A stretch of DNA of 33,843 bases from a virus. Position numbers and translations under genes: made by a program. The stretch lies in the IMG/VR virus record IMGVR_UViG_3300046000_005974, positions 1 to 33,843 of that record. One strand, 5' to 3'. Every line of letters begins with the position of its first letter. Position 1 is the first letter of the stretch. The notes under the pieces were generated by a model, which worked only from the letters and a program-made list of their open reading frames with translations, did no database searches and was not told the origin of the DNA. Of this stretch, positions 1 through 33,843 are shown one piece after another.

Positions 1-3000
1 AGCATCGAGCTTGGCATCGAACGTCACCTTGCCCACCAAATCCATCGCACTGCCCTTCATCCCCGGCATAAAGTAGCGGGTGGCGTTCGAACCCAATGTC
101 AGAATCACCGGTGGCTTGAGCAACTCAATCTCTTTCTCAAGCCAGGGTGTGCAGCCGTTGATCTGTTCGTTGGTCAGGAGCTTACCCTGCTTCGGACTCT
201 TGACCAGTGATGTGAAGTAACCATCGTTGGCGCTTAAACCCGCATCGGTCATGACTGCCTTTAGAATCTCAGCAGCCTCACCATCAAGTAAGCGACCAGC
301 TTTCACTTCACTATAGTTCGGATAATCAAAAACGATCATGAACTTGGGCGTTTTGCCTACGCGGGGCAACGGATGTGGTTGACCCTTGAGGGAGCAGCCT
401 TGACATACCGTTACGTCCTGAGCCAAGCGAATGATCTGTGTAATCGTGGCAGTTTCATTGACCAGCATACGGTTGGCCTTCACCGCGTCGATGGTGAAAC
501 CAGGCATCAGCTCCAACCGATCTTTCAGGCGGGAGGCATCAAGCGCCGGCAGACCGCCTTCGCATGACACGAATGCCCCTACCCGCTGTAGGCGTTCACG
601 GTGCTGCGAGTTGATCTTGCCTGTGATGTGCTTCTTGAGAATCTGTTCTTCCATGTCAACCAAGGATACCCACGGTCTGCCCATCTTTTTACGGGCAGCT
701 ACAAGGTAGCCAGCGACGTTGGTTGATATGCCCTTGACCGCTTGAAAAGGCGCTGTCAGGGTCGTGTCGTTCATAATCTCAATGCGATCCGTCGATATGT
801 TGATATCGGGCGGTTGCACCAGAATGTCCAGACGACGAGCGTCGAGCATCAGGGCAACCAGTTTGTCCTCGTCGTCCACTACCGACATGGCGGCAGCAAA
901 GAACTCGGCGGGATACGTGACCTTGAGCCACATACACCAGTAGGAGATAACCGAATACTCAACTGCATGGCTCTTGTTGAAGGCGTAACCGGCGAACACT
1001 TCGATCTTGTCAAACAGTCCGGTAGCGACACGTTCTTCCATACCGCTGACCCTGATACAGCCTTGCACGAACTTGTCGCGCTGTTCGGCCATCAAGTCCT
1101 TGTCTTTCTTACCCATCGCTTTCCGCAGATGGTCTGATTCAGTCAGGGTAAAACCGGCAAGATCCACCGCTACCCGCATGACCTGTTCCTGGTAGACGAT
1201 AACCCCGTAGGTGTCCTTCAGGGCGGCTTCCATGTTCGGGTGTTCAAGGTATGCAGTCTTGGCACCCTGCTTGATCTGAACGTAGTCATCACACAGGCCA
1301 GCATCAAGAGGGCCAGGTCTGAACAGGGCGGTTGTGGCTGCGAGGTTGTCGAACGTCAGACTGCCCCCGTTTGCCAGTTGCTTCAGCAGCCCACGCATAC
1401 CAGAGGATTCGAACTGGAACACACCGGTCGTATGCCCATCTGCGAACGAGGCCAGAACCTTCGGGTCATCCAGAGGCAGGGTCATGTAATCAACGTCAAC
1501 CCCCTTGCGCTCCTTGACATACTGACGACCGAGTTCCAGCAAGTCGAGGGTGGACAGGCCCAAAATGTCCATCTTAATCAGGCCCCAATCCTCAACGAAT
1601 TTCTTGTCCCAATTGACCACCGCAGAGCCGCTACGGGTTTCGACCACGGCCCTGTTCACGATTGGCTCGTTCGATACCACGATACCGGCAGCATGTTTGC
1701 CCAGAGTCCGCATACACCCCTCAAGGTTCAGGGCGTGTTGCCACAATACGGGATGGTTGCCCTTGAACTTCTCCAATTCGGGCACCCGATTGGCAGCTTC
1801 GGTCAGGTCAACCGAAACACCATGCTCAGAAGGCACCAGCTTCGTGCAGGCGAGTTCGAACTGGTCTATGTCATGCACCCTACCCGCATCCCGCAAGGCG
1901 CTTGCTGAAGCTAACGTGGAGTAGTTTGAGATACCCGCTACCTTGTCCTGCCCATACTTGGCAATGATCTGCTCCACGACCTCATGGCGCCGGCTGCTCA
2001 TGAAGTCCAAGTCAGCGTCAGGCAAGTCGATACGGTCAGGGTTGATAAAGCGTTCAAACAGGAGGTCGAACCTGATCGGGTCAACGTCCGTGATACCAAG
2101 CAGGTAGGACACCAGCGAACCCCCGGCTGAACCCCGCCCAGGCCCGACGATGATGCCATTCTCTTTCGACCAGTTCACAATGTCCTGAACCAGCAGAAAG
2201 TAGCCTGAGAACCCCATCTTTTTGAGGACAGATAGCTCGAAAGCCAAGCGAGGCTTGTAGATTGTCTCCAACTCTGCGGCGGTTGGCTGATGACCCATTA
2301 CCGGTTGCGAGAACCGACGCTTCCACCCGTGAGCCATCTGAACCCGCAGTGCTGCGAACTCGTCAGGTGCCATTACCGGCAGCGCGTTGGGGAGTTTCTT
2401 GAATTCATAGGTCACAGAGTCCACAAGTTTCTGTAGGGCATTGAAGCCTTCAAGAACTGCTTTCGGATTACCATCACCCACGCCTCGCTTAAGCATCTTG
2501 GCGACATGACGCACCAGCGCCACATCAGGTTGAAAGTAGAAGTCCTTCACAGACTGCACCGGATTCCAGGGTGCAGCCATCTTGGTGTTGGTGCAAATAG
2601 CCTTCAAGACTGTAAGGGTATCGGCATGTTCTGGCAGATCGTAGAGAACCGGATAGGTAATGATCGTGTTGAATGGGCCACAAGATAGTGCTTTAGTGTT
2701 CAATATATCGAACAGTGGAGTATTGATCGGCACCAGTTCAACGTAGAAGTCGTTCTGGAACTGACCGGCCAGGGCCGACACGATTGCTTTGTGGTTCGGA
2801 TGGTGAAAGACGTTGTAGAAATCGCCAGTCGATATCGCGCATCCCGATAAATCCATAATATCGCTCAGGCCGATACGGGCGTTGTAGTAGAAGTTCTCCT
2901 CACTGTTGCCCTTGGACAGAACTTTTAGCAGGTTGTGAAGGCCAGTCTCATTCAGGACGTAGCACTTCAAGTTGTAGGTCAGGTTCGCCACTTCAGCAAT

Positions 3001-3252
3001 GCCCGAAGCCTTAGCTGGCTTCTTGTAGGTCGGGTCGTCATAGACCCGCAGGGTGCAGCCAATGATGGGCTTGATGCCAACCTTCTTGGCCTTGTTGGTG
3101 AAGTTCACCATCGCGGACACCGACATGATATCGACCAGCGCAACCGACTCGTAGCCAAGTGCTTTGGCTTTGTCGATCAGCGTGTCGATTTGGAGGGTGC
3201 TTTCCCCGATGCTGAAGTCGGAACGAACCGACATGGCGTGATTGATGCTCAT
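1..3252 (-). CDS. dnaE: DNA polymerase III alpha subunit (DnaE type) with C-terminal uracil-glycosylase-like extension, 3' end outside window
   Basis: This is the replicative polymerase catalytic subunit; 1084 residues are visible and the frame is still open at base 1. The start is ATG at 3252, with AAGGA overlapping the upstream gene's stop. Residues about 5-65 match the PHP domain of DnaE, but the metal ligands are gone: SVRSDFS stands where HxH is usual, and LVDIMSV where LTDHGN is usual. The palm motif PDADLDF (residues 411-417) keeps the catalytic aspartates, GPGRGSAGGSLVSYLLG precedes it, and GLFDKIEVFAGYAFNKSHA follows much later. From about residue 945 a different domain begins: CQGC (C950, C953), IVFDYPNYSEVKAGRLL, VKSPKQGKLLTNEQINGC (C1034) and PVILTLGSNATRYF. 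This is laid out like family-4/5 uracil-DNA glycosylases. The third cluster cysteine (normally KCRPP) is Ser here. Polymerase assignment is firm; the extension is a pattern match only. Confidence 0.93.
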   Translation of the reverse strand, partial: MSINHAMSVRSDFSIGESTLQIDTLIDKAKALGYESVALVDIMSVSAMVNFTNKAKKVGIKPIIGCTLRVYDDPTYKKPAKASGIAEVANLTYNLKCYVLNETGLHNLLKVLSKGNSEENFYYNARIGLSDIMDLSGCAISTGDFYNVFHHPNHKAIVSALAGQFQNDFYVELVPINTPLFDILNTKALSCGPFNTIITYPVLYDLPEHADTLTVLKAICTNTKMAAPWNPVQSVKDFYFQPDVALVRHVAKMLKRGVGDGNPKAVLEGFNALQKLVDSVTYEFKKLPNALPVMAPDEFAALRVQMAHGWKRRFSQPVMGHQPTAAELETIYKPRLAFELSVLKKMGFSGYFLLVQDIVNWSKENGIIVGPGRGSAGGSLVSYLLGITDVDPIRFDLLFERFINPDRIDLPDADLDFMSSRRHEVVEQIIAKYGQDKVAGISNYSTLASASALRDAGRVHDIDQFELACTKLVPSEHGVSVDLTEAANRVPELEKFKGNHPVLWQHALNLEGCMRTLGKHAAGIVVSNEPIVNRAVVETRSGSAVVNWDKKFVEDWGLIKMDILGLSTLDLLELGRQYVKERKGVDVDYMTLPLDDPKVLASFADGHTTGVFQFESSGMRGLLKQLANGGSLTFDNLAATTALFRPGPLDAGLCDDYVQIKQGAKTAYLEHPNMEAALKDTYGVIVYQEQVMRVAVDLAGFTLTESDHLRKAMGKKDKDLMAEQRDKFVQGCIRVSGMEERVATGLFDKIEVFAGYAFNKSHAVEYSVISYWCMWLKVTYPAEFFAAAMSVVDDEDKLVALMLDARRLDILVQPPDINISTDRIEIMNDTTLTAPFQAVKGISTNVAGYLVAARKKMGRPWVSLVDMEEQILKKHITGKINSQHRERLQRVGAFVSCEGGLPALDASRLKDRLELMPGFTIDAVKANRMLVNETATITQIIRLAQDVTVCQGCSLKGQPHPLPRVGKTPKFMIVFDYPNYSEVKAGRLLDGEAAEILKAVMTDAGLSANDGYFTSLVKSPKQGKLLTNEQINGCTPWLEKEIELLKPPVILTLGSNATRYFMPGMKGSAMDLVGKVTFDAKLDA

Positions 3253-3259
3253 AAATTCC

Positions 3260-3439
3260 TTATCTGTATGGGCCGGCTGATTGGCTCGTAAACTGCAATT
3301 CAAGAGTGTTGAAATTGGAGATTGCGTCCATCCTGTTCTCAAATTGCTCTTGCGTTTCCATGCCAGTTGCCTGAATCACCCTGCAATCCAGAGCTTTTTC
3401 ATAGGCAGCTAACACCTGTTCTTTGGTTACAGGTTTCAT
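3260..3439 (-). CDS. Small hypothetical phage protein (59 aa)
   Basis: I do not recognise this protein. It reads MKPVTKEQVLAAYEKALDCR and then an amphipathic, glutamine/asparagine-rich stretch ending AGPYR. An in-frame upstream start would make 73 aa, but that extends into the preceding gene. ATG at 3439 lies one base after that gene's TAA, which fits translational coupling. Its own stop supplies the TAAGGA ribosome site for the polymerase gene 8 bp downstream. It probably sits in the same leftward operon as the polymerase. Confidence 0.6.
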   Translation of the reverse strand: MKPVTKEQVLAAYEKALDCRVIQATGMETQEQFENRMDAISNFNTLELQFTSQSAGPYR

Positions 3440-3440
3440 A

Positions 3441-3632
3441 TTAGTCAGCAACGGTTGGCAAGTCTTTTTTCTGTTTCGCATTCGGCGGGCCTTCTTCTAC
3501 CCATCCAATACCCACCCACCGATGAACGATGCCATCCATAATCACGGCGCTGATGATGTTTTCATTACCGGCAAGCATCTTGGCCTTGCTCAGTTCTTTT
3601 CGGAGGATATGCTTGGTTACTTTGACTTTCAT
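3441..3632 (-). CDS. Small hypothetical phage protein (63 aa)
   Basis: The protein starts MKVKVTKHILRKELSKAK, followed by a short beta-rich segment (ISAVIMDGIVHRWVGIGWVEEG) and a charged tail. It overlaps the upstream 86-aa gene by ATGA and is followed after one base by the next gene, so it belongs to a tightly packed run of tiny genes. Proteins ending in a VGIGWV-like beta segment are common as unannotated phage ORFs, but I cannot assign a function. Confidence 0.6.
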   Translation of the reverse strand: MKVKVTKHILRKELSKAKMLAGNENIISAVIMDGIVHRWVGIGWVEEGPPNAKQKKDLPTVAD

Positions 3633-3889
3633 CGAATTGCCTCTGCCATATGTTTTTCAATCAATTTGGATTTCCAGTCTGAATACCCAAGACAAGCGGC
3701 AGATATCCAGGCAAAAGATGGAACCGATTCTTCTTCTAAGCCCTTCCATCCATACCAAACCTTGACCTGCAAGACGTTGAACTTTTCTTGGCTAGGTTCA
3801 GCATAGCCGCGCTCCCATACCCATCGCCATTTACCGATGATTCGGTAGGTGTGACCATCTGCCTTCTTGAATACGGGAATTTTTTGCAT
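3629..3889 (-). CDS. Small hypothetical phage protein (86 aa), Trp/Tyr-rich
   Basis: No family is recognised. The sequence starts MQKIPVFKKADGHTYRIIG and is rich in Trp and Tyr (GKWRWVWERGY, KVWYGWKG). The stop overlaps the next gene's ATG (ATGA). The start at 3889 lies 3 nt after the TAA of the upstream gene and has no strong Shine-Dalgarno, which fits coupling to the upstream gene. It appears to be one of three consecutive small accessory genes between the Cys-cluster protein and the polymerase. Confidence 0.6.
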   Translation of the reverse strand: MQKIPVFKKADGHTYRIIGKWRWVWERGYAEPSQEKFNVLQVKVWYGWKGLEEESVPSFAWISAACLGYSDWKSKLIEKHMAEAIR

Positions 3890-3892
3890 GAG

Positions 3893-4570
3893 TTAAGTAT
3901 GACCTGTGAGTTTTGGATTAGGTAGAAAGACACCGCGTTCCTCTACGGCAATCTGCATCGCAAGGAACAACCAGATCACCGCAGTTACGTGCGGGAAGGC
4001 TGTGCCCTCAGTCCACTTCAGACGCTCCTGAAAGACACCCCGCAGCGATGACCGCGTGAAGCCATTCTTCACCAGCATGTCGAACGCAACATGCAGATAG
4101 GCGTTCCCCTTGAATGGGAATGGATTGACCTTGGTGGCTAGACCCTCACGCGCCTTCTTATCGACGTTCAGCTCCATCAGACGACGCATCTTGATGGCAA
4201 CCTTCTTAGGCATACCCGCGATCACCGCCTGGTCAGTCTCGGTCAGGTCTTGCTTGACCTTTGCCAACTTGGTAGTGCGCTCTATGGTGGTCAGGGTGGT
4301 TTCTAACGCAGCCATAGGTAGCGGGTTCGTCGGTGCATCAACCAGCTTGAAAGGACTCGTTGCAGCCCTGCTTGTTGACCTCTCAAAACGGGCAAGCATG
4401 TCCGACACGTCGAACTTCTCCCCCATCGCTTTCAGCTTGACGTAAGAGGCGTCATGACAGGTCTGAAACCAGGCGCATTCCTTACATGCGACCGCTTCCA
4501 GACTGAATACGGACGGGGAACCGAAGCACAGCGGCTTCATGTTCGAATCAGCGATAAGTGGGATGACCAT
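3893..4570 (-). CDS. Hypothetical protein with N-terminal four-cysteine cluster (225 aa)
   Basis: The frame is open further upstream, but ATG at 4570 is chosen: it has AAAGG six bases ahead and limits the overlap with the sigma-like gene to 23 bp. Near the N-terminus four cysteines (C15, C29, C32, C38) are spaced C-x13-C-x2-C-x5-C within CFGSPSVFSLEAVACKECAW, which suits a zinc or Fe-S site. The rest is mostly helical, with basic segments such as PKKVAIKMRRLMELNVDKKA. No catalytic motif is seen. Position directly behind a sigma-like factor makes a role in transcription or replication control possible, but this is only context. Confidence 0.7.
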   Translation of the reverse strand: MVIPLIADSNMKPLCFGSPSVFSLEAVACKECAWFQTCHDASYVKLKAMGEKFDVSDMLARFERSTSRAATSPFKLVDAPTNPLPMAALETTLTTIERTTKLAKVKQDLTETDQAVIAGMPKKVAIKMRRLMELNVDKKAREGLATKVNPFPFKGNAYLHVAFDMLVKNGFTRSSLRGVFQERLKWTEGTAFPHVTAVIWLFLAMQIAVEERGVFLPNPKLTGHT

Positions 4571-5243
4571 TGCTGCCTTTGTTCCATTCCCGAATACCGT
4601 AGACGCGACCAAGTTCCTTCTTGACCTCGGCAATCGTGGCCTTGTCGATACCGTAAAACTTGCCAATGAATTTGACGGTGATATCGTCGGCCTTGCGGGG
4701 GTTACGCGGATCTTCCACGCGACCAGCCCAGGCAGCTTCCATTTCAGCGTTGTATGCCTTCAGCAGCTTTGCGTTCGGCTGCAACAGGTGATACAGGACT
4801 GTCTTTGATTCCTTTGACAGCGATTTTGAGGCGCGATTCAGAGTTTGCCGACGCTCGGCCATATCTTCTGGCGAGTCTTGCAAGTCAGCTTCCCCCACCA
4901 GACAGTCCATCGCATCAAAGTCATCGTCACCACCAGAGGCATCTGACGCGATTTGATCCAGACTGATGTAACCGATAGCGGCATGTTCCCGCGTCAGACG
5001 TTCGGCATACTTGTTGAACTCGTTCCAGCACACCCTCACACAATACGTGGTAAAGCGGCCACCGGAATCTTGCTTGAACCCGTTCGCGGCCTTGACGTAG
5101 GCGACACGCATTTCCCCCATCACATCGTCAAAGTCTGCGCCCAAAATCTTCGCGGCCTGAAGGCGCATGAAGCCCTTGTTTGCCATCTGAAGAAGAAGGC
5201 GTTCCACACCCTTGTAGGACGTATCAATCAATGCTTGTTCCAT
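4548..5243 (-). CDS. RNA polymerase sigma-70-like factor (231 aa)
   Basis: Probably a phage-encoded sigma factor that redirects host RNA polymerase. Residues about 38-82 resemble sigma region 2: FDDVMGEMRVAYVKAANGF, then GGRFTTYCVRVCWNEFNKY, matching the usual GF-(x)-FSTY-x-x-W-I core-binding and -10 recognition helices. An acidic linker (GGDDDFDAMDC) follows. Residues about 187-212 (ITVKFIGKFYGIDKATIAEV) could form the region-4 helix-turn-helix. The start is set at ATG 5243, six bases after GGAG; a TTG four codons upstream is the alternative. It lies 13 bp after the CobS-like ATPase in one leftward operon. Region 4 is weak, so it may be a diverged or partial sigma. Confidence 0.72.
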   Translation of the reverse strand: MEQALIDTSYKGVERLLLQMANKGFMRLQAAKILGADFDDVMGEMRVAYVKAANGFKQDSGGRFTTYCVRVCWNEFNKYAERLTREHAAIGYISLDQIASDASGGDDDFDAMDCLVGEADLQDSPEDMAERRQTLNRASKSLSKESKTVLYHLLQPNAKLLKAYNAEMEAAWAGRVEDPRNPRKADDITVKFIGKFYGIDKATIAEVKKELGRVYGIREWNKGSNGHPTYR

Positions 5244-5255
5244 TTGTTTCTCCAA

Positions 5256-6455
5256 TTACACTGTCGGGAAGATGCGTTGTGCCAGGCCGTCCACTACTTC
5301 ACGATCCACGCGGGACAGCTTGTTTGAGAAGCACAGGGCCAAACCTGTGCGCCAGCTACCACGGCGCATACCAATCAGGGCCGCGTAGATCAGGGTGCGA
5401 GGCGAAATCGTTGCAGACAGCTTGTTGCCGGCGTAAGCCTCACGGACACGCGCTGCAAAGTTCACCAGCTTGTCTGCATCGGCCTTACCGATCTTCGCCT
5501 TGTTGACGATGATCTGAGCTTCAAGAGTGGCGTCCATGTATTTGGCTTCGATCACCATGCCAAAGCGGTCGTAGTTCGCATGGTTCTGGATGCTGGTGCC
5601 CTGATACAGGCCCGTTTCATCCCCGTTACCGTTCGTGTTCCCGTTCGCCATGAAGCGGAAGTTCGGGCTCGGCTTGATGATTCGGTTAGCGGCGTCTGCC
5701 TCCTTAATCACCAGTGACTTACCCTCAAGCACCGCCTGATAGACCGAGAGAACAGACGGCACCCCGAAGTCGTATTCGTCAGCCAGGTAGACCCAACCGT
5801 GCTTCATCGCCAGCGGCAAGGGGCCGAGTTCGAAGTGAGTCTCCCCACCCCGCGCAGTCCACTGCCCAAGAATGTGGCTTTCTTCGGTGTTGACGGTGTG
5901 CTGGACGCGAATGTGAGGACGGTTGGTGCGATTCATTAGCTGCAACATCGCCATCGTCTTGCCCGTTCCCGTATGACCCCACACGTAGAGAGGAATGTTG
6001 AGTTCAACCGCCATCAGCATGTTCTTCAGCATCTCCACATCCCATACATGGCCTTCGTCATCTTCAGGCACGTATTCCTGGAACGAGTGAGGCTCAAGCA
6101 CAGTGATCGGGATAGGATCGCCCCGCCCATTGGTGCTTTCCTTGGTTTTCTCCAAACCAAAGACTTCATGCAGTGCCTTTTTGATGGTGCCTCCGCTATA
6201 CGTTATCGGTGTTACTTTCGCTACCGCGCTAACCGCCATTGCAGCGACGGGTGCCGGGACGATACCTGCTGCAACCTTTGCTGCCTGTTGTTTTGCGAGA
6301 GCGTCAATTGCCGCCTCGGACATAAGCGGTTCGCCAGGGAACTCGCTCTTGTATTTCTCCAAACTCCACTCGCTGTCCTTGTGGTCACGGCTCAGGTGAA
6401 CCTGAATCGAGTGGACAAGCGCACCACAAACTTTGCATTCAATTTTTTCGCTCAC
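5256..6455 (-). CDS. CobS-like AAA+ ATPase (MoxR group) with N-terminal zinc finger
   Basis: A 399-residue AAA+ ATPase. The N-terminus carries a C2H2 finger (C7, C10, H20, H25) like that of MucR/Ros proteins. The ATPase core has Walker A GHTGTGKT (160-167) and Walker B WVYLADEYDF (D226, E227), followed by NFRFMANGN as sensor 1 and the arrangement typical of cobaltochelatase CobS. The start is GTG at 6455, with AAGGAG eight bases ahead; the next in-frame Met is residue 45. The upstream gene is a CobT-like VWA protein, the partner expected for this ATPase family. No other cobalamin genes are visible, so I read the pair as a MoxR/VWA chaperone-like machine and not a cobalt chelatase. Confidence 0.87.
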   Translation of the reverse strand: MSEKIECKVCGALVHSIQVHLSRDHKDSEWSLEKYKSEFPGEPLMSEAAIDALAKQQAAKVAAGIVPAPVAAMAVSAVAKVTPITYSGGTIKKALHEVFGLEKTKESTNGRGDPIPITVLEPHSFQEYVPEDDEGHVWDVEMLKNMLMAVELNIPLYVWGHTGTGKTMAMLQLMNRTNRPHIRVQHTVNTEESHILGQWTARGGETHFELGPLPLAMKHGWVYLADEYDFGVPSVLSVYQAVLEGKSLVIKEADAANRIIKPSPNFRFMANGNTNGNGDETGLYQGTSIQNHANYDRFGMVIEAKYMDATLEAQIIVNKAKIGKADADKLVNFAARVREAYAGNKLSATISPRTLIYAALIGMRRGSWRTGLALCFSNKLSRVDREVVDGLAQRIFPTV

Positions 6456-6525
6456 AGTATTCTCCTTGTGTCTGTCGTGTCGTGCTACACAAACTACATA
6501 TTACCCGTTCTGGTCTGGAAATGCT

Positions 6526-6541
6526 ACGTCATTGATTACTT
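6526..6541. promoter_or_regulatory. Degenerate copy of dispersed 16-bp palindrome
   Basis: ACGTCATTGATTACTT matches 10 of the 14 defined positions of AAGTCACNNGTGACTT. It lies in the 98-bp gap between the CobT-like and CobS-like genes. A possible leftward -10 (TAATAT, 6503-6498) follows. The rest of the gap shows only the ribosome site for the CobS-like gene. Confidence 0.35.
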
Positions 6542-6553
6542 ATTTAAATTGCC

Positions 6554-8761
6554 TTACTTGGTCAACATCTGGCGCAGTTCGCTCATGACCACGGCTGGAA
6601 GCTCTGAGACTTCCTTGATAACTACGCACTTGGGGTAGAACTTCCGCACATACTCCGAATTGATACCGATGCCGACCACATCAATGCCCATCTTGGTAAT
6701 CTCTTTTACCGATGCCTTCAGGTGGGCATCCAAAACAGCACTCTCTCCACCACAAGCGGGTTGACCATCCGACAATACGATCATGATCTTCCGTGTTTCC
6801 TTGCGTTGGTAGAGGCGCATCGATGCAATCTGAACGCACTCACCATCCACATTCTCACGCATGAACGGAACATCACATGTCAACTTGGCGAACCGTGTCT
6901 TAACGTCCGCAGTCACACGTTCTCCCCACCCCTTGATGATCGGCATATACAGAGCCTCGTTCCGCGCATATCTCACACCCGCTGTCTCGGCATGACTGGC
7001 GTCATCCTCGATATCAATGGGTAGTGTGGTGAAGCCGATAACTTCGTGCTGAATGCCCATACGTTCCAGCACCGACGATAAGCCATATGCGGCGTAGGCG
7101 GCAGTCTCCATCTTGTTGTGCTGGCTCATTGAACCAGAAAGATCAACGACCAATTCAACCGCCACATCTTTTGTGAAGTTCACATGCTTGCGACGAAACA
7201 CGCGGTCGTCGCCAAAGTTCAGACGAGTCAGGCTCCCGGCATGTAGACGACCCTTGCGGTGTCCACCTGTCCAGGTTGCGGCAGACTTAGCTGCAATGGC
7301 ACGTTCAAGACCCTTCTGCATGGCACCCACCAGATGATCGACATTGTTTTGGAGTCGCTCAAGCACTTCCGAAGTGACCTTGACTGTGGTCATCGGTTCG
7401 ATGCGGTCAAAGTCCTTGGTATAAACCGTGTAGTCAGAGTCAGCCGCCTCTTTCCTCGACTGCTTAGAGATTTCTTCTGCAATGGCATCGTCATAGTCAG
7501 CGCCCATTTCAGCTTCAAGTTCCTCGCTACCGGTCGGGCCAGGTTCCTTCTCAGGTGCGCCAAGGGGTTTAGTTTTCTCCCCAGGATTCCCACCCTCCTT
7601 AGAATCCTTTTTACCCTTGCTACCGTCAGCCTTGTCAGAAGATCCATCAGCGGGTTTGTCCTCGCCCTTGTCGCCTTCATCACCCTTGTCGCCCTTGGCA
7701 CCCGCTTCAGCCTTGGCACCCTCACCTTCAGAATCTTCCGCACCTTTGGGCTGATCGTCCTTCTCACCCGACTTAGGCTTGTCATCTGACTTAGAGGAGC
7801 CTTCTTCACCATTCTCGCCTTCATCCTCGGCGTTGGTGGCAGATTCTTCATCACCGGCGGCAGGTTGATCGTCGTCACCAGAGTCACTAGGATCGGGCGG
7901 CAACGAATCATCAGGGCCATCACCGAGGTCTATGTCATCACCCTCTTGGTCGCCATCAGATTCTTCAGATTCTTCAGAATCACCAGGCTTTTTGCCTGGC
8001 TTGCCTGTGGGCGATGGTGTTGATTCTTCACCGTCCTCTGCCGCTTCTTCGCTCGGTTCTCCTTCTTCGGTCGGCGTTGGGTCACCAGCCATACCCTCGC
8101 ACATGGCGGCAGCTTTATCTTTAGCCTCTTTCGCATCATCGAGGCGCTTTTTGATTAGCAGTGCGACGGTCAGGCTATCTTCGGTTGACTTGACCGCAGA
8201 AACGATATCGCCAATGTCAGGGCCAAGCGCATCAACAATGCCCGGAATCATGTGCCACTTGTCCTTCATGTAGTCGATGTAGACTTGTTGGCCGGCCCAT
8301 GCCCGAACTGCCGGGACGATCAGGACACCCGCGACCTTCTTCGGGTTCTCCTTGATCTTTTTGTCTGTATAGGACTTCAGAAAGTAGTGACCGACGTTCC
8401 GCAGGTTCAGCCCTGAACCAGAGAAGTGATCGGCCATCTTTTTCTCGATGAACGAATCCTCAATGATGTTGTGCATACGGCCAACCTTCGCAGCCTTGGC
8501 TTTTGGGATGACCCTGGAATTGGTGAACAGAATGTGTGCTACCTCATGGTCGAGGAAGCCCTGAATTGCGTCCATGAGTTCTTCACTCGCGTCGTCAGGC
8601 ATGTAGGGGATATTGACGCGCTTCGGCTCAAGGGTGCGTGGGTTGTATTCAACGAATGCCTTAGAGCCTCGCTGCGTAACCTTGACTTCCTTTTGGGCAA
8701 GCATGTTGACCAGCTTGCCGACCGCCTCGCGCATTATCAAAACACGGCTGTTAATCTTCAT
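6554..8761 (-). CDS. CobT-like protein: HExxH metallopeptidase-like domain, acidic linker and VWA domain (735 aa)
   Basis: Three parts are visible. Residues 70-105 carry HEVAH (72-76) and, 22 residues later, NIIED (98-102). This is a gluzincin-like zinc site as seen in peptidase-like N-terminal domains of CobT relatives. Residues about 225-415 are a low-complexity linker, very rich in Asp, Glu, Gly, Ser and Lys. Residues about 530-735 form a von Willebrand A domain with an intact MIDAS DLSGSMS (540-546) and IVLSDGQP near the far edge. ATG at 8761 has GGAGAG five bases ahead. It is followed after 98 bp by its CobS-like ATPase. A leftward promoter with a palindromic operator lies just upstream (8774-8805). 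Confidence 0.87.
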   Translation of the reverse strand: MKINSRVLIMREAVGKLVNMLAQKEVKVTQRGSKAFVEYNPRTLEPKRVNIPYMPDDASEELMDAIQGFLDHEVAHILFTNSRVIPKAKAAKVGRMHNIIEDSFIEKKMADHFSGSGLNLRNVGHYFLKSYTDKKIKENPKKVAGVLIVPAVRAWAGQQVYIDYMKDKWHMIPGIVDALGPDIGDIVSAVKSTEDSLTVALLIKKRLDDAKEAKDKAAAMCEGMAGDPTPTEEGEPSEEAAEDGEESTPSPTGKPGKKPGDSEESEESDGDQEGDDIDLGDGPDDSLPPDPSDSGDDDQPAAGDEESATNAEDEGENGEEGSSKSDDKPKSGEKDDQPKGAEDSEGEGAKAEAGAKGDKGDEGDKGEDKPADGSSDKADGSKGKKDSKEGGNPGEKTKPLGAPEKEPGPTGSEELEAEMGADYDDAIAEEISKQSRKEAADSDYTVYTKDFDRIEPMTTVKVTSEVLERLQNNVDHLVGAMQKGLERAIAAKSAATWTGGHRKGRLHAGSLTRLNFGDDRVFRRKHVNFTKDVAVELVVDLSGSMSQHNKMETAAYAAYGLSSVLERMGIQHEVIGFTTLPIDIEDDASHAETAGVRYARNEALYMPIIKGWGERVTADVKTRFAKLTCDVPFMRENVDGECVQIASMRLYQRKETRKIMIVLSDGQPACGGESAVLDAHLKASVKEITKMGIDVVGIGINSEYVRKFYPKCVVIKEVSELPAVVMSELRQMLTK

Positions 8762-8773
8762 TGTTCTCTCCGT

Positions 8774-8805
8774 TAGTCACTAGTGATCTATCAGTCTGTA
8801 TAATA
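8774..8805 (-). promoter_or_regulatory. Leftward promoter and operator for the CobT-like gene
   Basis: On the minus strand TATTAT (8805-8800) can serve as -10, inside the small palindrome CTGTATTATACAG. Just downstream, 8774-8789 reads TAGTCACTAGTGATCT, a copy of the dispersed palindrome. It would lie at the start of the leader, 4 bp ahead of the GGAGAG ribosome site. A repressor bound there would block initiation or early elongation. Confidence 0.55.
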
Positions 8806-8809
8806 CAGT

Positions 8810-8841
8810 CGGGCGATTGGAGTGACTATCCCAATCGCCCG
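8810..8841. repeat. Perfect 11-bp stem hairpin with operator half-site in its loop
   Basis: CGGGCGATTGG (8810-8820) pairs perfectly with 8831-8841. The 10-base loop AGTGACTATC contains a half-site of the dispersed palindrome (AGTGACT). Neither strand has a strong T-run after the stem, so it is a weak candidate for an intrinsic terminator of the small gene at 8867-9079. It lies between that gene and the CobT promoter. Confidence 0.6.
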
Positions 8842-8863
8842 ATCTTTAAAGGCAAAAACACTT

Positions 8864-8879
8864 GAGTTATCCGTGACTT
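8864..8879. promoter_or_regulatory. Dispersed palindrome copy overlapping a stop codon
   Basis: On the minus strand this reads AAGTCACGGATAACTC. The left half is perfect and the right half degenerate. The TAA stop of the 70-aa gene (8869-8867) lies inside it. Confidence 0.5.
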
Positions 8880-9079
8880 AGAGCGCCTAAATCCTGAGCG
8901 ATTACGATATTGCCATTTGATTCCGGCGACGATATCAGGCACAGCAGTCCCATGATGGGGTGAGTCCCGCTTGTAACAATCATGGAACTATAATCAACTT
9001 CCTGAGTGACGTTCATTTCGCCACGAAGATCAAATAGCCGACCGGCTGAAACATTCATTGATGTAAGTTTTTGTCCCAA
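8867..9079 (-). CDS. Small hypothetical protein (70 aa), TTG start
   Basis: I do not recognise it. The sequence starts MGQKLTSMNVSAGRLFDL and ends DLGALSHG, with a hydrophobic middle (HPIMGLLCLISS). TTG at 9079 is chosen because AAGGA lies about six bases ahead; the first in-frame ATG (9058) has no ribosome site. It is preceded by a clear leftward -10 and operator (9101-9135), next to the divergent regulator gene. That is where a Cro-like or antirepressor gene is often found, but no helix-turn-helix is visible. Confidence 0.5.
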   Translation of the reverse strand: MGQKLTSMNVSAGRLFDLRGEMNVTQEVDYSSMIVTSGTHPIMGLLCLISSPESNGNIVIAQDLGALSHG

Positions 9080-9100
9080 AATTTATCCTTAGTTATTATT

Positions 9101-9135
9101 CATTAATCGGTGACTTATGTAAGTAGATCATTATA
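9101..9135 (-). promoter_or_regulatory. Leftward promoter and operator facing away from the regulator gene
   Basis: TATAAT is on the minus strand at 9135-9130. The operator copy at 9101-9116 reads AAGTCACCGATTAATG on the minus strand (left half perfect). It sits just downstream, in the leader of the 70-aa gene. Transcription would run leftward, opposite to the regulator at 9341. Confidence 0.55.
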
Positions 9136-9340
9136 CCTGCTTCTGCAAGGAGGTCATAGCTAATATCTTCGCTATATGTTCGGTAGCGCACATACCTTCC
9201 AATCTTCATTAATAACTGCCTTACTTAATTTATTACTTATGTTGATTTATAACTCAGTTATTACCTATAATATTGACAGGTGAAGAATCAAACCTGTTCG
9301 GATAAATCTGATTCATACTCTTGAGACTAAGGGGAAATTT
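9136..9340 (+). promoter_or_regulatory. Promoter and leader of the XRE-type regulator
   Basis: A sigma-70-like promoter is visible: TTGATT (9242-9247), 18-bp spacer, TATAAT (9266-9271). The spacer contains the palindrome TAACTCAGTTA. Two degenerate operator half-sites (TTACTTA, 9221-9227 and 9233-9239) lie just upstream. The leader holds an inverted pair, ACAGGT (9276-9281) and ACCTGT (9292-9297), then AAGGGG seven bases before ATG 9341. No gene is supported in 9080-9340. Confidence 0.6.
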
Positions 9341-9775
9341 ATGAAGAAAGGGTCCAAAACGAGTGTTGCCCATTACATTGAACAGCAAATTGCTATAAGT
9401 GGCATTTCTCAGAAGGAAATGGCGGGAGCAATGGGTTACGAAAATCCAAATGTTATTACCATGTTCAAGCAAGGCCGAACCAAGCTACCAATCACTAAGG
9501 TAGGCCCATGCGCTAAGGCTCTAAAGGTTGATCCAGTTCATCTGTTGCGTCTGGTTTTGTCCGAATATATGCCGGACACATACTCCGCCATCGAAGAACT
9601 GATTGGAAAAACACTGATATCAGATAGCGATCAGAAACTTCTGAAATTAGTCCACGAAGCAACCGGCAGCTATGACTTAACACTTAACAGTGCAGAGCAT
9701 CGAGCCAAGCTGACAAAGGTCATCCGTGAAATCGTGAGTGAGGAGAATCCCACAACGATTCGGGCCAAGAAGTAA
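9341..9775 (+). CDS. XRE/Cro-type helix-turn-helix regulator, candidate lysogeny repressor (144 aa)
   Basis: Residues about 6-55 form a lambda-repressor-like helix-turn-helix: AHYIEQQIAISGISQKEMAG, then AMGYENPNVITMFKQGRTKL, followed by a helical segment AKALKVDPVHLLRLVLSE. The C-terminal half (about 75-144) is helical and charged. It has no Ser-Lys protease of the LexA/CI kind, so RecA-triggered self-cleavage is not expected. The gene has its own rightward promoter, a good ribosome site and an intrinsic terminator behind it. It lies next to the excisionase and integrase genes on the only plus-strand block of the window. I infer that it is the repressor and may bind the dispersed palindrome; direct evidence is lacking. 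Confidence 0.78.
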   Translation: MKKGSKTSVAHYIEQQIAISGISQKEMAGAMGYENPNVITMFKQGRTKLPITKVGPCAKALKVDPVHLLRLVLSEYMPDTYSAIEELIGKTLISDSDQKLLKLVHEATGSYDLTLNSAEHRAKLTKVIREIVSEENPTTIRAKK

Positions 9776-9789
9776 GACCCCCGCAGAAC

Positions 9790-9823
9790 AAAAAAAGGCA
9801 ACCAGGAATGGTTGCTTTTTTTT
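9790..9823. terminator. Bidirectional intrinsic terminator after the regulator gene
   Basis: GCAACC (9798-9803), loop AGGAAT, GGTTGC (9810-9815). An A-run precedes the stem and eight T residues follow it, so it can work on both strands. It separates the regulator from the excisionase/integrase unit. Confidence 0.88.
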
Positions 9824-9841
9824 CGTCTTTGCATTGTTGGC

Positions 9842-9854
9842 TATAATCAAATCA
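9842..9854 (+). promoter_or_regulatory. -10 element placing transcription start at the excisionase ATG
   Basis: TATAAT at 9842-9847 is followed by six bases and then ATG at 9854, the expected distance from -10 to +1. No Shine-Dalgarno lies between. The -35 is poor. This suggests a leaderless transcript. Confidence 0.5.
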
Positions 9855-10069
9855 TGACCAACTATGTCCTCATTCCCAAGTTTGCCGAAATGACTGGCTA
9901 CACCGTTAAAGCCATTCGACGCAAGATGGAGCGAGGCGAATGGCGTCAGAACGTTCACTACATCAAAGCACCTGACGGTCATCCGTCATTCAATTTAGAG
10001 GCATACGCAAGATGGGTCGAGGGCGCAAGGGAAGTGGAGTTGAACTCCGAGACAGGTCGATCCGGGTAA
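9854..10069 (+). CDS. xis: Excisionase-like DNA-binding protein (71 aa)
   Basis: A small winged-helix protein of the phage excisionase/AlpA kind. The line MTNYVLIPKFAEMTGYTVKA, then IRRKMERGEW and VHYIKAPDGHPSFNLEAYARWVEG matches the pattern of this group: first-helix TGYT-x-KAI, an RGxW wing and APDG turn, and a final Y-x-RWVEG helix. It would bend att DNA and favour excision by the integrase. ATG 9854 is chosen over an in-frame upstream start because the similarity begins there. It overlaps the integrase gene by 58 bp, which suggests coupled expression. Confidence 0.78.
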   Translation: MTNYVLIPKFAEMTGYTVKAIRRKMERGEWRQNVHYIKAPDGHPSFNLEAYARWVEGAREVELNSETGRSG

Positions 10070-11166
10070 ACTTTACTTGGGATGGTCGGTGGTGCCGTGA
10101 AACTCTTAACATGCCACCAACACCCCCCAACAGAAAACATGCCGCACGACTGGTCAAGGAAATAAACGAGAAGATCACCAGCGGGACGTTCAAGTATGGC
10201 GACTATTTCCCCGATTCAATACATGCTGTAGCGTCGCCTTCTAGCGCGGGTGTTGCCCTATCTATTGTCGGTGAACGTTGGCTCAAGACCAAGGGCAGGC
10301 TTGCAGGGGCTACCCGTAGTCAATATAAAAATGCCTTGAACTTCTGGTATCGGTCGCTTGGTGGTGAAGACACCCACATTGCCAGCATTCGACATGGTGA
10401 TCTAGCTGCCTTTATTGGTGACTACGAATGGCCTAGCGCCAAGCTCTGCAACAATTACCTTATTGCCTTAAGAGGCATCTTTGCGCTCGCCCGCCGTGAC
10501 CGGTTCATCATTGATGATCCGATGGACGGTATTGAGAACACCAAGATGCAGGCTCCCCTGCCCGACCCCTTCACCTTGGATGAAGCTGAACAGATCCTCA
10601 CCGACCTATTCAAGCACTACCCTGAGCCTGTTGGGAACTACTTTGAATATGCCTTCTTCACCGGTCAGCGGCCAGAAGAAACGGTCGCACAGTCCTGGCA
10701 GGACATGGATTGGCATCTTGAGACAGTGCGGGTGCAGAAGGCTAAGAGCTTTCGGGGTCAGTTGAAGCCTGTCAAAGGCTACTCAGCGAGGGATATTGAA
10801 CTCTCTAGCCGCGCTCTAGCTGCCTTACGCCGGCAGAAGGCACACACCTTTCTAAAGTCACATGGCTTTGTCTTTGAAAACCCCCTGACGAACGCTCCCT
10901 GGCACGATGGGCGCTCTCAGCGGGAAACCTACTGGCAACCTGCCCTTAAACGGCTAGGGATTCGCTACAGAGGCCCGTATCACACTCGTCACACCTATGC
11001 GACTGCGGCAATCATGCAGGGCTGCAAACCGGTATGGATTGCAAAGCAGATGGGTAACTCACCGCTTATGATTTTCAAGCACTATGCCAAGTGGTTAGAG
11101 AAGGCAGACAAATCGGAGGAACGGGGAAAGTTTGAGGGCGCCATCAACCGTTTAAAAACTGGCTAA
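10012..11166 (+). CDS. int: Tyrosine integrase with DUF3596-type arm-binding domain (384 aa)
   Basis: A full-length phage integrase. Residues 1-70 (GRGRKGSGVELRDRSIRVNF to YGDYFPDS) match the Min27-like arm-binding domain. The core-binding domain spans about 80-170 and the catalytic domain about 185-370. Active-site residues seen: R220 in TGQRPEE, K255, the Y323-HT-R326-H327 box, and the Tyr nucleophile Y358 in FKHYAKW. The usual His of the HxxR box is Tyr, and the usual GHS is GNS (N349); the first change is common in related integrases. The stop codon abuts the att-like region, as expected when int lies beside attP. Site-specific insertion into a host tRNA gene is inferred from the neighbouring tRNA 3' end. 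Confidence 0.93.
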   Translation: MGRGRKGSGVELRDRSIRVNFTWDGRWCRETLNMPPTPPNRKHAARLVKEINEKITSGTFKYGDYFPDSIHAVASPSSAGVALSIVGERWLKTKGRLAGATRSQYKNALNFWYRSLGGEDTHIASIRHGDLAAFIGDYEWPSAKLCNNYLIALRGIFALARRDRFIIDDPMDGIENTKMQAPLPDPFTLDEAEQILTDLFKHYPEPVGNYFEYAFFTGQRPEETVAQSWQDMDWHLETVRVQKAKSFRGQLKPVKGYSARDIELSSRALAALRRQKAHTFLKSHGFVFENPLTNAPWHDGRSQRETYWQPALKRLGIRYRGPYHTRHTYATAAIMQGCKPVWIAKQMGNSPLMIFKHYAKWLEKADKSEERGKFEGAINRLKTG

Positions 11167-11329
11167 TTTCTCCCCAATTTCTCCCCGAACTCCTGATTCG
11201 CTGGTAGGCGCGATTGGACTCGAACCATTTCTACAGGAAAGCCTGGGGTAGCTGTGGGGTAAGCTCTCATAGGAGAACTCCCCTACGTTACCCCTGAACT
11301 GCCACCAATTTCTCCCCGAATTTCTCCCC
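11165..11329. other. attP: Phage attachment site region (attP-like)
   Basis: The centre (11202-11227) is a tRNA 3' end read on the minus strand: TTCGA T-loop, acceptor 3' strand CGCGCCT, then ACCA. No 5' half of a tRNA is present. The AATTTCTCCCC repeat occurs four times, twice on each side (11165-11175, 11176-11186, 11307-11317, 11319-11329), as expected for integrase arm sites. Between core and right arms a GGGGTA pair (11245-11250, 11256-11261) faces an inverted CCCCTA/TACCCC pair (11280-11294). Phage genes on both sides argue for attP rather than attL or attR. Confidence 0.72.
11202..11227 (-). other. tRNA 3'-end fragment, putative attachment core
   Basis: Minus-strand TGGTTCGAGTCCAATCGCGC then CTACCA gives the T-arm (loop TTCGAGT), seven acceptor bases, discriminator A and CCA. 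The outer T-stem has one mismatch (AATGG with CCAAT), consistent with identity to the host tRNA stopping there. The host tRNA would start AGGCGCG; I cannot name its amino acid. Confidence 0.65.
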
Positions 11330-11785
11330 GGAGTCCAGCGTGTCTTGCTCAACAATTTTCTGACTGTCCGCAACCGTGTAATGCTTTGGATTTTTCCCCG
11401 CGTGTTTCAGTGTGAGCCGCGCAATATGTGGCGTCAGCTTATCCAGATACGGGCCGATATCAATGGCCGGTGCACGGGTATCCGTCAGCTTACCACAGGC
11501 TGCGGCATCGATAATGATCGCCAGGGTAGCCATTGCGTGAGCAAGGTGACATAGCTGGCTGTCTGCATCGACGTTCTCACCGCTGTTCCACTTCTCGATG
11601 TGACGCAGGGCTGCATCAATATAGACAGACGAATCAATCCCGGCTGCACGCCAGTTCCACTTCCCATACTTCTGAGCGCCGTCGAACAGGGCAAGACTCA
11701 GGTGGGCCATCGCGGTTGGTGGGCAGAGGTTCAGCGGCAGCTTGGTATTGCCCACAATGTCTTTAGGGTTATGAATGACGGTCAT
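11288..11785 (-). CDS. dATP/dGTP pyrophosphohydrolase-like protein (MazG-fold, DUF5664 group), 165 aa
   Basis: The family pattern is clear: LPLNLCPPTAMAHLSLALFD, then GAQKYGKWNWRAAGIDSSVY, ALRHIEKWNSGENVDADS, and LCHLAHAMATLAIIID. These are the helices with acidic and basic residues that bind Mg-dNTP in the all-alpha NTP pyrophosphohydrolase fold. Phage relatives split dATP or dGTP to monophosphates; the MazZ branch serves 2-aminoadenine phages, but no PurZ is seen here. The start ATG 11785 overlaps the upstream small gene (ATGA). The last 14 residues are encoded across two of the att arm repeats, so the coding end is shared with the integration site. Confidence 0.82.
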   Translation of the reverse strand: MTVIHNPKDIVGNTKLPLNLCPPTAMAHLSLALFDGAQKYGKWNWRAAGIDSSVYIDAALRHIEKWNSGENVDADSQLCHLAHAMATLAIIIDAAACGKLTDTRAPAIDIGPYLDKLTPHIARLTLKHAGKNPKHYTVADSQKIVEQDTLDSGEKFGEKLVAVQG

Positions 11786-11976
11786 TGCGGGGTTGCCTCT
11801 GCGGGTTGGGTTGTGATGTGGGCCGTGATCTGTTCAGCCAGGGCCGTGATGCTGAACATGGGCACTTGCTTGCCGGCAGCGTCCACCATGACGACGAGGT
11901 TGCCATTCATGATGCCCTCTCGCCACGGAAACGGCGACTCGGTTCTGATCTGCGGTATGGACTTTGGAATCATCAT
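11782..11976 (-). CDS. Small hypothetical protein (64 aa)
   Basis: The protein starts MMIPKSIPQIRTESPFPW. It has a likely beta-hairpin segment (GNLVVMVDAAGKQVPMFSIT), then a helix and TTQPAEATPQ. No family is recognised. AAAGGG precedes the start, and a clear leftward -10 plus operator lies upstream. It overlaps the pyrophosphohydrolase gene by ATGA, so the two form an operon. Confidence 0.65.
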   Translation of the reverse strand: MMIPKSIPQIRTESPFPWREGIMNGNLVVMVDAAGKQVPMFSITALAEQITAHITTQPAEATPQ

Positions 11977-11992
11977 GGTGTTGCCCTTTGTT

Positions 11993-12017
11993 TAGTCACT
12001 GGTTATCTACAATTATA
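11993..12017 (-). promoter_or_regulatory. Leftward promoter and operator for the pyrophosphohydrolase operon
   Basis: TATAAT on the minus strand at 12017-12012. The operator copy at 11993-12008 reads AGATAACCAGTGACTA on the minus strand and would span the transcription start. AAAGGG follows 8 bp before ATG. Confidence 0.6.
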
Positions 12018-12042
12018 CCTAGTCATTCACGGAATGAGGGCG

Positions 12043-12071
12043 AAAAAAAACGAGCCAGAAGGCTCGTTTTC
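12043..12071 (-). terminator. Intrinsic terminator of the 233-aa gene
   Basis: Stem ACGAGCC (12050-12056) and GGCTCGT (12061-12067), loop AGAA. On the minus strand eight T residues follow. Plus-strand use is weaker (TTTTCTT). Confidence 0.85.
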
Positions 12072-12089
12072 TTAGTTGCCTGCTATGGG

Positions 12090-12791
12090 TTAGCTGGCGG
12101 TGGCACCGTTGTTGAACGTTGGTGCCCATTTGCCATTCGTGTAGAACAGACCTACCGAAGCGCCGGCTGGAAGTGACCACTTGACTGTCGCACCGAAGAA
12201 CGCAGCATTCGGAACTTTCAGTTCAGCGGTGCCTAGACCGACGCTGGTGAAGGTCTTTTGTTGCGTATCGCTGCCGACAGGAATGTTGATTTGCTGTGTC
12301 AGACCGGTGGAGATCGAAATCTTGGTGTGTTCGGTATCCATCGAGGCTGTGTTCACATCGCTACCACCGACGCCTTGGGTCAGCACCACGGTCGAGTGAT
12401 TCGAGGCCACAACCATGTTACCGGCTGCGCCCATTGCATCAGGGGTGGCAGTAACGGCAGTGGCAGTGTCGGTCTTGGTGTAGGTGTGGCTGGACACCAG
12501 CGGATTCGTGCAGGCATTCAGGGCGGTAATCAGTGCGTCGAGCGACAGCGACAGTGAGCCACCGACGTTGAATTCAAGTTCACCGGCAGCGCCAGATGCT
12601 TTGCAGGTAAACACAACGCCGTCGAACGTGAAGGTGTCATTGGCAAGGAAGTTGTTCGTTACGACGATCTTTGCGGCGTTTGCTGTTGCTCCACCAGTAA
12701 CGAGAAGCTCAGGAGCGCCAGACATACCGGCAGCGATAGTTGGCAGACAGTCGTGCAGTGCTGCGGCAGGAATATGGGTAGGGGTAAACAT
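12090..12791 (-). CDS. Probable virion surface/structural protein (233 aa)
   Basis: The composition is that of a phage structural protein: rich in Ala, Thr, Ser, Val and Asn, very low in Lys and Arg, with beta-strand repeats. Residues about 37-92 (AAKIVVTNNFLANDTFTFDG then VVFTCKASGAAGE, NVGGSLSLSLDALITALNA) look like the small domain seen in decoration or fibre proteins. The C-terminal half resembles an Ig-like module ending SVGLFYTNGKWAPTF. ATG 12791 has AAAGGA seven bases ahead. It has its own promoter/operator block upstream and a terminator downstream, so it is a single-gene unit. The precise virion location cannot be told. Confidence 0.6.
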   Translation of the reverse strand: MFTPTHIPAAALHDCLPTIAAGMSGAPELLVTGGATANAAKIVVTNNFLANDTFTFDGVVFTCKASGAAGELEFNVGGSLSLSLDALITALNACTNPLVSSHTYTKTDTATAVTATPDAMGAAGNMVVASNHSTVVLTQGVGGSDVNTASMDTEHTKISISTGLTQQINIPVGSDTQQKTFTSVGLGTAELKVPNAAFFGATVKWSLPAGASVGLFYTNGKWAPTFNNGATAS

Positions 12792-12814
12792 TGTGCGTCC
12801 TTTGGTGGATTAGT

Positions 12815-12845
12815 AAGTCACCCGTGAATATACCACAGGTGACTT
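12815..12845 (-). promoter_or_regulatory. Leftward promoter flanked by two operator copies
   Basis: TATATT (minus strand, 12832-12827) lies between two palindrome copies: 12830-12845 (minus strand AAGTCACCTGTGGTAT) and 12815-12830 (AAGTCACCCGTGAATA). Their outer halves also form a 12-bp inverted repeat with one mismatch (12815-12826 with 12834-12845). It drives the 233-aa gene. Confidence 0.62.
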
Positions 12846-12852
12846 GTTATGT

Positions 12853-13179
12853 CTAGGCTGATGCGCCGACCTTCTGTTTGCCCTTTTCGGTCTTGAGCAG
12901 GATTTTCATCATCAAGACGGAGCCTTCTGCGGTAGCCACAATGTAGACTAACCCCGCAAGGGCGGCATACCAAAGCTGACCAGCTTGCACCGCCTCCATG
13001 ATCTTGACGGTAATCAGGAAGTTGGTGGCGAAGTAGACCCCGTTGGACGACCAAGCGGCATACCGGTGGTAGTTCGGGTCGCCGCTGGTTCGACTGCGGC
13101 CCGACCATGTGAAGGCCATGTTTTGAACGAATGACACCACTGCCAGTGCAATGAGAGAGAGAATCATTTCCATGCTCAT
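12853..13179 (-). CDS. Small membrane protein (108 aa)
   Basis: Three hydrophobic segments are seen: ILSLIALAVVSFVQNMAF (about 6-23), a segment around GVYFATNFLITVKIM (about 47-61), and LWYAALAGLVYIVATA (about 69-84). The tail is basic. It probably lies in the inner membrane. The start overlaps the dCMP deaminase stop by ATGA. No family is recognised; a holin-like or superinfection-related role is possible but unsupported. Confidence 0.7.
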   Translation of the reverse strand: MSMEMILSLIALAVVSFVQNMAFTWSGRSRTSGDPNYHRYAAWSSNGVYFATNFLITVKIMEAVQAGQLWYAALAGLVYIVATAEGSVLMMKILLKTEKGKQKVGASA

Positions 13180-13610
13180 ACCAAAATCAGGCTTACGCCT
13201 GCCTCGTTAAACATCTGCTGAGTCAGAACGAACTGATCCTGCCAGCGTGGGTTTTCGTTGTAGGGCGCCACGACTTCCTTGAAGCCCCGTTGAATTACCT
13301 GCCCCGCACACACCGGACACGGCATGAATGGGTAGGTGTAGAGGGTGCAGCCATGCAGGGAACGCTCTGCAAAGGCCATCGCATTGACTTCCCCGTGGAC
13401 GATCATCTTGTATTTGATTTCACGGTTGTTCAGGCGCTCCGGGGTGTCCTCTACACCCCGTGGCAACCCGTTGAAGCCGAGCGACACTACCCTGTTGTCG
13501 GTCGTGATAACGGCACCGACCTGAGTCGATGGGTCTTTTGACCATGTGGAGACTTGCTTGGCAAGCTCCATGTAGCGACCATCCCAATGGTCAAGGTTCC
13601 TCTGAATCAT
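13176..13610 (-). CDS. Deoxycytidylate (dCMP) deaminase (144 aa)
   Basis: Converts dCMP to dUMP for thymidylate synthesis. The zinc site is intact: HGEVNA (H72, E74) and PCPVCAG (C98, C101), with GAVITTDNRVVSLGFNGLPR near the N-terminus as in this family. Length is near the usual 140-190. ATG 13610 has AAGGA six bases ahead and overlaps the ligase stop (ATGA), so it is in the ligase operon. No thymidylate synthase is in the window. Confidence 0.92.
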   Translation of the reverse strand: MIQRNLDHWDGRYMELAKQVSTWSKDPSTQVGAVITTDNRVVSLGFNGLPRGVEDTPERLNNREIKYKMIVHGEVNAMAFAERSLHGCTLYTYPFMPCPVCAGQVIQRGFKEVVAPYNENPRWQDQFVLTQQMFNEAGVSLILV

Positions 13611-14965
13611 GCAGCTTCCTTTGCAGCTTCGAACTGGTCACGGACACGCTGAAGGCTGTCGGCTTCGGTCTTGTCGGAGCGAATCGAATCTTCGACCATG
13701 CGCGGCAGAAACAGCGAATAAACCTCGCTACTGGCAGACGGCTCCATGATTGCGTTAGCCCGAACGACCAGAATCCCTTCCAGATACTTCTCTGGATTGG
13801 CTTCAATGTCATCCCGCATGGCTTCGTTCTTCACGGTCACATCGACGCGTAGCTTGCCGCAGCTTGTGACACACGCCAGGGCGCCGGGCCGACCTTCGAC
13901 CTTTGAGCCTTCTTTGCCTGGGTTAATCGCCACTACCTTGAGGTCAACGTCAGCTTCCAGCTTCAGCTTGACCTGTTCCTTGCTGGTGCCGTCCTTCCAG
14001 ATCGCCGTCCCGTTCTTGATGACGACGCCTTCTTTACCGAGTTTGAGCATGTCGCGGTAATGAACATAGGCTTCAGCGAGAGTATGCACGATGCGGGTGT
14101 CGATCAGTCGTAGCTGTCCGTCAAGACCACCGATGCACTTGTTCAGAAGATTGAACCGCGCCCTGTAGGGTTGATTGTAGGTGCCTTTGGGCTGCACCAT
14201 TTCCAGTGGAATATTGTCCCAAGCAAAGTAGTGAATGACCTGACCGGCCTCAAGCACCCCGCCCTCACGAATGGAATTCATAATCCCATTGGAGATTGAA
14301 CGCTCAAGACATACACCGTCCTGGTAAACCAGCAGTTCGCCATGCGACTGACTGTTTGGCGGCAGGAAATACAGGGCGGCATCAATCAGTTGACCAAACT
14401 GACTGTTTGGATACTGGTTGCCCTGCCGGGTCGTGATGCGAACTTCGGTGCCTTCGACGTCAAGGTTCGCAAAGGTTCCATCTGCTTTCTCTTGCGAGTA
14501 GACGCCTTCTGCCCATGTAAAGGTATGAATCTTGGCATCTTTGGGGAGGCAGCAACGCATGTAGGGGAAGTCTTTGATGGTGCCCTTGACCGCCTTGTTG
14601 ACTGACGACTCACCGAAGCCAGCTTTCAGATCCTTGCTGATGATGCGCCAGAGCAGTTCGGCGCTTTCTAAGGTCATCAAATCCATGACCATCGTTACGG
14701 TCGAAATTGCATTGTCACCAGTCAGTCCACGAACCGAAAGGTTGTGCAACATCTGCCATGTTGTCTCGGTAAAGATATCTGATCCACTACCGCCCCTGCA
14801 TGGTCGGGCCGCAATACCATAGGTGGTCAGCGGGTCGAGGGCGGCTACGATAACCCGCTTGAAGTCGGCATCGACCAGCGCAGTCTTGAGAATGGCTACC
14901 TTCTCGTTCTTGCTGGACTCGCCGGCGATCTTGCTGATGATTCCATAAATCTGATTTGAGTTCAT
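13607..14965 (-). CDS. ATP-dependent DNA ligase (452 aa)
   Basis: Seals nicks during phage replication. Motif I is EKADGTF with the adenylated lysine K160; motif III is HGELLVY (208-214), motif IV is EGVVIKN (about residues 310-320), and motif V is VKLKLEADVDLKVV. The N-terminal helical domain (1-140) contains the conserved FGESSVNKAVKG stretch of T4/T7-group ligases. The C-terminal OB-fold follows motif V. The start ATG 14965 has AAGGAG five bases ahead. It is coupled to the dCMP deaminase by ATGA and preceded by a palindrome copy. Confidence 0.95.
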   Translation of the reverse strand: MNSNQIYGIISKIAGESSKNEKVAILKTALVDADFKRVIVAALDPLTTYGIAARPCRGGSGSDIFTETTWQMLHNLSVRGLTGDNAISTVTMVMDLMTLESAELLWRIISKDLKAGFGESSVNKAVKGTIKDFPYMRCCLPKDAKIHTFTWAEGVYSQEKADGTFANLDVEGTEVRITTRQGNQYPNSQFGQLIDAALYFLPPNSQSHGELLVYQDGVCLERSISNGIMNSIREGGVLEAGQVIHYFAWDNIPLEMVQPKGTYNQPYRARFNLLNKCIGGLDGQLRLIDTRIVHTLAEAYVHYRDMLKLGKEGVVIKNGTAIWKDGTSKEQVKLKLEADVDLKVVAINPGKEGSKVEGRPGALACVTSCGKLRVDVTVKNEAMRDDIEANPEKYLEGILVVRANAIMEPSASSEVYSLFLPRMVEDSIRSDKTEADSLQRVRDQFEAAKEAA

Positions 14966-14978
14966 TGTTTCTCCTTAT

Positions 14979-14994
14979 GATTCAGTGGTGACTT
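14979..14994. promoter_or_regulatory. Dispersed palindrome copy between the ligase and the 163-aa gene
   Basis: On the minus strand AAGTCACCACTGAATC: left half perfect, right half partly conserved. It follows directly on the upstream gene's TAA and lies 9 bp ahead of AAGGAG. No clear -10 is seen beside it. Confidence 0.5.
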
Positions 14995-15484
14995 AGGCTT
15001 TTTGCAGCATTCGCTTTGCCATTTCGAGCAGCGATTCGCCTGGTTTGGTTGGGATTGGTGCGGGTGTCGATATCACTGCCTCGTAACCGGTGTCATCGAT
15101 TTCTTCCAGGTTCAGCAGTTCATTCGAAACCGGCTTCGCCTTGACTGGCTTACGGGATGTGACCGGCTTAATGAACAATTCTTTGGCCGCTTCGACAAAG
15201 CCTGCGATGGCGACAAATCGTTCTGTGAAATACAAGGCATAACCTTTCTCGACTTCACGTTCCCGCATGTCAATCGCCGGGCAGGTTTTCTTGCCAATCG
15301 AGGCGCTGCAATCCGACCAGTCCTCTTTCAAGCGACCGTTCTTGCGTAGCGCCAGCTTGTGAAGGCATAGCGCGTAGCTGTGCCGTTGTTCAGTGATATG
15401 GCAGTAGTGACAGTGAGCGTTGAGCTTCGTGTCCTGCGATACCGTGATCGGTAGCGTGGCGTTTTGTATTACCATTGTGCCCAT
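14993..15484 (-). CDS. Hypothetical Cys/His-rich protein (163 aa), possible zinc-binding
   Basis: Residues 20-70 contain CHYCHITEQRHSYALC, then DCSASIGKKTCPAID, giving C25, C28, C40, C59 and C68 with nearby histidines. A zinc-binding fold is likely. The segment MREREVEKGYALYFTE follows, and the C-terminal half is Pro/Lys-rich and probably disordered, ending in a short helix LLEMAKRMLQKA. ATG 15484 has GGGGAG four bases ahead and overlaps the upstream gene by 16 bp. Function is unknown; neighbours suggest DNA metabolism. Confidence 0.72.
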   Translation of the reverse strand: MGTMVIQNATLPITVSQDTKLNAHCHYCHITEQRHSYALCLHKLALRKNGRLKEDWSDCSASIGKKTCPAIDMREREVEKGYALYFTERFVAIAGFVEAAKELFIKPVTSRKPVKAKPVSNELLNLEEIDDTGYEAVISTPAPIPTKPGESLLEMAKRMLQKA

Positions 15485-15951
15485 AATTCTCCCCTTTCAA
15501 TTGGTTCGTCGGATGGTGGCGGTGCTGGTGGTTGTGGTTGTTCGGCTGCCTGCTCTATTGGCGCACCCATGTCAGAATCTTCTTGGATGGTGCCTTCAAG
15601 GTGGCGAAGAATCTCACCGGCCTTGCCATTAAAGATTCCCTTGATGGTTTCTATCAGCTTAGTTTCGTTGGTGAACCCGTTTACCGTTTCAGTCCACGAG
15701 TGATATCCACGCTTTTTCTTATCTGCAATCTTGCCCTTAATATTTTTAATGGCCTCTTGACTACCAATATTCAGAAACAGTTCTGATGTGCCATGACTAC
15801 CCGGCGTAATATCTGCGCCTGGGTTGTATTTCCCGTAGTGATGCAGAGCTATGGCGGGCATACTGGCCCCACCCCCACCATAAATGGCATAGACCTGATA
15901 GAACTTGGTGCCTCCGTTGTGAACACTAATGCTTGATTTGATGGTAATCAT
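15469..15951 (-). CDS. Hypothetical protein with possible WGR-like domain (160 aa)
   Basis: The N-terminal 95 residues look like a WGR fold: KFYQVYAIYGGG, then HHYGKYNPG in place of the W-G-R turn, then SQEAIKNIKGKIADKKKRGY and HSW at the end. WGR domains bind DNA ends or nucleic acid in PARPs and MolR-like proteins. The C-terminus is proline-rich (QPQPPAPPPSDEP). Start ATG 15951 with GGGGCGGCA before it. The WGR match is by eye only, so the gene is firm but the domain call is not. Confidence 0.68.
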   Translation of the reverse strand: MITIKSSISVHNGGTKFYQVYAIYGGGGASMPAIALHHYGKYNPGADITPGSHGTSELFLNIGSQEAIKNIKGKIADKKKRGYHSWTETVNGFTNETKLIETIKGIFNGKAGEILRHLEGTIQEDSDMGAPIEQAAEQPQPPAPPPSDEPIERGELWAQW

Positions 15952-15990
15952 TGCCGCCCCTTGTCGTATCGCAGTGATACCAGTATGACC

Positions 15991-16024
15991 ATTATAGGTT
16001 GGAATGCAAAGTCACCGGTAACTT
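15991..16024 (-). promoter_or_regulatory. Leftward promoter with operator over the -35 region
   Basis: TATAAT on the minus strand at 15996-15991. A near-perfect palindrome copy, AAGTCACCGGTAACTT (16009-16024), covers the place where a -35 element would lie with a 17-bp spacer. It drives the 160-aa gene and probably the ligase operon. The primase stop lies 2 bp further on. Confidence 0.65.
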
Positions 16025-16025
16025 A

Positions 16026-17120
16026 TTACCGATTGCGAACCATTAGCCTGATACGACATGCGTTCGCCACGGTCAGGGGAAGTGCCTGGTAGTAGACTGC
16101 CCGAAGCTCCTGCGGGGTGATTTCGTTGGGGTCTTTGTCCTGCGGCAGAATCCCGATGCGAACATTGAAACCGTGACTCTTGAGAATCTGGCCCTTGGTG
16201 ATCGCCTCATCCGTTGCCTTAGTTTCCCCATCCCACATGAATGTGATCTCCTCTACCCCGCGCTCCTTGAGGGTCAGAAACTTGCCTAGCTGATCGTTCA
16301 TAGAGCCACTGGACAGGTGTTTCCCGAATGTCCCTACCGGAACTACGTCCCGTAGCGCCAGATCGCCGTCTAGGGCCACCTTGAGGGCAATTACGTCGAA
16401 CACTCCCTCACCTACAGCCACCCGTTTCGTGTCATGCACGTTAAAGCCGTTGTATAGGTGGGTGCCCGAAGAAGCCAAGCCTGGTGGAAACAGATACTTC
16501 GGGTCTGCGAGTCCGGTGATATCCCGGCCCTGAAACGTGACCAGCTTACCGTCCAGGTCGTAGATCGGGATGATGATCCGGTCGGTGTAGTCCTGAAAGC
16601 GCCAGTCACCGAGATACTTATAGCGGTAGCTGCCGAACTTCGAGAATGCGAGCCTGAAGTATTGGGCCATCTCAATCGAGATGCCTCGATTGTGCAGGTA
16701 GCTCAGGTTGCGACCCATGATCGGAATCGGGAAGCACTTGGGCAGTTCAACGTCCTTGGGGCTATCATCTACCGCCACCATAGCCATACGGGGTGGGCGC
16801 CAGCCCAATTCTGCGGCAAGCACCTTGAGGTAATTGATGGTGTCACGCGGACTCAGGTTCAGAGCCGCCTTCATAAACACCCACTTGTTGAAGTTAGCGC
16901 CGGGCGGGTGGTCGCCTGCAAAGCAGTTCCCCAGGCCCGTAGCCTGGTTCAGGTAGACCTTCCAAGAGTCGTTCCCACAAACAGGACACTCTTTGATCTG
17001 AAATTGCGGCCCACGGGAGCCTTGGTTCGCCCGATACTGTATCCCCTCCCTGTCGAGAAAGGATTCGATATCGACCGAATCAAGTAGCTCCTTGAGGTCG
17101 GTTTCCCCAACCCGTGACAT
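16026..17120 (-). CDS. DnaG-type DNA primase (364 aa)
   Basis: Makes RNA primers for lagging-strand synthesis. Zinc ribbon: C45, C48 (ECPVCGN), C66 and H71 (NCFAGDH). The RNA-polymerase-like core follows (DRIIIPIYDLDGKLVTFQGR). The Toprim domain has VAVGEGVFDVIAL (E238) and WDGET, where the usual second DxD is D297-x-E299. It is shorter than bacterial DnaG and lacks an obvious helicase-binding C-terminal domain. TAATG overlap with the upstream helicase gene shows tight coupling of the two replication proteins. Confidence 0.9.
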   Translation of the reverse strand: MSRVGETDLKELLDSVDIESFLDREGIQYRANQGSRGPQFQIKECPVCGNDSWKVYLNQATGLGNCFAGDHPPGANFNKWVFMKAALNLSPRDTINYLKVLAAELGWRPPRMAMVAVDDSPKDVELPKCFPIPIMGRNLSYLHNRGISIEMAQYFRLAFSKFGSYRYKYLGDWRFQDYTDRIIIPIYDLDGKLVTFQGRDITGLADPKYLFPPGLASSGTHLYNGFNVHDTKRVAVGEGVFDVIALKVALDGDLALRDVVPVGTFGKHLSSGSMNDQLGKFLTLKERGVEEITFMWDGETKATDEAITKGQILKSHGFNVRIGILPQDKDPNEITPQELRAVYYQALPLTVANACRIRLMVRNR

Positions 17121-18586
17121 TATTCCTCCCCGACGACTTCGCTGATGAACTTCATCCGGTCAAGTTCCTGCTTCACGCGAATCGAATACCCTGACGGACT
17201 GTTACGACAGGCGGCAAAATACAGACGAGCCTGCTTCTGTGCCTTTTCTTCGTCAGTGCGGTTGATCGAAATCACGATATCGGCAATACGAATCTTGTTG
17301 AAGTCGTCTGCAACGTGTTCTGCCTTTGCCACCGCTGCGGTAGAGCCGACGCGATTGGTTTGGGTAGCGGTCAGAATTGCAAACTTCTCCTGCATGGCAA
17401 GACCCCGCAGCGCCACGTAGACGCTCTTGGAGTTCTCAATCATGTTGTCCGTATAGCGATCAGGCTGCATCAGGTCGGCATAGTCCACGATCACTAAGTC
17501 GTAGATGATGCCCTTGCCGCGCTGACGTTCGATCAGACGCCGCAGGTCGGTGACGGTCATTGAGCCTGTGGGATATTCGAAGATGGTGAAGTGCTTGCCT
17601 GCTTTGGACAGAAACTTCGTCACCTTGTCATTCACATCATGAATGTGCTGGCTGAGTTCCATGATTGCACGTTCAGATATGTTCGAGTCCATACGGTTCC
17701 CGATGATCTCCTGTGAGACTTCCAGGGTCACGTAGAGAACGTTGAACTTGGCACCCATTGCGTTGATACCGAAGTCCATCAGGGCGGTTGTCTTACCTGC
17801 CTTCGCCCCGCCCATGATGACTGCAAGCTCACCCCTGCCCCAACCGCTGTGATACATGGCGGCATCGAACTTCGGATAGCCCGTGGTAATTCCCTTCGGA
17901 GCGAGCTTACCCGCTGCCTTCTCAAGACGCTCACCCGTTCTGGCGGCAAGCTGCTTGGCGAAGTCATATTCGTTGGTGTCGGTATGGGCACCGGTATCCA
18001 GGGCCGTTTTCATGAGCTTCGAAATCGACTCAAAGTTCCGGGTATCGAGCATCGGGATGGACTGCTCAAACGCCTTCGCAACTGCCTGGTGCTTCGCAAA
18101 CGTAGCCACCTGATCGATCACGTAGTCCCGATCCGACACGTCAGCCTGAAGAAGATCCTTCAGCTTGGTGACGACAGCCAGGAGAGATTCCTTGGGGATG
18201 ATCTTTGCTTCTACCGTTTCCATGAGCAGGTTGCGGTAGATGGTGCCATCAGCCGGCAGACGCTTGTATTTGATGAAGTAGTTGTTTGCGATCCTGACCA
18301 GATGGGCCTCGTTCAGGTTCTCAAAGTATTGAGGCAGAATCAAACCGTCGATTCTGCGAACGAATTCCAGATCCTTCAACATCAGCGCGGCGATCTTGCT
18401 TTGGAAGAAGGTGTCAAATTCAAACTTATGAACCTTTTCTTCCTCTGCCGCGATGGTCGGGAATACCGTTCCAGGTAACGCACTCATTGTCACACCAGAA
18501 ACCACCGGTGGCGGTATGGTTGCAGTGACCGGAGGAATGACTGAGGCAGGCGGCATGACTGCCGCTGGTGTCGTGGTGGCAGTCAT
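17120..18586 (-). CDS. DnaB-like replicative helicase (488 aa)
   Basis: A RecA-fold helicase of the DnaB superfamily. Walker A GGAKAGKTT (about 259-267), Walker B DLVIVDYADL (about 363-372), and GYPKFDAAMYHSGWGRGELA ahead of the P-loop as in DnaB/GP4 proteins. The N-terminal domain (about 55-200) is helical. The first 50 residues are a Pro/Thr/Val-rich tail. ATG 18586 comes two bases after the Hfq-like gene's stop and lacks a strong ribosome site; ATG 18487 is an alternative that removes the tail. It is followed by its primase in the same operon. Confidence 0.9.
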   Translation of the reverse strand: MTATTTPAAVMPPASVIPPVTATIPPPVVSGVTMSALPGTVFPTIAAEEEKVHKFEFDTFFQSKIAALMLKDLEFVRRIDGLILPQYFENLNEAHLVRIANNYFIKYKRLPADGTIYRNLLMETVEAKIIPKESLLAVVTKLKDLLQADVSDRDYVIDQVATFAKHQAVAKAFEQSIPMLDTRNFESISKLMKTALDTGAHTDTNEYDFAKQLAARTGERLEKAAGKLAPKGITTGYPKFDAAMYHSGWGRGELAVIMGGAKAGKTTALMDFGINAMGAKFNVLYVTLEVSQEIIGNRMDSNISERAIMELSQHIHDVNDKVTKFLSKAGKHFTIFEYPTGSMTVTDLRRLIERQRGKGIIYDLVIVDYADLMQPDRYTDNMIENSKSVYVALRGLAMQEKFAILTATQTNRVGSTAAVAKAEHVADDFNKIRIADIVISINRTDEEKAQKQARLYFAACRNSPSGYSIRVKQELDRMKFISEVVGEE

Positions 18587-18587
18587 G

Positions 18588-18896
18588 TTAGGCGGTCACT
18601 GGTTCGATGATCTGAATCGACTCAATGGCGTGTTTGTAGTAGATGGTGAATACGTTGCCGTTCCGCACCGTGATGGTGTAGCGGTCACGGTTCGAAATGT
18701 TGCCATTTACCGTGTCACCCGCCATCGTCACGACCCTGACCGGCTTGCCGTTGTCTTGAGCATCTTTCAGTTGGGCATCATGTCCTTTGGCGACACGGGG
18801 CTTGTTGCTGAACGCAGGTTTGCGGTTGCCGCTGGTTTGGTGACGACCGCGTTCGCCTTCATTCAGGCTCATTCTGTTACCGTCTTTATCGCCCAT
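18588..18896 (-). CDS. Hfq/Sm-like RNA-binding protein (102 aa)
   Basis: Residues about 48-98 match Hfq along the Sm fold: KPVRVVTMAGDTVNGNISNR (Sm1, with the G-x-x-x-x-G-x-I core), DRYTITV, and IYYKHAIESI (Sm2). The YKHAI motif (87-91) is the hallmark of bacterial Hfq and forms the uridine-binding proximal site. The first 45 residues are basic and probably disordered, an N-terminal tail where Hfq normally has a C-terminal one. ATG 18896 has AAGGAG seven bases ahead. It is the first gene of the helicase-primase operon behind an operator-controlled promoter. It may act on phage or host small RNAs; this is inference. Confidence 0.8.
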   Translation of the reverse strand: MGDKDGNRMSLNEGERGRHQTSGNRKPAFSNKPRVAKGHDAQLKDAQDNGKPVRVVTMAGDTVNGNISNRDRYTITVRNGNVFTIYYKHAIESIQIIEPVTA

Positions 18897-18940
18897 GTGA
18901 TTCTCCTTGTGGTTATGGGTGCTGCTATGTCTGCCCGACC

Positions 18941-18960
18941 AGTATAGTCAGGAGTGACTT
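18941..18960 (-). promoter_or_regulatory. Leftward promoter and operator for the Hfq-helicase-primase operon
   Basis: TATACT on the minus strand at 18946-18941. The palindrome copy at 18945-18960 (minus strand AAGTCACTCCTGACTA) lies directly upstream, between -10 and -35 positions. Confidence 0.58.
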
Positions 18961-18963
18961 ACA

Positions 18964-19653
18964 TCAAACTGCGTTTAACTGAACTGCCTTGTTGTATAAG
19001 TTTTCACCGAATACACCCTTTACAACGTCCGTTGAAATGACTTTTTCGGATAGCAGTCGGGATATCGGGCGGTGCTGGTGTTCACGGGTCTGTATCTGCT
19101 TCACCAACCACGCCTGGTAATCGATCTGGTCGCGGTGTGCTATATAGTGTTGTGCAGTAAACCGAGGGTGCTTGGCGATCTGTAGCGAATGGGCACACTC
19201 TTTATTCCATGCGTCCCGCGTGTCCAGCATCAGTTCTTCTGTATAGAGTTGGTTGGGCCGTGGGAAGTAGCTCCACCCCCGCAGGGCGAAGCGGTTCATG
19301 GCAAACCGCAGTGCGAATTCATATCGAATACCGAGTCGATCCAGCGCCTGTCTTGCGAGCCAGAACCCGATCAGTTCATTGCACTGGAACACATCGCTTG
19401 GGGCGAAGGGGACGATTGCCAGAGCCTCATCCCGATCTTTCGTCTGTGCAAAGATATCCCTCACCGCCTGTGCATAGCGGTGTGCATACATATATGTAGC
19501 AGCAACGGGGTGTAGGTGGCGGTAATCAAACCACTTCGTTTGGAACAAAGCGGTTTCTTCTCTCCGATGGGGTTCCGAGATTCTTGCTAAGGCAAGCATT
19601 TCGTAGTCATCCCATGTCAGGGAGGAACCGTGGTATTCAAAGTGTTCTGTCAT
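18964..19653 (-). CDS. Hypothetical protein (229 aa)
   Basis: Not recognised. It is a soluble, mostly helical protein rich in aromatic residues, His and Arg: WFDYRHLHPVAATYMYAHRY, FALRGWSYFPRPNQLYTEEL, HPRFTAQHYIAHRDQIDYQA. No nucleotide-binding or metal motif is clear. It has its own promoter/operator upstream and a palindrome copy right behind its TGA. The ribosome site is weak. It probably belongs to the early leftward genes by position. Confidence 0.75.
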   Translation of the reverse strand: MTEHFEYHGSSLTWDDYEMLALARISEPHRREETALFQTKWFDYRHLHPVAATYMYAHRYAQAVRDIFAQTKDRDEALAIVPFAPSDVFQCNELIGFWLARQALDRLGIRYEFALRFAMNRFALRGWSYFPRPNQLYTEELMLDTRDAWNKECAHSLQIAKHPRFTAQHYIAHRDQIDYQAWLVKQIQTREHQHRPISRLLSEKVISTDVVKGVFGENLYNKAVQLNAV

Positions 19654-19701
19654 TGCTTGGGGTTCCGATTGATTCCCTTAATCTTATTAACCTATCAACA
19701 G

Positions 19702-19722
19702 ATTATAGATAATGGGTTACTT
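19702..19722 (-). promoter_or_regulatory. Leftward promoter and degenerate operator for the 229-aa gene
   Basis: TATAAT on the minus strand at 19707-19702, with AAGTAACCCATTATCT (19707-19722, minus strand) directly upstream. The left half is close to consensus and the right half degenerate. Confidence 0.5.
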
Positions 19723-19739
19723 AGTTTTATATCATTGTA

Positions 19740-19782
19740 GGGAAACAGAGAAAGCCCCAAGTGAAAGCCTTCTCTGTTTCCC
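19740..19782. terminator. Perfect 13-bp stem hairpin, possible terminator
   Basis: GGGAAACAGAGAA (19740-19752) pairs with 19770-19782 across a 17-base loop. It lies between the metallophosphoesterase stop and the next leftward promoter, where a terminator is expected. The minus strand has no T-run after the stem, and the plus strand has only TTT, so termination is not certain. Confidence 0.55.
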
Positions 19783-19795
19783 TTTCGCTGTAACT

Positions 19796-19811
19796 AAGTC
19801 ACATGTTACTT
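19796..19811. promoter_or_regulatory. Dispersed palindrome copy containing a stop codon
   Basis: AAGTCACATGTTACTT, one mismatch from perfect symmetry. The metallophosphoesterase TAA (19812-19810) overlaps its end. No promoter is visible next to it; it precedes the 13-bp hairpin. Confidence 0.6.
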
Positions 19812-20997
19812 ATGCTTCTTCGGAAGGTAAACGGTAGTAATACTTGCCACCGGACACCGCAAAGTCTTTACCCACGGTGACGTAATCATGGATCACGGCT
19901 TTGGTCTTGGTGTCGATGTGGGCAATGTCGAACCCGTTATGCCACTTCTCACCTTCGGTATAGGTTGCTGAACGCTTATGCCCCGCCCCAAGCTGATGCC
20001 ACTCATAAGCACCGAACTGCGGGTTGAACATGGGCCACACTACATGGCTGTGATGATGCCCGTTGACCCCTGGCATTCCCAGATTACGTGCGTGTGGGAA
20101 ATGGTGGGCAAGGAAGATACCGTAGTAGAGTTTGTAGTTGTTCTGAAGCTCACGGCTAAGATCACGTTCTGTATATGCTGACAGATCAGCTTTGGCGATG
20201 TAATTGATTTCAAGCTCAGGCAACCGGAACAGGTCTTTCACTCCCAGGCCCAGGAAGTCTGACAGCACGGCTCGCAAGGCAGGCGTCTGGTCGGACATGT
20301 GACGCAGTAGGCGAGCTTCGTGATTGCCTTCGATAAGGTCAACGTTAGCTTTCGGTGCCGCTACTCGGATCGGGCCGAGGATATTTTGGTGGGCAAATTT
20401 CAATCGCCCGGCAGCATCCCACTCACGCGGGTCAACTGCATACTTGCCGAATTCAGGCAAGTCGAAAATGTCGCCGTTCAAAACCACATCATCAGGCTGA
20501 ATACGCTTGATGGTGTCGAGGAATACTCGAAGGAAGAAACGGTCGATTTCGATATCATGGAGATCTGAACCAATGACCATCGTCTTGAAGCGATTGGTGT
20601 TCTCGCGGCGATAGGTATCGGCGTAATCGAGGCGCTCGATGCTGACCTTGCGGTAGTGATCTACCGAGGCGTGCTTGGCGACGGCCCGCTCTAGCCCGTG
20701 TTGCTGGCGGGTCAGAACGATACCAGCCCTGCGCTTGAATTCATTGAAGGTGCCGAACGCGCCGTTCCAGCATGACTCGGCGTATTTCCCGTGAACCCGG
20801 AAATAGTTTCGGGTGATAACCTTTTCGGGGTTGGCTTCAGCGATCTGCTTCAAATCAGCAAGACATTGTTCAGGAGTTCCCGTCTTGTCTTTGACCAGGA
20901 TATCTTCCGACATTGGCCCCTTGACGTTTACTTTGGTCTTTGGGGTGGCTACGACAACAACTTTCCCTGCCTTCTTGCTTTTGGGCTTGCTCGCCAT
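19810..20997 (-). CDS. Calcineurin-like metallophosphoesterase with N-terminal DNA-binding-like repeat (395 aa)
   Basis: Metal-site motifs occur in the family order: GSDLHD (D145, H147), GDIFD (D176), GNHE (224-227), AHH (297-299) and GHHHSH (313-318). The substrate may be nucleic acid or nucleotide; Mre11/SbcD-like and 2',3'-cyclic phosphodiesterase relatives are both common in phages. Before it, residues about 60-92 (TRNYFRVHGKYAESCWNGAF then GTFNEFKRRAG) resemble the small repeat that accompanies homing endonucleases. That would fit DNA binding. The N-terminal 30 residues are Lys/Val-rich. GGGAA lies ahead of ATG 20997. A palindrome copy and a strong hairpin follow. Confidence 0.85.
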   Translation of the reverse strand: MASKPKSKKAGKVVVVATPKTKVNVKGPMSEDILVKDKTGTPEQCLADLKQIAEANPEKVITRNYFRVHGKYAESCWNGAFGTFNEFKRRAGIVLTRQQHGLERAVAKHASVDHYRKVSIERLDYADTYRRENTNRFKTMVIGSDLHDIEIDRFFLRVFLDTIKRIQPDDVVLNGDIFDLPEFGKYAVDPREWDAAGRLKFAHQNILGPIRVAAPKANVDLIEGNHEARLLRHMSDQTPALRAVLSDFLGLGVKDLFRLPELEINYIAKADLSAYTERDLSRELQNNYKLYYGIFLAHHFPHARNLGMPGVNGHHHSHVVWPMFNPQFGAYEWHQLGAGHKRSATYTEGEKWHNGFDIAHIDTKTKAVIHDYVTVGKDFAVSGGKYYYRLPSEEA

Positions 20998-21020
20998 ACG
21001 GTTCCCGATTAAAAGTGAAA

Positions 21021-21623
21021 CTACTGTGTGCCTAGAATCTTGGCATTGGTCTTTTTGATTAGGTCATCAACGAAGTCAACCAGAGCGTTGTGCCTGATGG
21101 ACAGTTCGTTGTAGAGCGACGCTACTTCGGCGTCACTTTCGACAAGGGTTTTGACGGTAACAATGGAAGGGGTTTTGCCTTCTGCATCGCTGACACCGGT
21201 GGCACTATCATTGACACCTGACCTGACGTTGTTGAGCATCCGAACGTCGCCATCGCTAATGAAAATGCTATCGCTACTGATCGGCACTTGAGCCAGAATG
21301 ACTTCATTCCCGTTCTCCTTGAGACATGCTTGGGGCGCGTTGACGAATACCGTGTTACCGAACTGCTTGCGGTAAGAGGCAAATTTGGATCTTTCGGTGT
21401 CGAGTAGTTTCTGTAGCTCGACTTCTTTGGCACTGCTTTCAGTTACCGCAACTACATCGTCCTTTCGTGCCTCGACCAGCACCGAAACGATTGCAGCCTT
21501 CTCAAACTTGGCCTTCACATACAGGGTGCTGCCGGCACCTACTGACAATCCGATAACCAAGGTAATCAGGATCAGTTGAATGTTTCCGCCAACGAAACTG
21601 AAGAATCCCAGGATCTTTCCCAT
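21021..21623 (-). CDS. Rz-like inner-membrane spanin (200 aa)
   Basis: One N-terminal membrane segment (IQLILITLVIGLSVGAGSTLYV, about 15-36) is followed by a periplasmic helical region with coiled-coil character (VELQKLLDTERSKFASYRKQ) and a second helical part near the end. This is the i-spanin plan. An Rz1-like lipoprotein gene is embedded in another frame (21122-21307), which strongly supports the call. The start overlaps the holin stop (TAATG). It would span the periplasm and fuse inner and outer membranes at lysis. Confidence 0.85.
   Translation of the reverse strand: MGKILGFFSFVGGNIQLILITLVIGLSVGAGSTLYVKAKFEKAAIVSVLVEARKDDVVAVTESSAKEVELQKLLDTERSKFASYRKQFGNTVFVNAPQACLKENGNEVILAQVPISSDSIFISDGDVRMLNNVRSGVNDSATGVSDAEGKTPSIVTVKTLVESDAEVASLYNELSIRHNALVDFVDDLIKKTNAKILGTQ
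21122..21307 (-). CDS. Rz1-like outer-membrane spanin lipoprotein, embedded in Rz (61 aa)
   Basis: A second frame inside the Rz gene encodes MKSFWLKCRSVAIAFSLAMA then TFGC: a short lipoprotein signal with a lipobox ending at C24. The mature part is proline-rich (MIVPPVSAMQ, PLPLLPSKPLSK), as in Rz1 proteins. ATG 21307 has AAGGAG seven bases ahead, a strong internal ribosome site. The gene ends before the Rz stop, so it is fully embedded. Confidence 0.85.
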   Translation of the reverse strand: MKSFWLKCRSVAIAFSLAMATFGCSTTSGQVSMIVPPVSAMQKAKPLPLLPSKPLSKVTPK

Positions 21624-21841
21624 TAGGGCTTTACCTTATCGGGGAACGCTGCGCCGATGATTCCCGAAACCAGTAGGCCGGCTGCGGTAATTGCTTCATA
21701 AAGCTCTGGTGCCGCCGTGATACCGACTGCCGTTGCGATCAAGGCCAAACCACGGTAGGTTGAAGGCTGTGTGAGTTGCATCAGGATGTAACGCCAGATT
21801 CGTTCACACATCTCGTTGCACCACTTTTTCGCTTCAGCCAT
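21623..21841 (-). CDS. Holin-like membrane protein (72 aa)
   Basis: After a cytoplasmic N-terminus (MAEAKKWCNEMCERIWRYIL) come two hydrophobic segments, RGLALIATAVGITAAP and AITAAGLLVSGIIGAAF, separated by ELYE, ending PDKVKP. This matches a common small phage holin group. It lies directly before Rz/Rz1 and overlaps the upstream membrane gene by 8 bp. It would form pores that start lysis. Confidence 0.78.
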   Translation of the reverse strand: MAEAKKWCNEMCERIWRYILMQLTQPSTYRGLALIATAVGITAAPELYEAITAAGLLVSGIIGAAFPDKVKP

Positions 21842-22193
21842 TGATATTCTTTCCTGGCGAATACTTCTCTCCTGTTGCCCTGTAGAGGCAACTCAGGCAG
21901 TTTGATTCCAGCTCGGCAATACGGACTTCAAGAGCGTTGTTCAGTTTGCGAAACACTTCACGTTCAGCAGACGCGTTGAAGTGAGCTTCCTGACACGCCT
22001 TTAATTGCCAGAGAATTGACTTGCGGAAGTCGTGTTCGTCCATGCTCAATTGCTTCCGCTCGTCTACCGTCAGGTTGGCATCACCTAAACGCCTTTTAAT
22101 GAGGTAGCTCGTAAGGACTGTCGCCACGGCAGCTATGCCTACTAAAATCCCTGGACTGCTTGCTGCGGTTAAAAGTTCGTTAAACAACGCCAT
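21834..22193 (-). CDS. Membrane-anchored lysis-cassette protein with coiled coil (119 aa)
   Basis: One N-terminal membrane segment (GILVGIAAVATVLTSYLI, about 15-32) is followed by a charged helical region (NLTVDERKQLSMDEHDFRKS to LNNALEVRIAELES) and two cysteines (NCLSC). It could be a second holin, an antiholin or an extra spanin-like protein. It is the first gene of the lysis operon, with AAAAGGA directly before ATG 22193 and an operator-controlled promoter. The endolysin is not in this cassette. Confidence 0.7.
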   Translation of the reverse strand: MALFNELLTAASSPGILVGIAAVATVLTSYLIKRRLGDANLTVDERKQLSMDEHDFRKSILWQLKACQEAHFNASAEREVFRKLNNALEVRIAELESNCLSCLYRATGEKYSPGKNING

Positions 22194-22211
22194 TCCTTTT
22201 CTGATACAGTG

Positions 22212-22239
22212 ATTATAGCCAGATAGTCACGGGTGACTT
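22212..22239 (-). promoter_or_regulatory. Lysis-operon promoter with operator over the -35
   Basis: TATAAT on the minus strand at 22217-22212. The palindrome copy TAGTCACGGGTGACTT (22224-22239), one mismatch from consensus, covers the -35 position for a 17-bp spacer. A bound repressor would exclude RNA polymerase. Confidence 0.65.
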
Positions 22240-22252
22240 ATGTTTGTAGACG

Positions 22253-22282
22253 AAAAAATAAAGGCAAGTTAAGCCATGCCTT
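22253..22282 (-). terminator. Intrinsic terminator after the tail-fibre block
   Basis: Stem AAGGCA (22261-22266) with TGCCTT (22277-22282). On the minus strand it is followed by TATTTTTT. It separates the fibre genes from the lysis promoter. Confidence 0.75.
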
Positions 22283-22310
22283 GATTCTATTTGAAAATGC
22301 CGTTAAAGGC

Positions 22311-22326
22311 AAGTTATTGGTGACTT
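22311..22326. promoter_or_regulatory. Dispersed palindrome copy at the end of the fibre block
   Basis: AAGTTATTGGTGACTT: right half perfect, left half two changes. The TAA stop of the 179-aa gene (22327-22325) overlaps its edge; the terminator follows. Confidence 0.55.
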
Positions 22327-22864
22327 ACTTCAAGCCGATATACTTGCCAACTGTAAGTAGTTTGGTCTTGATATAAGCACCGTAGCTGCCTGAAGTGGGC
22401 GTGGCGGGCACTTGTTTGTTCCACACTGCATCTGCTACCTCTAATGCTGTCGGCGCCGACCCACCGCCTTCTGACAGATAACGAATCTCGACTTCCATGA
22501 TATCAACGTCGATATCGACCGCAACGGATGGCGAGAGCGAAGTCCGGTCAAAACAGTCCCGCCCCGCTAGACCGTCATCAGTGAAGGTGTCGCGGCTCAA
22601 TTTCAGGCTATGGGAAGCGTTGTAAGGCACCAGGCGGCATCCATAAAGCAATTGGACATAGGAAGGTGTCGCGCTAATCCCTACGAGCTTCTCGACGTTC
22701 CCACCGGCAATAATCAGAGGCTTAAAAGCACGATGCGCTTCTGTCGTGCGTCTAAGAGCGCGAACCTCTTTATATACGTCAATCGTGTCGATAGTCGCCC
22801 CTACCGTGTCCGCAGACAGGTAGATGCGCTTCGCTACATAATCGACAGAGGCGACGAGAGGCAT
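22325..22864 (-). CDS. Tail-fibre-module protein, module B last gene (179 aa)
   Basis: A paralogue of the 171-aa gene at 28887-29402. The last 45 residues align: PTALEVADAVWNKQVPATPT then SGSYGAYIKTKLLTVGKYIG here, against PTASQIADAVWDRLVPVTPL then SGSYGDFIANKLLSVAKFLG there, both ending GLK. The N-terminal part is beta-rich (VASVDYVAKRIYLSADTVGA) and diverged. A glycine linker joins the two parts. Such proteins are probable small fibre or baseplate-attachment subunits. It starts two bases after the upstream stop. Confidence 0.75.
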   Translation of the reverse strand: MPLVASVDYVAKRIYLSADTVGATIDTIDVYKEVRALRRTTEAHRAFKPLIIAGGNVEKLVGISATPSYVQLLYGCRLVPYNASHSLKLSRDTFTDDGLAGRDCFDRTSLSPSVAVDIDVDIMEVEIRYLSEGGGSAPTALEVADAVWNKQVPATPTSGSYGAYIKTKLLTVGKYIGLK

Positions 22865-22866
22865 GA

Positions 22867-24357
22867 TTAAGCGTTCGTGTCAGCCAACGGTGCACAGGTC
22901 ACAGGAACGACTGTAGTTCTTGTGATAGTAAAGTTGGTCAGGGCTTGAGCTACCCCGCCATCCCCTTCAACCACCATCACACAATCCTTGTCCGTGGCTG
23001 CTGTAAGACCAGCTTGGTTATTAGTATCGTATGAGTAGGCGAATGAAATTACGTTAGCGACCGCTGCGGCTGCAACGTTCCCCTTAACAGGGTTGCCGGC
23101 AGCATCGTTGACTGTAACCGCGCCGGCTGTGTCAAAGTCAGCTACGCTGGCGCCGTTCAGGTAGAAGGCTTGATACCAGGCATTTGTGTCAGAGACAGCA
23201 CCCGCCCCCACCGTAACCCGAACTTCAGGGAAGAACGGATAAGTCTTGGCACCAGAGGCATTGTCGGTCATGACAATGTTTTGCTTCTCGGCAGTTGACA
23301 AACCTTCGATAAATAGGCCGACGCTGGTTACGACCTTACCGGCAGCGTTACGGCTATACCAGACGCGACCCTTCTTGCCGTTGTAGGTGCCTGCACCAGC
23401 ATCAATGTCGGCATTTTGCAATACCAGAGCGTCAAGGTATGCCGCACATTGCTGCACTGTGCCGCCACCTGAGTTGTTCAGCACCCATGTAAAGTTGCCA
23501 TCGGCTTCGTTAAAGCCTGTTTCGACCTGTGGTGACCCTAGCTTTTCAAGCGTCATCCCTGTCCACGGAGCGATCTGCGCCCCGCCGAATACATTGGCAA
23601 GCGTATAGGTATTGTTGGCATTGATCGATTCACCAATACCGTAACCACCTGAGAAGCCAGAGAATTCAAGGATTCCCGACGCTACGCTTGTAGTCTCACC
23701 GGCGTTGTAGCCCCATGAACGTGTGCGAGCAACCAGGATGCGGCTGGTGTAATCGAAGTTTCCTGCACCAGAGTCACCAAATGCGGTGCTGCCGAATACC
23801 TGAACAACCTCGTTGATATCGCCTGTGCGAACAAAGTCTGCCCATGTTGCCGCTTGGAGGGTAGTTTCATCTGTGGCCGTAACCAGTGTCCAGTAGGATG
23901 TGGTGCCTGCTTGAATGGAAATCAACGACTGAATACCGTGGTAAATACGATCACGGCTGGTCTGACCATCACCTGCATCGGCATACTCAATGAACCCCGA
24001 ACCACGAATCTTGTTACGGTCGGTGCCATCGAGCTTAACGCCGTTCACGAAGTTGAAGGCACCCGCGAAGCGATAGTCACCATCGGTGCCGCGTTTGTAT
24101 TTGCGGAGAGCTTCATCGAGGCGACGACGTGCGTTTTCGAAGTTGTAAAGACCACGCATGGTGATACCGTCCGCATTGTTCAACGGATTGGTAACAGCGC
24201 CAGCACCAAAGTCAACCGTAGCCAGTTCATCTACGCCGATCAACTGGATCTCATTGTTCGCAACGTCAAAGTAGACATTGCCGTTCGGAGTAGCGCCACG
24301 GGCTGTTGTAGATTGCTTTAACAGGCTTGAGTAGTTCAGGTGGGTAATGGCAGTCAT
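22867..24357 (-). CDS. Tail-fibre-module structural protein, module B (496 aa)
   Basis: A large Ala/Gly/Thr/Asn-rich structural protein with few charges. It aligns with the 551-aa protein at 29427-31082, most clearly around residues 345-375: GLFIEGLSTAEKQNIVMTDN here against GVMVEGLSDADINTIQFFDN there. Further on, NPVKGNVAAAAVANVISFAY matches GVNIAGTISSGTIAFNY. The N-terminus has FDVANNEIQLIGVDEL. It probably forms part of the tail fibre or a trimeric spike. GAGGAA precedes ATG 24357. Confidence 0.75.
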   Translation of the reverse strand: MTAITHLNYSSLLKQSTTARGATPNGNVYFDVANNEIQLIGVDELATVDFGAGAVTNPLNNADGITMRGLYNFENARRRLDEALRKYKRGTDGDYRFAGAFNFVNGVKLDGTDRNKIRGSGFIEYADAGDGQTSRDRIYHGIQSLISIQAGTTSYWTLVTATDETTLQAATWADFVRTGDINEVVQVFGSTAFGDSGAGNFDYTSRILVARTRSWGYNAGETTSVASGILEFSGFSGGYGIGESINANNTYTLANVFGGAQIAPWTGMTLEKLGSPQVETGFNEADGNFTWVLNNSGGGTVQQCAAYLDALVLQNADIDAGAGTYNGKKGRVWYSRNAAGKVVTSVGLFIEGLSTAEKQNIVMTDNASGAKTYPFFPEVRVTVGAGAVSDTNAWYQAFYLNGASVADFDTAGAVTVNDAAGNPVKGNVAAAAVANVISFAYSYDTNNQAGLTAATDKDCVMVVEGDGGVAQALTNFTITRTTVVPVTCAPLADTNA

Positions 24358-24358
24358 A

Positions 24359-24682
24359 TCATTCCTCTATTACATCGCTCTTATCGTTGATTATTCCGCC
24401 ACGATCTTCAACAATCCAGGTCGATACCAAGTCCCGAATCAGCAGCGCGATAGCTGCGCCACTGATGACGTGAGATTGGCCGGTCACTGGATCAGTGACG
24501 GGAACTATTTGCATCATGAAATCTGAAAACGTCCGATTAACAAACCCAACCCTGTCAATCGTTTGTGCAGTGTTGTAATCGGCATCCTTAATAACCTTCT
24601 GCAAAGTGGCTTGCACCCATACCGGAGCATCCTCGGTTGGAAGATCAATGATGATCTGCTGTGAACGAATCTTGTTTATCAT
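24359..24682 (-). CDS. Small fibre-module protein, module B (107 aa)
   Basis: Starts MINKIRSQQIIIDLPTEDAP. A mixed alpha/beta protein with a region IDRVGFVNRTFSDFMMQIVP, then PVTDPVTGQSH and a helix AIALLIRDLVSTWIVED. It is coupled by ATGA to the 1257-aa fibre gene and ends one base before the next start. It occupies the slot filled by the 59-aa gene in module A but shows no clear similarity to it. A chaperone or connector for the fibre is possible; function unknown. Confidence 0.7.
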   Translation of the reverse strand: MINKIRSQQIIIDLPTEDAPVWVQATLQKVIKDADYNTAQTIDRVGFVNRTFSDFMMQIVPVTDPVTGQSHVISGAAIALLIRDLVSTWIVEDRGGIINDKSDVIEE

Positions 24683-27600
24683 GCGTTAGAGTCCAGTCGC
24701 AGCGCGGCATCAAAGGTCACGGAGTTGGCAGGCATCGTGTATGACTGACCGAATTCCTCATACCCGCTTTTTTGCACCTGAATCCAGACCGCATTGCCTC
24801 CCGATACAGCAAGGTCAAAGGTTGAGCCTGGGCATGACTCTGAGCCACCAAGCTCTGTGCCGAGGTCGATACCTGAAGCGTCAAGGTCGTAGATGCGGAC
24901 TTCTGCACCAGCCAGCGACACGTTGGCGGCGACGGTCAGGGTGTTCACGGCGGCAACCACAGTGATCGCGCCACCCGTATTGTTGGCGGTAGTCGAAGTT
25001 GTGCCGGCAGGAACCTGCACGGTGATCGCGTGTGCTGCGGTGTTGCGAAGGTCGATGGTGCCGGAGAACGTGCAGCCACCAAGGTTGTAGGTTCCCGGTG
25101 CTGCGGGTGTCATGTCGATGCGACTGTTTGCTGCGGTAAATGTGTAAGCGCCAGCAGCACCAAGTTCCATCGTGCAGCCGTCGAATCCCGCAGCCAGTGT
25201 TCCTGCTGTGATGCCTGAAACCGTGCAGCCCGCAATCGTCACGGCGTCCGAGATATTCGCAGCGCCGATCAGTTCCCATGTGGAAGGGATGTTGAGCGTG
25301 TTGCCATCGTTCGACGTTACCGGAACGTCATACTTCATATTGGCTTCCAAGCACGACCAGTATTGGGCCTTCTGGTAAAGCTGCTGTCCGGTCTTGCTGG
25401 CGGTGAGCGTCAGCGTCTTGGCGACACCATCAGCCGCAATGTCCGCAACGTCGGCATTGGTGCAAGGATGCGCGGCCACCCCGGTTGAAGGAAGAATTAC
25501 GCCAAGTGCGTAAACGCCACCCTCAATCAGAACTTCCGAATAACCCACCTTTCGCACTACCGCCCGATAGTATTTCGCAAGTCCGTCGCAGTCGTAAGGG
25601 AAACTGTCGAACGTGTAGCTACCGGACGCGCCGACCGTAGCGTAGCCAAACACTTTGTCTGCATCATCAATGAACGCGGCGACAGAGCCGTTGATTACGC
25701 CATACACATTCATCTTGATATAACCGATGTCGAGCGCGACGAACGCAGCATCAAGGGTCAAATTGGAAATATCTGTATTGTAGATAATCTTACGTCCATC
25801 CTCAGAGGCACTCGCAAAGGTGTAGCGAAGCTCGATGTTCAACCCCACACTGGAACTGTAGCCGGTGAGTGCGTTAAACGCCGTCTGTAGGTTTGCAGCG
25901 GAGATTGCAGTCCACGAAACCGCTGTTATGTCATCACCCCAATTACACATCCTGAAATCAACAGTAAGGCCCGCCGTGTAAACGGCGCTGGTCGTTACAG
26001 TTGTGCCGGAGAAGGTTGCCCCACCCGCTGCAATGCCAAGGATAGGGCGGGGGCATTTAAAACGAACGCTTCCCGCTTCGCGGCAGTAATAATTAAAGCC
26101 CCCGCTAGTGCGCCCCCACGAAGCGCCGCCTGACAGCACTTCCATAAATTCATTTTCGGGGGTGCTCGTTCTATTAGGGTTAAATTGGAGCAGTCCAACA
26201 GTTCGGCTTGTCCCGGTAATATAGAGTTGCTGTGGCGTGGAGCCTACTCTCCGCAGACCATTAGAGCCGGGGCCACCGGTCGCAGACGCACACTCAAGCG
26301 TGAGTCCGTTTTCAGCGGTAGCAAGACTCACCCCGCCTGTCGTAGAAAATACGTTGGCGAGTCGTGCCGGTCCGGGCATAGCTGTCGCGCCACCCATCAA
26401 AGCCTGGCGATTGCCTTTGATAACAGCGTTGGTGATATGCCCACGTCTACCTAAGCCAGTGGTGTTGATGCTAGAGGTATGGTTGGCAAGGGTTTGCGGG
26501 TGTCTGCCGTCGTAGTCAATGTCCGTGATCGAGAACATCTCCCCGGTGGCCGCCACAGGGAACATCTGCTGATAACAGGGAGCGCCACCGGGAAGTAGTC
26601 TGACTTTACCAATCGTCAGATAGCTTGAGTCGGTCGCAATTTCAGCAACACAACAAGGGAACATCGTCGTGGCGATTCCCGTTACTGAATCGCTGTGATG
26701 AATTTCCGTTATGTGGATGCTGTTGACGGAACCTAAATAAGCCTTGTAGCCCGCAAGATACCAAGGGCCACAAACCGCCTGTCTATCTGGATACATACTT
26801 TTGAGATACGAGGCACTGAGATTCTGGTATGCAAAGGTGCCGCCCGCGATTATTCGCGGAGTCAGAAGGTGAATCTCACCAATTTCTTTTACCGCGTATT
26901 GCGGCTGAAAAATAAGTATTCCACTGCTCGAATTTGACTTGATCGCCAGATAGACACGTTTCGCTGTGAATGGCTGATCGCCTCTGCCGAACGTCCACCC
27001 GTTATTTGCCGCATACGGGTTACCTGCAACAAACAGGCCATCATAGATAATCTCCCCTGCATTCCAACCAGAGACATATATAGGCATTGAGAACACAGAG
27101 AAATTCTTGAACGTGCACTTTCCAAAGAAGTTCCAGTTTGCACCATCAAACTTTATGCGATCTGAAATTGAAACAACGTCAATGTCATACTGCCCTTCGG
27201 AAAACGCGCCATCTGCTGAGAAATTCGACGCCGATGCTGATAGCGGGTTAGCCAAGTCAGTAGAGATATGGATGTTCGCAATTCTGATTTTTGCGGTGTT
27301 CGGCGGAACCCACCCGCCGCACTCAACAGCATGGTTGAATGTCAACGTGGCGTCACCTGTGCCAGTGGCTAGGGTTAATGTGCCGCTTGCGGTCGGGTCG
27401 TTTGTGCCAGTCGTTCTACGGCAGTTCAGGATACGGGTTCTTGTGCCTGCCGTTTCCGTGCCGTTGGTAACAGCGACCACTGTATAAGTGCTGCCGTCGT
27501 GCGTGTATGTCGCGCCAATCACCACGTTCGTCGCGCCGCCGTTGATGCAGCCGAACGTAAAGCAATTGTCCTGCCCCAGATAAATTCTGCCGTAGCCTAG

Positions 27601-28452
27601 ACCACCGTTGTATTCGTCGTATTCAAAAACATTACCCGTGTCCTTGGTGCGCCCGACCTCCGCAAAGGTCATCCAGTTTGTCGTTGCGACATTGCCTTTG
27701 TTGTTGAAAGGTGTTGCCAAATTCGCGCCGCCAATATTGATAAGCGGAACGTATTGCCCCGGTGCGCCAACTGGATCGTATTCAGCCTCTATGCAGGCTG
27801 GCCGGTCGATATAGATTCCGTTTAAATCTTGGAGTGTCAGATTAAACGATTGACCCCGCGTTCCGTCTGATGTGGCAATCTGAATGTAATCGCCGCGAAA
27901 CTTCATTACACCCGCAGCGCCGAACGCCCTGAAGCCATTGGTGTTATTAAAAACGGAGGGCAGACGCACGACCATAGGCGTTGTGGTGGATTCGTTCTTA
28001 AACAAGAACTCGCCAAAGGAGCAGTAGTATTGACGAGGAATGACATTTAACTCCGCCATATCCGCCACACTCTGACCATCAACTACTAACGTGCAAGCGC
28101 CTCCAGAGAATCCTGATTGAAGGTGGTCACCAGCGACTAGGCCAGTGTATTTCCCTATGTTGACCGTCGTGGGTGGCGGGGTCAGCGTAAACCCGGTGAT
28201 ATTCGATCCAGCGCCGGTTGCTCTGTTTAGAGCCGCGAGTGAAGTGATCAAACCATCGGTTGTGCTAACTACGTCAAAGAATTCTATGGTTCCGAGTCCG
28301 GAGCCGCCGAGGTCGGTGCCCACCAATGACACAGCCTGAACTGTCCAGGTGTATCCGCCGTTAGTGTAGGTGTCGTTTACGGCAGGCGCAACGGCCATCG
28401 GCACCGTCACAGTGACCGTTATGTTGCCGCCTTTTACATATATGGTCGCCAT
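24679..28452 (-). CDS. Large tail fibre / receptor-binding-like protein, module B (1257 aa)
   Basis: The largest gene in the window. The N-terminus has a small beta domain (DTYTNGGYTWTVQAVS) that recurs once about 290 residues later (ATYTHDGSTYTVVAVT). Residues about 130-460 include VMKFRGDYIQIATSDGTRGQ, typical of phage fibre proteins. The middle has the irregular, Asn/Gly-rich look of a beta-helix. The C-terminal 80 residues (GAEVRIYDLDASG to MPANSVTFDAALRLDSN) form an Ig-like domain shared with the 852-aa protein. I infer a host-binding fibre. AAGG precedes ATG 28452. Confidence 0.78.
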   Translation of the reverse strand: MATIYVKGGNITVTVTVPMAVAPAVNDTYTNGGYTWTVQAVSLVGTDLGGSGLGTIEFFDVVSTTDGLITSLAALNRATGAGSNITGFTLTPPPTTVNIGKYTGLVAGDHLQSGFSGGACTLVVDGQSVADMAELNVIPRQYYCSFGEFLFKNESTTTPMVVRLPSVFNNTNGFRAFGAAGVMKFRGDYIQIATSDGTRGQSFNLTLQDLNGIYIDRPACIEAEYDPVGAPGQYVPLINIGGANLATPFNNKGNVATTNWMTFAEVGRTKDTGNVFEYDEYNGGLGYGRIYLGQDNCFTFGCINGGATNVVIGATYTHDGSTYTVVAVTNGTETAGTRTRILNCRRTTGTNDPTASGTLTLATGTGDATLTFNHAVECGGWVPPNTAKIRIANIHISTDLANPLSASASNFSADGAFSEGQYDIDVVSISDRIKFDGANWNFFGKCTFKNFSVFSMPIYVSGWNAGEIIYDGLFVAGNPYAANNGWTFGRGDQPFTAKRVYLAIKSNSSSGILIFQPQYAVKEIGEIHLLTPRIIAGGTFAYQNLSASYLKSMYPDRQAVCGPWYLAGYKAYLGSVNSIHITEIHHSDSVTGIATTMFPCCVAEIATDSSYLTIGKVRLLPGGAPCYQQMFPVAATGEMFSITDIDYDGRHPQTLANHTSSINTTGLGRRGHITNAVIKGNRQALMGGATAMPGPARLANVFSTTGGVSLATAENGLTLECASATGGPGSNGLRRVGSTPQQLYITGTSRTVGLLQFNPNRTSTPENEFMEVLSGGASWGRTSGGFNYYCREAGSVRFKCPRPILGIAAGGATFSGTTVTTSAVYTAGLTVDFRMCNWGDDITAVSWTAISAANLQTAFNALTGYSSSVGLNIELRYTFASASEDGRKIIYNTDISNLTLDAAFVALDIGYIKMNVYGVINGSVAAFIDDADKVFGYATVGASGSYTFDSFPYDCDGLAKYYRAVVRKVGYSEVLIEGGVYALGVILPSTGVAAHPCTNADVADIAADGVAKTLTLTASKTGQQLYQKAQYWSCLEANMKYDVPVTSNDGNTLNIPSTWELIGAANISDAVTIAGCTVSGITAGTLAAGFDGCTMELGAAGAYTFTAANSRIDMTPAAPGTYNLGGCTFSGTIDLRNTAAHAITVQVPAGTTSTTANNTGGAITVVAAVNTLTVAANVSLAGAEVRIYDLDASGIDLGTELGGSESCPGSTFDLAVSGGNAVWIQVQKSGYEEFGQSYTMPANSVTFDAALRLDSNA

Positions 28453-28461
28453 TACTCAGCC

Positions 28462-28833
28462 TTACGAGTAGGCGAGCGAAGCACGATTCGCCCACACTTG
28501 GTTGAACAAGGCACTACCTGCCGCCCATTCCTCGGTTGCGTCGCCATCTTCTGCAAGCGTGATTCTGCGAATACGCCAGGTGGCGTCCGCATCAATGGCA
28601 CCCACAATGGCTTCGCCACGGTAGATAACCGTTTCACCTACAAAATCAACTCGTTTGGCGTATGTCATTTCTTCTTCTGCGATACCCGGCGCACCTGGCG
28701 CACCAGCAGGCCCAGGAACTCCCCTGAGCGTATCGCCAATGATTAGTTCATCCGGTTCAACAACAATGAAGGTTGGATCAGTCTTGGTCTGAATGAACTG
28801 AGGATCTGATTCAACAACTATGAAATTAGGCAT
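28462..28833 (-). CDS. Collagen-motif fibre accessory protein, module B first gene (123 aa)
   Basis: The N-terminus has two FIVVE repeats, then a short collagen-like stretch GVPGPAGAPGAPG (about 39-51). The rest, from TYAKRVDFVGETVIYRGEAI to WRIRRITLAEDGDATEEWA and ending NRASLAYS, is a widespread phage tail-fibre-associated domain. The fragment at the window edge ends KAGLSYS, so its paralogue precedes module A. AGAG lies ahead of ATG 28833. Confidence 0.78.
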   Translation of the reverse strand: MPNFIVVESDPQFIQTKTDPTFIVVEPDELIIGDTLRGVPGPAGAPGAPGIAEEEMTYAKRVDFVGETVIYRGEAIVGAIDADATWRIRRITLAEDGDATEEWAAGSALFNQVWANRASLAYS

Positions 28834-28872
28834 TTAAGCTCTGGTAGTTTACGGCAGATTTCTATTTAAAAC

Positions 28873-28888
28873 AAGTCATTTGTGACTT
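28873..28888. promoter_or_regulatory. Dispersed palindrome copy between fibre modules A and B
   Basis: AAGTCATTTGTGACTT, one mismatch from consensus. The TAA of the 171-aa gene (28889-28887) overlaps it. It marks the boundary between the modules. A -10 is not clear. Confidence 0.6.
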
Positions 28889-29402
28889 ACTTCAGGCCCA
28901 AGAACTTGGCAACGGACAGCAGCTTATTGGCGATAAAGTCCCCATAGCTGCCAGAAAGAGGCGTAACAGGCACCAGGCGATCCCATACCGCATCGGCTAT
29001 TTGGGATGCTGTAGGGCCAGAGCTACCCCCGCCCGTAGCGATGGTGATCGCTTGAACCGGTTGCTGGTAGTTCAGACGAACGGTATATGCCCCAAGGGTG
29101 TCCACGAATGGATCTCCCCCACCATCAACGACCAGGACGCCCTCGCTTACCTTCAGCGTATGGTCAGCCTCCTGTGGGCGAATGCGCCAGCCGTTCTTGA
29201 TGAAGATGTAGGCCGGGATAGCCGTGCCATCTGTAAGGTCAATATCGTTCCCGCCCACTTGCTCGAAGGCGATCTGATACTTCGAATTGTCAGACGTGAC
29301 AAACCAATCGACCCACCGGCTCCACAAGTCTTTGACGCTCATGACTGTGGTGCCGGTAGATAGAGTGATTAGCTTGGTTGGGCCATCAAAGGCTATAGTC
29401 AC
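28887..29402 (-). CDS. Tail-fibre-module protein, module A last gene (171 aa)
   Basis: Paralogue of the 179-aa gene at 22325 (shared C-terminal 45 residues ending LGLK). The N-terminal part resembles a common phage domain: FDGPTKLITLSTGTTVMSVK, DLWSRWVDWFVTSDNSKYQI, and WRIRPQEADHTLKV. This is seen in tail or fibre proteins. The start is GTG 29402 with AGGAG six bases ahead, and the GTG is part of a degenerate operator half-site. Confidence 0.78.
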   Translation of the reverse strand: MTIAFDGPTKLITLSTGTTVMSVKDLWSRWVDWFVTSDNSKYQIAFEQVGGNDIDLTDGTAIPAYIFIKNGWRIRPQEADHTLKVSEGVLVVDGGGDPFVDTLGAYTVRLNYQQPVQAITIATGGGSSGPTASQIADAVWDRLVPVTPLSGSYGDFIANKLLSVAKFLGLK

Positions 29403-29432
29403 CTAATTCTCCTGTTAGGTCACTGATTATTG
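29396..29432. promoter_or_regulatory. Two degenerate palindrome half-sites around the 171-aa gene start
   Basis: TAGTCACCTAATTCTC (29396-29411) covers the GTG start and the ribosome site. AGGTCACTGATTATTG (29417-29432) covers the upstream gene's TAA. Each keeps one good half only. Confidence 0.4.
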
Positions 29433-31082
29433 ATACGCACGATCCTGTTCGGCCACGGCTGAGATTTCAATAGCCTTGGATTCGGTCAGGGAGCCTGTGG
29501 CGACCACCGGTTTAGCGGTGCCGGGATTACCCGCCACCAGCGTTACCGGCGTCACTGTGCCCCCTGTGCGGAAGCCACCAGCCGTGTCATTCGTGTAGTC
29601 ATAGTTGAACGCGATGGTGCCTGAACTGATCGTCCCGGCAATGTTCACACCGAGCTTGTTCTTCACGATGACCGCAGCCGCTGTGCCGTAGTCGTTGCCG
29701 CCAGTCAGGTCGGTGTAATACAGGGCGTAGTAGCCGCCGACGAGGTTGGTGTTGAACTTCAGATTACCCGCAGCCGCGTAAGGGTATTCACGAAGCGTGG
29801 CGCTGTTGTCGAAGAACTGAATGGTGTTGATATCGGCATCCGACAGACCCTCTACCATCACGCCAGAACCACCACCCGCAGCATTGGTAGGCGCGTAGAA
29901 GCCGCAAACCAGCTTGGCAGTCCAGTTCATCAGCAGGGAGGCTGTTTTACCGATAACCGAGGTTCCACCTGACACGTTGTTGATCGTTGTGGCTTGACGC
30001 AGCTTGGCCTGAATGAAGGTGTAAATCTGCTTCAGCGAGGCTGATACAGGCACCGCACGTTGCAGGGTGAATGAGGCACCTGAAGCGATACCCAGGAGGC
30101 CGGTAGTGATCGGGACAGAGGTCGCGCTACCACCAGAGCCAGAGATCGTGTAGACACCCTTGGCTGCGCCGTTGTGAATCGTCAGTGTTCCGCCGTAGTA
30201 GGTGGCAATTGTGATGCCACCGGTAGCAGTAGTCATCGCTACCGCTGCACTTGCGCCGGCGCCATCCTTCCCTGAGAAGGTTCCCACATCAACCACGATA
30301 CCGAAGCTGCGTGGCGTTCCCGCAGTGTCAACGTCGCGGGCGTATGCGGTCGAGAAGTAGTTCAGGCGCATTGCGTTGTAAGGTGCAATCGGCACAGCAA
30401 TAACGTCGGTATCGGTGTTGACGATATCCAGGTCATCGGAGTTCGATAGCAGCATGTTTACGATGTAAGCGCCGGTCGCTGTCTTACCGGTATCTGCCAG
30501 CACCGATTCAGCATACTTCTTGGCGTATTCGCGGACGAAGCCCTTGAAGAATGTCATCGAGCTGAAGTTGCCGTGCGTAGCGTCACCAAAGACCTGAATA
30601 CCTTGGTTGGCGGCATCGGTGTAGGTGTGGTTCACGGCTGTAGCGACAGAGGTAAGCTGGTAGTAAAGCTGCGCTCCACCAGATACCGAACCTAGCGATA
30701 CGATACCCGCGTAGGTTGAATTGACTGTGCCCGCTGCGGCTGTGCCATCAGCACCAGGCGTTGTCGGGGTGTATTCGTTCCAGCCACCATCGCGCAGATA
30801 CAGACGAGTGCTTGCCGCAAACTCCCAATCGTTGTAGCGGGTGCCGTCGAAGCCGATGTTGAACTGACCGGACAAGGCATCGATTGTGTAGAACGGGAAC
30901 GGGTGTTCGTTGTAGCTGCCGGTCTGCCATAGGGCGATCATCTTGGAGTAGATAGCCTGCCATGAGCAACCGTCCTTGGCTACAAGGTTGCCGGCCACAT
31001 TCAGGGTAATCTCGCGGGTTGCGACGTTGACCGTAAGTTCGGTGCCGACGTTTAGCGAGGATTTATTGGTGATTTTTGCCAC
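29427..31082 (-). CDS. Tail-fibre-module structural protein, module A (551 aa)
   Basis: Paralogue of the 496-aa protein at 22867. It begins MAKITNKSSLNVGTELTVNV, followed by a region with IYSKMIALWQTGSYNEHPFP and FYTIDALSGQFNI, known from phage structural proteins of this kind. The middle is Ala/Thr/Gly-rich with beta character. The conserved block GVMVEGLSDADINTIQFFDN lies at about 404-425. Start GTG 31082 with AAGGAG eight bases ahead. Likely a fibre or spike subunit. Confidence 0.78.
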   Translation of the reverse strand: MAKITNKSSLNVGTELTVNVATREITLNVAGNLVAKDGCSWQAIYSKMIALWQTGSYNEHPFPFYTIDALSGQFNIGFDGTRYNDWEFAASTRLYLRDGGWNEYTPTTPGADGTAAAGTVNSTYAGIVSLGSVSGGAQLYYQLTSVATAVNHTYTDAANQGIQVFGDATHGNFSSMTFFKGFVREYAKKYAESVLADTGKTATGAYIVNMLLSNSDDLDIVNTDTDVIAVPIAPYNAMRLNYFSTAYARDVDTAGTPRSFGIVVDVGTFSGKDGAGASAAVAMTTATGGITIATYYGGTLTIHNGAAKGVYTISGSGGSATSVPITTGLLGIASGASFTLQRAVPVSASLKQIYTFIQAKLRQATTINNVSGGTSVIGKTASLLMNWTAKLVCGFYAPTNAAGGGSGVMVEGLSDADINTIQFFDNSATLREYPYAAAGNLKFNTNLVGGYYALYYTDLTGGNDYGTAAAVIVKNKLGVNIAGTISSGTIAFNYDYTNDTAGGFRTGGTVTPVTLVAGNPGTAKPVVATGSLTESKAIEISAVAEQDRAYQ

Positions 31083-31084
31083 GG

Positions 31085-31264
31085 TTATTGCTCCTTCACG
31101 TCGATGACGTAGTTGCTAGTGATAAGTCGAAAATGCTTTGGAGCGATTTCAATTTGTCGTTCGGGCGTGAAGCTGGTGCCATCAGGCAGCGTCATTGGAT
31201 ACACACCCTCAAACTGGTGGCCGAGAAATTGGCGATCTGTTGTGTCACTGATTACGAGTTTCAT
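31085..31264 (-). CDS. Small fibre-module protein, module A (59 aa)
   Basis: The frame reads MKLVISDTTDRQFLGHQFEG, then VYPMTLPDGTSFTPERQIEI and APKHFRLITSNYVIDVKEQ. It is coupled to the 852-aa gene by ATGA and ends two bases before the next gene's GTG. Its own last codons supply the AAGGAG for that gene. The beta-rich composition suggests a small virion or assembly protein. No family is recognised. Confidence 0.75.
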   Translation of the reverse strand: MKLVISDTTDRQFLGHQFEGVYPMTLPDGTSFTPERQIEIAPKHFRLITSNYVIDVKEQ

Positions 31265-33819
31265 ACATAAGCCCTGTCAATTTCCTGCGCGATAGGCAGA
31301 CTTGCGTCTGAGACTGTCAGTAGATAGTCGTAAATCTGATAAGGGCGATACCCTGCCATCATCACTTTGATATCCACATAGGTTGCTGCTACATACGTGT
31401 AGCCATAGGTGTAGTCGCTGTCGGGATTGGCATCCACGTTTGCAAGTGCCACGTTCGTATCGCTGGTCTTAATCACCACGTCTGACCCTGCAATAAGACC
31501 CGTCAGGGTCAGGTAGCTCAGGTCAAGCGGATACTGATAGTCTTGTGCCGTTGTTGAACTGGTCGTCGGCATGTAGACAGAGGTAATGGCTGTTGCGTTT
31601 GTGGTGCTGGTTGTGATCTTCAGCTTCAGCTTGAAGCCAAGTGCTTCATTCAGGGTGTGACCGTTCAGGGCCGTTCCGAGCGTGGTTGCTGTCTTATCGG
31701 CAGACCAGGCGCTGAATCCGGCACCATCATTGATATCGATCTGATACTGGTAGGTGTAGTTGGTCGCAGTGCCACCGGCCATAATCAGCGCAGAGTTCGT
31801 GAAGGCGGTATGCCCCAGGATGTAGTCGGGTGTTTCAAAGATAACCTGATGCCCGATAACCGGCATGTAAAGACCACCGGCAGAGGTAAACGCGGCACCA
31901 TTTGACAGAGCAACCTGTGCCGACGTTTCGGCGGTCGCTTCGTTCATCAATACACCGACGCGGCCAACGGTTGTGCTGGTAAATAAATCGATCCAGTGAG
32001 AACCATAAACCGAAACCTGTGCGGTCAGAACACCAGTGCCACCCATGCCTCTGCGGGTCATATTCAGACAGGCCATTACGTCTGCGGCATCTGCATAGTC
32101 ACCAAAGACATTTTGCTCAGTGATGCCCTTGCAGGAGTTGTCACCCGTCATGATGCCGCTTCGGGTGTTGGAGCAATATACGCGCTGAATCTTGAAGTCG
32201 AAACAGGCGGTTGCCACGCTGTAGATCAGACCACAGCCATTCGTGCTACCGAGCGTTACCGGAGAAGCTCTTGTGCCGATGTTTCGCAGTTTGATACCTG
32301 CACAGCCGAGTGTTGCTGCCAACAGTGCTGTGTAAGGTTGTGTGTTGGTGACTGGCATTGTGCCGCCAGAGAACACACAGTCGATGGTGTTGGACGACAG
32401 CAGATACCAATAGGTCGCGTAGGTTGTGACCGTTGTGCCACTGACACAGTTGGCGTAGATAATGTCTGTGACGATGATTCCAGAACAGGTCACGAAGTTC
32501 AGCGGCCCCTGAATGATCGTCGGGGTTGTCCAGGTGCAGTTCTTTAGTCGGGTGCCGATAATCGCGTAAGTTGTTGCATTACCTTTGATCGTATTGGCAC
32601 GAATGGTGTCACGAAGGAACGTGAAGCCCTCGCAGTCGGTCAGGGTGTTGGTATGTGCGTTCGATGACGCCATCGACACCCGCGCCCACACGCAGTCGGT
32701 AAAGGTTCCACCCGCGTAGCAGTAGCTCATGGTCAGCGGTGACATCAGCAGGGCGGTCGTGGGCTTGTTCCCCACGCCTACCTTGCTGAACGTCATCGCC
32801 GTAGCAACCTCGGACAGCAGGATGCCGTCGACAAAGCCGCTGTTCAACACATTGACCGCGTAAGCCTGAGAGCAAGACAGATACCATGCCATGTTGCATT
32901 TATCGATGTTGATTACACCGCCGCCACTGGCGGTGAAATCGAAGCGAGTGGCAATAGTTGCATGTGGGATTACGTTGGCGGTTCTGGCGGCTGTAGTCGC
33001 GTTCTCAAGGAACACGTTACCGATGACAACCTTCAGCCCTGTGACAGGTGTGTATCCGTTTGTTGCTGCACCGCTGTTACCGATACGCACCAACCCGGCG
33101 TTGTCGATCCAGACAACCTTCCCTCGCGTGTCGTCTGTTCCTGTGGTTGTAGTCGTCCCTGCGTTGGGATAGAACTCGTAATCTTCTCCGCCTACGGTCT
33201 TTTCGATAAAGACGCCGGCAGCGTAACGAAGAAGCCCGTTGTTCGGAATCTGCATCGTCTGGTTAGACGTGCCGTTAGTGGTGCCGATCTCATACCAGGC
33301 GCCGGTGATGTTGACCTCACCAAGGCGGTTGGCGTTGATTGTTGCAGCTTCATCCCCTACCACTTCGATCCAGCCGATACGACCAGCATCACTGGCTGAA
33401 GCTGTCAGCCCCGTCAGGGCGCCGGAAGCGTAGGTTCCCGACTTCTGCTTTACCCGAATGAATCCGGTTGCAGGCATTGCTGCGCCGGTTGCGGTCGAAG
33501 CGGCAGTCAGTGCGGAGTGAACACCAATCAACTTACCGGTGGCACCATTGTTGGTGATCGCTGTGTTCCATGCCGGGACGTTGCCGCTACCACCGGTATA
33601 GGGAATCATCCAGATCGCGCTACCATCGATGTTGCACTTGCCACCCGTAGCAGCCGTGATGGTGATTGCGCCGAGGGTCGTGCTTGTGGTTTGGTTTGTG
33701 CCTACCCGTGAGTCCTGATCGATAGTCAGGATGAACCCGTTGGTCGCGTAGGTATCCCCGCCCGCTTTGGAAGCTAGGGCATCGATGTTGGTATCAGCGA
33801 CTAGGGAGAATGCGGCCAT
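31261..33819 (-). CDS. Large tail fibre-like protein, module A (852 aa)
   Basis: Begins MAAFSLVADTNIDALASKAG, with a region around GFILTIDQDSRVGTNQTTST typical of phage virion surface proteins. The long middle (about 230-640) is irregular and rich in Asn, Thr, Gly and Cys, fitting a beta-helix. The C-terminal 85 residues (LTGLIAGSDVVIKTSDTNVA to ASLPIAQEIDRAYV) match in layout the C-terminal Ig-like domain of the 1257-aa protein. ATG 33819 overlaps the upstream stop (TAATG). It is probably a receptor-binding or decoration fibre. Confidence 0.75.
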   Translation of the reverse strand: MAAFSLVADTNIDALASKAGGDTYATNGFILTIDQDSRVGTNQTTSTTLGAITITAATGGKCNIDGSAIWMIPYTGGSGNVPAWNTAITNNGATGKLIGVHSALTAASTATGAAMPATGFIRVKQKSGTYASGALTGLTASASDAGRIGWIEVVGDEAATINANRLGEVNITGAWYEIGTTNGTSNQTMQIPNNGLLRYAAGVFIEKTVGGEDYEFYPNAGTTTTTGTDDTRGKVVWIDNAGLVRIGNSGAATNGYTPVTGLKVVIGNVFLENATTAARTANVIPHATIATRFDFTASGGGVINIDKCNMAWYLSCSQAYAVNVLNSGFVDGILLSEVATAMTFSKVGVGNKPTTALLMSPLTMSYCYAGGTFTDCVWARVSMASSNAHTNTLTDCEGFTFLRDTIRANTIKGNATTYAIIGTRLKNCTWTTPTIIQGPLNFVTCSGIIVTDIIYANCVSGTTVTTYATYWYLLSSNTIDCVFSGGTMPVTNTQPYTALLAATLGCAGIKLRNIGTRASPVTLGSTNGCGLIYSVATACFDFKIQRVYCSNTRSGIMTGDNSCKGITEQNVFGDYADAADVMACLNMTRRGMGGTGVLTAQVSVYGSHWIDLFTSTTVGRVGVLMNEATAETSAQVALSNGAAFTSAGGLYMPVIGHQVIFETPDYILGHTAFTNSALIMAGGTATNYTYQYQIDINDGAGFSAWSADKTATTLGTALNGHTLNEALGFKLKLKITTSTTNATAITSVYMPTTSSTTAQDYQYPLDLSYLTLTGLIAGSDVVIKTSDTNVALANVDANPDSDYTYGYTYVAATYVDIKVMMAGYRPYQIYDYLLTVSDASLPIAQEIDRAYV

Positions 33820-33842
33820 TAGGAGTAACTCAGCCCTGCTTT
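33819..33842 (-). CDS. C-terminal end of an upstream gene, probably a collagen-motif fibre accessory protein (partial)
   Basis: Only the last seven codons are in the window: KAGLSYS then TAA, overlapping the next ATG. The same ending (RASLAYS) closes the 123-aa gene ahead of module B, so this is probably its paralogue and the first gene of module A. Confidence 0.45.
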   Translation of the reverse strand, partial: KAGLSYS

Positions 33843-33843
33843 C

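Follow-up and report, generated by a model that had tools for sequence, protein, structure and literature searches.

A C-terminal domain related to family-4 uracil-DNA glycosylases, with altered active-site residues and a predicted Cys3-His metal site, on a DnaE-type phage DNA polymerase

The combination of a DnaE polymerase with a uracil-DNA glycosylase (UDG) domain is already known from a survey published in 2013 (PMC3919608), in which polymerases of Yersinia pestis and Salmonella were described with the OB and CTD domains replaced by a PF03167 domain. The available passages of that survey give one sentence on the architecture and no residue analysis. A UDG domain was also described on the family-A polymerase of phage PaBG (PMC7412058). 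Further family-A phage polymerases with such a domain include those of SPO1, the PMBT14/Serbin group and the Thermus phage phiLo (structure 9qhs); the original prediction had already pointed to glycosylase-like domains on the family-A polymerases of SPO1-type phages. In a literature search that took in few subscription papers, no account was found of the active-site state or of a ligand change in the DnaE-fused domain, and PMC12697855 makes no mention of such a polymerase domain.

The window, i.e. the whole stretch of DNA that was analysed, is an entire linear virus record of 33,843 bases and is probably a fragment. The polymerase frame runs off its edge, and the last ~36 residues are missing:

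1-3252, minus strand: gene of a DnaE-like C-family DNA polymerase, with the ATG at 3252, 1084 amino acids present and the 3' end lost at the contig edge (base 1)
1-453, minus strand: family-4-UDG-like C-terminal domain, residues about 934-1084 (Pfam PF03167 and AlphaFold model of the homologue L036)

Pfam analysis of the 1084-residue frame revealed the PHP, DNA_pol3_alpha, finger and HHH_6 domains, followed by UDG (PF03167). The PHP, palm/thumb/fingers and HhH core of C-family polymerases is thus present according to Pfam, and also by comparison of the L036 model with E. coli Pol III alpha. Both Asp motifs of the palm are intact (PDADLDF, starting at residue 411, and KMDILGL, starting at residue 560), and the catalytic Asp positions of the palm are invariant in 79 sequences. 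The same gene was found in the phages nickie, RHEph10, ANB28 and SSU5, with 37-45% identity across the full length; the RHEph10 record itself carries the annotation 'uracil-DNA glycosylase-like'. More than 130 viral contigs carry the architecture, and the domain was matched in 966 plasmid records. SSU5-like phage-plasmids are the likely source of the Y. pestis and Salmonella polymerases reported in PMC3919608.

The gene is split in at least nine of the homologues, always at about position 740-743 of the polymerase profile, immediately ahead of the FNKSH region. The ORFs in the gaps are L008:4346-5053, L030:3768-4538, L033:6802-7524, L166:8392-9099, L167:8376-8951, L169:8404-8976, L170:4999-5877, L172:8410-9153 and L174:1382-2140. 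All four that were tested contain HNH_3 together with NUMOD4 or NUMOD3 motifs, as in homing endonucleases; no Rfam intron model matched in the split genes. The SSU5-type polymerases (e.g. L004:5995-9513) contain an in-frame insert, AGWxxVExEDGTxxxxHRxxxFxCxDGxxRTVEEA, at the site of the gene split, and where the gene is split, its first half (e.g. L166:5953-8346) ends in a sequence resembling this insert. One contig of 215,656 bases (L112) has two polymerase frames of 1149 amino acids about 107 kb apart, possibly because two genomes, or a doubled genome, were joined in assembly.

The C-terminal domain was recognized by several independent profiles. PF03167 matched residues 968-1064 above its gathering score (42.2 bits, E=1.1e-10), the NCBIfam type-4 UDG models matched residues 942-1065 below their own cut-offs, and a profile built from eight homologues matched the family-4 UDG 4zbx at E=7.4e-19. 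An AlphaFold model was built, with 79 sequences, for L036, which at 59% identity is the nearest of the full-length homologues (pLDDT 91.7, pTM 0.83). Its residues 1-904 resemble E. coli Pol III alpha (Z 43.5 over 858 residues), and its residues 936-1120 resemble 4zbx (Z 24.8, rmsd 2.1, 182 residues). The model of the divergent homologue L157, which has none of the metal ligands, gave a similar result (pLDDT 92.7; Z 22.2 to 4zbx, rmsd 2.5, 179 residues). According to these models, the UDG fold is common to homologues with and without metal ligands. The original prediction of a DnaE core followed by a UDG-like domain is therefore borne out by the Pfam match and the L036 model. The α/β fold of family-4 UDGs was found by both profiles and models, and the scores rule out a chance resemblance. 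The OB and tau-binding domains typical of the DnaE1 C-terminus are absent; structure prediction, which could have given an OB or tau-binding fold and so contradicted the prediction, gave the UDG fold in their place.

Active-site residues were counted in an alignment of 132 homologues and three family-4 UDG sequences, and 74 free family-4 enzymes were compared by the same alignment procedure. The positions concerned are:

316-330, minus strand: motif A, FDYPN at residues 975-979 (GEAPG in family 4)
196-219, minus strand: strand YFTSLVKS, with S1015 at the uracil-Asn position and S1019 at the third-cysteine position
130-132, minus strand: E1041, Glu in 132/132 DnaE homologues and Gln in 61/74 free family-4 enzymes

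The GEAPG motif is not found in the DnaE-fused family, where motif A reads xD[AC]P[NST] and the Glu is replaced by Asp in 131/132 homologues (D976 in the window). None of the 132 has the uracil-reading Asn; Ala, Ser, Thr or Gly occupies this position in all but three. The stacking Phe is mostly lost. The position of the motif-B His, which in the window lies beyond the contig edge, is Asn in 98/132 homologues, Ser in 26 and His in only one. The free family-4 enzymes, by comparison, retain the Glu in 73/74, the Asn in 72/74 and the His in 72/74. The KRRIH loop of UdgX, with its crosslinking His, was not found in segment 1019-1034 (SPKQGKLLTNEQINGC), where there is no His at all. Judging from these residues, the domain probably does not have normal glycosylase activity. 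The doubt about catalysis raised earlier on account of the Ser and of FDYPN thus extends to the signature residues of the whole family, and the description of the CxxC, of FDYPN at 975-979 and of Ser at the third cluster position was correct. Of the two features suggested for the missing end, an HPS-like motif was not found, as full-length relatives terminate in GFNPG; a fourth cysteine does exist, but within the sequence present (C1034).

The metal site is represented by three features of the window:

394-405, minus strand: C950-x2-C953, the first two metal-ligand cysteines
373-375, minus strand: H960, candidate substitute ligand, seven residues past the CxxC region
151-153, minus strand: C1034, the fourth family-4 cysteine, kept along with CxxC and H960

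The third cluster cysteine is absent from all 132 homologues, and the four-cysteine set of a [4Fe-4S] cluster is therefore incomplete in each of them. The CxxC is present in 65 homologues and absent from 67. In the former group, the fourth Cys and a His in the aligned column occur in 65/65; in the latter, the His occurs in 2/67 and the fourth Cys in 1/67. The His usually follows the CxxC by seven residues, and by ten in five cases. The pattern CxxC-x6-H was not seen in the family-A fusions or the free enzymes, with the exception of one free-standing frame; this frame is most likely L200, a contig-end fragment nested inside the DnaE clade. Because the His accompanies the three other cysteines without exception, the cluster is probably not simply one ligand short. 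The original prediction of a missing cluster ligand was thus right about the Ser at the third cysteine, but probably not about a ligand that is simply lacking. The co-occurrence suggests that a predicted Cys3-His site replaces the four-cysteine cluster.

When only the polymerase part is used for the tree, the metal ligands change about six times, and at least two of these changes are forced by well-supported branches. In one of the two comparisons on such branches the His does not follow the change in the CxxC, and the independent pairs are too few for the sign test to be decisive. The natural reading of the alignment is that the Cys3-His site would have been acquired or given up almost as a whole. 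Since about half of the homologues have no metal ligands, the site appears to be dispensable. The domain itself is needed, as eight usable pairs gave it a dN/dS (0.035-0.235) in a similarly low range to that of the polymerase (0.063-0.150). Its conservation peaks in the motif regions that surround the former active site (2.9-3.3 bits versus 1.9). These values rule out a decaying relic.

A conserved motif was also found in front of the domain:

499-525, minus strand: linker motif KDRLELMPG (DQxELLPG in the family), a tentative sliding-clamp-binding peptide between the HhH and UDG-like domains

The pattern Q-x-x-L-[LMIF] occurs in 101/132 homologues, and Arg replaces the Gln in 16, including that of the window. 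The L036 model renders part of the motif as a helix. We take its position to be like that of the clamp-binding peptide in E. coli DnaE, and the motif is tentatively regarded as a candidate clamp contact. The gene context was analysed in 33 records (32 large relatives and the window). A DnaQ-type exonuclease is encoded in 32/33, i.e. in all 32 large relatives, and the exception is the window fragment. No beta clamp was recognized by PF02767 across the 33 records, which makes use of the host clamp likely.

PF03167 matched only the fusion in these 33 records, with no standalone UDG next to it, and a second UDG domain occurs only in one contig carrying two polymerase copies. Genes for dUTPase, which keeps dUTP out, are present in 20/33 records, for thymidylate synthase in 15/33 and for dCMP deaminase in 2/33. 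The earlier suggestion of a link to uracil in DNA through a neighbouring dCMP deaminase is thus not supported as a general feature. The dUTPase mostly accompanies polymerases without the Cys3-His site (17/20 versus 3/11; Fisher p 0.004, uncorrected for relatedness). In nickie and RHEph10, cobS- and cobT-like genes precede the polymerase gene, and the counterparts in SSU5 are annotated as porphyrin-biosynthetic. In the window, CobS- and CobT-like genes (5256-8761) also lie near the polymerase, with two small genes between. A short protein encoded at 11288-11785 resembles the N-terminal domain of phage dATP/dGTP diphosphohydrolase (PF18909, E=2e-26).

The reading that we somewhat favour is that the gene encodes a phage replicative C-family DNA polymerase (DnaE) with a UDG-derived C-terminus, a non-catalytic DNA-binding module that replaces the OB fold and holds or scans the single-stranded template. 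Handling of the template strand is usually the job of the OB domain. A domain descended from family-4 UDG would have taken the place of the OB-fold and tau-binding domains; a replacement of OB and CTD was independently described in the available passages of PMC3919608. The fold would have been kept, and the uracil-reading and catalytic residues lost. Part of the family would have a remodelled Cys, Cys, His, Cys metal site and the rest none. The domain would most likely hold or scan the incoming single-stranded template without excision, and the polymerase probably partners with the phage-encoded DnaQ-type exonuclease and the host sliding clamp. A more specific version is offered tentatively, as a little less than evenly probable: that the OB fold gave way, as the template-strand module, to a pseudo-glycosylase whose Cys3-His metal site is new (zinc or a His-ligated iron-sulfur cluster). 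One ligand would have been relocated in the sequence, and several lineages would later have lost the whole site together.

Several observations might be explained in other ways. The pocket could capture a flipped base (uracil, deaminated, damaged or modified) ahead of the polymerase and then stall it or give a signal; archaeal family-B polymerases read ahead for uracil. Such a template-reading sensor would agree with the peak of conservation around the old active site, with the related domains on family-A phage polymerases, some of which have an intact GEAPG, Asn and His, and with the phiLo structure, which was solved 'with modified template' (9qhs). However, the loss of the uracil-reading Asn and of most stacking Phe residues, the dUTPase in most relatives and the rarity of dCMP deaminase speak against it. 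The uracil sensor of the original prediction is thus weakly supported, and a sensor of bases in general is regarded as unlikely. It is rather unlikely, too, that the domain serves purely as a scaffold for replisome proteins (host clamp, clamp loader, helicase or exonuclease) and leaves its DNA face unused. Another tether may indeed be needed now that the tau-binding CTD is gone, and the conserved linker motif adjoins the domain; however, the conservation is centred on the motifs of the old DNA/base pocket and not elsewhere.

The near-invariant Asp of motif A counts against the favoured explanation, as it could support catalysis on another substrate. Together with the Asn of motif B, it would form a Mug-like pair in an active glycosylase or hydrolase of changed specificity, and the strong purifying selection would fit such an enzyme. 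Nevertheless, an enzyme that excised bases at the fork would create abasic sites in the template; in addition, 26 homologues have Ser in motif B, and half of the homologues lack the metal ligands. An active enzyme is accordingly considered very improbable. A non-catalytic module that holds or scans the template is preferred. It would plainly illustrate how the fold of a repair glycosylase can become a component of a polymerase in nature, and close relatives with and without the metal site are available for comparison. Should the domain read the template, it would parallel, in viruses of bacteria, the uracil read-ahead of archaeal polymerases; should it do no more than hold single-stranded DNA, an unrelated fold would be shown to stand in for the OB domain that DnaE almost universally carries. 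Since hundreds of phage-plasmid records from enterobacteria and Acinetobacter contain the polymerase, experiments in laboratory strains are practicable.

Comparison with the known systems showed both similarities and differences. The polymerase of the window has the UDG-bearing DnaEX architecture as given in the available passages of PMC3919608, with the same PHP-Pol3-(HhH)2 core and a PF03167 domain for OB and CTD; relative to those passages, the tracing to phages, the alteration of the active site throughout the family and the proposed Cys3-His site are added here. The family-A fusions also have a family-4-type domain, and several of them likewise have Asp for the motif-A Glu and no uracil Asn. 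However, their domain is N-terminal in the cases examined, whereas it is C-terminal on DnaE; most retain all four cluster cysteines, and their active sites range from intact to altered. A single origin of the family-A and family-C fused domains is unsupported, as the DnaE domains stand apart and the Asp-type family-A domains scatter. The DnaE domains are compatible with one clade (p-AU 0.78) in a tree with several long branches. The family-4 UDGs of Thermus, Thermotoga and Sulfolobus, as well as UdgX, share the fold and, with half of the homologues, the first, second and fourth cysteines; whereas the DnaE domain is distinguished from them by the absence of the third Cys, the GEAPG Glu, the uracil Asn, the KRRIH loop and, in nearly all homologues, the motif-B His, and by the extra His seven to ten residues past the CxxC.
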